Assembly: GCA_918272565.1 (NCBI GenBank)
Contig: CAKJYW010000018.1
Location: 1-49,082 of the forward strand
Length of the DNA stretch: 49,082 bases
Reading direction: 5' to 3'
Source of the DNA: Bacilli bacterium
GTDB taxonomy: Bacteria; Bacillota_I; Bacilli_A; ML615J-28; CAG-698
Both the position numbers and the translations under genes were made by a program. Below, in pieces: positions 1 through 49,082 of this stretch; position 1 is the first letter of the stretch, and each line of letters starts with the position of its first letter. The notes beneath the pieces were generated by a model. The model saw only the letters and a program-made list of their open reading frames with translations. It did no database searches and was not told the origin of the DNA.

Positions 1-24
1 AGGAATATATCGTATAATATTCAT
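1..24 (-). CDS. possible start of a divergent gene, cut by window edge
   Basis: On the minus strand an ATG at 24-22 opens a frame (MNIIRYIP) that runs off the left edge. It is preceded on that strand by an AAAGGA sequence about 11 bases upstream and by a TATAAT-like hexamer further upstream, so a gene divergent from ftsZ is plausible. Only eight codons are visible, so neither the gene nor its function can be established. Confidence 0.3.
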
Positions 25-235
25 AGTGATTTGTTTCCTTTCTGTTTTATTTTTGGTCACTTAGAATTATAAAGGAAATGAATCACTTTTTAAATACTAA
101 GTGTTATTTACAGAAAGTCTCACATGTATTGTATATTAACAAAAAATATAAAAGTAATTGTTATTTTCTCTTTGCATTTTATATAAAATATGGTAAAATA
201 TGTTATAAGTAAAAATATCGATTGAAAACAAAATG

Positions 236-244
236 TGATATAAT
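236..244 (+). promoter_or_regulatory. extended -10 promoter of ftsZ
   Basis: TG-A-TATAAT (TG at 236-237, TATAAT at 239-244), 35 bases before the start codon. A TTGAAA at 222-227 is only 11 bases from the -10, so it is probably not a true -35; the extended -10 would carry recognition. Confidence 0.65.
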
Positions 245-279
245 ACCTTAAAAATTATCCGTTTATTAGGAGGACGAAT

Positions 280-1413
280 ATGTACAATAATCAAGATGCT
301 TTTAATGAAAAACCTGTAATTAAGGTTATTGGTGTTGGTGGTGGAGGCGGAAACGCTGTTAATAGAATGATTGAAAACGAAGTTAGAGGTGTTGATTTTG
401 TTATTATTAACACTGATGCGCAAGTTTTACGTCTTGCTAACGCTGACACTCGTTTACAAATAGGTAAACAACTTACTCGTGGACTAGGAGCTGGTGCTGA
501 TCCTGAAATCGGTCAAAGAGCAGCTGAAGAAAGCGAAGAAGAAATCAGAGATATTATTCGTGGTAGTGATATGGTATTCATTACTGCTGGTATGGGTGGT
601 GGAACTGGTACTGGTGCTTCACCTGTTATTGCACGTATTGCTAAAGAAATGGGATGCTTAACTGTAAGTATCGTTACAAAGCCATTCTCATTTGAAGGAC
701 GTAAACGTCAAGAGCAAGCTAAAAAAGGTCTTGAACAATTAAAACCATTTGTTGACACATTAATCGTTGTTCCTAATGATAAGTTGTTACAAGTTATAGA
801 TAAGACTACTTCAATGCTTGAAGCATTTAGAGAAGTTGATAATGTACTTCGTCGTGGTGTTCAAGGTATTGCTGAAATAGTTACTGTTCCTGGTCTAATT
901 AACGTTGACTTCGCTGATGTTAGAAACGTTATGAAAGATAAAGGTACTGCTTTAATGGGTATTGGTATTGCATCTGGACCTAACCGTGCTGTAGAAGCTG
1001 CAAGAAAAGCTATTAGAAGCCCATTACTAGAAATCGATATCAATGGTGCAACTGATGCTATCGTATTTATCACTAGTGATGTTGATATTCAAATGCAAGA
1101 AGTTGTTGATGTAATGGAAGAAATCAGAAATGCATCAACTCAAGAAATCAATATTATTTGTGGTACAGGATTCAATATTGAACTTCAAGGTGAATTAATC
1201 GTTACTGTTATCGCTACAGGATTTGATGCACCTAAAGATGATGAAAAGAAAGCTCCATTCTTAGCTACATCAACTGGTAAAGTTGTTACTCCAGCTGATC
1301 CTTCAAGAAAAGAAGCTACACTTGCTGGTAACCCTGAGCCAAAAGATGAAAAAGTTGTAAGAGATAAAGAAAATCCTACACTTCCTTCATGGTTAAGTAA
1401 CCGTTTCAAATAA
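280..1413 (+). CDS. ftsZ: cell division protein FtsZ
   Basis: Tubulin-like GTPase that polymerises into the cytokinetic Z ring at midcell. The N-terminal [13 protein letters not shown] glycine loop and the GGGTGTGA tubulin signature (residues about 106-113) are intact. The T7/synergy region follows, and the protein ends in a short linker plus PSWLSNRFK, the conserved C-terminal peptide that in other bacteria binds FtsA, SepF or ZipA. At 377 aa it is of normal length. The start is set by AGGAGG (about 269-274). It has its own promoter and terminator and stands alone: none of the usual neighbours (ftsA, mur genes, sepF) is in the window, and a possible divergent gene lies upstream. The identification is firm. 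Confidence 0.98.
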
Positions 1414-1428
1414 GAAATAAGACAAGAT

Positions 1429-1465
1429 AAGCAAAAGCTTAAATTTAGGTTTTTGCTTTTTTTTA
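1429..1465 (+). terminator. rho-independent terminator of ftsZ
   Basis: Stem AAGCAAAA (1429-1436) pairs with TTTTGCTT (1451-1458), followed by a run of T. It lies 16 bases past the ftsZ stop. Confidence 0.75.
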
Positions 1466-1594
1466 TTATTTGCTTATTAGTTTCTGTCCTTAACTAAAGA
1501 AGCGATTACAAGCGATATTTTAAAGGTATTTAAAAGAAATTAAGACTAAAATATTGAGTGATAGAAATACGCAATAAGTAAAAAATAATTAATG

Positions 1595-1623
1595 TTTACA
1601 AAAGTTTAAAAAATTGATATAAT
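1595..1623 (+). promoter_or_regulatory. promoter of the EF-G-like gene
   Basis: TTTACA (1595-1600), 17-base spacer, TATAAT (1618-1623) with TG at 1615-1616 giving an extended -10. The rest of the 240-base gap from 1466 to 1594 is AT-rich and shows no structure I can recognise. Confidence 0.75.
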
Positions 1624-1653
1624 AAATGGGTATGAGTACTTATGGAGGTATAT

Positions 1654-3717
1654 ATGAAGGAGTATAAGACATCTAACGTTAAAAACATTGCCATTCTAGG
1701 ACATCTTGGAAGTGGTAAAACTAGTTTTGGCGAAGCTATGCTATTTGCTGGTAAAGCTATCGACAAAAAAGGTGAAGTTGAAAGAAAGACTACAGTAAGT
1801 GACTACACTGCTGAAGAACAAGCTCGTCAAACAAGCTTAAATTCAACTTTATTACCATTAGAATGGAAAGGTTATAAAATAAATGCTTTAGATACACCAG
1901 GATCAGAAGAATTCATTGGTGATATCGAAAACGTATTAAGCGCAGTTGAAGGTGCTGTAGTTCTAATCGATGCTACTAAGGGCGTTGAAGTTGGAACTGA
2001 ACGCGTTTGGGGAGAACTTGTTAAGAAACATATCCCAACAATCATCTTCATTAACAAAATGGATAAAGAAAATGTCAAATTTGATGAAGACATCGCTGAT
2101 ATAAAAGATGCACTAAGCAAGAATGCACTTCCATTTGCTTGGGAAATTGGTTCAACAAACAATTTCAAAGGTGTTGCATCTGTTTTAGATAATATCGCTA
2201 AATTAGTTGATGGCGATAAGACTAAAGACGCTGACATTCCAGCTGACGTAGCCGGAAAAGTTGAAGAAATCAAAGCTGAATTAACTGAAAAAGCAGCTGA
2301 AGCTAGCGAAGAATTAATGGAAAAATATTTCGAAGCTATGGAATTATCAGCTGAAGATATGGTTACTGGACTTAAAGAATCTGTTCATAACTGTGAAATC
2401 TTCCCTATTTTAGTTGGTAGTGGACTAAAGAACGTTGGTGTTGACCTACTTCTTGACACAGTTATTAACTTTATCCCAAGTGCTGCTGAAGCTCCACTAA
2501 AGAAAGCAACAGATGGCGCTGGTAAAGAAATCACTCGTAAGGTTGACGTTAACGAACCATTCAGTGCTTTCGTATTCAAAACTACTATTGACCCATTCGT
2601 TGGTACAATTAGTTATTTCAAAGTATTAAGTGGACAAGTTAAACTTGGAATTGATGCATACATTCCTGAACTTGATACATCTGTTAAATTCCCTGGAATT
2701 TTCACTATGATGGGAAAGAACCAACTTCCACTTGATGTAGCTAATGCTGGTGATATTGCATGTGTAGCTAAGATTGCTGAATTTGCTAATGGCTTAACAT
2801 TCTGTGATAAGAAGAGCCCAATCGTTTATGCTAAACCTGAATATCCTACTCCAGTAATTTACGTAGCAATCGCTCCTAAGAACAAACAAGATGAAGATAA
2901 ATTATCATCATCTTTAGCTAAGATTAGATTAGAAGATAACACATTTGAAATTATCCGTAACCCTGAAACTGCTCAACAATTAATCGGTGGTCAAGGCTTA
3001 ACTCACATTGGATATATCCTAGAAAAGATGAAGAATATGTTCAAAGTTGAAGTTACTACTGCTGATCCTAAAGTAGTTTATCGTGAAACAATCAGAGGAA
3101 AAGCTGAAGTTCAAGGTAAACATAAGAAGCAATCAGGTGGTGCTGGACAATATGGTGATGTATGGATTAGATTTGAACCATCTGACAAAGACTTCGAATT
3201 TGCTGAAGAAGTATTTGGTGGATCAGTTCCTAAAAACTACTTCCCTGCAGTTGAAAAAGGTTTAATTGACACATTAGAACATGGACCACTAGCTGGATTC
3301 CCTGTAATCGGTGTTAAAGCAACTCTTTATGATGGAAGCTACCATCCAGTTGACTCAAACGAATTATCATTCCGTTTAGCAGCTGCACTAGCATTCAAGA
3401 ATGCTTGTGATAAGATTAAACCAACAATTTTGGAACCAATTTATGAAGTAAAAGTTACAGTTAAAGACGAATACGTTGGTGATGTAATGGGTGATATGAC
3501 TAAGCGTCGTGGTAGAGTTCTTGGTATGGATCAAGGACATGGCGTTCAAGAAATCACTGCTGAAGTTCCTGAAGCTGAAATCTTAAAATACGCTACAGAC
3601 TTAAAGGCAATGACTCAAGCATCTGGTCGTTTCTCTCGTAAATTCTTACGTTACGAAGAAGTTCCTGAAATGTTAGTTAAGAAGATTGTTGAAGAACACA
3701 AGAAAGACCAACAATAA
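1654..3717 (+). CDS. elongation factor G-like GTPase (second EF-G type)
   Basis: Translational GTPase of EF-G domain architecture, 687 aa. The G1 loop is GHLGSGKT (residues 16-23) rather than the AHIDAGKTT of true EF-G; G3 is DTPG and G4 NKMD. Domain IV and the C-terminal EF-G domain follow, with GGAGQYGDVWIRFEP in domain IV. The G1 variant and divergent switch I place it in the EF-G-like family found as a second copy in many Firmicutes and Actinobacteria and related to Thermus EF-G-2; its cellular role is not settled, and it need not be the main translocase. I chose ATG 1654 because GGAGG (1644-1648) sits at the right distance; the upstream in-frame ATG at 1642 overlaps this ribosome binding site. 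It is monocistronic, with its own promoter and terminator. Confidence 0.9.
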   Translation: MKEYKTSNVKNIAILGHLGSGKTSFGEAMLFAGKAIDKKGEVERKTTVSDYTAEEQARQTSLNSTLLPLEWKGYKINALDTPGSEEFIGDIENVLSAVEGAVVLIDATKGVEVGTERVWGELVKKHIPTIIFINKMDKENVKFDEDIADIKDALSKNALPFAWEIGSTNNFKGVASVLDNIAKLVDGDKTKDADIPADVAGKVEEIKAELTEKAAEASEELMEKYFEAMELSAEDMVTGLKESVHNCEIFPILVGSGLKNVGVDLLLDTVINFIPSAAEAPLKKATDGAGKEITRKVDVNEPFSAFVFKTTIDPFVGTISYFKVLSGQVKLGIDAYIPELDTSVKFPGIFTMMGKNQLPLDVANAGDIACVAKIAEFANGLTFCDKKSPIVYAKPEYPTPVIYVAIAPKNKQDEDKLSSSLAKIRLEDNTFEIIRNPETAQQLIGGQGLTHIGYILEKMKNMFKVEVTTADPKVVYRETIRGKAEVQGKHKKQSGGAGQYGDVWIRFEPSDKDFEFAEEVFGGSVPKNYFPAVEKGLIDTLEHGPLAGFPVIGVKATLYDGSYHPVDSNELSFRLAAALAFKNACDKIKPTILEPIYEVKVTVKDEYVGDVMGDMTKRRGRVLGMDQGHGVQEITAEVPEAEILKYATDLKAMTQASGRFSRKFLRYEEVPEMLVKKIVEEHKKDQQ

Positions 3718-3727
3718 TTAAAAATCA

Positions 3728-3784
3728 AAAGGGACAAATGATTTTATTCAATATGAATTTATTCATTTTGTCCCTTTATTTTTT
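3728..3784 (+). terminator. strong terminator after the EF-G-like gene
   Basis: A stem around AAAGGGACAAATGA pairs with TCATTTTGTCCCTTT, followed by ATTTTTT. It fills nearly the whole gap before the next gene. Confidence 0.8.
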
Positions 3785-3793
3785 GGAGTATTT

Positions 3794-4663
3794 ATGAAGA
3801 TTGATTATTTAGTTGATACAAATGAAATGATGCTTAAAGACTTTATTTTACTAAAGGGAGTTTCTCGCTCTTTTGCTAGGCGTGTTAAGCTTTATGGCAA
3901 GATGTATATAAATGGGATAGATGCAAAGAACTTCTATTTAGTAAAAAAAGGTGATTTGGTCACTTTAGAATATAGTGAAGCGATGAATGATGAAATTGTT
4001 ACCGTTGAAGCTGATTTAGATATTCTTTATGAAGATAACCACATTATGGTTATCAATAAAGAAAGAGGAATCGCTAGTCAACCAACAAGGTCTCATCAAT
4101 CTGATAACATTATTAGTTTAGTTAAAGCATATTTCATTAAAAAAGGAATCAACTCAAATATTCATCTAGTTAATAGACTCGACTTTTCAACAAGCGGGCT
4201 ATTGATTGTTGCTAAAGATGGTTTCACTCATAATGAGCTATCAAAAATCGAAATTGAAAGAAAATATCTAGCACTAGTTGAAGGTCACCTAGAAAAAAAA
4301 GAAGACCTAATTAATTTAAAGATTGGTAGAATAGAAGAAGGTAATATTAGAAGATGGGTTATGGATAGTGGTAAAGAAGCCATAACATCATATAAAGTCT
4401 TAAAAGAATTTCATTCTAAAGAATATAGTGATGCATCTTTAGTAGATATCAAGCTTTATACTGGTAGGACTCATCAAATTAGAGTAACATTTAGTTATCT
4501 AGGACATCCCGTTATCGGTGATAAGTTATATGGGAAAGGTGATGATTTAATGTTACATTGCTATTATCTAAAGTTCAAAGATCCATATAGTGATAATTAT
4601 ATTGAAGTTGAAAAAAAGCCAAATTGGCAAAATTATATTGAAATAAATGATGTTTTTTTGTAA
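3794..4663 (+). CDS. RluD/RluA-family 23S rRNA pseudouridine synthase
   Basis: Isomerises specific uridines in RNA, most likely rRNA, to pseudouridine. An S4-like RNA-binding region (about residues 12-60, with FILLKGVSRSFARRVK) precedes the catalytic domain. The catalytic motif is NRLDFSTSGLLIVAK with Asp at about residue 130, and a GRTHQIRV block and a GHPVIGDKLYG block follow, all typical of RluA/RluC/RluD enzymes. At 289 aa the length is normal. GGAG sits just upstream of the ATG. Which uridines it modifies cannot be read from the sequence. It is followed closely (21 bases) by the lipoprotein gene and may be cotranscribed with it. Confidence 0.92.
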   Translation: MKIDYLVDTNEMMLKDFILLKGVSRSFARRVKLYGKMYINGIDAKNFYLVKKGDLVTLEYSEAMNDEIVTVEADLDILYEDNHIMVINKERGIASQPTRSHQSDNIISLVKAYFIKKGINSNIHLVNRLDFSTSGLLIVAKDGFTHNELSKIEIERKYLALVEGHLEKKEDLINLKIGRIEEGNIRRWVMDSGKEAITSYKVLKEFHSKEYSDASLVDIKLYTGRTHQIRVTFSYLGHPVIGDKLYGKGDDLMLHCYYLKFKDPYSDNYIEVEKKPNWQNYIEINDVFL

Positions 4664-4684
4664 AATAATAATGAGGTATTATGT

Positions 4685-5671
4685 ATGAAAAGAAGAATTT
4701 TATTATTAATTATATTTGCTTTTGTTTTATTCTTGTTTGTTGGATGTGGTGATAAACCAGTTGATCCAGATCCTAATCCTAAACCTGATGATCCAGTCGT
4801 TGATCCAGGAAAAGATCCTGAACCAGGTACTGATGATCCAGTTGAGATTGAATATACTCTAACTGTTGATAAGACTTCAGTTAGCCTAACTGTTGGAGAA
4901 GATGCAACTATCACCGCTACAATCACTCCAACTGCTACTCTAGTTTGGTCATCTAGCGATAACGGGGTTGCAACAGTTTCTAGTGGTAAAATCAAAGCAA
5001 TAGCCGCAGGAACTGCAACAATCACTGTTTCAACTGAAGACGGAAAAGTTAAAAAAGAAATAAAAGTAACAGTTAGTGAAGTTGTTCACAACGAAGTAGA
5101 AGATTTGAAGAGCGCATTAACTAAGACAGTTAATACTTATTCATCTAGTGATTCATTTAATGTAGTTATTGAAACTAATGCTAGTGGTGCAAAACAAACT
5201 ATGCAAATGGTTTATAATATGGCAAGTGGCTCTTATAGTGAATTCTTCTATGAAGTAAAAGGTAATGTAACTATTTCGACTTATGTTAAAGATGGTGTTA
5301 GTTACATGAACGAAGAAGGAACAAAGAGAAAAGCAACTCTTTCAGCAGGTGAAATGGCTGAACTTGTTAAAGATTATAATGGTAAGGAATTCTTAGCTAA
5401 AGTTGCATCATTCTATGATGAGGAAGCATTCTATAATGCTTTAGAAGTTGTTAGTGCTACTGAATTCAAACTTATTCCAAATAAATATAATGGAACTAGC
5501 TTAAATGTTAGCAATGTTGAAACAATTACTTTGAAAGTTACATTTAGTGGAGAATATGTAAGTAAAGTAGAACTTGTTTACTCTAATGGTAACCAAGTTA
5601 CTGTTAGTTACAATGGTTTTACTACTCAAACAGTTCCTGCACTAAATGATTTATCATCATATACAGAATAG
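4685..5671 (+). CDS. lipoprotein with Pro/Asp linker and Big_2 Ig-like domain
   Basis: Predicted surface lipoprotein. Residues 1-21 are a signal peptide ending in the lipobox LFVGC, so Cys21 would be lipidated. A Pro/Asp-rich linker (about 23-56) leads to a bacterial Ig-like domain of Big_2 type (about 57-133; LTVDKTSVSLTVGEDATI, then WSSSDNGVATVSSGKIKAIA). The remaining ~190 residues are beta-rich and look like a substrate- or lipid-binding sheet of the LppX/LolA kind, but that is only a resemblance in pattern. GAGGT at about 4672 sets the start. No catalytic motif is visible. It sits 9 bases before the LURP-one-related gene, suggesting cotranscription. Confidence 0.8.
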   Translation: MKRRILLLIIFAFVLFLFVGCGDKPVDPDPNPKPDDPVVDPGKDPEPGTDDPVEIEYTLTVDKTSVSLTVGEDATITATITPTATLVWSSSDNGVATVSSGKIKAIAAGTATITVSTEDGKVKKEIKVTVSEVVHNEVEDLKSALTKTVNTYSSSDSFNVVIETNASGAKQTMQMVYNMASGSYSEFFYEVKGNVTISTYVKDGVSYMNEEGTKRKATLSAGEMAELVKDYNGKEFLAKVASFYDEEAFYNALEVVSATEFKLIPNKYNGTSLNVSNVETITLKVTFSGEYVSKVELVYSNGNQVTVSYNGFTTQTVPALNDLSSYTE

Positions 5672-5680
5672 GAGAAGAAA

Positions 5681-6202
5681 ATGAAAGAATTAGCAATTAG
5701 AAACAAATGGATTACACTTGGTGGATCATCTTACGTTTGTGATCTTAATGAAAACAAGGTATTAGAAGTTAAAGGTAAAATTTTCACTTTCACTGCAAAG
5801 AAGTTCATTAACACTTTAGAAGGTGAAACAAAGTACATTGTTAGAAACAAATTCTGGAGATTATTTGCTTATAAAGCATTTGTCATGAACCCTAATCAAG
5901 AAATTGTAGCTACAATCAGAAGAAAGGTTTTCTCTTTCCATGATAGATATTTTGTTGAATCAGAGTTAGGAAACATTGAAATGAAAGGTAATATCTTAGG
6001 ATTCAATTACGATATTACATTAAATGGAGAATTCATTGGTCACATCGCAAGAAAGATTTCTCTTCGTGACTCATATGTTTTAACAATTGATGATTCTAAA
6101 GTTGACTATTTGTTTGTTGTAGCATTAGTTATTGCTATTGATAACATCACTGATCGTAGACGTGACAATGCTTCAAACAGCTCATTTAGTAGTAATGACT
6201 AA
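5681..6202 (+). CDS. LURP-one-related (YxjI-like) protein
   Basis: A 173-aa protein with the repeated strand pattern of the LOR/tubby-like C-terminal fold (PF04525 type): alternating blocks such as SSYVCDLNENKVLEVKGK, a middle block around AFVMNPNQEIVATIRRK, and IGHIARKISLRDSYVLTI. B. subtilis YxjI and plant LURP1 belong to this family, which is structurally close to tubby and phospholipid scramblase domains; no enzymatic function is established. A short hydrophobic stretch (YLFVVALVIAI) sits near residue 145, where the fold normally has its buried central helix. The start has a GGAGAAG ribosome site. It is last in the run 3794-6202 and followed by a strong terminator. Confidence 0.75.
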   Translation: MKELAIRNKWITLGGSSYVCDLNENKVLEVKGKIFTFTAKKFINTLEGETKYIVRNKFWRLFAYKAFVMNPNQEIVATIRRKVFSFHDRYFVESELGNIEMKGNILGFNYDITLNGEFIGHIARKISLRDSYVLTIDDSKVDYLFVVALVIAIDNITDRRRDNASNSSFSSND

Positions 6203-6220
6203 AGAATATTAAAATCAATA

Positions 6221-6248
6221 GAAGTCAGCAATGCTGACTTCTTTTTTT
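6221..6248 (+). terminator. terminator after the LURP-one-related gene
   Basis: Near-perfect hairpin GAAGTCAG-caatg-CTGACTTC followed by seven T. Confidence 0.9.
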
Positions 6249-6258
6249 GTGGAAAACC

Positions 6259-6285
6259 TTGACAAGTGTTGGGGGGGGGTATAAT
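6259..6285 (+). promoter_or_regulatory. promoter with G9 tract in the spacer (candidate phase-variable)
   Basis: A perfect TTGACA (6259-6264) and a perfect TATAAT (6280-6285) are separated by only 15 bases, nine of which are consecutive G (6271-6279). Gain of two G would give the optimal 17-base spacing; loss would weaken the promoter further. A homopolymer at this exact place in such an AT-rich sequence suggests slipped-strand control of the gene starting at 6306. The expected transcript start (about 6291-6292) leaves a very short leader that begins at the ribosome binding site AAGGAGAG. Confidence 0.75.
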
Positions 6286-6305
6286 GTTAAAAAAGGAGAG
6301 AATGG

Positions 6306-7196
6306 ATGAAAGAAAGAGAACAAGTCAAAAAAAGAGTTGCAAAAGAAATAGGTGAAAACAAAAAAGTCTTTTATTATAGACTATTTATGATAATATGTTT
6401 TGCTGTTGGTGCTTTGGCTATCCTCGCTTGTATTGTCCCTAGCGATGGAACAACCGAAGAGGAAACATCTTTTTCTTTGGCTGAAACCATTGCTTTTGCT
6501 ATTTTGCATATAATAGCAGGAGTAGTTTTGCTAATGCTATATTTGAAACAAAAAAAGGCGTTAGAATCTGATGAGATAAAAGAAAAGATAGACATCGAAA
6601 CAGAGGAAGCTTACAAAAGATATTTGGAGCTTACTAATGAATTGAATATTCAAAAAGATACCGCCCTTGATATTTGTGTTACTTCAAAAAAAACAGCCAA
6701 TTACTTGCAAAAGACTCAGAATGCGAGGGAAAAAAGAATTGAGAAAGGTGAAGAAAGAATACCTTTTACAATTCAAGGTAGTATAACAGAAGTTTATAGT
6801 ACCTATCCTTTTGATACTGCTATAGCAATAGATACAGGGAATAAGGTGATACAACTATCTGGACCGCTATACATACAAGGTGTGTACAAAAATACACTAA
6901 CTCCGGTTATCCCAATTTCATCAATTATTAAAGTGTACGAGTCAAATAATGAGGTTGTACAGACAAAGACTGCAACAGTTGGTGGAGCTGTCGGTGGAAT
7001 TGGCACTAATAGAATACTTGGAGGAGTAGTGAATAAAAGTAGTACAACAACTCAATACTCAATAAACTATTGTTCAGTTATTATAGAGATTGATTCATTA
7101 GAAATTCCAATAATTAGATTATCATTCAACACTAATGGAGTAGAATCATATAGGTTTTATAAAACAATAAGCCTTTTAATTGAAAAAAATAAATAA
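6306..7196 (+). CDS. membrane protein of unknown function under the G-tract promoter
   Basis: 296 aa, not recognised. Two transmembrane segments near the N-terminus (about residues 21-46 and 58-81) flank a short acidic loop. A charged, coiled-coil-like stretch follows (about 83-125), then a soluble C-terminal domain with a Gly-rich turn (GGAVGGIGTNRILGGVV, about 227-243) before a Ser/Thr/Asn stretch. No signal peptide cleavage site and no catalytic motif is apparent. AAGGAGAG (6293-6300) sets the start. It is a single-gene unit, bounded by terminators on both sides, with its own sigma-A promoter whose spacer contains nine G. Its lone position and odd promoter suggest variable expression, for example of a surface-exposed or stress-related protein, but function cannot be inferred. 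Confidence 0.7.
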   Translation: MKEREQVKKRVAKEIGENKKVFYYRLFMIICFAVGALAILACIVPSDGTTEEETSFSLAETIAFAILHIIAGVVLLMLYLKQKKALESDEIKEKIDIETEEAYKRYLELTNELNIQKDTALDICVTSKKTANYLQKTQNAREKRIEKGEERIPFTIQGSITEVYSTYPFDTAIAIDTGNKVIQLSGPLYIQGVYKNTLTPVIPISSIIKVYESNNEVVQTKTATVGGAVGGIGTNRILGGVVNKSSTTTQYSINYCSVIIEIDSLEIPIIRLSFNTNGVESYRFYKTISLLIEKNK

Positions 7197-7225
7197 AAAA
7201 ATGGAACTATTGTTCCATTTTTTTT
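7197..7225. terminator. bidirectional terminator between 7196 and the uridine kinase gene
   Basis: AAAATGGAAC-tatt-GTTCCATTTT flanked by an A-run on the left and a T-run on the right, so it can end transcripts from both converging genes. Confidence 0.85.
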
Positions 7226-7245
7226 GATATATTATCTAATGTTAA

Positions 7246-7872
7246 TTATTTAGAATGACCTAAGATATCAACAACTTTTGTTGTGATGAAGTCGATTGCG
7301 ATATCGTTCTTTCCACCTTCTGGGATAATGATATCAGCGTTTTTCTTTGATGGTTCAACAAATGCTAAGTGCATTGGACGAACTGTAGTTAAGTATTGTT
7401 CTACTACGCTATCGATTGTTCTACCACGGTCACGAGTGTCACGTTTTAATCTTCTAATGAATCTAATGTCATCATCTGTTTCAACAAATATCTTGATATC
7501 GAACATCTTCAATAATTGAGGAATTGCAAAAACCATTATTCCTTCAACAATTATTACATTTGAAGGTTCAACACGTGTTGTTTCGTAACTCCTATTGTGA
7601 ATTGTAAAATCATAATTAGGCTTTTCGATAGGGTTTCCAGCCTTTAATTGCTTTAAATGTTGCACTAACAAATCAGAATCATAAGAAGAAGGATGGTCGT
7701 AATTGATTTTTGTACGCTCTTCAAATGTCAGATTATCTTGTTTTTTGTAATAATCATCTAATCTAATGACGCTTACTGTACCAAATTCGATTGTAGCATC
7801 GTAGATTCTTTTTGCAAGTGTAGTTTTTCCTGATGCTGTTCCTCCTGCAATTCCAATTATCGTTGTTTTCAT
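7246..7872 (-). CDS. udk: uridine kinase
   Basis: Phosphorylates uridine and cytidine to UMP and CMP in pyrimidine salvage, in the cytoplasm. The P-loop GGTASGKT (about residues 10-17) lies at the N-terminus, DDYYKK follows a strand later, and the FTIHNRSYETTRVEP and VIVEGIMVFAIPQL blocks are typical. At 208 aa it matches the family length. I use ATG 7872 because GGAGG lies 7-8 bases upstream on the minus strand; an upstream TTG at 7884 is in frame but overlaps that ribosome site. It is convergent with the 6306 gene and downstream of the small membrane protein on the minus strand, with a terminator between the two. Confidence 0.95.
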   Translation of the reverse strand: MKTTIIGIAGGTASGKTTLAKRIYDATIEFGTVSVIRLDDYYKKQDNLTFEERTKINYDHPSSYDSDLLVQHLKQLKAGNPIEKPNYDFTIHNRSYETTRVEPSNVIIVEGIMVFAIPQLLKMFDIKIFVETDDDIRFIRRLKRDTRDRGRTIDSVVEQYLTTVRPMHLAFVEPSKKNADIIIPEGGKNDIAIDFITTKVVDILGHSK

Positions 7873-7914
7873 ATTTGCCTCCAAAATCTACCAATATAAT
7901 ATCATAAACTAAGC

Positions 7915-7962
7915 AAAAATAAAATAACCAAATTCAAAACTAATATCGTCATGAATTTGGTT
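7915..7962 (-). terminator. terminator of the small minus-strand membrane gene
   Basis: AACCAAATTCA pairs with TGAATTTGGTT (7926-7936 with 7952-7962). Read on the minus strand, the stem is followed by a T-rich stretch. Confidence 0.65.
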
Positions 7963-7970
7963 ATAATCAA

Positions 7971-8243
7971 TTAAAATAGTGGAACAACTAGTCCAGCAAT
8001 TGTTAATATTAACATTACGAAGAATAAAATCTTCCAGAATGTGTGAAGAGTTCTTGCATAACTCCAAGCAACACAGAAGATTACTATTAGTAAGAAAACA
8101 TTAGCGATTGTTAATAAAATGCTTGTAGGAATATCAAGACCAGCAAATCTGTTTACTAGCATGATAGTCATACATACAGCTTCAAGTACCAAAGCTAAAA
8201 AGGCAAGTAATCCAAGTGGATTATTTTTAGAATTGTTAGACAT
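7971..8243 (-). CDS. small three-TM membrane protein, unknown
   Basis: 90 aa, almost entirely hydrophobic after a polar N-terminus (MSNNSKNN). Three transmembrane segments can be drawn, about residues 11-31, 38-62 and 68-88. No family recognised. A GGAGGT ribosome site lies just upstream, and a well-formed promoter and terminator frame it, so it is very probably a real single gene despite its size. Confidence 0.7.
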   Translation of the reverse strand: MSNNSKNNPLGLLAFLALVLEAVCMTIMLVNRFAGLDIPTSILLTIANVFLLIVIFCVAWSYARTLHTFWKILFFVMLILTIAGLVVPLF

Positions 8244-8266
8244 AAATTACCTCCATCTTTGATTTT

Positions 8267-8295
8267 ATTATAAAACATATTTTTTTCTTTGTGAA
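8267..8295 (-). promoter_or_regulatory. promoter of the small membrane gene
   Basis: On the minus strand TTCACA (8295-8290), 17-base spacer, TATAAT (8272-8267). The rest of the 205-base gap 8244-8448 is AT-rich; no leader structure such as a T-box was found ahead of the leuS operon. Confidence 0.7.
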
Positions 8296-8396
8296 TAAAA
8301 ATATAAGAATAATGAAACACTTTTATATAAAATGGGAATAAAGTTGATAAAAGTAAGCGAAGTTGTGACGTTTTTTAAATTGTTATATCCTTTATG

Positions 8397-8425
8397 TTGA
8401 AAAAAAGACCTATTTTTGATATAAT
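8397..8425 (+). promoter_or_regulatory. promoter of the DUF1189-like/leuS operon
   Basis: TTGAAA (8397-8402), 17-base spacer, TATAAT (8420-8425) with TG at 8417-8418. Confidence 0.8.
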
Positions 8426-8448
8426 ACGAAAATAGTAGGTGACAACTT

Positions 8449-9282
8449 ATGAAACTATTCAAAAGATTTAGAGATGGATTGTTTAATCCATACAATGTTA
8501 ATAACTATATAGATGATAAAAAAGGATTTACAGTAATCTTTTTCTTTATCTTGGTAATCCTTATGGTTTTACCTTCAGCTATTTCAACAATCGCTAGTCC
8601 GATAGTTGATTATGAAGATAAAGCATATTTAAGAGAGACATTCTATCATGATGAAGCGGAAGTTCCTTTTTATATCAATAGTAATATTTTGTTTAATACT
8701 AATCGTGATAACAATTTCGTTTATAAAAAAGAAATTGGTAATAGCACATTAATCATCATGAAAGCAAACGATGATGTTACTACTTATGCTCGCTATTCAA
8801 CAATCATCGAATTTAGTAGAACAGGAGTTTTCATTCATCAATTTGGTATTAGAAGGTTGCTTTGTTCATATAAAGATTATTTTGAATTCTCTAATATGAA
8901 ATTTAGTGATGCTTATAATAACGATGGAGAGTTTTGGCAAAATATATTCTCAATTATTGATAAGGAAGTGCCTAAGCAAGAAGTATTATATAAGACTATG
9001 AATATCGTTTTAGTGTTTATAGCTACTGCTTTTTCACTTGCTCTTTGGAGTTTGATTTTCTCAGTCTTTAACAAATCAACATCAACAAAGAAGATGTCAT
9101 TTGGTAAATTCTGGCAGTTGATGATTTATTTAATCACTCCATATGCTGTGCTTTATACCATGAGCAAGATGTTTGGTTTGAATTTACTTTATTATATTGG
9201 TTTAGGTTGGACTATTGTAAATATCTTTAGATTTTCTAGGAAAGTCGTAATAATTAAAGGAGATGATAACGATGAGTTATAA
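8449..9282 (+). CDS. membrane protein, DUF1189-like
   Basis: 277 aa. One transmembrane segment near the N-terminus (about residues 27-47) is followed by a ~130-residue extracytoplasmic region, then two or three C-terminal segments (about 182-204, 222-242 and 245-262). This layout, and the [14 protein letters not shown] opening, recall the DUF1189 membrane proteins of Firmicutes, which have no settled function; the match is by pattern only. Its last codons overlap the leuS start by 11 bases, so the two are probably translationally coupled. Confidence 0.65.
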
Positions 9283-11659
9283 TCATTTGGAAATAGAAAA
9301 GAAGTGGAGAGAATACTGGAAGAAAAACGAAACATTTAAAACAGATGTTTGGGATTTTTCTAAGCCTAAATTCTATGCTCTAGATATGTTCCCATATCCT
9401 AGTGGTGTAGGACTTCACGCTGGTCATCCTGAAGGCTACACTGCAACTGATATCGTATCAAGAATGAAGAAGATGCAAGGGTTTAATGTACTTCACCCTA
9501 TGGGATTTGACTCATTTGGTCTTCCTGCAGAACAATATGCGATTTCAACAGGTAATCATCCTGATGGATTTACTAAGAAAAACATTGAAACATTCAAAGA
9601 TCAACTTGAGATGCTTGGATTTGGATATGACTGGAGTAAAGAAATTTCAACATGTGATCCGGCATTTTACAAATGGACTCAATGGATTTTTAAACAATTA
9701 TACCTTGATGGACTCGCTAAACAAGTTGATATGCCAGTTAACTGGTGTGAAGAACTAGGAACTGTTTTAGCTAACGATGAAGTAATCGATGGTAAGAGTG
9801 AGCGTGGTGGATACCCTGTTGTTAGACGAAATATGAAACAATGGGTACTTGACATTCCAAAATACGCTGAAAAGTTGCTTAGTGGCCTTGATAACCTTGA
9901 TTGGCCTGAGTCAACAAAAGAAATCCAAAGAAATTGGATTGGTAAATCAATTGGTGCTCATGTTAAATTTAATGTAAAAGGTACTAACCTTTCATTCACA
10001 GTCTTTACAACTAGATGCGACACTTTATTTGGAGCAACATACTGCGTTTTATCTCCTGAACATGATTTAGTTAAAAAGATCATGTCTAAAGATAAAGAAA
10101 AAGAAGTATTAGCTTATATTGAAGAATGTAGCAAGAAGAGTGATATGGAAAGAACTGAACTAAATAAGGATAAAACTGGTGTCTTTATTGGTGCATATGC
10201 TATAAACCCAGCAAATAACAAAGAAATCCCTATTTGGATTAGTGATTACGTTCTAGCAACTTATGGAACTGGTGCTATTATGGCGGTTCCAGCTCACGAT
10301 GAACGTGACTACGCTTTTGCGAAAAAGTTTGGTATTGATATTATTCCGGTTCTTGAAGGTGGAGATGTAACTAAAGAAGCATACACTGGAGATGGCTTAC
10401 ATATTAATTCAGGATTCTTAAATGGCTTAAATAAAGAAGATGCCATTAATAAGATGATTGACTTTCTTGTTAGTAAAGGAATTGGTGAAAAGAAAATCAA
10501 TTATCGTATTAGAGAATGGATTTTTGCTCGTCAAAGATATTGGGGTGAACCTATTCCAATTGTAACATTCGAAGACGGTACAACTAAAGCATTAGATGAC
10601 AAAGAACTACCACTAGTTCTACCTGTTTTAGATAATTACAAGCCACACGGAGGAGCATCCCCTCTAGCTCGTGCAACTGATTGGGTAAATGTTACAGTTG
10701 ATAACAAGAAAGCTACTCGTGAAACTTCAACAATGCCAGGTTCAGCTGGTTCTAGTTGGTATTTCCTTCGCTACATTGATCCAAATAATAATGATACATT
10801 CTGCGATAAAAGATTAAGTGATCACTGGATGCCAGTAGATTTATATATTGGTGGACCAGAACATGCGGTTGGTCATTTGTTATATTCTAGAATGTGGAAT
10901 AATTATTTATATGATAAAGGACTAGTAACCCACGAAGAACCATTTAAAAAGCTAGTTCATCAAGGAATGATTCTAGGTTCTAATGGTATTAAGATGGGTA
11001 AGCGTTACCCAGAATATGTTGTTGATCCTAATGATGTAATTAGAGAATATGGTGCTGACACAATGCGTCTATATGAGATGTTTATGGGTCCACTAGAAGC
11101 TGATAAGCCTTGGGATAAAAAAGGTATCGAAGGTTCTAGACGTTTCTTAGAAAGAGTTTATCGTTTGTTTAGTGAAATAATAAAAGTTGAAGATAACCCA
11201 GCTTTAGAAAAACTATTCCACCAAACAGTTAAGAAAGTTACTTTAGATTATGAAGCTCTTCACTTTAATACTGCAATCAGTCAAATGATGATTTTTATCA
11301 ATGAATGTTACAAGAGCCCTAGTTTATCATATGATCACATCATTGATTTTCTAAAATTACTTAACCCTGTTGCTCCTCATATTACTGAAGAACTAAATGA
11401 GATCTTAAAAGGAAAAGAAATCTTAGCTAATTCTAAGTGGCCAACATACGATGAAGAAAAATGTAAAGAGGACTTAATTACAGTTGTTATTCAAGTAAAT
11501 GGTAAGATTAGGGATAAGTTAGAAGTATCTAGTCAAATCGAAAAAGAAGAACTTGAAAAACTAGCACTTGAAAACCCTAAAGTATTAAGCTTCATTAATG
11601 GAGCACCTATTAGAAAAGTAATAGTAATCCCTAAGAAGATTGTTAATATTGTTATTTAG
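9272..11659 (+). CDS. leuS: leucyl-tRNA synthetase
   Basis: Class I synthetase that charges tRNA-Leu. The HIGH motif is HAGH (residues 49-52, [17 protein letters not shown]). The CP1 editing domain is intact ([15 protein letters not shown] with the Thr-rich loop, and [16 protein letters not shown]). The second signature reads KMGKR (574-578) instead of KMSKS, then [26 protein letters not shown]. The C-terminal anticodon-binding and small terminal domains are present. At 795 aa it is slightly short for bacterial LeuRS. ATG 9272 is favoured because AAGGAG lies about 9 bases upstream; ATG 9263 would be too close. It is the second gene of an operon with the membrane gene at 8449 and ends at a strong terminator. 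Confidence 0.97.
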
Positions 11660-11665
11660 AAATAG

Positions 11666-11700
11666 AAGTCTTTATGATTTATTCATAAAGGCTTTTTTTT
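11666..11700 (+). terminator. terminator of leuS
   Basis: AAGTCTTTATGA and TCATAAAGGCTT form a stem (one G-T pair) followed by eight or more T. Confidence 0.85.
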
Positions 11701-11749
11701 AAATAAATTTATTAATTTTTATTTAATAATATAGATGGGAGGGAAATGC

Positions 11750-12070
11750 ATGAATTGTTATAAAACAAGAACGTTATTTGATTTTTTTGATGTGGCTAGG
11801 TGCGAGGATTGCAAATATTATCAAGAAGATACATCTTTTTATATTGGTAATAATGCTATTAATATTTATTATTTAAACTGTTGTAAAAGGGAAGATGATA
11901 TTGATCTATTTCTCTTTAGCAAAAAAGCGCGTCTTTTTTTTAAGGATGCTATTTTAAATAGTGATAATAATTTATTTATGATTATTGAAGATTTTCATAT
12001 AAGCAAATATATGGAGAGCTTAGAAGCTCTTCTTGAATTAAAAGAAAATATACATATTTTAGTTATATGA
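11750..12070 (+). CDS. small Cys-containing protein, unknown
   Basis: 106 aa, not recognised. Cys at 3, 18, 21, 44 and 45, with a CxxC (CEDC), could form a small zinc site; the rest is acidic and alternates helix- and strand-like segments. I chose ATG 11750 because GGGAGGG (11737-11743) is correctly spaced; the ATG at 11735 overlaps it. In many Bacilli the comF genes sit just upstream of hpf, and ComFC starts with a Cys-rich finger, so this could be a diverged remnant of that locus, but I see no phosphoribosyltransferase domain. It ends in TGA. Confidence 0.6.
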   Translation: MNCYKTRTLFDFFDVARCEDCKYYQEDTSFYIGNNAINIYYLNCCKREDDIDLFLFSKKARLFFKDAILNSDNNLFMIIEDFHISKYMESLEALLELKENIHILVI

Positions 12071-12111
12071 TACAAAAATTTTAGTAAAATTAACTATAAC
12101 AATTAAAAAAA

Positions 12112-12120
12112 TGTTATAAT
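12112..12120 (+). promoter_or_regulatory. extended -10 promoter of hpf
   Basis: TG-T-TATAAT. The best -35 candidate is a weak TTAACT at 12090-12095 with a 19-base spacer. Confidence 0.6.
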
Positions 12121-12153
12121 ATAGGTGTAATTTAAACAAAGGAGGACAAAATT

Positions 12154-12717
12154 ATGTTAGTTACAATTAGAAGTAAAAACAAACTAGAACTTGAGCCAAA
12201 AGTTAAAGCTTATGCTGAAAATAAGCTTGAAAAATTGGAACATTATTTCACATCAAGAGATAATCCAGAGGCTAATGTTTTATGTAAAGAGTATCCTGAC
12301 GCGAAAGCTGTTGAAATTACGATCCCAACAAAGAACATCATCTTAAGAGCAGAAGTTAGAGGTGAATCATTCTTTGAAGCAATTGACCTTGCGGTTGATA
12401 AACTTGAAAGTCAAATCAAGCGTCATAAGAACAAAATCTACTCAAGCATGAAGCGTAGAGAAGGTTTAGCTAATTATTATGCTACAGAAAATGATTTTAA
12501 CCCAGAGCAAATGAAAGAAGACATTATGGATTCTGCTAATAACTTGGTTAAGAACAAAAAGATTGATCTTAAACCTATGACTGTTGATGATGCTATCACA
12601 CAAATGGATTTATTAGGTCACGATTTCTTCATCTTCTTAAATGTTGAAACAAACAAAGTATGTGTTGTTTACTTAAGAGAAGATTATGATTATGGTATTA
12701 TAGAAACTAATATGTAA
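12154..12717 (+). CDS. hpf: long-form ribosome hibernation promoting factor
   Basis: Binds the 30S decoding region and dimerises ribosomes into inactive 100S particles in stationary phase. The N-terminal HPF/RaiA domain (about residues 1-105) is followed by a linker and the C-terminal dimerisation domain (about 130-187; KPMTVDDAITQMDLLGHDFF, then a VETNKVCVVYLREDYDYG block). The 187-aa length and the second domain mark the long form. It has a full AAAGGAGG ribosome site. In Bacilli hpf normally precedes secA and prfB; here two GHL10 genes lie between hpf and secA. Confidence 0.95.
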   Translation: MLVTIRSKNKLELEPKVKAYAENKLEKLEHYFTSRDNPEANVLCKEYPDAKAVEITIPTKNIILRAEVRGESFFEAIDLAVDKLESQIKRHKNKIYSSMKRREGLANYYATENDFNPEQMKEDIMDSANNLVKNKKIDLKPMTVDDAITQMDLLGHDFFIFLNVETNKVCVVYLREDYDYGIIETNM

Positions 12718-12723
12718 TTAGAT

Positions 12724-12756
12724 AAGCTAGTAGAATTTTCTACTAGCTTTTTTATT
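12724..12756 (+). terminator. terminator of hpf
   Basis: AAGCTAGTAGA pairs with TCTACTAGCTT and is followed by T6. Confidence 0.9.
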
Positions 12757-12783
12757 TACTAAAAGAGCTTTTTTTAGTATAAT
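12755..12783 (+). promoter_or_regulatory. promoter of the GHL10 operon
   Basis: TTTACT (12755-12760), 17-base spacer, TATAAT (12778-12783). The -35 touches the T-tail of the hpf terminator. Confidence 0.65.
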
Positions 12784-12808
12784 ATTTACATATAAAAGAG
12801 GCAAAAAT

Positions 12809-15202
12809 ATGAAAAATGTGATGAAGGTTTTAACTGCTATTTTATTAGTTTTTTTACTTACTTTCCCTGTTATTTTTATGGCAGAAGAAGAGAGAATCAA
12901 AGAATATGATGGTGATGACTATCTTAAATTTGGTGGAACTAATGAATATGTAACGATAAACTCAGAATACATTTATGAAGAAACTCAATTTAGAGGAGTT
13001 TGGGTTAGTAATTTTGCGGGTGACGCAAATAGCTTTACTACTGAAGCTGCTTTTAAAAAAGAGATGAATTCAATACTTGATACGATGGAACGTTTCCACA
13101 TGAACGCTTTAATATTCCATGTTAGAACTCATAACAATGCTTTATATAATTCTAATTTGAACCCTAAAGCATCATATTGGACAAGGGTTAATTTTGAGAA
13201 ATTTGATCCGCTTGAATGGTTAATTAATGAATGTCACTTAAGAGGAATTGAGTTCCATGCTTGGATGAACCCATATAGGGTAAAAAGTTCATCTAATACT
13301 TACATAACAGGAAGCTACTCATCTGCTAATCCTGCATCTAATCCTGATAATTTACTAAAAGGAAATTCTGTTACCATCTTAGACCCAGGAAAAGAAGTTG
13401 TTAAATCATTTTTGATTAATACTTGTTTAGAGTTGGTGAGTAAATATAATGTAGATGCTATTCATTTTGATGATTATTTTTATATTGATGGTTGTGATGA
13501 CTCTAAGACTTATCAAGAGAATAATCCTAATGGATTAAGTCTTGCTGATTGGAGAAGAGAAAACGTCAATGAATTTATTAGAAGGTTGTCTACTCAACTA
13601 AAAGCATTTAACTTAAGAACTGGTAGAGCAGTTCAACTTGGAATTGCACCAAGTGGCCAATGGAAAAGTGGAAATGGGGTCGTAACATACGATAGTGAAG
13701 GTAAATCAATAACAACTGGTTCTATTGGTAATGGATTTTCATCTTATGGCGATTATCTATATGCTGATACTAAGTTGTGGGTTGATAATGGTTGGATTGA
13801 TTACATTTGTCCTCAATGTTACCACGATATGCAAGGTGGAGGCTTCTTAGAAATCACCGATTGGTGGAACAAGGTATGTAAATATTCAAAAGTTAATTTA
13901 TATATTGGAATGGGCTATTATGGACCAAGTAACTCTTGGGGTGACCCTGATGAGCTTAAAAATGAGCTCTATTGGATGAATAAGCAAGATAAAATCCAAG
14001 GATTTGCCCTATATTGTTATAGAACACTAAAGCAAGCTGCTTCAACAGCTAGTAATCTAAAGAAAACACAGATGGAAAAGATTTATGATGAAGTGTTTGC
14101 TAAGCCAGCAAATCTTCCAAAATTAAATAGATATGAATATGAAGTTGAAAATAAAGAACTTAACCCAGTAGTTTCAAAGAGCGAAAATTCATACCTTATC
14201 ACTTTTGAAAAACTAGAGAATGCTAAATATTATGTAGTTTATAAAGACGAAGTTAAACTAGAAAACTTTATAAAACGTACTTGGGGAACTATAGATAACG
14301 ATACTGTCACAATCGAAATAGACAGAAGCGACTTTGAAAATATTGTTATCGTTCCATATTCCGTTAATAACAGCGAAGCTACTAGTTTTACAGTTAATCT
14401 AAATCAAGTAAAATATAAAATTGATTTTATCTATAATGAAGAAATCATTAAAACGATAATGATTGCGCCAGGTGAACAAGTTGATGTGACATTTGATTTT
14501 GATTATGACAAATATGATGTAGTTTTATCTAAAGAATTAAAAGACGTAGTTAGTAATGATACAATCTATATCACATTAAAAGAAAAAGAAACTAAAGTTA
14601 ATGTTAAATATTTAACTAGTGATGGCTACACGACTACTGAATTTGTTTTAGGTGATAATTTGATAGATGAGATATTAGATTTTATTCCTAAAATTAGTGG
14701 TAAATACGTTATTGAAGTAGCAAAAATTGATGATGCTAATTACGAAGTTAAATATGGTGAAGTCTTAAATATCACTAATTATTACGATTTAGATGGTAAT
14801 AGTATTGATGAAGCAGATATTAGTCATTATAAATATGTTAGAGAAGAGACTAAAAAAAGCGAAAAAGAGATAATAACAAATCTATATTTTGAAAAATTGA
14901 TTAATTTGATTGTTATTAATAGTAGTGGTGAAGAATTATTCAATGATTATTTTGAAAAAGATGATGAAGTCACTTTAAATGGATTAGTTACTGATAATGG
15001 ATCTTTCTTTATTGGAGATGAGGAAATAGAAAAAGTAGTAACTAGTGAAGATACGGTAGTTACCTTTGTTAAAGAAGAGATAAAAGAAAATCCAGTTGAA
15101 GTGGATAATAAAAAAGGATGTAATAGTAGTAGCATTATTCATATTTATAATATGATTGCTATATTAGGATTAGCTTTTGTTATTAGAAAGAGAGTAAGAT
15201 AG
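12809..15202 (+). CDS. secreted GHL10 (DUF187/DigH-like) glycoside hydrolase, KGC tail
   Basis: Predicted exported glycoside hydrolase of the GHL10 family, which includes B. subtilis YngK and E. coli DigH, an enzyme acting on denuded peptidoglycan glycan strands. Signal peptide at about 1-25. The GHL10 barrel spans about 58-435: FRGVWVSNFAG, a MNALIFHVRTHNNALYNSNL block, RGIEFHAWMNPYRV, IHFDDYFYI with the conserved Asp pair (about 218), LGIAPSGQW and WIDYICPQCYHD. The C-terminal third has an FN3-like module and beta-rich repeats. The end is distinctive: KKGC (Cys771, 26 residues before the end), a hydrophobic segment and RKRVR, resembling Cys-type CTERM sorting tails. Actual substrate is unknown. 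First gene of an operon with 15209; 6 bases separate the two. Confidence 0.88.
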   Translation: MKNVMKVLTAILLVFLLTFPVIFMAEEERIKEYDGDDYLKFGGTNEYVTINSEYIYEETQFRGVWVSNFAGDANSFTTEAAFKKEMNSILDTMERFHMNALIFHVRTHNNALYNSNLNPKASYWTRVNFEKFDPLEWLINECHLRGIEFHAWMNPYRVKSSSNTYITGSYSSANPASNPDNLLKGNSVTILDPGKEVVKSFLINTCLELVSKYNVDAIHFDDYFYIDGCDDSKTYQENNPNGLSLADWRRENVNEFIRRLSTQLKAFNLRTGRAVQLGIAPSGQWKSGNGVVTYDSEGKSITTGSIGNGFSSYGDYLYADTKLWVDNGWIDYICPQCYHDMQGGGFLEITDWWNKVCKYSKVNLYIGMGYYGPSNSWGDPDELKNELYWMNKQDKIQGFALYCYRTLKQAASTASNLKKTQMEKIYDEVFAKPANLPKLNRYEYEVENKELNPVVSKSENSYLITFEKLENAKYYVVYKDEVKLENFIKRTWGTIDNDTVTIEIDRSDFENIVIVPYSVNNSEATSFTVNLNQVKYKIDFIYNEEIIKTIMIAPGEQVDVTFDFDYDKYDVVLSKELKDVVSNDTIYITLKEKETKVNVKYLTSDGYTTTEFVLGDNLIDEILDFIPKISGKYVIEVAKIDDANYEVKYGEVLNITNYYDLDGNSIDEADISHYKYVREETKKSEKEIITNLYFEKLINLIVINSSGEELFNDYFEKDDEVTLNGLVTDNGSFFIGDEEIEKVVTSEDTVVTFVKEEIKENPVEVDNKKGCNSSSIIHIYNMIAILGLAFVIRKRVR

Positions 15203-15208
15203 GATAAT

Positions 15209-18034
15209 ATGAGAACAGTTAAAAGAATTATAATGTTGCTAATGATTGTTTTCTCTTTTGCTTTTAGCTTTAGTAACTTTAAAGCAGTGGAGATAGAAAA
15301 AGCATTAGCTGATGATTTACACGAAGTAAATGTCGATAGATATTATCGAGGTGTTTGGGTTACACCACTAGCTGGTAATATCCCAAGCTGCACTAATAGT
15401 AGTATCGATAATTACAAAGCACATATTAATAGACTTCTTGATGTAATGAAATTTTATAAGATGAATTCTTTAGTTTTCCACTTAAGAATTATGAATGATG
15501 CATTATATCCATCTAATTTAAATCCAAGATCTAATTATTACACAGCTGATACTGACTTGATTCCTTGGATAATTGATGAATGTCATAAGAGAGGAATTGA
15601 ATTCCATGCTTGGTTAAACCCTTACCGTGTAAAAAGTAGTGGGGGAAAGACTGTTGAAGAAGAAGCTGAAAGAATTAAAGGATTGTGTCCTGCTAATGTT
15701 GGTTCGAAGGCAGAAAACCTACTTAGAAATAGTAGTGGTGGAGTTATCTTAAACCCAGGAATTCCTGAGGTAAGAGAATTTATCATTGCTACTTGTATGG
15801 AATTAATAGAAAAATATGATGTTGATGCTATCCATTTTGATGACTATTTCTACATTGAAAATGTAGATGATAGTGAAACAATGGCTAAATACAATCCTGA
15901 TGGACTTTCTAAAGATGATTGGCGTAGAGAACAAGTTAACATGTTCATCGAAGGCTTAAGCGATGCTATGCGCGAGTATAACGAAGAGAATAATCGCTAC
16001 GTTCAACTTGGAATTAGCCCATCTGGTGTTTGGCAAAGTGCTGGTACTAAGAGCTATGTAGAGTACGATGAAGAAGGAACTGCTATTACTAACGGTTCTC
16101 CAACAAAAAACTCATTTAACCATTATGGTAATTATCTATATAGTGATACTAAGCTTTGGATAGATAAAGAGTGGATTGATTACATCACTCCTCAAACATA
16201 TTGGGCAATTACTCACTCATCTGCTTATTTTGAACCTCTAATTAAGTGGTGGGATGATGTAGTTAGATATAAGAATGTTAACCTCTACTCTGGTATGGGT
16301 ATCTACATGGGTAGAAGTGGAGGCAACTATTCTTGGGGTAGTGACGAGATGGAAGCTTATAACCAGGTTAGAATTTGTGAGGACTTAGCTCATACTAGTG
16401 GAACTTGCGTTTATAATTATGAAGACCTACTTCCATATTATAAGGGTGAGGATAGCTTAACTAGTAAGCAAATGAAGCACGTTAAAGAGAAGTTATGGAA
16501 TAATGTAGTGCTTCCTACAGTTATTAGGACTCAAAAATCTATAGTACTACCAGCTCCAACTAATCTATCTGTAACAGAAGATGAAACTGGTAACATTGTT
16601 ACATTTGATAAAGTAGATGATGCCAAATTCTATGCTATTTATAGAAGTCAATCTAGAATTACTTTTGATTCTAGTGAACTTGTGGCAGTAATTGGCTCTA
16701 AAGATGATTTAGTTACCTTTATTGATAAAGATAGCAGTGGAGAAAAATATAGTTATGGTGTTAAAGCCTTAAGTGGAAATAACACTTTAGGTGAAGGCGC
16801 TAAATCTAATGCTATCTTTGAAGTAGTATTCTTAGATAAAAATGGTAATACTTTAAAGACTGATTACGTTAAATATGGTGAGGCCGCAACAGCTCCAAGC
16901 TTTAGCGATACTAATTTTGTTGGTTGGAGCAAAGATGTTAGCTTTATTGAAAGTGATTTGAGAGTTGAAGCAAGATATGCTGATAGTCTATTTACTGTTA
17001 ATTTCTATGATATTAATGGTGAAATTATTAAAACTAGTAAAGTTAAATACAAAGATAAAGCTGCAGCGCCTGATACAACTATCGAAGGTTACACTTTCAT
17101 TAAATGGAGTAGAAGTGACTTTAATGAAGTAATCTATGATTTAGATATTTATCCAACTTATGAAATCATTAAATGTAATGTCATATTTGGTTACACTGAT
17201 CCTGTAACTAACGAATACATTGAATTATCTAATCAAGTAGTTGATTATTTTGATAGTGCAATTGAACCTAAAGAGAAAATCGATATTAAAGGTTATAAGA
17301 ATAATGGTTGGGATAAAGATTTCACTGTTATTAAAGGCGATACTAAGATTAATATAGTGTTTGAGCCAATCTATTTCACTGTAACCTTCATTAATGATGA
17401 AGATGGTTCAGTAATTGATACGCAAGTAGTTAGATATGGTGAAGATGCGGTATACCCTACTCCTCCAGAAGTTAAGGGCATGCATTTTGAATCATGGCGT
17501 GGTCAAGTAACTAAGATTTTAAGTGATAGAGTTATTAAAGCCGTTTATGGATTATCTGAATATACTGTAAAATTCTTTGATAAAGAAGGAAGAGTAATAA
17601 AGGAATTTGTTGTGTGCTTCGATGAAGAATTTGATGCTCCAAGCGTTCCTGAGCTTGAAGGCTATGAAATAATTGGTTGGGACACTGATTTTAGCGAAGT
17701 ACTAAGTGATTTAAATATCCATCCTCTATATCGTAAGTTAGTTATCGACATTACTTTCCTTGATATTGATGGAAATGTAATAGAGAAATATAACCTAGAA
17801 AACAACGAAGCATCTCAATCAAAGATGATCGATGGACCTGAAGTTGATGGATATAATTTCATTAGATGGGATAGAGAAATCGATGAAGATGGAAATATCA
17901 CATATAGAAGTGTTTATGAGAAAATAGAAAGCAAAGATGAGCTACAGAAAGGCTGTAAGATAATGAGTGCTATGAAGTTATTTAGCATTATGTCTATCTT
18001 TGGTTTAGCTATTATCTTAAAGAAACGTCATTAA
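15209..18034 (+). CDS. secreted GHL10 glycoside hydrolase with Listeria-Bacteroides repeats, KGC tail
   Basis: Paralogue of the preceding gene, 941 aa. Signal peptide about 1-27. GHL10 domain about 45-440, with YRGVWVTPLAG, MNSLVFHLRIMNDALYPSNL, GIEFHAWLNPYRV, IHFDDYFYI and LGISPSGVWQ. Next an FN3-like module (about 450-530; DDAKFYAIYRSQ). Then about six beta-grasp repeats of the Listeria-Bacteroides/Flg_new type (about 531-900), each built as VTFxDxxGxxI...YGE..P..P...GYxFxxW. These occur in surface proteins and usually serve as stalks or binding modules. It ends with QKGC (Cys916), a hydrophobic stretch and KKRH, the same tail plan as its neighbour, suggesting a shared anchoring or processing route. 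Peptidoglycan is the likely but unproven substrate. Confidence 0.88.
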   Translation: MRTVKRIIMLLMIVFSFAFSFSNFKAVEIEKALADDLHEVNVDRYYRGVWVTPLAGNIPSCTNSSIDNYKAHINRLLDVMKFYKMNSLVFHLRIMNDALYPSNLNPRSNYYTADTDLIPWIIDECHKRGIEFHAWLNPYRVKSSGGKTVEEEAERIKGLCPANVGSKAENLLRNSSGGVILNPGIPEVREFIIATCMELIEKYDVDAIHFDDYFYIENVDDSETMAKYNPDGLSKDDWRREQVNMFIEGLSDAMREYNEENNRYVQLGISPSGVWQSAGTKSYVEYDEEGTAITNGSPTKNSFNHYGNYLYSDTKLWIDKEWIDYITPQTYWAITHSSAYFEPLIKWWDDVVRYKNVNLYSGMGIYMGRSGGNYSWGSDEMEAYNQVRICEDLAHTSGTCVYNYEDLLPYYKGEDSLTSKQMKHVKEKLWNNVVLPTVIRTQKSIVLPAPTNLSVTEDETGNIVTFDKVDDAKFYAIYRSQSRITFDSSELVAVIGSKDDLVTFIDKDSSGEKYSYGVKALSGNNTLGEGAKSNAIFEVVFLDKNGNTLKTDYVKYGEAATAPSFSDTNFVGWSKDVSFIESDLRVEARYADSLFTVNFYDINGEIIKTSKVKYKDKAAAPDTTIEGYTFIKWSRSDFNEVIYDLDIYPTYEIIKCNVIFGYTDPVTNEYIELSNQVVDYFDSAIEPKEKIDIKGYKNNGWDKDFTVIKGDTKINIVFEPIYFTVTFINDEDGSVIDTQVVRYGEDAVYPTPPEVKGMHFESWRGQVTKILSDRVIKAVYGLSEYTVKFFDKEGRVIKEFVVCFDEEFDAPSVPELEGYEIIGWDTDFSEVLSDLNIHPLYRKLVIDITFLDIDGNVIEKYNLENNEASQSKMIDGPEVDGYNFIRWDREIDEDGNITYRSVYEKIESKDELQKGCKIMSAMKLFSIMSIFGLAIILKKRH

Positions 18035-18040
18035 AAGATA

Positions 18041-18071
18041 AGAGATTGAATTTTTATTCAATCTCTTTTTT
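18041..18071 (+). terminator. terminator of the GHL10 operon
   Basis: AGAGATTGAA pairs with TTCAATCTCT, followed by T6. Confidence 0.9.
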
Positions 18072-18134
18072 AGCATTATATATGTAACAAAAGTGCCAAG
18101 TTGTCATATTAGTTTTTGCTTAAGTCTAAATTAC

Positions 18135-18163
18135 TTGAAGAAAGGCACAAAAAGTGGTAAAAT
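18135..18163 (+). promoter_or_regulatory. promoter of secA
   Basis: TTGAAG (18135-18140), 17-base spacer, TAAAAT (18158-18163) with TG at 18155-18156. Nearby GTGCC (about 18093) and GGCAC (about 18144) are inverted partners and could form a weak hairpin, but nothing clear. Confidence 0.7.
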
Positions 18164-18190
18164 TATAAGGTAATTAAAGGGGAACTTATA

Positions 18191-20704
18191 ATGATTTTTA
18201 AAAGTTTATTTGATTCTGGTTATAAAGAATTAAAAAGAGTAGAAAAAATAGCAGATAAGATTTGCGCTTTGGCTGATGATTATAAAAAGATGACAGACGA
18301 AGAGTTGCAAGGACAAACTGTTAAATTTAGAGAAAGACTAAAAAACGGAGAAACAATCGATGATTTACTAATTGAAGCTTTCGCTACTGTTAGAGAAGCA
18401 TCAACTAGAGTACTTCATATGACTCCATTTAGAGTGCAAGTTGTTGGGGCGCTGGCTTTACATGGCGGTAATATTGCCGAAATGAAGACAGGTGAAGGTA
18501 AAACTTTAACTTCAACAATGGTTGCATATTTAAACGCTCTACCTGGTGAAGGTGTTCACATCGTTACTGTAAACGAATATCTTGCTAGCCGTGATGCTAA
18601 AGAGATGGGTGAATTATTTAAGTGGTTAGGTTTAACTGTTGGACTAAATTTAAGAGAATTATCTAGTGAAGAGAAGAAGGCTCAATATAATTGCGATATC
18701 ACTTATTCAACAAATAACGAATTAGGATTTGACTATCTTCGTGACCATATGGTTACATACAAAGAAGCTATGGTTCAACGTCCACTTAATTTTGCGATTG
18801 TCGATGAGGTTGACTCAATCTTAATTGATGAGGCTAGAACTCCATTAATCATCAGTGGTGGACAAAAGAATAATGATAATCTTTACCAACAAGCTGACCT
18901 TTTTGTTAAAGGACTAGAAAAAGATACTGATTTTGAAGTTGATGAAAAGACTAAACATGTAGTATTACTAGAAAAAGGTATGGAAAAAGCTGAAAGATTC
19001 TTCGGTGTTGATAACCTTTACGATGTAAAATACGTTAGTTTGCTTCATAGAATTCAAAATGGTTTAAGAGCTAATTATGTAATGTTTAAAGATGTCGACT
19101 ACGTTGTTAAAGACAATGCGGTTATTATCGTTGACCAATTCACTGGACGTTTAATGTATGGTAGACAATTTAGTGAAGGTTTGCATCAAGCATTAGAAGC
19201 TAAAGAGCATGTTGAAATAAAGAAAGAAACAAGAACTATTGCTACTATTACTTTCCAAAATTACTTTAGAATGTATAAGAAGCTAGCTGGTATGACAGGT
19301 ACAGCTAAAACCGAAGAGGAAGAATTTAGAAACATCTACAACATGTATGTTGTTGAAGTGCCTACAAACCTACCAGTTATAAGAATTGATGATCCTGATT
19401 TGATGTTTTTAACAATGAAAGCAAAATTTGATGCCATTGCTAAAGACATTGCGGAAAGATATCATAGAGGTCAACCAGTCTTAGTTGGTACAATTTCTAT
19501 TGAAACAAGTGAGCTTTTATCAGAATTACTTCGTAAAAAAGGTATTCCTCATGATGTATTAAATGCTAAGCAACACGAAAGAGAAGCTGAGATTGTTGCT
19601 CATGCAGGTGAAGCACGTCACGTAACTATTGCCACAAACATGGCTGGTCGTGGTACTGATATTAAGTTAGGGCCTGGAGTTAAAGAACTTGGTGGTTTAG
19701 CTGTTTTAGGTACTGAACGTCATGAATCTCGTCGTATCGATAATCAGTTAAGAGGTCGTTCTGGTCGTCAAGGTGACCCTGGTTATACTAGATTCTATTT
19801 GAGTGCTGAAGATGAACTTATGCGTAGATTTGGTAGTGAAAGCTTCAAATCAATGCTTGCATATTTAGTTACTGAAAAAGGTAAAGACGATGAGACTCCA
19901 CTTGAATCAAAGATGTTTTCACGTTTCGTTGAATCTGCCCAAAAGAAGATTGAGGGTAACAACTTTGATACACGTAAGAATGTTGTTGAATATGATGAAG
20001 TATTAAGAAAACAAAGAGATATCATCTATGGTCAAAGAGCATCAATTCTGTTCTTAGATGATATTAGTGATATCATCATTAAGATGATGACAAATACTGG
20101 TTATAGAATTGCTAATAACACTATTAGTGAAAATAACCGTAATATGATTGATTCTGTAAGATTCTTAAAAGAAATCGATGGTGTATATTTCCCACTTGGA
20201 TTTATAACTAAAGAAGAAGTAGAAAATAAAACAATCGATGAAGCAATCGATCTATTTGTTAATAAATCAAAAGAAATACTAGAATCAAGAAAAGAACAAT
20301 TCCCAATTGAAGTTTATAGGGAATTCTTAAAAGTTGTTTTATTAAGAGTTGTTGATACATATTGGATGGATCACATTGATGCGATGAGTGAACTTCGTCA
20401 ATCTGTTGGTCTTCAAGCTTATGCTCAAAAGAATCCATTAAGAGAATATCAAGAAGTTGGATTTGAAAAATTTGAAGAAATGATTCAAAATATCGAATCC
20501 GATGCCACAAAATTTATCAACCGTGCTCAAATTAAGGACAACTTACAACGTGAAGCTGTATTAAAACCAGTTTCAACTCATAGCGGTAAAGAAGAAGACA
20601 CACGCCGTCGTCGTCAAGCCGTCTCAACAAAAGTTGGACGTAATGAACCATGTCCATGTGGAAGTGGTAAAAAGTACAAGAATTGTTGCGGAAAGAATCT
20701 ATAA
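18191..20704 (+). CDS. secA: preprotein translocase ATPase SecA
   Basis: Motor ATPase that drives secretory proteins through SecYEG. Walker A is MKTGEGKT (about residues 98-105), the DEAD-like box is DEVD, the preprotein cross-linking domain follows, and the second nucleotide-binding half has IATNMAGRGTDIKLG and QLRGRSGRQGDPG. The C-terminus has the intact zinc-binding motif CPCGSGKKYKNCC used for SecB or lipid contact. At 837 aa it is of normal length. The last codons (CGKNL, stop) and terminator are part of a 53-base repeat found again 1081 bases downstream. In most Bacilli prfB follows secA directly; here two accessory genes lie between. Confidence 0.98.
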   Translation: MIFKSLFDSGYKELKRVEKIADKICALADDYKKMTDEELQGQTVKFRERLKNGETIDDLLIEAFATVREASTRVLHMTPFRVQVVGALALHGGNIAEMKTGEGKTLTSTMVAYLNALPGEGVHIVTVNEYLASRDAKEMGELFKWLGLTVGLNLRELSSEEKKAQYNCDITYSTNNELGFDYLRDHMVTYKEAMVQRPLNFAIVDEVDSILIDEARTPLIISGGQKNNDNLYQQADLFVKGLEKDTDFEVDEKTKHVVLLEKGMEKAERFFGVDNLYDVKYVSLLHRIQNGLRANYVMFKDVDYVVKDNAVIIVDQFTGRLMYGRQFSEGLHQALEAKEHVEIKKETRTIATITFQNYFRMYKKLAGMTGTAKTEEEEFRNIYNMYVVEVPTNLPVIRIDDPDLMFLTMKAKFDAIAKDIAERYHRGQPVLVGTISIETSELLSELLRKKGIPHDVLNAKQHEREAEIVAHAGEARHVTIATNMAGRGTDIKLGPGVKELGGLAVLGTERHESRRIDNQLRGRSGRQGDPGYTRFYLSAEDELMRRFGSESFKSMLAYLVTEKGKDDETPLESKMFSRFVESAQKKIEGNNFDTRKNVVEYDEVLRKQRDIIYGQRASILFLDDISDIIIKMMTNTGYRIANNTISENNRNMIDSVRFLKEIDGVYFPLGFITKEEVENKTIDEAIDLFVNKSKEILESRKEQFPIEVYREFLKVVLLRVVDTYWMDHIDAMSELRQSVGLQAYAQKNPLREYQEVGFEKFEEMIQNIESDATKFINRAQIKDNLQREAVLKPVSTHSGKEEDTRRRRQAVSTKVGRNEPCPCGSGKKYKNCCGKNL

Positions 20705-20738
20705 AATATCAAACTCATCCTTTTTAGGGTGAGTTTTT
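20686..20738 (+). repeat. 53-bp direct repeat, copy 1 (secA 3' end and terminator)
   Basis: Identical over 53 bases to 21767-21819 (offset 1081). It starts TTGCGGAAAGAATC and covers the last codons of secA, its TAA and the whole terminator hairpin. The identity stops at a G/T difference on the left and an A/T difference on the right. Confidence 0.95.
20711..20738 (+). terminator. terminator of secA
   Basis: AAACTCATCC pairs with GGGTGAGTTT (loop TTTTTA), followed by a short T-run. It lies inside the 53-base repeat. Confidence 0.8.
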
Positions 20739-20808
20739 AATATAAAAAGAATTGAATGTACCAAATTTGTCTCATATTGTCTTTTATTAATTATTAAACG
20801 AAAAACCA

Positions 20809-20817
20809 TGATATAAT
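20809..20817 (+). promoter_or_regulatory. extended -10 promoter of the ADP-ribosylglycohydrolase gene
   Basis: TG-A-TATAAT (TG 20809-20810, TATAAT 20812-20817). The expected transcript start at about 20824 excludes the upstream in-frame ATG at 20820. Confidence 0.65.
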
Positions 20818-20840
20818 TTATGTGGAAATGTGGTGATATT

Positions 20841-21785
20841 ATGTCTAAATTTATCGATAGTATAATAGGACATGCTATAGGAGATGCTATGGGTGTTCCA
20901 ATTGAATTTGAATCAAGAGAAAGACTATTTGTTTCTCCTATAACTAAAATGATTGGATATGGCTCTCATGATGTAGAAGCAGGCACTTGGTCTGATGATA
21001 CATCGATGGAAATAGCTACAATAGACTCATTTATTAATAAAGGCTACTTTGATTGTAGCGATATAATGATGAATTTTTATTATTGGCTGAAAGATAGTAA
21101 ATTTACAGCTGCTGGTGTTGTTTTTGATGCTGGTCGCACTTGCATTCAATCTATAATAAACTTTTCTAAGGGATATGAGTTAGATAGATGCGGGCAAAAT
21201 GATACCTATTCTAATGGAAATGGTTCTTTAATGAGGATTTTACCGATTGCTTTATATTCATATTATAAAGAATTAAAAGAAGAAGAAATTGTAAAATTAA
21301 CAAACGATGTATCTTCATTAACTCATGCCCATGAAATTAGTAAACTAGGATGCTACATTTATGTTAGATATGTGATGTTTTTATTATCGGGAATGGATAA
21401 AAGAAAGTCATATGAAGAATTAAAAAGAATAAATTATGATTATTATTCATTAAAATCACAGGATAATTATAAAAGATTAATAAAAGATGATATTTCAAAA
21501 TTGCCTGTTGATGAAATTAAATCGTCCGGATATGTAGTTGACACATTAGAAGCTTCAATTTGGGTATTATTAAATTATAATAGCTTTGAAGAGTCAATAA
21601 TTGGTGCTATTAATTTAGGAGATGACACAGACACCGTTGGTGCTGTTACTGGATCAATGGCAGGTATATTATATGGATATGATCATATTCCTAAAGATTG
21701 GTTAGCTGAACTAAAAAAGAGAGACTATTTAATTGAATTAGCTTTAAAGTTTGAAAAAGCTGTTATTTGCGGAAAGAATCTATAA
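20841..21785 (+). CDS. ADP-ribosylglycohydrolase (DraG/ARH family)
   Basis: Predicted to remove ADP-ribose from modified proteins, nucleic acids or small molecules. The family metal-binding residues are present: GHAIGDAMGVPIEF at the N-terminus, TWSDDTS (Asp52, Asp53), GNGSLMRILPIA, LTHAHEISKLG, and GDDTDTVGAVTGSMAG (261-276), which together hold the two Mg ions. Length 314 aa is normal. ATG 20841 is favoured because ATG 20820 lies before the expected transcript start. The last codons (C-G-K-N-L-stop) and terminator are an exact copy of the end of secA, in the same frame, so the native C-terminus may have been replaced. No ADP-ribosyltransferase partner is visible; the next gene is a Fic enzyme. 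Likely acquired. Confidence 0.9.
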   Translation: MSKFIDSIIGHAIGDAMGVPIEFESRERLFVSPITKMIGYGSHDVEAGTWSDDTSMEIATIDSFINKGYFDCSDIMMNFYYWLKDSKFTAAGVVFDAGRTCIQSIINFSKGYELDRCGQNDTYSNGNGSLMRILPIALYSYYKELKEEEIVKLTNDVSSLTHAHEISKLGCYIYVRYVMFLLSGMDKRKSYEELKRINYDYYSLKSQDNYKRLIKDDISKLPVDEIKSSGYVVDTLEASIWVLLNYNSFEESIIGAINLGDDTDTVGAVTGSMAGILYGYDHIPKDWLAELKKRDYLIELALKFEKAVICGKNL

Positions 21786-21819
21786 AATATCAAACTCATC
21801 CTTTTTAGGGTGAGTTTTT
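21767..21819 (+). repeat. 53-bp direct repeat, copy 2 (end of the ADP-ribosylglycohydrolase gene)
   Basis: Perfect match to 20686-20738. It encodes the last residues and stop of the 20841 gene in the same reading frame as in secA, and carries a second copy of the secA terminator. Confidence 0.95.
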
Positions 21820-21821
21820 TT
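21792..21821 (+). terminator. duplicated secA-type terminator after the ADP-ribosylglycohydrolase gene
   Basis: Same hairpin as at 20711-20738, here followed by a longer run of seven T, so it should be the stronger of the two. Confidence 0.85.
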
Positions 21822-21858
21822 AAGTGCAATAATTGCACTTTGAAATTGCAAAGTGCAA
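21822..21858 (+). promoter_or_regulatory. two palindromes over the fic promoter (candidate operator)
   Basis: AAGTGCAATAATTGCACTT (21822-21840) is a perfect 19-base palindrome, and TTGCAAAGTGCAA (21846-21858) is a second one sharing the TTGCA/TGCAA half-site. The second covers the -35 box of the fic gene. Repeated half-sites at a promoter fit binding by a regulator, possibly the winged-helix domain of the Fic protein itself. Confidence 0.65.
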
Positions 21859-21875
21859 CATTTTTATGCTATAAT
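21846..21875 (+). promoter_or_regulatory. promoter of the fic gene
   Basis: TTGCAA (21846-21851), 18-base spacer, TATAAT (21870-21875) with TG at 21867-21868. The -35 box lies inside a palindrome. Confidence 0.75.
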
Positions 21876-21897
21876 AGTTATAAGGTAGGATGAAGAA

Positions 21898-22938
21898 ATG
21901 ACAAATGATTGGAAGAAAGAATTAGATAAATATAATGGTGAAAACAAAGAAACAAAAGCTAAAATATGGGGTGCATCAATTGGCTTACAAGATGTTGATG
22001 GCTTAAAACCATCAGCTTATTTAGTTGGTGTCGTTAAGGAAAATATCGATGGCGCAATTAGTTTAGATGAAGCATATAAAAAAGTAAGCGAATATTATAA
22101 AGAGGCTAGTAATAGAAAAGAAATAGAAAGCGAAGAAGAAGCTGATAAAGTTTCAGTAAACATTGCTCAACTATTAACGGAAAATGCTTTTAATTTTTCA
22201 CCAATTGAATTATCTAATATTCATAAGAAACTTTTTTTTGATGTTTTTAAAGACTCTGGTAAATATAGAACCTTTAATATTACTAAGAATGAGTGGGTTT
22301 TAAATGGTGAAACAGTAATATATTCATCATATCAGTTCATTAAAGAGACTTTAGAATATGATTTTAATGAAGAGAAAAACTTTTCATATAATGGATTAAC
22401 TATAGATGAGGCGATTAAACACATCGCAAGATTCATTTCTAACATCTGGCAAGTTCATCCTTTTAGCGAAGGAAATACGAGAACTATGGCAGTGTTTTTG
22501 ATTAAATACTTAAAAGCTCTGGGATTTAGTGTTGATGAAAGTGTGTTTAAAGATAATTCATGGTATTTTAGAAATGCTTTAGTTAGAGCAAATTATAATA
22601 ATTTTGAAAAGGGAATTTATGAAGATCTATCATTTTTAATAAAGTTTTTGGAAAATGTAATATTAAAAAAAGACAATCTACTTAAAAACAGATTCTTAAA
22701 TGTTAGTTACAAAGAAGAAAAACTAAGATTATTAAAAGATAGTTTATCTATAGAAGATGGAACTATTATTAATCTAATTAGGCTTAATCCGCTAGTTAAA
22801 CAAGAAGAATTAGCTATAAAAATAAGTAAATCACTAAGAACTACTAAATACCATATGGCAAAGCTTCAAAAAGAGGGAATTATTAAGCGAGTTAATGGCA
22901 AAAGAAATGGTAAATGGATTGTTGTAGATAGTGATTAA
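21898..22938 (+). CDS. Fic family protein with VbhA-like N-terminus and C-terminal winged helix
   Basis: Fic enzymes transfer AMP or another nucleotide part to protein hydroxyls. Three parts can be seen. Residues about 21-67 (KIWGASIGLQDVDGLKPS, then GAISLDEAYKKVSEYY) resemble the VbhA antitoxin helix that blocks Fic active sites; where VbhA has S/T-xxx-E-G this reads L-QDV-D-G, so inhibition may be altered. The Fic core is about 95-255, with motif HPFSEGNTR (catalytic His187); the last Arg of the classic HPFxxGNGRxxR is replaced. Residues about 280-346 form a winged helix (QEELAIKISKSLRTTKYHMA). Fic proteins of this build are common in Firmicutes, often solitary. It is between the ADP-ribosylglycohydrolase gene and prfB, with palindromes at its promoter that suggest autoregulation. 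Confidence 0.88.
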   Translation: MTNDWKKELDKYNGENKETKAKIWGASIGLQDVDGLKPSAYLVGVVKENIDGAISLDEAYKKVSEYYKEASNRKEIESEEEADKVSVNIAQLLTENAFNFSPIELSNIHKKLFFDVFKDSGKYRTFNITKNEWVLNGETVIYSSYQFIKETLEYDFNEEKNFSYNGLTIDEAIKHIARFISNIWQVHPFSEGNTRTMAVFLIKYLKALGFSVDESVFKDNSWYFRNALVRANYNNFEKGIYEDLSFLIKFLENVILKKDNLLKNRFLNVSYKEEKLRLLKDSLSIEDGTIINLIRLNPLVKQEELAIKISKSLRTTKYHMAKLQKEGIIKRVNGKRNGKWIVVDSD

Positions 22939-22943
22939 TGTGT

Positions 22944-22972
22944 TTGATTTTAAAGGGTTAAAAGAGTATAAT
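22944..22972 (+). promoter_or_regulatory. promoter of the prfB operon
   Basis: TTGATT (22944-22949), 17-base spacer, TATAAT (22967-22972). Confidence 0.7.
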
Positions 22973-22997
22973 ATATAAGGGAAAGAACGAGAATATT

Positions 22998-24101
22998 ATG
23001 GAAAATTACGAAATTGTAAAAGCTATAGAAGATTATTCACTTAGACTAACTGAGCTTGAAAAGGCAGTTGATGTTAAGGGCCTTAATGCATCGATTGAGG
23101 ATGACAATAAACTTATGTTAGACCCAACATTCTATAATGATATGCAAAAAGCGCAAAAGGTTTTAAAAAGAGTTAAACACAACCAAGATATTTTGAAGAA
23201 GTTTCAAACTCTACGTGATTTGCTTGAAGAAATCAACTTCTATTTTGATTTGATTAAAAGCGAAGAAGAAGATTTAAGTAAAGAAATCGAAGAAGACATC
23301 AATAAGATGAGTAAAGACTTGGGTGATTTTGAAGTAGAGATGCTTCTAAATAAGGAATATGATCACTGTGATGCGATTATGGAACTTCATCCTGGTGCTG
23401 GTGGAACTGAAGCTCAAGATTGGGCGGAGATGCTTTTTAGAATGTATAATAGATACAGTGAAGCTCATGGCTTTGAATTTGAGGTTGTTGATTATTTAGC
23501 TGGTGAAGAAGCGGGAATTAAGAGCGTTACTTTCATCGTTCATGGAGATAATGCTTATGGCTATTTAAAGAGTGAGCGTGGAGTTCATCGTTTGGTTAGA
23601 ATTTCTCCATTTGATGCTAATGCTAGACGCCACACTTCATTCTGTTCATGTACAGTAATTCCTCAAGTAGATATGGATGTTAATATCGAGATAAAACCAG
23701 AAGATATTAAGATTGATACCTATAGAGCAAGTGGAGCTGGAGGTCAACACGTCAATAAGACCGATTCAGCAATCCGTATCACGCACTTAAAGACCGGAAT
23801 TGTTGTTACATGTCAAAATGAGCGTAGTCAAATCCAAAACAGGGAAAAGGCTATGGCCGTGTTAAAGAGTAAACTTTATCAATTAGAATTAGAAGAAAAA
23901 GAAAAAGAAATAAATTCTATTAATACCAACACTAATTTGAATAGTTTTGGTAGTCAAATTAGATCATATGTCTTCCATCCATATTCTATGGTAAAAGATC
24001 ATAGAACCAATTTTGAGAACTTCTCAACCGAAAATGTGATGAATGGAGACATCGATGGTTTTATCAATGCTTATTTAAAGAGCGAATACAATGTGAGGTA
24101 G
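22998..24101 (+). CDS. prfB: peptide chain release factor 2, without programmed frameshift
   Basis: Recognises UAA and UGA and triggers peptide release. The SPF anticodon-like motif (RISPFDANARRHTSF) and the GGQ catalytic motif (248-250, ASGAGGQHVNKTDSA) are both intact. The gene reads straight through in one frame for 367 aa. Where most bacterial prfB genes have the CUU-UGA frameshift site, after about 25 codons, this gene has AV-D codons in frame, so RF2 autoregulation by +1 frameshifting is absent. UGA is used as a stop by several genes here, so RF2 is needed. First gene of the operon prfB-yitT-recX, probably including the third GHL10 gene. Confidence 0.97.
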   Translation: MENYEIVKAIEDYSLRLTELEKAVDVKGLNASIEDDNKLMLDPTFYNDMQKAQKVLKRVKHNQDILKKFQTLRDLLEEINFYFDLIKSEEEDLSKEIEEDINKMSKDLGDFEVEMLLNKEYDHCDAIMELHPGAGGTEAQDWAEMLFRMYNRYSEAHGFEFEVVDYLAGEEAGIKSVTFIVHGDNAYGYLKSERGVHRLVRISPFDANARRHTSFCSCTVIPQVDMDVNIEIKPEDIKIDTYRASGAGGQHVNKTDSAIRITHLKTGIVVTCQNERSQIQNREKAMAVLKSKLYQLELEEKEKEINSINTNTNLNSFGSQIRSYVFHPYSMVKDHRTNFENFSTENVMNGDIDGFINAYLKSEYNVR

Positions 24102-24104
24102 ATT

Positions 24105-25016
24105 ATGAAACTAAAAGCCTTCCTAAAAAAGATCAATTTTAAAAGCTTTATAAAAATAACTATCGGGGTAATGCTATCTTCCTTAGCATTTAGCTTCTTC
24201 TTAAACATCAATAACATCGATATTGGTGGTGTAAGTGGGTTAAGTGTCATTTTTAAGAAGTTGTATGGCTGGGATGCGGCACTTTCAGCACTAATTATGA
24301 ATTTAGCTTTACTTGTTGTGGGGTTCATCTTTTTAGGTAGGGAGTTTTTAATTAAGAACGCTTATGCGTCTATAATGTATCCTGTATTTATCAAAGTGTT
24401 TGATTTATTATATGGGTTTTTAAACACTAAAGGATTTGATTTATTAGTTAAAGAAAATGGAGGAACAACCGACTATATTCTAGTTATCATCTTTTCATCT
24501 CTTTTAATGGGTGTAGGACTAGGAATGGTATTAAAAGAAGGTTCATCAACTGGTGGAACCGAAACTCCTCAAAACATCTTATACAAATATTTTCATATTC
24601 CTTATTCTATTTCCTTATATGTAATTGATGGAACAGTAATTTTATTAGGCTTTTTCTTACTTAAACAAGAAGCAAATGATTTATTCTATGAAATAATCTT
24701 TATGGTAATTTCTGGAGTTTTGATGGACGCTATTGTCTTTAGTGGTTTCAACAAGCGTGCAGTTTACATTATTAGCGCTAAACAAGATGAAATAAGAGAT
24801 AAATTAATCAACGACTTTGAACGTGGTGTAACATCAATCAAGGTTGTTGGGGAATTTACTCACGATGAAAAGAAATTATTACTTTGTGTTATGAGTTCTA
24901 AAGAATATATGAAACTAAGAGCAATTTTAGAAGAAGTTGATCCTCATGCTTTCTACTATTCAACTAGAGCAAACGAAGTAAGAGGCGAGGGTTTTAGTTA
25001 TGGAGAAAATGATTGA
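24105..25016 (+). CDS. YitT family membrane protein (DUF161 + DUF2179)
   Basis: 303 aa. Five or six transmembrane segments fill residues about 15-210, including the conserved NIDIGGVSGLSVIFKK loop near the start and GLGMVLKEGSSTGGTETP, the signature loop of the family. The C-terminal ~85 residues form the soluble DUF2179 domain (KRAVYIISAKQDEIRDKLI, then FERGVTSIKVVGEFT). YitT-type proteins are widespread in Firmicutes with no firmly established function, sometimes proposed as transporters. The gene starts 4 bases after prfB and overlaps recX by 17 bases, so the three are cotranscribed. It ends in TGA. Confidence 0.9.
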   Translation: MKLKAFLKKINFKSFIKITIGVMLSSLAFSFFLNINNIDIGGVSGLSVIFKKLYGWDAALSALIMNLALLVVGFIFLGREFLIKNAYASIMYPVFIKVFDLLYGFLNTKGFDLLVKENGGTTDYILVIIFSSLLMGVGLGMVLKEGSSTGGTETPQNILYKYFHIPYSISLYVIDGTVILLGFFLLKQEANDLFYEIIFMVISGVLMDAIVFSGFNKRAVYIISAKQDEIRDKLINDFERGVTSIKVVGEFTHDEKKLLLCVMSSKEYMKLRAILEEVDPHAFYYSTRANEVRGEGFSYGEND

Positions 25017-25770
25017 AATCCTCAAAATAAAAAAAGATAAAAAGAGATTCATCGTTTATACAAATGATGGTGAATATAAATTCACTGAAGATACAATTGT
25101 TTCTTTTATGGTATTAAAAGGTAAAACCTTTAGTGAAAAAGAATTTAAAAAGATTGTAAAAGCTAACTGCTCTGATGAACTTTTTAATAAGGCACTAAAC
25201 TATATCTCATATCAAATGAGATCAGAATATGAAATCTATTCATATTTAAAAGAAAAAGAAGCTAGTCAAGTTGAAATTGAAAGAATTATCAAAAAGATTA
25301 AGGACTTTGGTTATATTGACGATAGGGCACTTGCTAAATATTTAACTGATTACGTAATACGTCAAAAGAAAGGTCCTAAAGTATTAGAAAGAAAATTACA
25401 AGAAAAAAGAATAGATGAAGAAATAATAAAAGAAGTTCTATCTAGTTATGATTTTGATAAAGAAATAGAAGTAGCTAATCTTTTAATGGATTCTATTTTA
25501 AAAAAGAATACTGATAAGCCTCTAAAGGCACAAAAGATGAACGCTTATACTAAGTTAGCCCGTGATGGGTTTAGTGGTGAAGTAATTAATCATGTTATTA
25601 ATGAGGCTACTTTCAGTGACAATTCATTAGAAAGAATCGAAAAAGAGATTGAAAAGCAAGAATATAAATACCGTGACTTAGATGATGCTAAAAGGCGAGA
25701 AAAGATGATTGCATCACTTCTAAGAAAAGGGTATGAATATTCTATAATTAGTAGATATTTGGAGAAATAA
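25000..25770 (+). CDS. recX: regulatory protein RecX
   Basis: Modulates RecA filament formation. The core of three tandem three-helix repeats is clear: YISYQMRSEYEIYSYLKEKE, IKKIKDFGYIDDRALAKYL, RQKKGPKVLERKLQEKRID and a C-terminal repeat ending near YEYSIISRYLEK. An N-terminal beta extension of ~50 residues (IEILKIKKDKKRFIVYTNDG) is typical of Bacilli RecX. At 256 aa the length fits that form. It overlaps yitT by 17 bases; a GAGGG lies about 8 bases upstream of ATG 25000. ATG 25009 is an alternative. The GHL10 gene starts directly after its stop codon. Confidence 0.88.
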   Translation: MEKMIEILKIKKDKKRFIVYTNDGEYKFTEDTIVSFMVLKGKTFSEKEFKKIVKANCSDELFNKALNYISYQMRSEYEIYSYLKEKEASQVEIERIIKKIKDFGYIDDRALAKYLTDYVIRQKKGPKVLERKLQEKRIDEEIIKEVLSSYDFDKEIEVANLLMDSILKKNTDKPLKAQKMNAYTKLARDGFSGEVINHVINEATFSDNSLERIEKEIEKQEYKYRDLDDAKRREKMIASLLRKGYEYSIISRYLEK

Positions 25771-28443
25771 ATGAAAATAATAAGAAAGATAATGATTTTA
25801 TTATTAGTGATCATACCTATTTTTTTGGGCTTTGTTAAGTTAGGTGCCGATGGTACAGAGGTTCCAATTAAAAAAGCTGATGGAACAGGAGATGTCACAT
25901 ACATTGGAACAAACATCAAAGTAACAATTCCAGCTGAGTACGTTAGACCTGAAGCAAGCTTTAGAGCGGTTTGGGTAAGTGCCTTTACTAATGATATCGC
26001 TGGGTTTGGTAATATGGACCAATACAAGAGAGAAATCATGGATATGCTCGATGTTTGTGAATATTACAATATGAATGCGGTTATTTTCCATGTTAGAGTT
26101 TATAATGATGCTTTTTATCAATCTAAATATTGTAAATGGAGTAGATATTATAGTACTAATCCTAGTTGGGATGCTCTTCCTTGGGTAATTGATGAATGTC
26201 ATAGAAGGGGAATTGAGTTCCATGCTTGGCTTAACCCATACAGGGTTTCTACAGCTGGTAATTTAAATGAAGTAGCTAAAAGATTCCAAGCTAATAACCC
26301 AGCATCAAATCCTGATAACTTGCTTGCAGGGGACTCAACTGTCATTTTAAACCCTGGAATTCCTGAGGTTAGGGAATTTTTAGTAAAGGTATGTATGGAA
26401 TTAATAGAGAATTATCAAGTTGATGCTATCAATTTCGATGATTATTTCTATGTTAGTGCTGATGATTCACTTACTCAAGCGCAATATAAACCTTCTGGAA
26501 TGTCTACAGCTGATTGGAGAAGAGAACAAGTTAATATGTTTATTCACGCACTAAGTGATGAAATGCGTGCATTTAACGCAAAAACTGGTAGACGTGTTCA
26601 ACTTGGAATTGCTCCTTCAGGAATTTGGCTAAGCGCTGGTCCATCTAGTTATGTACGTTACGATGAACAAGGTAATGCTATTACTAATGGTAGTAGCACA
26701 ACTTCATCTTATAGCCACTATGGTGGAACTTTATTTGCTGATACACTAAAGTGGATAAATGAAGAATGGATCGATTATATTCTTCCTCAAACATATTGGG
26801 CAATAGAACACGGAAGTGCTGGTTACCCTGATTTGTGTGACTGGTGGGATAAAGTTGTTAAATATAAGAACGTTAATTTCTATTCGGCTTTAGGTCTATA
26901 TCTAAGCGGTAATAGTGGTGGATCTAGTTGGTATAATTCTGATTTAGAAGCTTACAACCAAATAATGTATGCAAATAAGTTAGAAAACTGTAAAGGTAAT
27001 TCTATTTATACATTTGCTAACCTAAAAGCTAAGATTTCTAACCCTAAATCATTTAAGAAAGTTGATACTATTTGGAATAAACCAGCAATTCTACCTGAGA
27101 TTAGAACCATGGATAGGATTTATTCAGCTGATTTAAGTAGTGCGAGTGTTGGAAAAACTGAAAGTGGATATAAGATCAGTTTTAATGAAGCCGAAAATGC
27201 AAAATTTTATGTAATTTACCGTAGTGAAGATGAGATTACTTATTCACCAGAAGAAGTAATTGATATTATCGGTGGACCTAGTCACGATGGTATTTATGAT
27301 TTTATCGATGTATCTAGTGATACTTCAAAAACATATAACTACGCTATTAGAACTCAATCAAATAGCTTGACTTTATCAAGTGGATATAAGTTTAATACAG
27401 CTGGTGCTACTAATACTACTAAAGCATCACTAGATAAAGCTGAGGGAATCGTTTATTCAAGCAACAATTTTGAAAATGAAACAATCGATATCAAATGGAA
27501 TAAAGTTTATTATTCATATGGTGATGAAATCAAATATGAACTAGAATATTCATTTGATAATGAAACATTTGTTGTTAGTAGTAGCGAAATAGTAAATAAC
27601 GATGGATTTGGTCGTGCTACATCTACTCTAAAGATTCCTAATGGTTGCAAAGAGCTTTATGTTAGAATTCATGCCTTTAATAATTTGGCAGAAAGTTTTA
27701 GTGAAGTAAAAGAGATAAAGATTGATACAAGTTATGGTAAAGTTAACCACTTTGTAGTTGATGGGGACCTTTATACAAATAATAATGTTGATTTTATTTG
27801 GAACAATCAACTTAATTATGATAATGTTAAATACACCTTACAAATATCAACAGATAATTTCGAATATGTTGATCTTAAGTCAGTATTACAAAACGCTGAT
27901 ACCCTAAATACTAATTCGAAAATCACCATTTCTCTACCGAGTGAAGCTGGTAGGTATTATTACCGTATTAAGGGTGAACAAAAGAAGATGGTTTCTTATT
28001 CTGATATATTGATTGTTGAAATAAGGGATTATTTTGGTGATATTAGTGGTTATAAAGTCAACGGAAAAGCACCACTTGATTATTATATCGGACATGAAGA
28101 CGATGAATTTACGATTGAATTTGATAAGAAGGAATCAGAGACTTATAGCATCTCATACATCAATAGGATTTCTAAAGATGGTTATGCATGGCTTACACCT
28201 TCATCACTATCAAATAAGAATAGAGCCTATGTTAATGGTGGCAAAGGATATCAAGTAATATATTTGACAGGAACAGAATATAAATATTATTACTATTTAG
28301 AAGTATCAATGTCAGGTAAATACAATAGTACTAAACCAATCATGATTTACTGTATCCCAGAAGATATGTTCTTTGATGAATTTGTTAGATTTGAAAAACA
28401 CGAACAAAACTATTATTTAGGCTTACTAAATATGTTTAATTAA
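25771..28443 (+). CDS. secreted GHL10 glycoside hydrolase without KGC tail
   Basis: Third GHL10 paralogue, 890 aa. Signal peptide about 1-25. Catalytic-type domain about 65-455, with FRAVWVSAFTND, MNAVIFHVRVYNDAFY, GIEFHAWLNPYRV, INFDDYFYVS (His of the usual IHFDDYF replaced by Asn), LGIAPSGIWLS and WIDYILPQTYWAIEHG. An FN3-like module follows (about 465-550; ENAKFYVIYRSED), clearly related to that in the 15209 protein, then about three beta-sandwich modules (about 560-860). It ends in a polar stretch with no membrane segment or KGC tail, so it is probably released or retained by its beta modules. ATG follows the recX stop with no gap, and GGAG lies in the end of recX. It may have been duplicated into this operon. 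Confidence 0.88.
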   Translation: MKIIRKIMILLLVIIPIFLGFVKLGADGTEVPIKKADGTGDVTYIGTNIKVTIPAEYVRPEASFRAVWVSAFTNDIAGFGNMDQYKREIMDMLDVCEYYNMNAVIFHVRVYNDAFYQSKYCKWSRYYSTNPSWDALPWVIDECHRRGIEFHAWLNPYRVSTAGNLNEVAKRFQANNPASNPDNLLAGDSTVILNPGIPEVREFLVKVCMELIENYQVDAINFDDYFYVSADDSLTQAQYKPSGMSTADWRREQVNMFIHALSDEMRAFNAKTGRRVQLGIAPSGIWLSAGPSSYVRYDEQGNAITNGSSTTSSYSHYGGTLFADTLKWINEEWIDYILPQTYWAIEHGSAGYPDLCDWWDKVVKYKNVNFYSALGLYLSGNSGGSSWYNSDLEAYNQIMYANKLENCKGNSIYTFANLKAKISNPKSFKKVDTIWNKPAILPEIRTMDRIYSADLSSASVGKTESGYKISFNEAENAKFYVIYRSEDEITYSPEEVIDIIGGPSHDGIYDFIDVSSDTSKTYNYAIRTQSNSLTLSSGYKFNTAGATNTTKASLDKAEGIVYSSNNFENETIDIKWNKVYYSYGDEIKYELEYSFDNETFVVSSSEIVNNDGFGRATSTLKIPNGCKELYVRIHAFNNLAESFSEVKEIKIDTSYGKVNHFVVDGDLYTNNNVDFIWNNQLNYDNVKYTLQISTDNFEYVDLKSVLQNADTLNTNSKITISLPSEAGRYYYRIKGEQKKMVSYSDILIVEIRDYFGDISGYKVNGKAPLDYYIGHEDDEFTIEFDKKESETYSISYINRISKDGYAWLTPSSLSNKNRAYVNGGKGYQVIYLTGTEYKYYYYLEVSMSGKYNSTKPIMIYCIPEDMFFDEFVRFEKHEQNYYLGLLNMFN

Positions 28444-28479
28444 AAAAATAGACTGAAATTTAATAATTTCAGTCTTTTT
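28442..28479. terminator. bidirectional terminator between the third GHL10 gene and the HAD gene
   Basis: AGACTGAAAT-ttaata-ATTTCAGTCT with T-runs on both strands. The TGA stop of the minus-strand HAD gene lies in its right arm. Confidence 0.88.
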
Positions 28480-29290
28480 GTTTACAAAAGAATTCATATA
28501 AGAATTCATATACTCCGTGATGATGAATATCACTAGTTACGAAAGTAGCCATTTTTAATAGTTCGGGGTGGCTATTACCCATTGCTACTTTGATATTTAC
28601 TTCGTTAAATAGCTCGATGTCGTTGTGACCGTCGGCTATGGCTATTGTTTTATAATAATCAATTTTATAATAATCGATTATTCTTTTTATTCCGTTTCCT
28701 TTTGTTGTTAGAGGGTTATAAACTTCACTTAGGGTGTAGTTTTCACATCCCCAGAAGCGGATTTTTAGTTTTCCTTTAAATTCTTCATTGATATATTGTT
28801 CTAACATTTCCCCACTACCTAAAGTTGAGAAGATGATAGCTCCATTAGGATCACCATATAAAGTGTCTTTAAATGGACCTATGTGGAGTTTCCCTCCATC
28901 TAAGTGAAGATATGGGTTTATTTCATCTTGCTTTTTATATAAGAAGATTTCATCTTCTATCTCGCAAAAGATATTAACAATATAGCTGTTATCATCAATG
29001 ATCTTTTCTACCCACTCTTTTTTTACTGATATATAAGATTTAGGGAAATTAGGATCAAATGGGTGATGAACTAGTGCACCATTATAATTAATTATTGGGG
29101 TATTTAACCCTAAAAGTTTGTAATAATAAAGGCTACTTCTTAGAGGGCGACCCGTTGCAATAACAACATAGTTGTATTTGGCAATCTCTTTTAATAATTC
29201 TAAACTTTTATTATCATCGTTATTAAAATTAGTTACTAATGTCTCATCTAAGTCGATGGCGATTAGGTAATTTTTCTTTAATATTTCCAT
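28469..29290 (-). CDS. Cof-type HAD hydrolase
   Basis: HAD superfamily phosphatase of the Cof/YbjI type, 273 aa, probably acting on sugar phosphates, nucleotides or related small phosphates. Motif I is AIDLDETLV with Asp13 (nucleophile) and Asp15; motif II is VIATGRPLRS; motif III Lys is in the LTTKGNGIKRII block; motif IV is IADGHNDIELF with the acidic metal ligands. The large C2-type cap lies between motifs II and III. The substrate cannot be read from sequence. AAGGAAA lies before the start on the minus strand, with a TG-G-TAAAAT-like -10. Its stop is TGA inside the shared terminator. Confidence 0.93.
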   Translation of the reverse strand: MEILKKNYLIAIDLDETLVTNFNNDDNKSLELLKEIAKYNYVVIATGRPLRSSLYYYKLLGLNTPIINYNGALVHHPFDPNFPKSYISVKKEWVEKIIDDNSYIVNIFCEIEDEIFLYKKQDEINPYLHLDGGKLHIGPFKDTLYGDPNGAIIFSTLGSGEMLEQYINEEFKGKLKIRFWGCENYTLSEVYNPLTTKGNGIKRIIDYYKIDYYKTIAIADGHNDIELFNEVNIKVAMGNSHPELLKMATFVTSDIHHHGVYEFLYEFFCKQKD

Positions 29291-29371
29291 ATTATTATTT
29301 CCTTATAATTTTATTTTACCATGTTAAAGACTTTTATTAAAGAAAAAAGTTTTTAAAAACGTTTTATGGTC

Positions 29372-29399
29372 TTGAATAATTAGTAAGGTATGATATAAT
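29372..29399 (+). promoter_or_regulatory. promoter of the 29425 gene
   Basis: TTGAAT (29372-29377), 16-base spacer, TATAAT (29394-29399) with TG at 29391-29392. Confidence 0.75.
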
Positions 29400-29424
29400 A
29401 AGGTAAATGGGGTGAAAAAAGATT

Positions 29425-29640
29425 ATGAAAGGTTATTTGAGATTTTATGATGGCCTTGCTTGGATTATCAAACTTATTTTTGCGATAATTCCACTAACTG
29501 GCTGGGTCAATGCATTTTTATACAGAATCGGCAAAGGGCAATTGGTTGTTGGAATAATATGTATTTTTATTCCTCCTGTTGCTTGGTTAGTTGACTTGGT
29601 TTGCGTGATAATTTATGGTAAACCAACTCTCTTTGTGTAA
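29425..29640 (+). CDS. small two-TM membrane protein
   Basis: 71 aa. Two hydrophobic segments (about residues 11-33 and 40-63) are joined by a short loop with YRIGKGQ. The end LVDLVCVIIYGKPTLF resembles the tails of small membrane proteins widely annotated as hypothetical in Firmicutes and Mollicutes. No function is evident. It has its own promoter and terminator, so it is a real transcription unit. Confidence 0.7.
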   Translation: MKGYLRFYDGLAWIIKLIFAIIPLTGWVNAFLYRIGKGQLVVGIICIFIPPVAWLVDLVCVIIYGKPTLFV

Positions 29641-29654
29641 AGAAATATCATAAG

Positions 29655-29695
29655 TCGTATAAAGTACCTTGGTTGTATTTTTATACGATTTTTTT
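29655..29695 (+). terminator. terminator of the 29425 gene
   Basis: TCGTATAAA (29655-29663) pairs with TTTATACGA (29680-29688), followed by seven T. Confidence 0.85.
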
Positions 29696-29720
29696 ATCAA
29701 ATATTGTGCCCTTTTTCTCC

Positions 29721-29749
29721 TTGCAAAAAGAGGCAAAATATAGTAAAAT
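29721..29749 (+). promoter_or_regulatory. promoter of the 29775-ftsK-signal peptidase operon
   Basis: TTGCAA (29721-29726), 17-base spacer, TAAAAT (29744-29749). A second TATAAT at 29752-29757 lacks a matching -35. Confidence 0.6.
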
Positions 29750-29774
29750 AATATAATAGAGATAGTAAAAAAAT

Positions 29775-30554
29775 ATGAACACAATAATGACTTATCTTAA
29801 TATTTTTGATGACATATCTAACTGGTTTTTTAGAGTAACTAGTAACATAACTTTCACTGGTCAAGTGATTCCATTTATCTTTGGAATTATTGTTGGGGTG
29901 GTGATTTTTGGTCTTTTATATGTTCTAACAATCGTCACTCGTTTTAAGAAAAATGAGAAAAAATCTAAAGGATATGTGGAAATAGATGATGAAAAAATAT
30001 TGAGAATTATTGAAAATTCTAAAAATAAATTTTCTGAAGAGTCTTCAATGAAAGCATTACAAGAAAAATACAAAGATTTATCTAGTATTGCTTGGGAAGA
30101 AATCAATGATATAGCTTCAACTATCTTTCCAGATAGTAAGCATCCCTTGTTTGAACTTACTCCTAATGAATTTTTAGAGCTTATTCATTATATAAGTGAT
30201 CGTATTGATGAACTTTTAAGCGGAAGGATATTAAAGAAATTAAGACAGTTTAAGGTTTCTTCAATTATTGAATTTTACGATACAAAAAAGAAAATAGAAG
30301 AAACAAAAGCGGTGAAAGCTGCTAAAAGAACAGGAGTTATGAAAGTGATTGGTCCGGTTCTAAATACCATCAATCCATTTTATTGGTTTAGAAAAATCGT
30401 TCTTAACACAGCTATTGTTAAGATATCAAATAATATTGCCCTAGATATCATCGATATTGTTGGGGAAGAGACTGTCAAGGTTTATTCAAAAACAGTGTTT
30501 AGAGCTGAAAGTCTCGAAGAAATTGAAAAAATAATAAATGAAGAGGAGAAGTAA
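29775..30554 (+). CDS. single-TM protein of unknown function upstream of ftsK
   Basis: 259 aa, not recognised. A single strong transmembrane segment (about residues 30-55, FGIIVGVVIFGLLYVLTIVT) is followed by a basic stretch (RFKKNEKKSKG), which suggests a short outside N-terminus and a ~200-residue cytoplasmic domain. That domain is helical and charged, with a more hydrophobic patch near 190-230 (NPFYWFRKIVLN). One base separates its stop from the ftsK start. Since the FtsK encoded next lacks its own membrane domain, this protein is a candidate membrane partner for it; that is an inference from position only. Confidence 0.7.
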   Translation: MNTIMTYLNIFDDISNWFFRVTSNITFTGQVIPFIFGIIVGVVIFGLLYVLTIVTRFKKNEKKSKGYVEIDDEKILRIIENSKNKFSEESSMKALQEKYKDLSSIAWEEINDIASTIFPDSKHPLFELTPNEFLELIHYISDRIDELLSGRILKKLRQFKVSSIIEFYDTKKKIEETKAVKAAKRTGVMKVIGPVLNTINPFYWFRKIVLNTAIVKISNNIALDIIDIVGEETVKVYSKTVFRAESLEEIEKIINEEEK

Positions 30555-30555
30555 T

Positions 30556-32988
30556 ATGGCAACAGATAGCGAAAAGAAACAACAATTTTATATTCCTAAA
30601 ATTGAAGAAGAAACTACAGCTGGTGGCAGTGGAGTTCCACTAGATCGTTTTGCTAGTAGTGTTACAGGATATAATAACAAAGACACTATGACATATCCTC
30701 ATTCTAAGAAGACTAGTGAAGGTCAATATGATGCTTTTAGAGGCGAAGCACCTCAAAAGCCAATTGAAGCTAGTTATGCTAGTCCTGAGAAGAAATATGA
30801 TCCTAATAGAATACCTTCATATTTACGTAGAGAAGATCCAGGAATTAGTAGAAATAATATCGATTATTTAAAAGATGAAAAGCTTGATGAAAGATCTCTA
30901 TATGATAGAAATAGAGAACAATATCGTAAATATAGCGAACAAAACCATTTTGGTGATGATAGGGGCGTTGTTAGAAGCGTTTTATCACAAGAAACTGGGG
31001 AAAACAAAACTCCTTATATCAAGCCTACTAGAAATGAAAGAAGTACATTAGTTATTAGGAATCGTAATGAAGAACAAAACGATTCATATCAAACATATAC
31101 TCCTAATAGTAGACAAGGTGAGCCTATTTATCGTAATGATGATAATCGCCCAAATCCACAAAATGAACAAAGCAATTATCAAAACAATAATTATAAAGAA
31201 GCTCCTCAACAAGAAGTAAGAAGAGAAAATTATCAAGATAACAATTATCAAAACAATAACAATTATCAAAATAATAACAATTATCAAAATAATAACAATT
31301 ATCAAAATAATTCTTATCAAAATAATAATCAAAGCAATGATTATCAAAATAGAGAAGAAGATAGAAGTCCTAAGCCTCAATTCTATACAGTAGAAGAGAA
31401 GACTGATAATTATTATGATGATATTTCTATTGGAAGTGAAGAAAAACAAGAATTTGCTGAACTTGATGATTATCTAAATGAACAAGATAAGAAGCAAGTT
31501 GAGGAAAAACCAGTTGAAGCAAAGGTTAAAAAAGTTGTAAGAAGAACTAAATATGTTAAGCCTCCTCTATCAATTTTAAAAAAGAGTGGTGCAAGCACAT
31601 ATTTTGGTGATGACTCAACTGAGTTCCAAAAGACTGCTATCAACTCTACTTTAGAAGAGTTCAATATTGGTGGCCATGTTGTTAGCCAAGTTAAGGGCCC
31701 TACTGTTACTCAATTTGAAGTAAAGCTTGATCCAGGTGTTAAAGTTAATAAGATTGAAGGTATTACTAGAAACCTTCAAATGAATTTAGCTAGTAATTAT
31801 ATTAGAATGGAAGCTCCTATTCCTGGTAAATCTACTGTTGGTATCGAAGTTCCTAACCAAAAGAAGTCAATTGTAACTTTAGGTGACTTACTTGATGATG
31901 AGAAATATCTAAGTGATGGAAAACCTATCAATGTTGTTTTAGGTAGAGGTGTAAGTGGTGAAGCAAGATATGCTGATATTCGTGAAATGCCTCATGCATT
32001 GATTGCTGGTTCAACTGGTAGTGGTAAAACTGTTTGTATTTACTCAATTATCACAAGCATTTTATACAAAGCTACTCCAGATGAAGTTAAGTTAATCTTA
32101 ATTGACCCTAAGAGAAACGAACTTATGTTCTTTGAAAATGTTCCACATTTAGCTAGCCCAATCATCGATGAATCAAAGCTCGCTACATCTGCTATCAAAT
32201 GGGCAGTAGACGAAATGGAACGTCGTTATGAACTATTTAGACCTGCTAGAAGTAGAACAGTTGAAGATTACAATAGATATGTTGAAGAAAGTGGTAATCC
32301 TGATGCAAGTAAATTACCTTATATCGTTATTGTAATCGACGAGTTCGCTGATTTGATGACTACAGCTGGTTCTAGTTTTGAAGTAAATGTTCAAAGAATT
32401 TGTCAAAAAGCTCGTAGTGCGGGAATTCATTTGATTGTAGCGACACAAAGACCATCTGTTGATATTATCAAAGGTGCAATTAAAGCTAACATTCAAACAC
32501 GTATTGCTTTTAGTGTAAACAGTCAAACTGACTCACTAACTATTTTAGACCATGTTGGTGCTGAAAAGCTTTTAGGAAAGGGCGATATGCTTTATTCTAA
32601 TGGTGGAAGCGACATTCGTATTCAAGGTGCATTCGTTTCTGTTGATGAAATCAATCAAATTGTTGATTCCATTTCTACAGATAACATCGATTACATGTTC
32701 ACTTTAGAAGACTTACAAGAGGAAGAAGAGGAAGAAAATGTATTTGGTGATACTAGTGGTTACCAAAGCGATGATAAATTAGCAGAAATTGCTAAGTTTG
32801 TTGTTAAGAACCAAAGAGCATCAATGAACCAAATTTGTAGAATGTTCAATATAGGGTATAATAGAATTGATTCAATTATGGATGAGTTACAGGATTTAGG
32901 AATTGTTGGTCCCGTAATTCAAGGTAAACCTCGTAGCGTATTAGTTCAAACTGAGGAAGAATTAGAACAAATATTAAGTAACAATTAA
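30556..32988 (+). CDS. ftsK: FtsK/SpoIIIE DNA translocase lacking the membrane domain
   Basis: Hexameric dsDNA pump that clears chromosome DNA from the division site. Residues about 1-330 are polar, disordered and rich in Asn, Gln and Arg, with a tandem repeat (about 230-253); no transmembrane segment is present, whereas FtsK/SpoIIIE normally begins with four. The alpha/beta motor follows (GPTVTQFEVKLDPGVKVNKI, Walker A GSTGSGKT at 485-492, Walker B VIVIDEFADL near 592). The gamma domain (about 739-810; a KFVVKNQRASMNQICRMF block) for KOPS-like site reading is complete. ATG 30556 follows GAGGAGAAG; an in-frame ATG at 30538 overlaps that site. Cotranscribed with the single-TM gene before it and signal peptidase after it. 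Confidence 0.93.
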   Translation: MATDSEKKQQFYIPKIEEETTAGGSGVPLDRFASSVTGYNNKDTMTYPHSKKTSEGQYDAFRGEAPQKPIEASYASPEKKYDPNRIPSYLRREDPGISRNNIDYLKDEKLDERSLYDRNREQYRKYSEQNHFGDDRGVVRSVLSQETGENKTPYIKPTRNERSTLVIRNRNEEQNDSYQTYTPNSRQGEPIYRNDDNRPNPQNEQSNYQNNNYKEAPQQEVRRENYQDNNYQNNNNYQNNNNYQNNNNYQNNSYQNNNQSNDYQNREEDRSPKPQFYTVEEKTDNYYDDISIGSEEKQEFAELDDYLNEQDKKQVEEKPVEAKVKKVVRRTKYVKPPLSILKKSGASTYFGDDSTEFQKTAINSTLEEFNIGGHVVSQVKGPTVTQFEVKLDPGVKVNKIEGITRNLQMNLASNYIRMEAPIPGKSTVGIEVPNQKKSIVTLGDLLDDEKYLSDGKPINVVLGRGVSGEARYADIREMPHALIAGSTGSGKTVCIYSIITSILYKATPDEVKLILIDPKRNELMFFENVPHLASPIIDESKLATSAIKWAVDEMERRYELFRPARSRTVEDYNRYVEESGNPDASKLPYIVIVIDEFADLMTTAGSSFEVNVQRICQKARSAGIHLIVATQRPSVDIIKGAIKANIQTRIAFSVNSQTDSLTILDHVGAEKLLGKGDMLYSNGGSDIRIQGAFVSVDEINQIVDSISTDNIDYMFTLEDLQEEEEEENVFGDTSGYQSDDKLAEIAKFVVKNQRASMNQICRMFNIGYNRIDSIMDELQDLGIVGPVIQGKPRSVLVQTEEELEQILSNN
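31243..31314 (+). repeat. 18-bp tandem repeat in ftsK
   Basis: Four head-to-tail units of AATTATCAAAATAATAAC (the first and last slightly altered), each encoding NYQNNN in frame. Degenerate copies extend on both sides to about 31224-31353. Because the unit is a multiple of three, copy-number change would alter the linker length without a frameshift. Confidence 0.9.
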
Positions 32989-32998
32989 AAGGAAACAT

Positions 32999-33763
32999 AT
33001 GGAAATAGCAAGCAACTTTAGAAAAGTAAATATCCGTATTATTATTTGTGCTATTACTAGTATCTTACTAGTTATATTAATAATATGGAAACATCATGTT
33101 ATTGGTGATTTGAATAGAATAGTTTCATTTTCTTTAGTTGCTATTTCCCTAATCATTATTGCCACAATCCCTCATTTTAGTAATGGAGAAAAATGTGAAA
33201 ACTACTATCAAAGAGTAGATTTAATGAGTCTACTTTTAGTTGTTAGTCTCATTTTGCAACTATTTCTATCATTTGCTTTCTTCCGTGGAACTGTTAGTGG
33301 TAATTCGATGTATCCAACTCTAACTAATGAAGAATTTGTTATCGTCAAGGCTACTAAAAAGATAGAAAAGAATGATATTGTAATTTTATATGTTGATAAA
33401 GATATCAATAAATTAGCATATGGGGTTACTAATGATGAACTTTTAATCAAAAGAGTAATTGGTGTAGCAGGGGATGAAGTACACGCTGTTGGCGGCAAGG
33501 TTTATGTTAATGGGGTAGAAGAAACAGGACCTCTATCAAACCTTCACACAAGTGACTTTGATTTATCATCAGTTGTATCCTGTAACCTTGATATAGAGGA
33601 ATCACCTCTAGTAATCCCTGAAGGTTATATCTTAGTATTGGGTGATAATAGATCTTCAAGTAACGATAGTAGATATTTAGGACTATTTAGAATTGATCAA
33701 ATATTAGGTAGAGTAGTTTATAAAAAGGGAAATACTATTTTTGATTGGAAAAAGATTCAATAA
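32999..33763 (+). CDS. lepB: signal peptidase I
   Basis: Membrane serine protease that removes signal peptides from exported proteins. The catalytic Ser is Ser103 in SGNSMYPTL and the general base Lys is Lys151 in LIKRVIGVAGD; the GDNRSSSNDSRYLG box IV is intact. Three hydrophobic segments precede the catalytic domain (about residues 10-28, 38-58 and 76-95), more than the single one of B. subtilis SipS. At 254 aa it is slightly long. It lies 10 bases past ftsK with AAAGGAA before the ATG. Besides the Sec route, it could process the signal peptides of the GHL10 proteins in this window. Confidence 0.93.
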   Translation: MEIASNFRKVNIRIIICAITSILLVILIIWKHHVIGDLNRIVSFSLVAISLIIIATIPHFSNGEKCENYYQRVDLMSLLLVVSLILQLFLSFAFFRGTVSGNSMYPTLTNEEFVIVKATKKIEKNDIVILYVDKDINKLAYGVTNDELLIKRVIGVAGDEVHAVGGKVYVNGVEETGPLSNLHTSDFDLSSVVSCNLDIEESPLVIPEGYILVLGDNRSSSNDSRYLGLFRIDQILGRVVYKKGNTIFDWKKIQ

Positions 33764-33770
33764 TTTAAAA

Positions 33771-33800
33771 CGGACTGAGTTATAAACTTAGCCCTTTTTA
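33771..33800 (+). terminator. terminator of the signal peptidase gene
   Basis: GGACTGAGT (33772-33780) pairs imperfectly with ACTTAGCCC (33786-33794), one mismatch and one G-T, followed by T5. Confidence 0.6.
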
Positions 33801-33814
33801 AAAAGGAGCGCAAA

Positions 33815-34369
33815 ATGAGTGTTTATCTAAAAGTTCCAAAGGTAAGTGAACTCCACTTTAGAAAAGAGTGGATGGCTGATCCTAAAACTATGAGTTATAA
33901 TGCTGGTTATGATATTAGTGATCCTTCATATGATTATAAAACTGGTACCATAACTAAAACTAGCGAAGAACTAATTAGTTGGTTTAATGATTGGACTAGT
34001 AATAATGATAGATATTTTGCTTATATTTATGATAGCGAAATTACTGAACCTATTGGAGAAATCTATTATTATAAAAGTGAAGGTCTTTATAATATGGGAA
34101 TCGTGATTGATTACAAATATCGTGGTAGGGGCTATAGTTATTACGCTTTGTTAGAGTTAGAAAAAGTAGCATTTATAAATAACAATATAAGTGAATTATC
34201 TGATGTGATTCCAAATGAGAGAGTGAGCGCAATTAAAGCATTCAAAAAAGCAGGGTTTAGCGAAATAGGCAGAACTAAAGAAACTATAAAATTTGGTAAA
34301 ATAGAAGAATGCGTAGAATTATTACTAAAAAAAGAAGAATACATTAAAGAAAGAAATCCCAATAGATGA
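33815..34369 (+). CDS. GNAT acetyltransferase, RimJ/RimL-like
   Basis: 184 aa. The acetyl-CoA-binding motif A of the GNAT fold is VIDYKYRGRGYSYYALLELEK, with the RGRGY pyrophosphate loop. Motif B follows (NERVSAIKAFKKAGFSEIGRT), with the usual Asn and the KxGF turn. This pattern fits the PF13302 subgroup that acetylates ribosomal-protein N-termini or small molecules; the substrate is unknown. AAGGAG lies before the ATG, and the stop is TGA. Confidence 0.85.
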   Translation: MSVYLKVPKVSELHFRKEWMADPKTMSYNAGYDISDPSYDYKTGTITKTSEELISWFNDWTSNNDRYFAYIYDSEITEPIGEIYYYKSEGLYNMGIVIDYKYRGRGYSYYALLELEKVAFINNNISELSDVIPNERVSAIKAFKKAGFSEIGRTKETIKFGKIEECVELLLKKEEYIKERNPNR

Positions 34370-34390
34370 AAAAGTACAAATATCAATTAG

Positions 34391-34420
34391 TTGGTGTTGA
34401 TTTAGCCAATTTTTTATAAT
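34391..34420 (+). promoter_or_regulatory. possible promoter of the 34432 gene
   Basis: TTGGTG (34391-34396), 18-base spacer, TATAAT (34415-34420). The -10 is 11 bases from the ATG, so the leader would be very short. Confidence 0.45.
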
Positions 34421-34431
34421 GCGGTGATAAT

Positions 34432-35037
34432 ATGGAGAAATTTTATTTAGAATTACCATCTTTAGAGCGAAAAGATGAAGCTATCGAATTTATAGAAGAG
34501 TTTTATAAATACGATTCACAAATTCATGGTACAGGTGGTTTAGATGGAAAACTAAAAAAAGGTATGAGTTATGAAGAGTGGTTAAGCAATAATACAAAAC
34601 TTCATGAAGAAAAATATGCTTTAGAACAAGGTTTGGTACCAGCATATACTTATTTTTTAATAAGAGAAGATGATAATAAAATAGTTGGTATGATTGATTT
34701 AAGATTAAGATTAAATGATCATTTGAGAAATTTTGGTGGCCATATTGGTTATTCAATAAGACCAACTGAGAGAAAAAAAGGATATAATAAAATCAATCTT
34801 TATTTAGTTTTACAAATAGCTAAAAAAAATGACTTAGAGAATGTATTAGTGACTTGTGCAGATTATAATGAAGGAAGTAGAAAATCAATTTTAGCACTTG
34901 GTGGTAAATTTGAAAAGAAGATTTTTGATGAATCAGATAATGAAACTTTAGAATTATATTGGATAGATGTTAATGAGGCACTAGAAAAATATAAAGATAT
35001 TTATGAACCTTATATTTCAAAAAGAAAAATAAAATAA
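34432..35037 (+). CDS. GNAT acetyltransferase
   Basis: 201 aa. The N-terminal half carries a GTGGLDG turn, and the GNAT core is [19 protein letters not shown], a [20 protein letters not shown] motif A (RxxGY loop) and [20 protein letters not shown], the Asn-containing motif B. This build matches predicted acetyltransferases of the COG3981 kind, of unknown substrate. It is unlike the preceding GNAT in sequence, so the two are not recent duplicates. The rbgA gene follows within 15 bases. Confidence 0.85.
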
Positions 35038-35051
35038 AGGAGTTGATCCCG

Positions 35052-35891
35052 ATGAATGAAAATAATACAAACATCAATTGGTATCCTGGTCATATGGCCA
35101 AAGCCAAAAGGGAAATAGAAGAAAAATTAAAGCTTGTTGATATTGTGTATGAGTTAATTGATGCTAGAGTTCCTTATTCTAGTAAAAACCCGATGATTGA
35201 TGATGTTTTAAAGAATAAGCCTAGGCTTATCATAATGACTAAATGTGATATGGCTGATGAAAAAGAAAACAAGAAATGGGAAGCCTATTACAATAAAAAA
35301 GGGTTAAGTGTCATTTTGGTTGACTCAATTGATGGATATAATGTTAAAAAGATTGTTCCTTTATCAAAAGAAATCTTAAAAGAAAAGATTGAAAGAGATC
35401 GCCTTAGGGGACTTAAGCCTCGTCCAATTAGGAGTATGATTATCGGTATTCCTAATGTTGGGAAAAGCACTCTATTAAATAAGCTTGTTGGGAAGAAAGT
35501 AGCGCTTGTTGGAAATAAGCCTGGTGTTACTAAGGCTCAACAGTGGGTTAGACTTAATAAAGATTTAGATTTGCTTGATACTCCAGGGGTTTTATGGCCG
35601 AAATTTGATGAAAAGAAAGTGGCTATTAACCTTGCTTTAAGCGGAGCTATTAGAGATGAAGTTTTACCTATTGAAGAAATTGGTAATTATTTATTAGATT
35701 ATCTAAAAAAATATTATAAAGATGATTTAGCTAAAGCATATGGAATAGATGTTAGTTTAGATAATTATGAAATATGCGATGAAATTATGAAAAAACGAGG
35801 AAACATCAAAAGCACTGATGAATGTTTCAACCTCATTATTCAAGATTTTAGAAATTGTAGAATTGCAAATATTACACTGGATAGACTATGA
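35052..35891 (+). CDS. rbgA: ribosome biogenesis GTPase RbgA (YlqF)
   Basis: Circularly permuted GTPase needed for late maturation of the 50S subunit. The motif order is permuted as expected: G4-like TKCD (about residue 59), then G1 GIPNVGKST (about 132-140), G2 GVTK, and G3 DTPG (about 178). The N-terminal [14 protein letters not shown] is the family signature. At 279 aa the length is normal. ATG 35052 is preferred because AAAGGAG (35036-35042) lies 9 bases upstream; an in-frame TTG at 35043 abuts it. It overlaps rnhB by 4 bases (ATGA), as in many Bacilli. Confidence 0.95.
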
Positions 35892-36514
35892 TAAAAGATA
35901 TTTATGGTTATGAAGAAGATTTAGCGTCTAAAGGTTATAAATATATAGCAGGATGTGATGAAGCAGGGCGTGGCCCTATGGCTGGTCCTTTGGTAGCTTC
36001 TAGCGTCATCCTCCCTATAGGCTATAAATTAGATAGGCTTGATGATTCTAAAAAATTAACTAAGAAAGTTCGAGATGAATTATTTGATATAATTATGCGT
36101 GATGCTATTGAGGTTAGTGTTACAGTAGTTAGTGTAGAAGACGTTGATAGGCTTAATGTTTACGCTGCTAGTAAGAAAGCCATGACAGAGTGCGTAAAGA
36201 AATTTAAGAATAAAGCTGACTACGTATTAACTGATTGTATGCCACTAGATTTAGATGTTCCCGTTTTAAGCTTAGTAAAAGGTGATAGTAAGAGTGCATC
36301 GATTGCGGCAGCATCTGTTATTGCTAAGGTTACAAGGGATAGGATCATGGAAGAAATCGATAAAAAATACCCGATGTATGGCTTTAAAAAGCATAAAGGA
36401 TATGTCACTAAATATCATCTAGAGATGCTAGAAAAGTATGGGGTAAGCGAAGTTCACAGGAAGTCTTTTGCCCCTGTAAAGAACAAACTCTACGAACAAC
36501 AAAAGCTCTTTTAG
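35888..36514 (+). CDS. rnhB: ribonuclease HII
   Basis: Removes ribonucleotides from DNA and RNA from RNA-DNA hybrids. The active-site acidic residues are in CDEAGRGP (Asp24, Glu25), and the VLTDCMPLD and [21 protein letters not shown] blocks are intact, followed by [10 protein letters not shown]. At 208 aa it is of normal length. It overlaps rbgA by 4 bases and ends inside the downstream terminator stem. The order rbgA-rnhB-topA (with one lipoprotein gene inserted) matches that of Bacilli. Confidence 0.96.
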
Positions 36515-36524
36515 GGCTTTTTTT
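36503..36524 (+). terminator. terminator overlapping the end of rnhB
   Basis: AAGCTC pairs with GGGCTT (one G-T), followed by T. The left arm and the stop codon overlap. Confidence 0.65.
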
Positions 36525-36526
36525 GT

Positions 36527-36556
36527 TTGCTTTATTAAAATAATGTAGTATATAAT
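36527..36556 (+). promoter_or_regulatory. promoter of the 36575 lipoprotein gene
   Basis: TTGCTT (36527-36532), 18-base spacer, TATAAT (36551-36556). Confidence 0.6.
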
Positions 36557-36574
36557 AGTAATGAGGCTAGAATT

Positions 36575-37354
36575 ATGAAAAAATTAATCATTTTTTGCAT
36601 GTTAATAATGCTACTTTGCTTATCTTCATGTGGAGGATACCATATTGAGGGGTTACAATACCCTGTAATAGAAGCAGAACATAATATTGAAAGCGAGACT
36701 GTTTCTAGTTACCTTCTAATAAAATCATCTATAGTTGATGAAAAAATGTATTATAATTTTACGATATATTCCGACTTCTTAAGGGGGACTGGAAGATATT
36801 ACCATTACTATCAAGTCGATTATAAGACAAATAAAGACACTATAATCCAATATTATCATGTATTTGATTACACTGAGACTGAACGTAAGTATGCTCAAAA
36901 GTTTGCACCTCACGAAAGAATTGATAACTTAGATGAATTTAGTGTTGCTATTGATTATGAATATAAATTAGACTCAGAAGTTATAATTAATGAGACTTTA
37001 AAATATCACGAAGACATAATCAAATTAGAAGATTTAGATAAATACGTTAATAGTGATAATATCTTTGATGTTATCTTAGATAAGATTGATAGTGAGAATA
37101 AATATAAATTTACTATTAACTTTAGTGAGGAATTAGGTCATTTCGATTTTCAAGCTTTTATTAAGACAACTGATGGTGAAATATTCCCATTCTATGGAAT
37201 TTATCATTATGAACTAAAACGTGGTAATTACACAACTTTAAGCTACGAAGAACTAGCTTCAAATATCAAAATAGATGAAATTTATTATAAAATTATCTAT
37301 TATAGTAATGAAAGTGCAAATGGGCTAAATTATTACGGAATTATCAAAAACTAG
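36575..37354 (+). CDS. lipoprotein of unknown function
   Basis: 259 aa. Signal peptide with lipobox LSSC (Cys19) directs lipidation on the outer face of the membrane. The mature part is rich in Tyr and acidic residues and alternates strand-like stretches; no domain recognised. GAGG lies 8 bases before the ATG. It stands alone between rnhB and topA with its own promoter, and is followed by a hairpin-rich gap. Confidence 0.75.
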   Translation: MKKLIIFCMLIMLLCLSSCGGYHIEGLQYPVIEAEHNIESETVSSYLLIKSSIVDEKMYYNFTIYSDFLRGTGRYYHYYQVDYKTNKDTIIQYYHVFDYTETERKYAQKFAPHERIDNLDEFSVAIDYEYKLDSEVIINETLKYHEDIIKLEDLDKYVNSDNIFDVILDKIDSENKYKFTINFSEELGHFDFQAFIKTTDGEIFPFYGIYHYELKRGNYTTLSYEELASNIKIDEIYYKIIYYSNESANGLNYYGIIKN

Positions 37355-37367
37355 CAATTTTTGGTTG

Positions 37368-37457
37368 TTTTTCTACCTATAAGTAGAAAAATAAGCCTTT
37401 TTAGGCTTAATATGAGAAGATTAGTGTTTTTTGGCTGATTAATCACTAATATTAGTG
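37368..37457. other. hairpin-rich intergenic region before topA
   Basis: Several inverted repeats in a row: TTTTTCTAC/GTAGAAAAA (37368-37391), AAGCCT-tttt-AGGCTT (37393-37408), and the perfect 14-base palindrome CACTAATATTAGTG (37444-37457) that also echoes a TTAGTG at 37421. The first two can end the 36575 transcript; the third may be a binding site near topA. Confidence 0.6.
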
Positions 37458-37492
37458 CTCTAAAAAAGAATTTGAAAAAATGATGGAAAAAC

Positions 37493-37521
37493 TTGATTTA
37501 AGTTTTCTTATTGTGTAGAAT
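37493..37521 (+). promoter_or_regulatory. promoter of topA
   Basis: TTGATT (37493-37498), 17-base spacer, TAGAAT (37516-37521). The expected transcript start at about 37528 supports the ATG at 37544. Confidence 0.65.
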
Positions 37522-37543
37522 ATTATGGCGAAAAGGTGCTATT

Positions 37544-39526
37544 ATGAATAAATATTTAGTTATTGTTGAATCACCAGCAAAATCTAAAACAATTGAAAAA
37601 TATCTTGGTAGTGACTACAAAGTTACATCATCTAAGGGCCATATTAGAGATCTTAAGACTAATGGTGTCGGTGGATTTGGTGTTGATATTGATAACAATT
37701 TCCAACCTTCATATAAGATCTTAAATGACAAATTAGCGGTCGTTAGAGAACTTAAAAAAGATGTAAAAGAGTCAGACAAAGTCTTTCTTGCTACCGACCC
37801 TGATAGAGAAGGGGAAGCTATTAGTTGGCATTTAGCTGAAGTTTTAGGGCTTGATAATAGCAATTCACAAAGAATTGAGTTCCATGAAATCACTAAAACT
37901 GCTGTTTTGAATGCTTTCCAAAATGGTCGTGAGATTAATATGGACTTAGTTAGAAGCCAAGAATCACGTAGAATCTTAGATAGAATCATCGGATTTAGCT
38001 TATCTAAACTTCTTCAAAATAAGATTGGCTCAAAGTCTGCAGGTCGTGTTCAATCTGTTGCTTTGAAACTGATTGTTGAAAAGGAAAAAGAAGTAAGTGC
38101 TTTTAAGGCTGATGAATATTGGGATATCTATCTTGATTTCAAAGAGAAAGATGCTAAAGTTAGAGCAAAGCTTATTTTAGATGGTGAAGAAAAGATAAAA
38201 TTAGATAACAAAGAAGCTGCAGATAATGTTATTAATAATCTAGGAAGAGAATATAAGATTAAAAACATTATCTTTAGAGAACGTGAAAAAGCTAGTCGTG
38301 AGCCTTATATCACTTCAACTCTTCAACAAGACGCATCTAGTAAATTAGGCTTCAATGCTAAAAAGACAATGATGATAGCGCAAAAGCTTTATGAAGGTGT
38401 TGAGCTTAAGAATGAACGTGTTGGTTTAATCACTTACATGAGAACTGACTCATTTAGGCTTTCACAAGATTTCATCAATGAAGCTAAAGCTGAAATCATT
38501 AAAAATTATGGTGCTAATTATTACAAAGGATATTTTGAGAAGAACAAAGGCAAAAATGTTCAAGATGCCCATGAAGCAATTAGGCCTACTAGAGTGTTTT
38601 ATAAGCCTGAAGAAGTTAAGCCTTATCTAGATAATGATGAAATAAAGCTTTATTCATTAATTTACTCTAGAGCAATGGCATCACTAATGGCTAATGCGGT
38701 TGTGGAAGACCAAAAGGTATTGATTGAAAACAATGGCTATATCTTTGAAGCTAATGGTGAAAAGACTATTTTTGATGGATATTTAGGTATTTATAAAGAC
38801 ACAGAAGAAGATATTAAGAGTTTGCCTGATCTAAAAGAAGGTCAAGTATTAAAAGGAGCAAGTGCTACAAGTGAACAAAAATTCACAAATCCTCCTTTAA
38901 GATACAATGAAGCTCGTCTTATTAGAAAGATGGAAGAACTTGGAATTGGTAGACCATCAACTTATGCAATTACTATTGAGACTTTGAAAGCTCGTAATTA
39001 CGTGAAATTAGAGAAGAAGTGCTTCGTTCCAACAAAGCAAGGTGAATTAACTAGCGAAAAATTATCGGAATTCTTTGAATCAATAATTAATGTTAAATAC
39101 ACAGCCGAGATGGAAGAGACGCTTGATAAGATTGCTAGAGGCGATGTTGTTTGGTACACTGAGCTTAAGAAGTTCTATGATGCTTATATGCCGCTTCTTA
39201 ATAAAGCTACAAATGAAATGAAAAAGATTTATCCAATTTACCTAGATGAAGTTTGTCCTAATTGTGGGAAACCTCTAGTTATTAGAAATGGTAGATTTGG
39301 AGAATTTGCAGCTTGTAGCGGTTATCCAACATGCCACTATATTAAGAAAAAAGAACCTGAACCAGTTGTTGATACAAACATCATTTGTCCAAAATGTGGC
39401 AAAGGAACATTGGTTGAAAGGGTTTCTAAGAGGGGAAGAAGCAAAGGACAAAAGTTCTATGCATGTAGCAGATATCCTAAATGTGATGCTACTTATTCAC
39501 AATTACCAGAAAAAGAAGAAAACTGA
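37544..39526 (+). CDS. topA: DNA topoisomerase I
   Basis: Type IA topoisomerase that relaxes negative supercoils. The Toprim domain is at the N-terminus (VIVESPAKSKTIEKYLG, then ATDPDREGEAISWHL with the DxD metal site). The catalytic Tyr is Tyr298 in LITYMRTDSF. Two C-terminal zinc ribbons are visible (CPNCGKPLVIRNGRFG...C...C and CPKCGKGTLVERVS...C...C). The 660-aa length is that of Firmicutes TopA. ATG 37544 is used because the upstream in-frame start at 37511 lies inside the promoter. It ends in TGA within a terminator stem. Confidence 0.96.
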   Translation: MNKYLVIVESPAKSKTIEKYLGSDYKVTSSKGHIRDLKTNGVGGFGVDIDNNFQPSYKILNDKLAVVRELKKDVKESDKVFLATDPDREGEAISWHLAEVLGLDNSNSQRIEFHEITKTAVLNAFQNGREINMDLVRSQESRRILDRIIGFSLSKLLQNKIGSKSAGRVQSVALKLIVEKEKEVSAFKADEYWDIYLDFKEKDAKVRAKLILDGEEKIKLDNKEAADNVINNLGREYKIKNIIFREREKASREPYITSTLQQDASSKLGFNAKKTMMIAQKLYEGVELKNERVGLITYMRTDSFRLSQDFINEAKAEIIKNYGANYYKGYFEKNKGKNVQDAHEAIRPTRVFYKPEEVKPYLDNDEIKLYSLIYSRAMASLMANAVVEDQKVLIENNGYIFEANGEKTIFDGYLGIYKDTEEDIKSLPDLKEGQVLKGASATSEQKFTNPPLRYNEARLIRKMEELGIGRPSTYAITIETLKARNYVKLEKKCFVPTKQGELTSEKLSEFFESIINVKYTAEMEETLDKIARGDVVWYTELKKFYDAYMPLLNKATNEMKKIYPIYLDEVCPNCGKPLVIRNGRFGEFAACSGYPTCHYIKKKEPEPVVDTNIICPKCGKGTLVERVSKRGRSKGQKFYACSRYPKCDATYSQLPEKEEN

Positions 39527-39547
39527 TGAAGCAATTCATCAGTTTTT
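39520..39547 (+). terminator. terminator overlapping the topA stop
   Basis: AAACTGATGAA pairs with TTCATCAGTTT, loop GCAA, T-run after. The TGA stop lies in the left arm. Confidence 0.85.
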
Positions 39548-39548
39548 A

Positions 39549-39557
39549 TGTTATAAT
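39549..39557 (+). promoter_or_regulatory. extended -10 promoter of the 39594 gene
   Basis: TG-T-TATAAT just past the topA terminator; no clear -35. Confidence 0.5.
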
Positions 39558-39593
39558 AATAGAAATTGTTATATTTATTTTTTAGGAGTTTTT

Positions 39594-39929
39594 ATGGATA
39601 ATTTAATTGCTTATTGTGGACTAGACTGTAGTAAATGTGAAGCTTATATTGCCACAATCAATAACGATGATGTTTTACGCGCGACCGTTGCTAAAAAGTG
39701 GTCAGAACTTAATAACGTAGAAATCACTAAAGAAATGATTAATTGCATGGGATGCAAAAGTGATGGAGTAAAGACTGTTTTTTGTAGTTCATTATGTCCA
39801 ATTAGAAAATGCGCTATTGAAAAAAAGATAGAAACATGTGGCGATTGCGATAAACTAGAAACTTGCAAAGAAATTAAAATGATAATAGATACTAATATCG
39901 ATGCTTATAACAGATTAAAAAACAAATAA
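39594..39929 (+). CDS. DUF3795 Cys-rich protein
   Basis: 111 aa with ten or more Cys in a pattern typical of DUF3795: AYCGLDCSKCEAY at the N-terminus, INCMGCKSDG in the middle, and FCSSLCPIRKC followed by CGDCDKLETC. The spacing suggests iron-sulfur or zinc binding; no biochemical role is established for the family. TTAGGAG lies before ATG 39594. It is followed 12 bases later by another Cys-containing protein gene. Confidence 0.85.
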   Translation: MDNLIAYCGLDCSKCEAYIATINNDDVLRATVAKKWSELNNVEITKEMINCMGCKSDGVKTVFCSSLCPIRKCAIEKKIETCGDCDKLETCKEIKMIIDTNIDAYNRLKNK

Positions 39930-39941
39930 AGAGGTAAAAAC

Positions 39942-40364
39942 ATGTATTGTAAAAAATGTGGAACTAAGATTAGTGATGATTCTATTTATTGTTTTAATTG
40001 TGGATGCAAGGTTGTTGAAACGATAAGCGATGATGATTTAAGAATCGAAAGTGTTGTACCAATCGATGAACATGATAAAATGTGGAAGAATTTCGCTAAA
40101 CTTTCTCAAATTTTTGGAATTGTTGGTTTTGCTTTGTGTTGGACTCCTTTCTTTATTGGCCTTATTTTAGGCCTACCTGCAATTGTTTTTGGAGCACTGG
40201 GGCGTAAAGCTGGTGATAAATTATCTTTAAGACGATCTGCTATTGGTAGGGCGTTAGCTGTTCCTGCTTGTATGATATCTTTTATCATGTTTGCCGCATT
40301 CATAACATTTGTAGCATTAGAGATAGCAGGAATTATCGATTGGGGTATTACTGATTTCTTCTAA
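39942..40364 (+). CDS. zinc-ribbon membrane protein (DUF4190-like)
   Basis: 140 aa. The N-terminus is a zinc ribbon: CKKCGTKISDDSIYCFNCG, with two CxxC pairs. Two transmembrane segments follow (about residues 55-88 and 107-132) with a GRKAGDKLSLRRSAIGRALAV-like loop between. This zinc-ribbon plus two-TM arrangement is common in Firmicutes (DUF4190-type) with unknown role. AGAGGT before the ATG sets the start. Confidence 0.8.
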   Translation: MYCKKCGTKISDDSIYCFNCGCKVVETISDDDLRIESVVPIDEHDKMWKNFAKLSQIFGIVGFALCWTPFFIGLILGLPAIVFGALGRKAGDKLSLRRSAIGRALAVPACMISFIMFAAFITFVALEIAGIIDWGITDFF

Positions 40365-40402
40365 TAAGTAACAAAGAGCAAAGATTTGATTAATAAATGA
40401 TT

Positions 40403-40431
40403 TGATAAAAATACACAAAAAGAGTAAAATA
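40403..40431 (+). promoter_or_regulatory. promoter ending at the plsC start codon
   Basis: TTGATA (40403-40408), 17-base spacer, TAAAAT (40426-40431). The expected transcript start falls on or next to the ATG at 40436, so the plsC transcript may be leaderless. No ribosome binding site precedes the ATG. Confidence 0.55.
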
Positions 40432-40435
40432 TAAT

Positions 40436-41065
40436 ATGGCAATTAAAAAAAAGAAGTTCAAAGAAAAAAGGTGGTTTTACGATCTAGGGTTTGTAACGGG
40501 AATTTGGCCGCTCATCGCTTGGTTTAGACCAAAGAAGATTTTTATACATAAGAGATATAAAATAAAAGGCGGAGCAGTTCTATGTTATAACCATAGGTCT
40601 TATTTTGATTTTATGTCGACTCTTATGGCGGTTATTTTTCGTCGCCACAGAGTTGTCTCAATTGAAGAGATGATTGAAAAGAAATTCAATCGTTGGGTAA
40701 TGACTCACCTTTTAATAATTCCAATAAACAAAAATAATTTATCTATAGAGTCTTATAAGCAGATTACAACTGTCTTAAAAGGCGGAGGATTAATTGATAT
40801 CTTTCCTGAGGGTTCCTTAAATGATAGCGATGAAATGCTTGAATTTAAAGATGGACCAGCTCTATTTGCTTTAAGGTGCAAAGTTCCAATTATCCCTATC
40901 TATATTAGAAAGAGGAAAAATGTCTTTGAACGAATGAGATTCTATTTTGGAGATCCTATTGATTTAAACGAGCTAGGATTTACTAAAGATAATTTGCATG
41001 AAGCTACACTTCTGTTACAAGATAAAATGAATGAATTAAAAGAGTTTTCTAAGGAGGCTAAATAA
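40436..41065 (+). CDS. plsC: 1-acyl-glycerol-3-phosphate acyltransferase (PlsC type)
   Basis: Transfers an acyl chain to lysophosphatidic acid to give phosphatidic acid at the membrane. The catalytic HX4D motif is NHRSYFD (His53, Asp58), and the FPEGSLND motif III and VPIIPIYI motif IV are present. At 209 aa the length is typical. The ATG follows an A/T-rich run with no Shine-Dalgarno, and a good promoter -10 lies just 5 bases before it, suggesting leaderless translation. Its stop codon shares one base with the DegV start. The next two genes are FakB- and FakA-type, so this forms a fatty-acid-to-phospholipid group. Confidence 0.92.
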   Translation: MAIKKKKFKEKRWFYDLGFVTGIWPLIAWFRPKKIFIHKRYKIKGGAVLCYNHRSYFDFMSTLMAVIFRRHRVVSIEEMIEKKFNRWVMTHLLIIPINKNNLSIESYKQITTVLKGGGLIDIFPEGSLNDSDEMLEFKDGPALFALRCKVPIIPIYIRKRKNVFERMRFYFGDPIDLNELGFTKDNLHEATLLLQDKMNELKEFSKEAK

Positions 41066-42003
41066 TGAGAGATTTTACAATTATTGTTGACACAACAAGT
41101 GATTTAAGTAAGGAAGTTTTAGAAGATTTCAATTTGAAGTTAATCAAAGCTCACTTCGTTGATGAAGATGGAAAGGACAAAGTATCATTTACTGATTGGA
41201 GTGAATGTACTTATTACAATGGTCAAGCTGATTTCTTTAAACATTTAAAGGCTAATCCTGATGGTTTTAAGACTTCTCCTAATAGCGTTTATGAAGTAAC
41301 TGAATGCTTTAAAGAAGAAATCAAGAAAGATAAAGATATCCTTGCTATCACAATCTCTTCAACAATGAGTGGAACATTCAATATGTTTAATAGTGCTAAG
41401 AAAGATTTAGAAGGCACTCACAACTGTGAAATAAAAATTGTTGACTCTATGAGATTTGGTGGTGGTATTGGACTACTAGCAATTAAAGCTTCTATTTTAA
41501 GAAGCGAAGGTAAGACACTTGATGAAGTCTACGATTATTTAGAAGCAAATAAGAACACATTCCACCAAATGGGATGGTTAGATGACTTATCATTTGTAGC
41601 TAAGAAAGGTAGAATTACTCACTCTAAAGCTTTCTTTGGTCAACTAATTGGAATTAAGCCACTTGGTGAATCTGATCAAAATGGATTAACTACTGTTTTA
41701 GGTAAAGCTAAAGGTGAAAAGGGTGCTTACCCTGCAATGCTTTCATACATTGAAAAAACAATCGAAAATCCTAGTGAACAAAATATTTTAATTTGCCACT
41801 CTGTTAGAGAAAAGCAAGCATTAGAATATAAGAGATTGATTGAAGAAAAGTTCAATCCTAAGAAAGTATATATTATTGAATGCGGACCAAGCTGTGGTAT
41901 TAATATTGGACCTGGTCTAATGAGCTGTTATTATCAAGGAAAACCAATCTCTAAAGATTTGGTTGAAGAAAAAGCGTTAATGGAGTCAATTTTAACAAAA
42001 TAA
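41065..42003 (+). CDS. DegV family fatty acid-binding protein (FakB type)
   Basis: Carries a fatty acid for phosphorylation by FakA. The N-terminal FTIIVDTTSDLSKE and AITISSTMSGTFN blocks mark the DegV fold, and MSGTFNMF contributes to carboxylate contact. At 312 aa it is slightly longer than usual, with an extended segment around SFTDWSECTYYNGQADFF. Next to plsC and a FakA-type kinase gene, its role as FakB is well supported by context, although chain specificity is unknown. The start has AAGGAGG in the end of plsC. Confidence 0.9.
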   Translation: MRDFTIIVDTTSDLSKEVLEDFNLKLIKAHFVDEDGKDKVSFTDWSECTYYNGQADFFKHLKANPDGFKTSPNSVYEVTECFKEEIKKDKDILAITISSTMSGTFNMFNSAKKDLEGTHNCEIKIVDSMRFGGGIGLLAIKASILRSEGKTLDEVYDYLEANKNTFHQMGWLDDLSFVAKKGRITHSKAFFGQLIGIKPLGESDQNGLTTVLGKAKGEKGAYPAMLSYIEKTIENPSEQNILICHSVREKQALEYKRLIEEKFNPKKVYIIECGPSCGINIGPGLMSCYYQGKPISKDLVEEKALMESILTK

Positions 42004-42035
42004 CAAACTAGTTTTTATTTCGTTTTGAGGTTATT

Positions 42036-43652
42036 ATGGTTATTACGAGTTTAAATGGTACAATTTTTGAGGAAATGCTCAAAAATGCCTTAAACAACTT
42101 AAAAGTAAATGAAAAGGTGATTAATAGCATGAACGTTTTCCCTGTTCCTGATGGTGACACTGGTAGTAATATGCGTGTTACTTTAGAAAACGGGGTTGTA
42201 AACACTAAGCCAAATAATCATCTTGGAGATTATTTGAAAGACTTATCAAGAAATATGCTAATAGGTGCTAGGGGCAATAGTGGCGTAATCTTGTCACAGT
42301 TTTTCAAAGGAATATATGAAGAATTAAAGAGATGCTCAATTGCTAATTCAGGGGAACTTAGAGATGCTTTTATTAATGCTTATAAGATGGCTTATAAGGC
42401 TGTTTCTAAACCTACTGAAGGAACAATTTTAACCGTTGCTAGAGAAGGTATTGAAAACATCAAAGATCAGGTTAGCCGTAGCACTAAGATCGATGTCTTT
42501 TTCTCAATTTATGTAGCTGAGATGAAAAAGAGCTTAAGCTATACTCCTGAACTACTTCCTATCTTAAAGGAAGCTGGTGTTATTGACTCTGGTGGAGCAG
42601 GTTACGTTGTCTTAGTTGAAGGCTTATTAATGTATTTACATGATGAGATAGTTGATTTAGATAATGCTAAAGAAGAAGATTTCATCATTACTACTGATAT
42701 TGATAATTTCAACGCTGATAGTAAATTTGAATTAGGTTATGAAATATCTTTCCATTTACAACTTTTAAATGGCAAAGGTGATGTGACTAATTTTGATTTA
42801 GATAAATTCAATGATGATTTAGAGAAAAATGCTAGAGACATAGTTTCAAGCCGTGAAGGTGATGTTGTGATTTGTGACGTTAAGACAATGGAACCATCTA
42901 AAATAATTGAATTATGTCAAAAATATGGTGAATTTGTTTCATTTGATATGGAAAACTTAGATATCAAATCAAACAAAGAAACAACTAAGAAGTTTTTAGG
43001 TAAAGTGGCAGTTGTTAGTGGCGATGGCTTAAAAGAGATTTACCACGATCTAGGGTGTGATATCGTAATCGATGGTGGTAAAACGATGAATGCTTATTCT
43101 AGTGACTTTATTAGAGCTTTAAGAGAACTTAATGCTTTAAATATCGTTATTTTGCCAAATGATAAAAACAATATTTTAGCAATCAATCAAGCAGTTGATT
43201 TCTTAAGTAAGAAAAATGTTAATATCTTAAAAACTAACAATGTCTTAGAAGGTTATTACGCTTTAGCAAGTGATGTTAATGATAGCGATAATCTAGATTA
43301 CAGAATCAATCAAATGGAAGAAGGAAAGAATATGATTGAAACATTTGGTGTCTTTGCTTCTGTCCGTGATTGTACTTTAAACGATGTTAGAATCAAAAAA
43401 GATGATTATGTTATTGTTAAGGGTGATATTGTTTTAGATAGTTACAGTGATTTAATTAAAACAATCGTTAAAGGACTAGAAAAACTTGAAGCAATTGATG
43501 AGAAATCAACATTAATTATTTCTAAAGGAAAAGATTATGAATTTGATGATGATGAATTATTAAATGGAATAAGTGATGCTTTCCCTAATTTAGAAGTAAG
43601 TTTCATTGAAGGTGGACAACCTGTTTATTCAATGCTAATAGGATTATTGTAG
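42036..43652 (+). CDS. fakA: fatty acid kinase catalytic subunit FakA
   Basis: Phosphorylates fatty acid bound to FakB, giving acyl phosphate for phospholipid synthesis. The N-terminal DhaL/DAK2 domain (about residues 1-200) has FPVPDGDTGSNM (Asp39, Asp41) and GARGNSGVILSQF, the nucleotide and Mg sites. A linker domain follows, and the C-terminal part (about 330-538) has the DegV-like fold seen in YloV/FakA. At 538 aa it is of normal length. Its start is near TTGAGGT. It lies 33 bases after the FakB gene in the plsC-fakB-fakA group. Confidence 0.95.
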   Translation: MVITSLNGTIFEEMLKNALNNLKVNEKVINSMNVFPVPDGDTGSNMRVTLENGVVNTKPNNHLGDYLKDLSRNMLIGARGNSGVILSQFFKGIYEELKRCSIANSGELRDAFINAYKMAYKAVSKPTEGTILTVAREGIENIKDQVSRSTKIDVFFSIYVAEMKKSLSYTPELLPILKEAGVIDSGGAGYVVLVEGLLMYLHDEIVDLDNAKEEDFIITTDIDNFNADSKFELGYEISFHLQLLNGKGDVTNFDLDKFNDDLEKNARDIVSSREGDVVICDVKTMEPSKIIELCQKYGEFVSFDMENLDIKSNKETTKKFLGKVAVVSGDGLKEIYHDLGCDIVIDGGKTMNAYSSDFIRALRELNALNIVILPNDKNNILAINQAVDFLSKKNVNILKTNNVLEGYYALASDVNDSDNLDYRINQMEEGKNMIETFGVFASVRDCTLNDVRIKKDDYVIVKGDIVLDSYSDLIKTIVKGLEKLEAIDEKSTLIISKGKDYEFDDDELLNGISDAFPNLEVSFIEGGQPVYSMLIGLL

Positions 43653-43659
43653 GTGTGAT

Positions 43660-44637
43660 ATGTGGATATTATATGTAATAGGTGGAATTATCCTATTTAT
43701 TATCTTTCCTCTTTTGATTGTACAGTATAATGTAGCTTGGTTCTTGTTTAAGAAATATTTTACAAGAAACAAGAAAGAAAATTGGACAAGGGAACCAAAG
43801 ATTGGGGATGCTGAAGAAGAGAAGATGTATGAAATAGGAATCAAAGAATTCCATGATAAGAATGCTAGTTTTAAAGAAGATGTAAAAATCGAAAGCGGCG
43901 AGTTTAGTCTTGCGGGGGAATTTTATAACTTTGGGTTTGATAGAACCGTTATAATTGTAGCAGGACGTAGCGAAGCGTTAACTTATTGCTATTTCTTTGC
44001 GATGCCTTATAAAGATTTAGGTTACAACGTTTTAGCAATCGATAATCGTGGACACGGCTACTCTACAGGTAAAATCAATTCACTTGGTTTAGATGAATAT
44101 AAAGATATCTTAAACTGGGCAAGATTTTTACATGATGAGAAAAAGCAAAAAAGCATCATCGGGCATGGTGTTTGTATCGGTTCAGCCACAATCCTTTATG
44201 CTTTAATTCATAATAAAGAAGAAGGATTAGGTGTGGATTATTTCGATGCGATTATCGCTGATGGAATGTATGTTAATTTTGCTGAAAGCTTTAAGAACCA
44301 TGGAATTGAAAAAGGCTTTAAGCGAGGCTTAGTTCCTAAGATGTTCTTTTCTATTATGAAAAGAAAAGCTCATGTTGATCCATATTTTGGACCAATTGAT
44401 TGTATCGATAAGCTAGATAAGCCAATTTTATTCTTATATGGCAAAGAAGACATTTATTCTGTCCCTGAAAAGAGTATAGAATTATATGAAAAATGTGCCA
44501 CATTCAAAAAAATAGTGTGGTTTGATAAGGGTGCTCACTCAAGACTAAAAATTAATGATATGGTAAAATATGATAGAGAAATAGGAGAATTTCTAAATAC
44601 TATAAATAAAGGAGTTGTAAATGAGAAAACTAACTAA
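43660..44637 (+). CDS. membrane-tethered alpha/beta hydrolase with Cys nucleophile elbow
   Basis: 325 aa. An N-terminal transmembrane segment (about residues 2-24) is followed by a serine-hydrolase-type fold: a TVIIVAGRSEALTYCY strand-loop, a LAIDNRGHGYS block and GHGVCIGSA, the nucleophile elbow. Here the nucleophile would be Cys172 (GVCIG) instead of Ser, as in dienelactone hydrolase. Asp264 (YGKEDIYS) and His293 (GAHSRLK) complete a catalytic triad. The substrate is unknown; the fakA neighbour hints at lipids. It starts 7 bases after fakA and overlaps the transporter gene by 17 bases. Confidence 0.85.
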   Translation: MWILYVIGGIILFIIFPLLIVQYNVAWFLFKKYFTRNKKENWTREPKIGDAEEEKMYEIGIKEFHDKNASFKEDVKIESGEFSLAGEFYNFGFDRTVIIVAGRSEALTYCYFFAMPYKDLGYNVLAIDNRGHGYSTGKINSLGLDEYKDILNWARFLHDEKKQKSIIGHGVCIGSATILYALIHNKEEGLGVDYFDAIIADGMYVNFAESFKNHGIEKGFKRGLVPKMFFSIMKRKAHVDPYFGPIDCIDKLDKPILFLYGKEDIYSVPEKSIELYEKCATFKKIVWFDKGAHSRLKINDMVKYDREIGEFLNTINKGVVNEKTN

Positions 44638-46063
44638 AAAACAATTAACTTGGTATGGTATTGCTGGTATTGGACCAAATATGTTAAACCTTATGGTTGG
44701 TTCATATTTGTGTGATGCTCTAATGACTGAAGGTTTTATTGAAAATGTTGAAAACTGGACATTTTTAAATAAGACATTGGTTATTGCGGGAATTTGGAGT
44801 ATCTTTGTATTAATTGCTAAGATTATTGATGGTGTAATTGATATTCCTCTAGGATCTTGGACAGATAGACTTAAGACTAAATGGGGTAACCGTCGTCCTG
44901 CACTATTAATTGGTATTGTCTTAATGACTTTAGCATATTTCATGTTCATGATTGTTCCAGTAAAAGAAGCATCAGTGCTTAATACTATTTGGTTTGGATT
45001 CTGGCTTGCTTGCTTCTATTCATTCTATACATTAACAATGGTAACATTCTATGCTACATTTGGTGAAGTAACAAAGAATGAAGTTGATAGAGTTTATTTA
45101 TCAAATGTTAAATCAACAGTTGATATTATCTACTTCGTATTAGGTTATGCTCTAATCCCTATGATGGTTGGTAACTTCAATATTAGAATACTTGCAATTG
45201 TTTCATTTGTTTTAATGTTATCAATGATCATTCCATTTGTTGTATTAAAAGAAAGATCTACTTTAGATAAAGATGTTGAACAATATAAAGCAGAACATCC
45301 TGAAGACGAAGAAGCACAAAAAGAAGAAGCTCCTAAGATGATCCCATCTCTTTTATACACATTAAAGAACAAAGATTTCATCCTTTGGATGGTAATCTAT
45401 GCTGCTTTACAATTTGGCTTATCAATGTATTTAGCTGGATTTAATGTTTATTATAGTGGTGCTATGGGATTTAGTGGATTAAAGATTACATTATGTAATG
45501 TGGCTGGATTTGGACCTGTTCCATTTACTCTAATTCTATATAATTTCATTTCAAAGAAAAAAGGATTTAGATTTGCCTTTAGATACTCACTAATCATGTT
45601 TAGTATTGGTATGTTAATTGGAGTATTCTGTAGACCAACAATCTTCCCTAACGACACAACAAGACTCATCGTATCAATGTTTGCAAGCTTTGTTTGCTCA
45701 TTTGGTATCGGTGCATTCTTCTCTGTTAGTTACGTTATTCCAAGTCAAATCTCTGAAGATGAAAAGAAAAAGACTGGTGTTAGCCATCCTGCAATGTATT
45801 TCGCTGTTCAAGGCTTATTCTCAGCAGGAATTAGTGCTATAGCAACTGGTTTAATTTGGATTAACTTAAAGAAAGTTCCTGCAAGTGATTCCTTCTTCTT
45901 TAACCCAAGTGGTGGAAGTGGATTATTATTCTTGCTTGTAGCTATAGGATGTATCGTAGCTTGTCTATTCACAATGTTCTTGCCTAAGTCACTATGCGAT
46001 GTTGGTAAAGAAAAGAAAGAAGAGAAGGAAGAAGCTACTCCTACTCCAGAAATCACTGAATAA
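44621..46063 (+). CDS. GPH-family sugar:cation symporter (MFS)
   Basis: 480 aa with about twelve transmembrane segments. It has the MelB/GPH features: a GSYLCDALM region in the first helix, and the loop-2 block DGVIDIPLGSWTDRLKTKWG followed by NRRPALLIG. A charged insert (KAEHPEDEEAQKEEA) lies in the central cytoplasmic loop, and the C-terminal tail is rich in Lys and Glu. The family imports glycosides, pentosides or hexuronides with Na or H; the substrate cannot be read from sequence. AAAGGAG precedes the ATG. It overlaps the hydrolase gene by 17 bases and ends the operon. Confidence 0.88.
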   Translation: MRKLTKKQLTWYGIAGIGPNMLNLMVGSYLCDALMTEGFIENVENWTFLNKTLVIAGIWSIFVLIAKIIDGVIDIPLGSWTDRLKTKWGNRRPALLIGIVLMTLAYFMFMIVPVKEASVLNTIWFGFWLACFYSFYTLTMVTFYATFGEVTKNEVDRVYLSNVKSTVDIIYFVLGYALIPMMVGNFNIRILAIVSFVLMLSMIIPFVVLKERSTLDKDVEQYKAEHPEDEEAQKEEAPKMIPSLLYTLKNKDFILWMVIYAALQFGLSMYLAGFNVYYSGAMGFSGLKITLCNVAGFGPVPFTLILYNFISKKKGFRFAFRYSLIMFSIGMLIGVFCRPTIFPNDTTRLIVSMFASFVCSFGIGAFFSVSYVIPSQISEDEKKKTGVSHPAMYFAVQGLFSAGISAIATGLIWINLKKVPASDSFFFNPSGGSGLLFLLVAIGCIVACLFTMFLPKSLCDVGKEKKEEKEEATPTPEITE

Positions 46064-46070
46064 TAGGAAT

Positions 46071-46103
46071 AAGGTTATATGTTTAAACATATAACCTTTT
46101 TTT
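46071..46103 (+). terminator. terminator of the transporter operon
   Basis: AAGGTTATATG pairs with CATATAACCTT (loop TTTAAA), followed by a T-run. Confidence 0.92.
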
Positions 46104-46123
46104 AGAAAAAGATAAATCAAATT

Positions 46124-46132
46124 TGTTATAAT
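46124..46132 (+). promoter_or_regulatory. extended -10 promoter of the 46152 lipoprotein gene
   Basis: TG-T-TATAAT, 20 bases before the ATG; GGAGG follows it. Confidence 0.6.
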
Positions 46133-46151
46133 AATAGATGGAGGAATAAAA

Positions 46152-47117
46152 ATGAAAAAGCCAATATTCTTTATTTTATTGATTTTATCTTTTCTATTAA
46201 TGGCTTCTTGCTCTAAAGAAAGTGCAAATAATGGTAATAATCAAGATGATATAGTTGATAGTGACGCACTAGTTGATGATAATAATTATGAAGGACTTAG
46301 AATTAAAAAGATTACATATAAAACAGTTGATTACTTTGGTGGTGCCACTACAACTTCAATCCTCGATCTTGAATCTAATGAATATTTAATAAGTGGATAT
46401 ACACAATATGATGAGGAAGCTAAAATGAGGTTAGTTAGTACTTTTAGCGATGAAGATGAAGAGATATTTTTAGATAATATTTATAAAAGTGGATTATTAA
46501 AGATAAAAGATAATTACAAAACTACTGATATAATCATGGATGGTGGTGGCTGGACTTTAATAATTGAGTTTGATGATGGGACCGAGAAAACATCTGATGG
46601 AGATAATGACGGACCATATGAACTATTTAATAAATGTGCTATCTATTTTTATGATTTGTGTGGATCTGGGGTTATCGGATATCTTAGTGAAGAATATTTC
46701 TATCCACAGGATATGAATATGTGCGTGTTTTTTAGATATTATGAAGGTAATAATATCCATTCTCACAATGGGTGGAGTACGGTTTATACTGTTGAATACA
46801 AGTGGTATAAGAAGATATTGGTTGATAATGATGTCTTCGATATGTGTGATTCAAAGAAGACTGAATTCTTAAGTGACAAAGAATATTTTGTATCATTTAC
46901 GACTGGTAATTATTTTTACGAATTGAAATTCTCTAAATTCGTTTTATATTCATATGACTATAATAAAGAATTAACTAATGAAAGGAAACTCTATGAATGT
47001 GGATGGTTTAGTCAAATAGATTTAGAGCTTGAAATGGATAAGATTTATGTCTTTGAATTATTCTATGATAATGGAAATTATGTTAAATATGCTTTTTCAA
47101 CAAAACTATATCAATAA
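46152..47117 (+). CDS. lipoprotein of unknown function
   Basis: 321 aa. Signal peptide ending in lipobox LMASC (Cys20), then an Asn/Asp-rich linker of ~25 residues. The mature part holds a beta-rich module around YEGLRIKKITYKTVDYFGG and IIMDGGGWTLIIEFDDGTE, then more Tyr/Phe-rich strands. No known domain or catalytic motif is recognised. GGAGG before the ATG sets the start. Single-gene unit with its own promoter and terminator. Confidence 0.75.
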   Translation: MKKPIFFILLILSFLLMASCSKESANNGNNQDDIVDSDALVDDNNYEGLRIKKITYKTVDYFGGATTTSILDLESNEYLISGYTQYDEEAKMRLVSTFSDEDEEIFLDNIYKSGLLKIKDNYKTTDIIMDGGGWTLIIEFDDGTEKTSDGDNDGPYELFNKCAIYFYDLCGSGVIGYLSEEYFYPQDMNMCVFFRYYEGNNIHSHNGWSTVYTVEYKWYKKILVDNDVFDMCDSKKTEFLSDKEYFVSFTTGNYFYELKFSKFVLYSYDYNKELTNERKLYECGWFSQIDLELEMDKIYVFELFYDNGNYVKYAFSTKLYQ

Positions 47118-47127
47118 TAAAATTATT

Positions 47128-47166
47128 AGGCTTCGAATGTTAGATTTCTAACTAGAAGCCTTTTTA
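47128..47166 (+). terminator. terminator of the 46152 gene
   Basis: AGGCTTC pairs with GAAGCCT, with an inner GTTAG/CTAAC, followed by T5. Confidence 0.85.
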
Positions 47167-47198
47167 TTTAAACATAAATTGCAATTTATTAGTAATTT

Positions 47199-47207
47199 TG
47201 CTATAAT
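47199..47207 (+). promoter_or_regulatory. extended -10 promoter of the 47229 gene
   Basis: TG-C-TATAAT, 21 bases before the ATG; AAAGG follows it. Confidence 0.6.
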
Positions 47208-47228
47208 AAGTAAACAAAGGTAACGAAT

Positions 47229-49082
47229 ATGAGTATAAAAAAATTAATTGTGATTTTCTTAATGCTTATTTTTCTTGGTAGTTTTACAGGTTGCAAGAAG
47301 ACGCAAGTTGATGTAACAGAGCAAGAGAGAGAAAAAATGAATGATGTTTTTTATACATTATTCAGTGATTATGACATTAATAAAATTGCTGAAAATCTCA
47401 ATTTAATAAATGAAAAAGATGGATATATTATCTCTTATCACTCAAATAATCCTGATGTTATTAGTGATGAAGGTGTAATCTATCAAGGCTTAGATGACAA
47501 AAAGGCTACAATGACTGTAACAATAAGAAACGAAGAACTTGATTTAAGTTTATCTAAGACATTTGTTATGACCATTTTGGCTGTTAGTCCTATCCCTATT
47601 AAGGATTTATATAATGCTAGTGGCATATATAAAATTAAGGGTATCGTTAGTGCTATTTTCCGTAATGTTGTTTATTTAGAAGATAGTACTGGTAAAACTA
47701 GCGTCCTTTTATCTAGAGATAAGATTAATAAAATCAGTGAAGGTAGCGAAGTCTTGATTACGTTTGATGATAGCTTGGAAGAAAAGATTATTCGTTTTGA
47801 AGTATTGTCAAACGATAATAGCATTGCTAAGAGTGCACAAATAGATGATTTTAAGGATGTTGAAAGAAACTATTACCGAAGAGTCGATGTTAGTGGATTA
47901 ACTGTCGAAGATGTTTTATTTGATCCAACAAACATAGAAAGTGATATCATTCTAACTTTAACTGATGGTTCTTACACTAAACAGCTATTGGTTGATGGAA
48001 AGAGTGAAAAGCTTCAAGAAGAAGATAGGCTTCTATTTTATGATTTAGAAATAGGGGATATTGTTGAAATAAAGAATATTATCTCTGATGATGTTTTGTG
48101 TTACGTTAGTGATTCTAAAATCGTTAGAACTAAACAAGTTGTTATTAGTTATACCAATGTTAATGATATTGATAGAGAAGGAATGTTTTATCTAAAAGGA
48201 AGAGTAGAATATGTCTTACTTAATTCCTTTGTTATAAAAGACGCTACAGGTAGTAGATTAATCTATAATCCTAGTGAACTACCTATAGTAGAGGGACAAG
48301 TGTATTCTTTTAGAGTTGATGCTACATTTAATGAAGTTATTGAACTAACTTTAAAGAGATCAAAAGAACTAGATGAAGTCCTAGATATAAGTAGTGATCC
48401 GATTGTTGTAACGGATACTTTAATGGAACTTCTTAAAGATAATCCACTTGATAACTATCTATATGTTGAAATGATTGGTGAAGTAATTGATGCTGACATC
48501 GAAAAAGCGTTAGTTCCTTATGGTACTACTGACACTTACATTATTTTTAATGATAACATTAGTAGTAGTTTTGTTGGAGAAAATGTTAAAGTAATTGGAT
48601 TTTTAGCTAAGAATCAATCTGATGAATTTAGGATGATCGTTGATAAAATTTATTTAGCAGAAAATACAAGGATTAATCCAATTAGAATTGAGATTAGTGC
48701 TAAAACAAACGAACTAAATATTTACGATGAATTAAAGCTAGAAACAATTATTAGTCCATATTATGCTAATTACAATAATGATGTAACATTTGAGCTTAAT
48801 AAAAAAGGTGTCATTACTATTGATGGTAGCGGTAATGTCAGGGCAATTGGCTTTGGTAGCGTTCAAGTAACCGCAAAAACCACTAACAATGTTATTAATC
48901 ACTTTGTTATTAGTGTAGGTAACCTTGATAATAAAAAGACAACTTCACTACTCTTCGGATTTGATAAAATCAAGTTGAGCGTTGTTGATGAGATTGAATT
49001 TAAGCCAATAAATCTAGAGCATACCTATCAATATGTTTATGATACGTCTTTACTGTTTATCAATAATAATAGACTTAAAGCC
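47229..49082 (+). CDS. large lipoprotein with Ig-like and OB-like modules, cut by window edge
   Basis: The frame is open for 618 codons to the end of the window, with no stop. Signal peptide with lipobox-like FTGC (Cys20) suggests lipidation. An atrophied Ig-like module (about 50-115; SYHSNNPDVISDEGVI) is followed by an OB-fold-like module (about 125-185; YKIKGIVSAIFRNVVYLEDS). A second OB-like module occurs near 320-375 (FYLKGRVEYVLLNSFVIKDA). A Big_2-like Ig domain lies about 495-565 (VTFELNKKGVITIDGSGNVR). This mix occurs in cell-surface proteins of Firmicutes, often ahead of enzymatic or binding domains, so a functional domain may lie beyond the edge. The start has AAAGG about 10 bases upstream. 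Confidence 0.8.
   Translation, partial: MSIKKLIVIFLMLIFLGSFTGCKKTQVDVTEQEREKMNDVFYTLFSDYDINKIAENLNLINEKDGYIISYHSNNPDVISDEGVIYQGLDDKKATMTVTIRNEELDLSLSKTFVMTILAVSPIPIKDLYNASGIYKIKGIVSAIFRNVVYLEDSTGKTSVLLSRDKINKISEGSEVLITFDDSLEEKIIRFEVLSNDNSIAKSAQIDDFKDVERNYYRRVDVSGLTVEDVLFDPTNIESDIILTLTDGSYTKQLLVDGKSEKLQEEDRLLFYDLEIGDIVEIKNIISDDVLCYVSDSKIVRTKQVVISYTNVNDIDREGMFYLKGRVEYVLLNSFVIKDATGSRLIYNPSELPIVEGQVYSFRVDATFNEVIELTLKRSKELDEVLDISSDPIVVTDTLMELLKDNPLDNYLYVEMIGEVIDADIEKALVPYGTTDTYIIFNDNISSSFVGENVKVIGFLAKNQSDEFRMIVDKIYLAENTRINPIRIEISAKTNELNIYDELKLETIISPYYANYNNDVTFELNKKGVITIDGSGNVRAIGFGSVQVTAKTTNNVINHFVISVGNLDNKKTTSLLFGFDKIKLSVVDEIEFKPINLEHTYQYVYDTSLLFINNNRLKA

Follow-up and report, generated by a model that had tools for sequence, protein, structure and literature searches.

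Switching of expression by G runs in promoters is known mainly from pathogens. The porA promoter of N. meningitidis has a poly-G tract as its -35/-10 spacer, and spacers of less than 17 nt abolish transcription (as described in PMC7864442). The same source reports that tp0126 of T. pallidum carries poly-G between -35 and -10 and is transcribed best at 17 nt (PMC7864442). Other homopolymers are used in related ways. Insertions and deletions in a promoter poly-A tract switch the vlp surface lipoprotein genes of M. hyorhinis (PMC10502178), and one-base changes in a promoter-region poly-T tract alter the transcript level of R28/Spy1337 in S. pyogenes (PMC7098570).

The promoter described here shares the poly-G tract in the -35/-10 spacer with porA and tp0126. 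The first-pass annotation had pointed to homopolymer spacers as switches in other bacteria, and the geometry is indeed the same in Neisseria and Treponema (PMC7864442). However, porA encodes an outer-membrane porin of a pathogen, whereas the putative switch here precedes the gene of an orphan membrane protein in the genome of a gut-type Bacilli bacterium. The tp0126 gene (an OmpW homologue) belongs to a spirochaete pathogen with many poly-G tracts, whereas the source genome has two tracts of 8 or more. The vlp genes also have a homopolymer within the promoter, but it is poly-A and serves a paralogous antigen family. R28/Spy1337 likewise has its promoter-region homopolymer in Bacilli, but that tract is poly-T and is thought to work via a regulator site and not via the -35/-10 spacer. 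We read 6259-6285 as a phase-variable promoter in which a slippery G tract sets the distance between the hexamers, sequenced in its low state (probability about 0.74).

Promoter anatomy and the gene at 6306

The window, that is, the whole stretch of DNA analysed, is 49,082 nt long. Its + strand reads TTGACA-AGTGTT-GGGGGGGGG-TATAAT at 6259-6285, which a pattern search returned as the sole perfect TTGACA-N14-19-TATAAT promoter of the 49-kb window. The features are as follows.

6220..6249, + strand: intrinsic terminator that ends the upstream gene; its stem is at 6220-6242, with a T tail behind it (terminator scan: 10-pair stem, T run)
6259..6264, + strand: -35 element TTGACA, perfect (sequence)
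6265..6270, + strand: non-G part of the spacer, AGTGTT (sequence)
6271..6279, + strand: G9 homopolymer adjoining the -10, the proposed slippage tract (sequence, run counts)
6280..6285, + strand: -10 element TATAAT, perfect, at a spacer of 15 nt (sequence)
6291..6292, + strand: expected transcription start, about 7 nt past the -10 (predicted from promoter geometry)
6293..6298, + strand: Shine-Dalgarno sequence AAGGAG (sequence)
6306..7196, + strand: gene of an orphan membrane protein of 296 aa, with a pair of hydrophobic helices at the N-terminus ahead of a coiled and beta-rich C-terminal part (ORF, low-confidence model)
7195..7224, no strand assigned: terminator-like inverted repeat between A/T runs, 3' end of the gene (terminator scan)

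The perfect hexamers, the 15-base spacing and the nine G noted in the first-pass annotation all read exactly so, and the gene at 6306 with its ribosome-binding site is as described there. The homopolymer lies entirely inside the -35/-10 gap (6271-6279, between 6264 and 6280). It is upstream of the predicted start and would therefore be outside the transcript, the leader of which would be about 14 nt.

The terminator of the upstream gene stops about 10 nt short of the -35 and would shield the promoter from read-through. The scan reports the repeat at 7195-7224 on the - strand; read on the + strand, this repeat has a T run after it. Because terminators or terminator-like repeats lie on both sides, the promoter appears to drive 6306-7196 alone, as a single-gene unit facing a uridine kinase gene. 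The gene upstream of the promoter occurs patchily in genomes of the same genus. In the closest of these, the contig stops just past the uridine kinase gene.

The hydrophobic helices of the 6306 protein are at residues about 23-43 and 58-80, and the structural model (low confidence, pLDDT 42, no alignment used) has helices at 2-43 and 58-86. The flanks outside the helix pair are basic and the short loop between the helices is acidic. Because of this charge pattern and the positive-inside rule, the bulk of the protein should be cytosolic. The product is probably a hairpin-anchored protein and not a typical surface antigen. As an orphan with most of its mass probably in the cytosol, it departs from the majority of phase-variable products. 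No family could be assigned: there was no convincing match in Pfam, PHROGs, NCBIfam, PADLOC or the PDB, and a search of 99 relatives, genome_contigs and the viral contig, plasmid and phage collections gave no convincing homologue.

Rarity of the tract and recurrence of the design

The second-longest G run in the window, both strands counted, has 5 bases. Across the genome (1.69 Mb), G/C runs of at least 8 occur at two places only, the G9 here and a G10 at C15:36718-36727. The number of G9+ runs expected per genome is 0.07-0.22 under base and dinucleotide/trinucleotide models. With nine bases the tract reaches the length of about 8 or more at which slippage may be expected, and chance does not account for it. 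There are 34 perfect promoters in the genome (TTGACA-N14-19-TATAAT). Their spacer is 17 nt in 24 and 16 nt in 6, and lengths of 14, 15, 18 and 19 are found once each, the 15 being the 6259-6285 site. The probability that one of the two tracts hits the spacer of one of these 34 promoters is about 2e-4. The earlier suspicion that a G9 in this place is unlikely by chance is borne out by this placement and by the count of two runs genome-wide. The promoter is the only one in the genome with a poly-G spacer and therefore not part of a large repertoire there.

The G10 is located in a leader (L022:5590-5860, equal to C15:36589-36859). We considered it as another spacer-length switch and rejected this, its tract lying in the leader, past the -10 of a different promoter. 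The order in this leader is a promoter (TTGACT-N17-TAAAAT), CUCUCCCGAAAAGGCGUCGGGGGGGGGG, which pairs with the G run as a hairpin, and a strong terminator; a small KPxVE-type peptide gene and the gene of an 861-aa secreted protein follow. The fold z-score of the leader is -3.9, and Rfam gave no known riboswitch in it. The G count could tune an attenuator, or else a short ORF (MWINPASPEKASGGGYDY) with which the tract overlaps. Operons laid out like this one are found in two family members (L226, G024:C87, and L211, G015:C140). One has the same type of leader with a G9 (CTCTCCCGAAAAG identical), and the other has a G9 inside the spacer of TTGACT-N18-TATAAT. Similar operons seem to place the G tract in two ways, in the leader or in the spacer. 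In another genome (L212, G016:C4:44436-44492) a G9 lies a few bases 5' of the ATG of a sigma-factor-like gene (MTRNEFEVKYSQYYEMLFRVAYSYVKN), at the ribosome-binding site, and changes in its length could tune translation.

We surveyed 395 genomes of the GTDB class of the source organism, to which the mycoplasmas also belong, with the pattern TTGACA-N1-9-G8-N0-6-TATAAT. Perfect promoters with a G8+ spacer were found at 48 sites in 21 of the 395 genomes, with up to six in one genome. Three control patterns gave 0 matches each in the same 395 genomes: the pattern written backwards, C8 in place of G8 in the spacer, and G8 placed 0-20 nt beyond the end of a perfect promoter. The tract is therefore a feature of the spacer and of a single strand, and the strand bias is complete (poly-G 48, poly-C 0). 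Within the family of the source organism, 5 of 30 G8+ tracts (28 listed for family members and two from the source genome) fit the promoter geometry when one mismatch is allowed. With reversed flanks none of these family tracts does, the best having four mismatches.

A scan of genome_contigs gave at least 126 poly-G spacer sites in at least 119 stretches, with tracts from G8 to G14. The sites listed are largely from Bacilli and Clostridia of animal guts. Genomes with several sites, among the matches listed, include Lapin-016__bin44, Ancillula Gsp477_bin129 and Anaeroplasmataceae Lapin-023__bin6. The viral collection held only 5 such promoters. Bacilli of the rabbit gut (L065, L108, L135, L095, L146, L063 and L127) have a distinct promoter family, TTGACA-C(C/T)G8-10-TATTA/TAATA-TATAAT, which precedes paralogous membrane-anchored proteins (MKKIIIGVLVIIEIFSLYMMYQ, MRIINKKYLLIIILVG) in several copies per genome.

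Of the proteins encoded downstream of poly-G spacer promoters, 79 of 110 among the genome_contigs matches listed and 31 of 39 from the class survey carry a hydrophobic segment within residues 1-50. The figure for control ORFs is 210 of 803, so that downstream proteins have such a segment about three times as often. BspA-type leucine-rich repeat proteins (adhesins) account for 5 of the 59 downstream proteins scanned; S-layer homology (SLH), Ig-like, camelysin/TasA-like and ABC transporter proteins are also present. The 6306 protein fits this membrane-protein pattern loosely.

Spacer length and the reading of the tract

In the mechanism we propose, the G tract of a sigma-A-type promoter would fix the -35/-10 distance, and slipped-strand mispairing at replication would add or remove G and shift the spacer length. 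With G9 (spacer 15), transcription of 6306-7196 would be weak or absent. It would be intermediate with G10 (16), maximal with G11 (17) and lower again with longer tracts. The cells of one clone would then differ reversibly in the level of the 6306 membrane protein. The arithmetic of the first-pass annotation, by which slippage of one or two bases moves the spacing to 16-17, is correct, and 17 nt is the spacer length of 24 among the genome's 34 perfect promoters; a small change of the tract would thus reach the optimum. Slippage in the source species and the role of the 6306 protein are what we infer. The effect of tract length on transcription by the RNA polymerase of the source organism would follow by analogy with the described systems. 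Length variation at 6271-6279 itself may be expected from similar copies in other genomes.

Such copies differ in the number of G. Two loci of one Faecalibacterium assembly have G8 (L089) and G10 (L132) between flanks that are 98.8% identical over 171 nt. Further pairs are G9 and G8 with flanks 91% identical (L065 and L108), copies at L135 with G9 and G8 (83%), G8 and G9 (L059 and L106, 85% over a short stretch), and G9 and G8 (L244 and L246, 89%). Three homologous promoters (L266/L271/L274) have spacers of 18/17/15. Unequal G counts in copies with like flanks would be the trace expected of slippage, although single cases may be assembly errors.

Among the genome_contigs matches listed, the spacers of G-tract promoters are spread over 15-20 nt, and only 10 of 113 have 17. 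Ordinary perfect promoters from the same survey loci (spacers 14-20) have 17 in 15 of 25 (Fisher p ~1e-7 for matches listed, the sites being partly non-independent). In the class sample (395 genomes) the shortage is less clear, with 17 nt in 9 of 48. Because of this and of the partial non-independence, we treat the shortage of 17-nt spacers as a lead and not as a law. At survey loci L055-L173, among the matches listed, the spacers of G-tract promoters peak at 15-16 and 18-20. Possible reasons for the shortage are that selection favours tracts at rest in an OFF state, or that the optimum is shifted for G-rich DNA.

A spacer of 15 nt, off the optimum of 17, would also suit a fixed weak promoter, in which a stable sub-optimal G spacer holds expression low and does not switch. 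We consider this unlikely. Nine G are unneeded for such a promoter, and the other listed perfect promoters of the genome do not have even G7 in the spacer. Moreover, the G8-G14 design recurs before unrelated genes, and the number of G differs in near-identical copies.

The strand bias raises another reading, in which the tract acts through binding or structure (as a regulator site, as stiff A-form-like DNA or by making the non-template strand G-rich), with its length variation incidental. The promoter strand always has G and never C (48 vs 0 in 395 genomes), a bias that slippage alone does not need; it goes beyond what slippage alone explains. Even so, we hold this reading to be quite improbable. 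Between sites the flanks of the tract vary widely (AGTGTT, ATTTTAATA, CCG..TATTA, TGG..TAGTTT), and so does the gap of 0-6 nt that separates the tract from the -10, both of which argue against a regulator site. The unequal tract lengths in near-identical copies speak against a binding or structural signal in general.

Homopolymers are error-prone in metagenome assemblies and 0.07-0.22 G9 runs are expected per genome, but it is very improbable that the tract is an artefact of assembly or sequencing, or that it arose by chance in this AT-rich DNA, as the site is internal to a 49-kb contig and an artefact would not pick promoter spacers, on one strand only, across dozens of independent assemblies. 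The reading as a phase-variable promoter, which the first-pass annotation had put forward, is supported by the placement of tracts in spacers only (48 vs 0/0/0), by spacers scattered round 17 nt and by near-identical copies that are unequal in G.

Poly-G spacer promoters in commensal Bacilli and Clostridia

The mechanism itself is already known. We lean towards the view that commensal Bacilli and Clostridia, most of them uncultured, have a widespread phase-variation system that had escaped notice and is made up of poly-G spacer promoters. Some families would have several of these promoters in each genome. The G would be confined to the non-template strand, the genes downstream would mainly encode surface and membrane proteins, and the spacers would mostly rest off 17 nt. 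No description of the spread in commensal Bacilli and Clostridia, of the 48:0 bias of G over C or of the shortage of 17-nt spacers was found in the part of the open PMC literature that was covered. The breadth in these commensals, the G-strand-only orientation and the 17-nt shortage appear to be new.

These sites extend the switch design of the porA/tp0126 type to Bacilli and Clostridia of gut origin. Its restriction to one strand and the 17-nt shortage are testable regularities. For the source organism, clonal heterogeneity is predicted for one membrane protein, the product of the gene at 6306.
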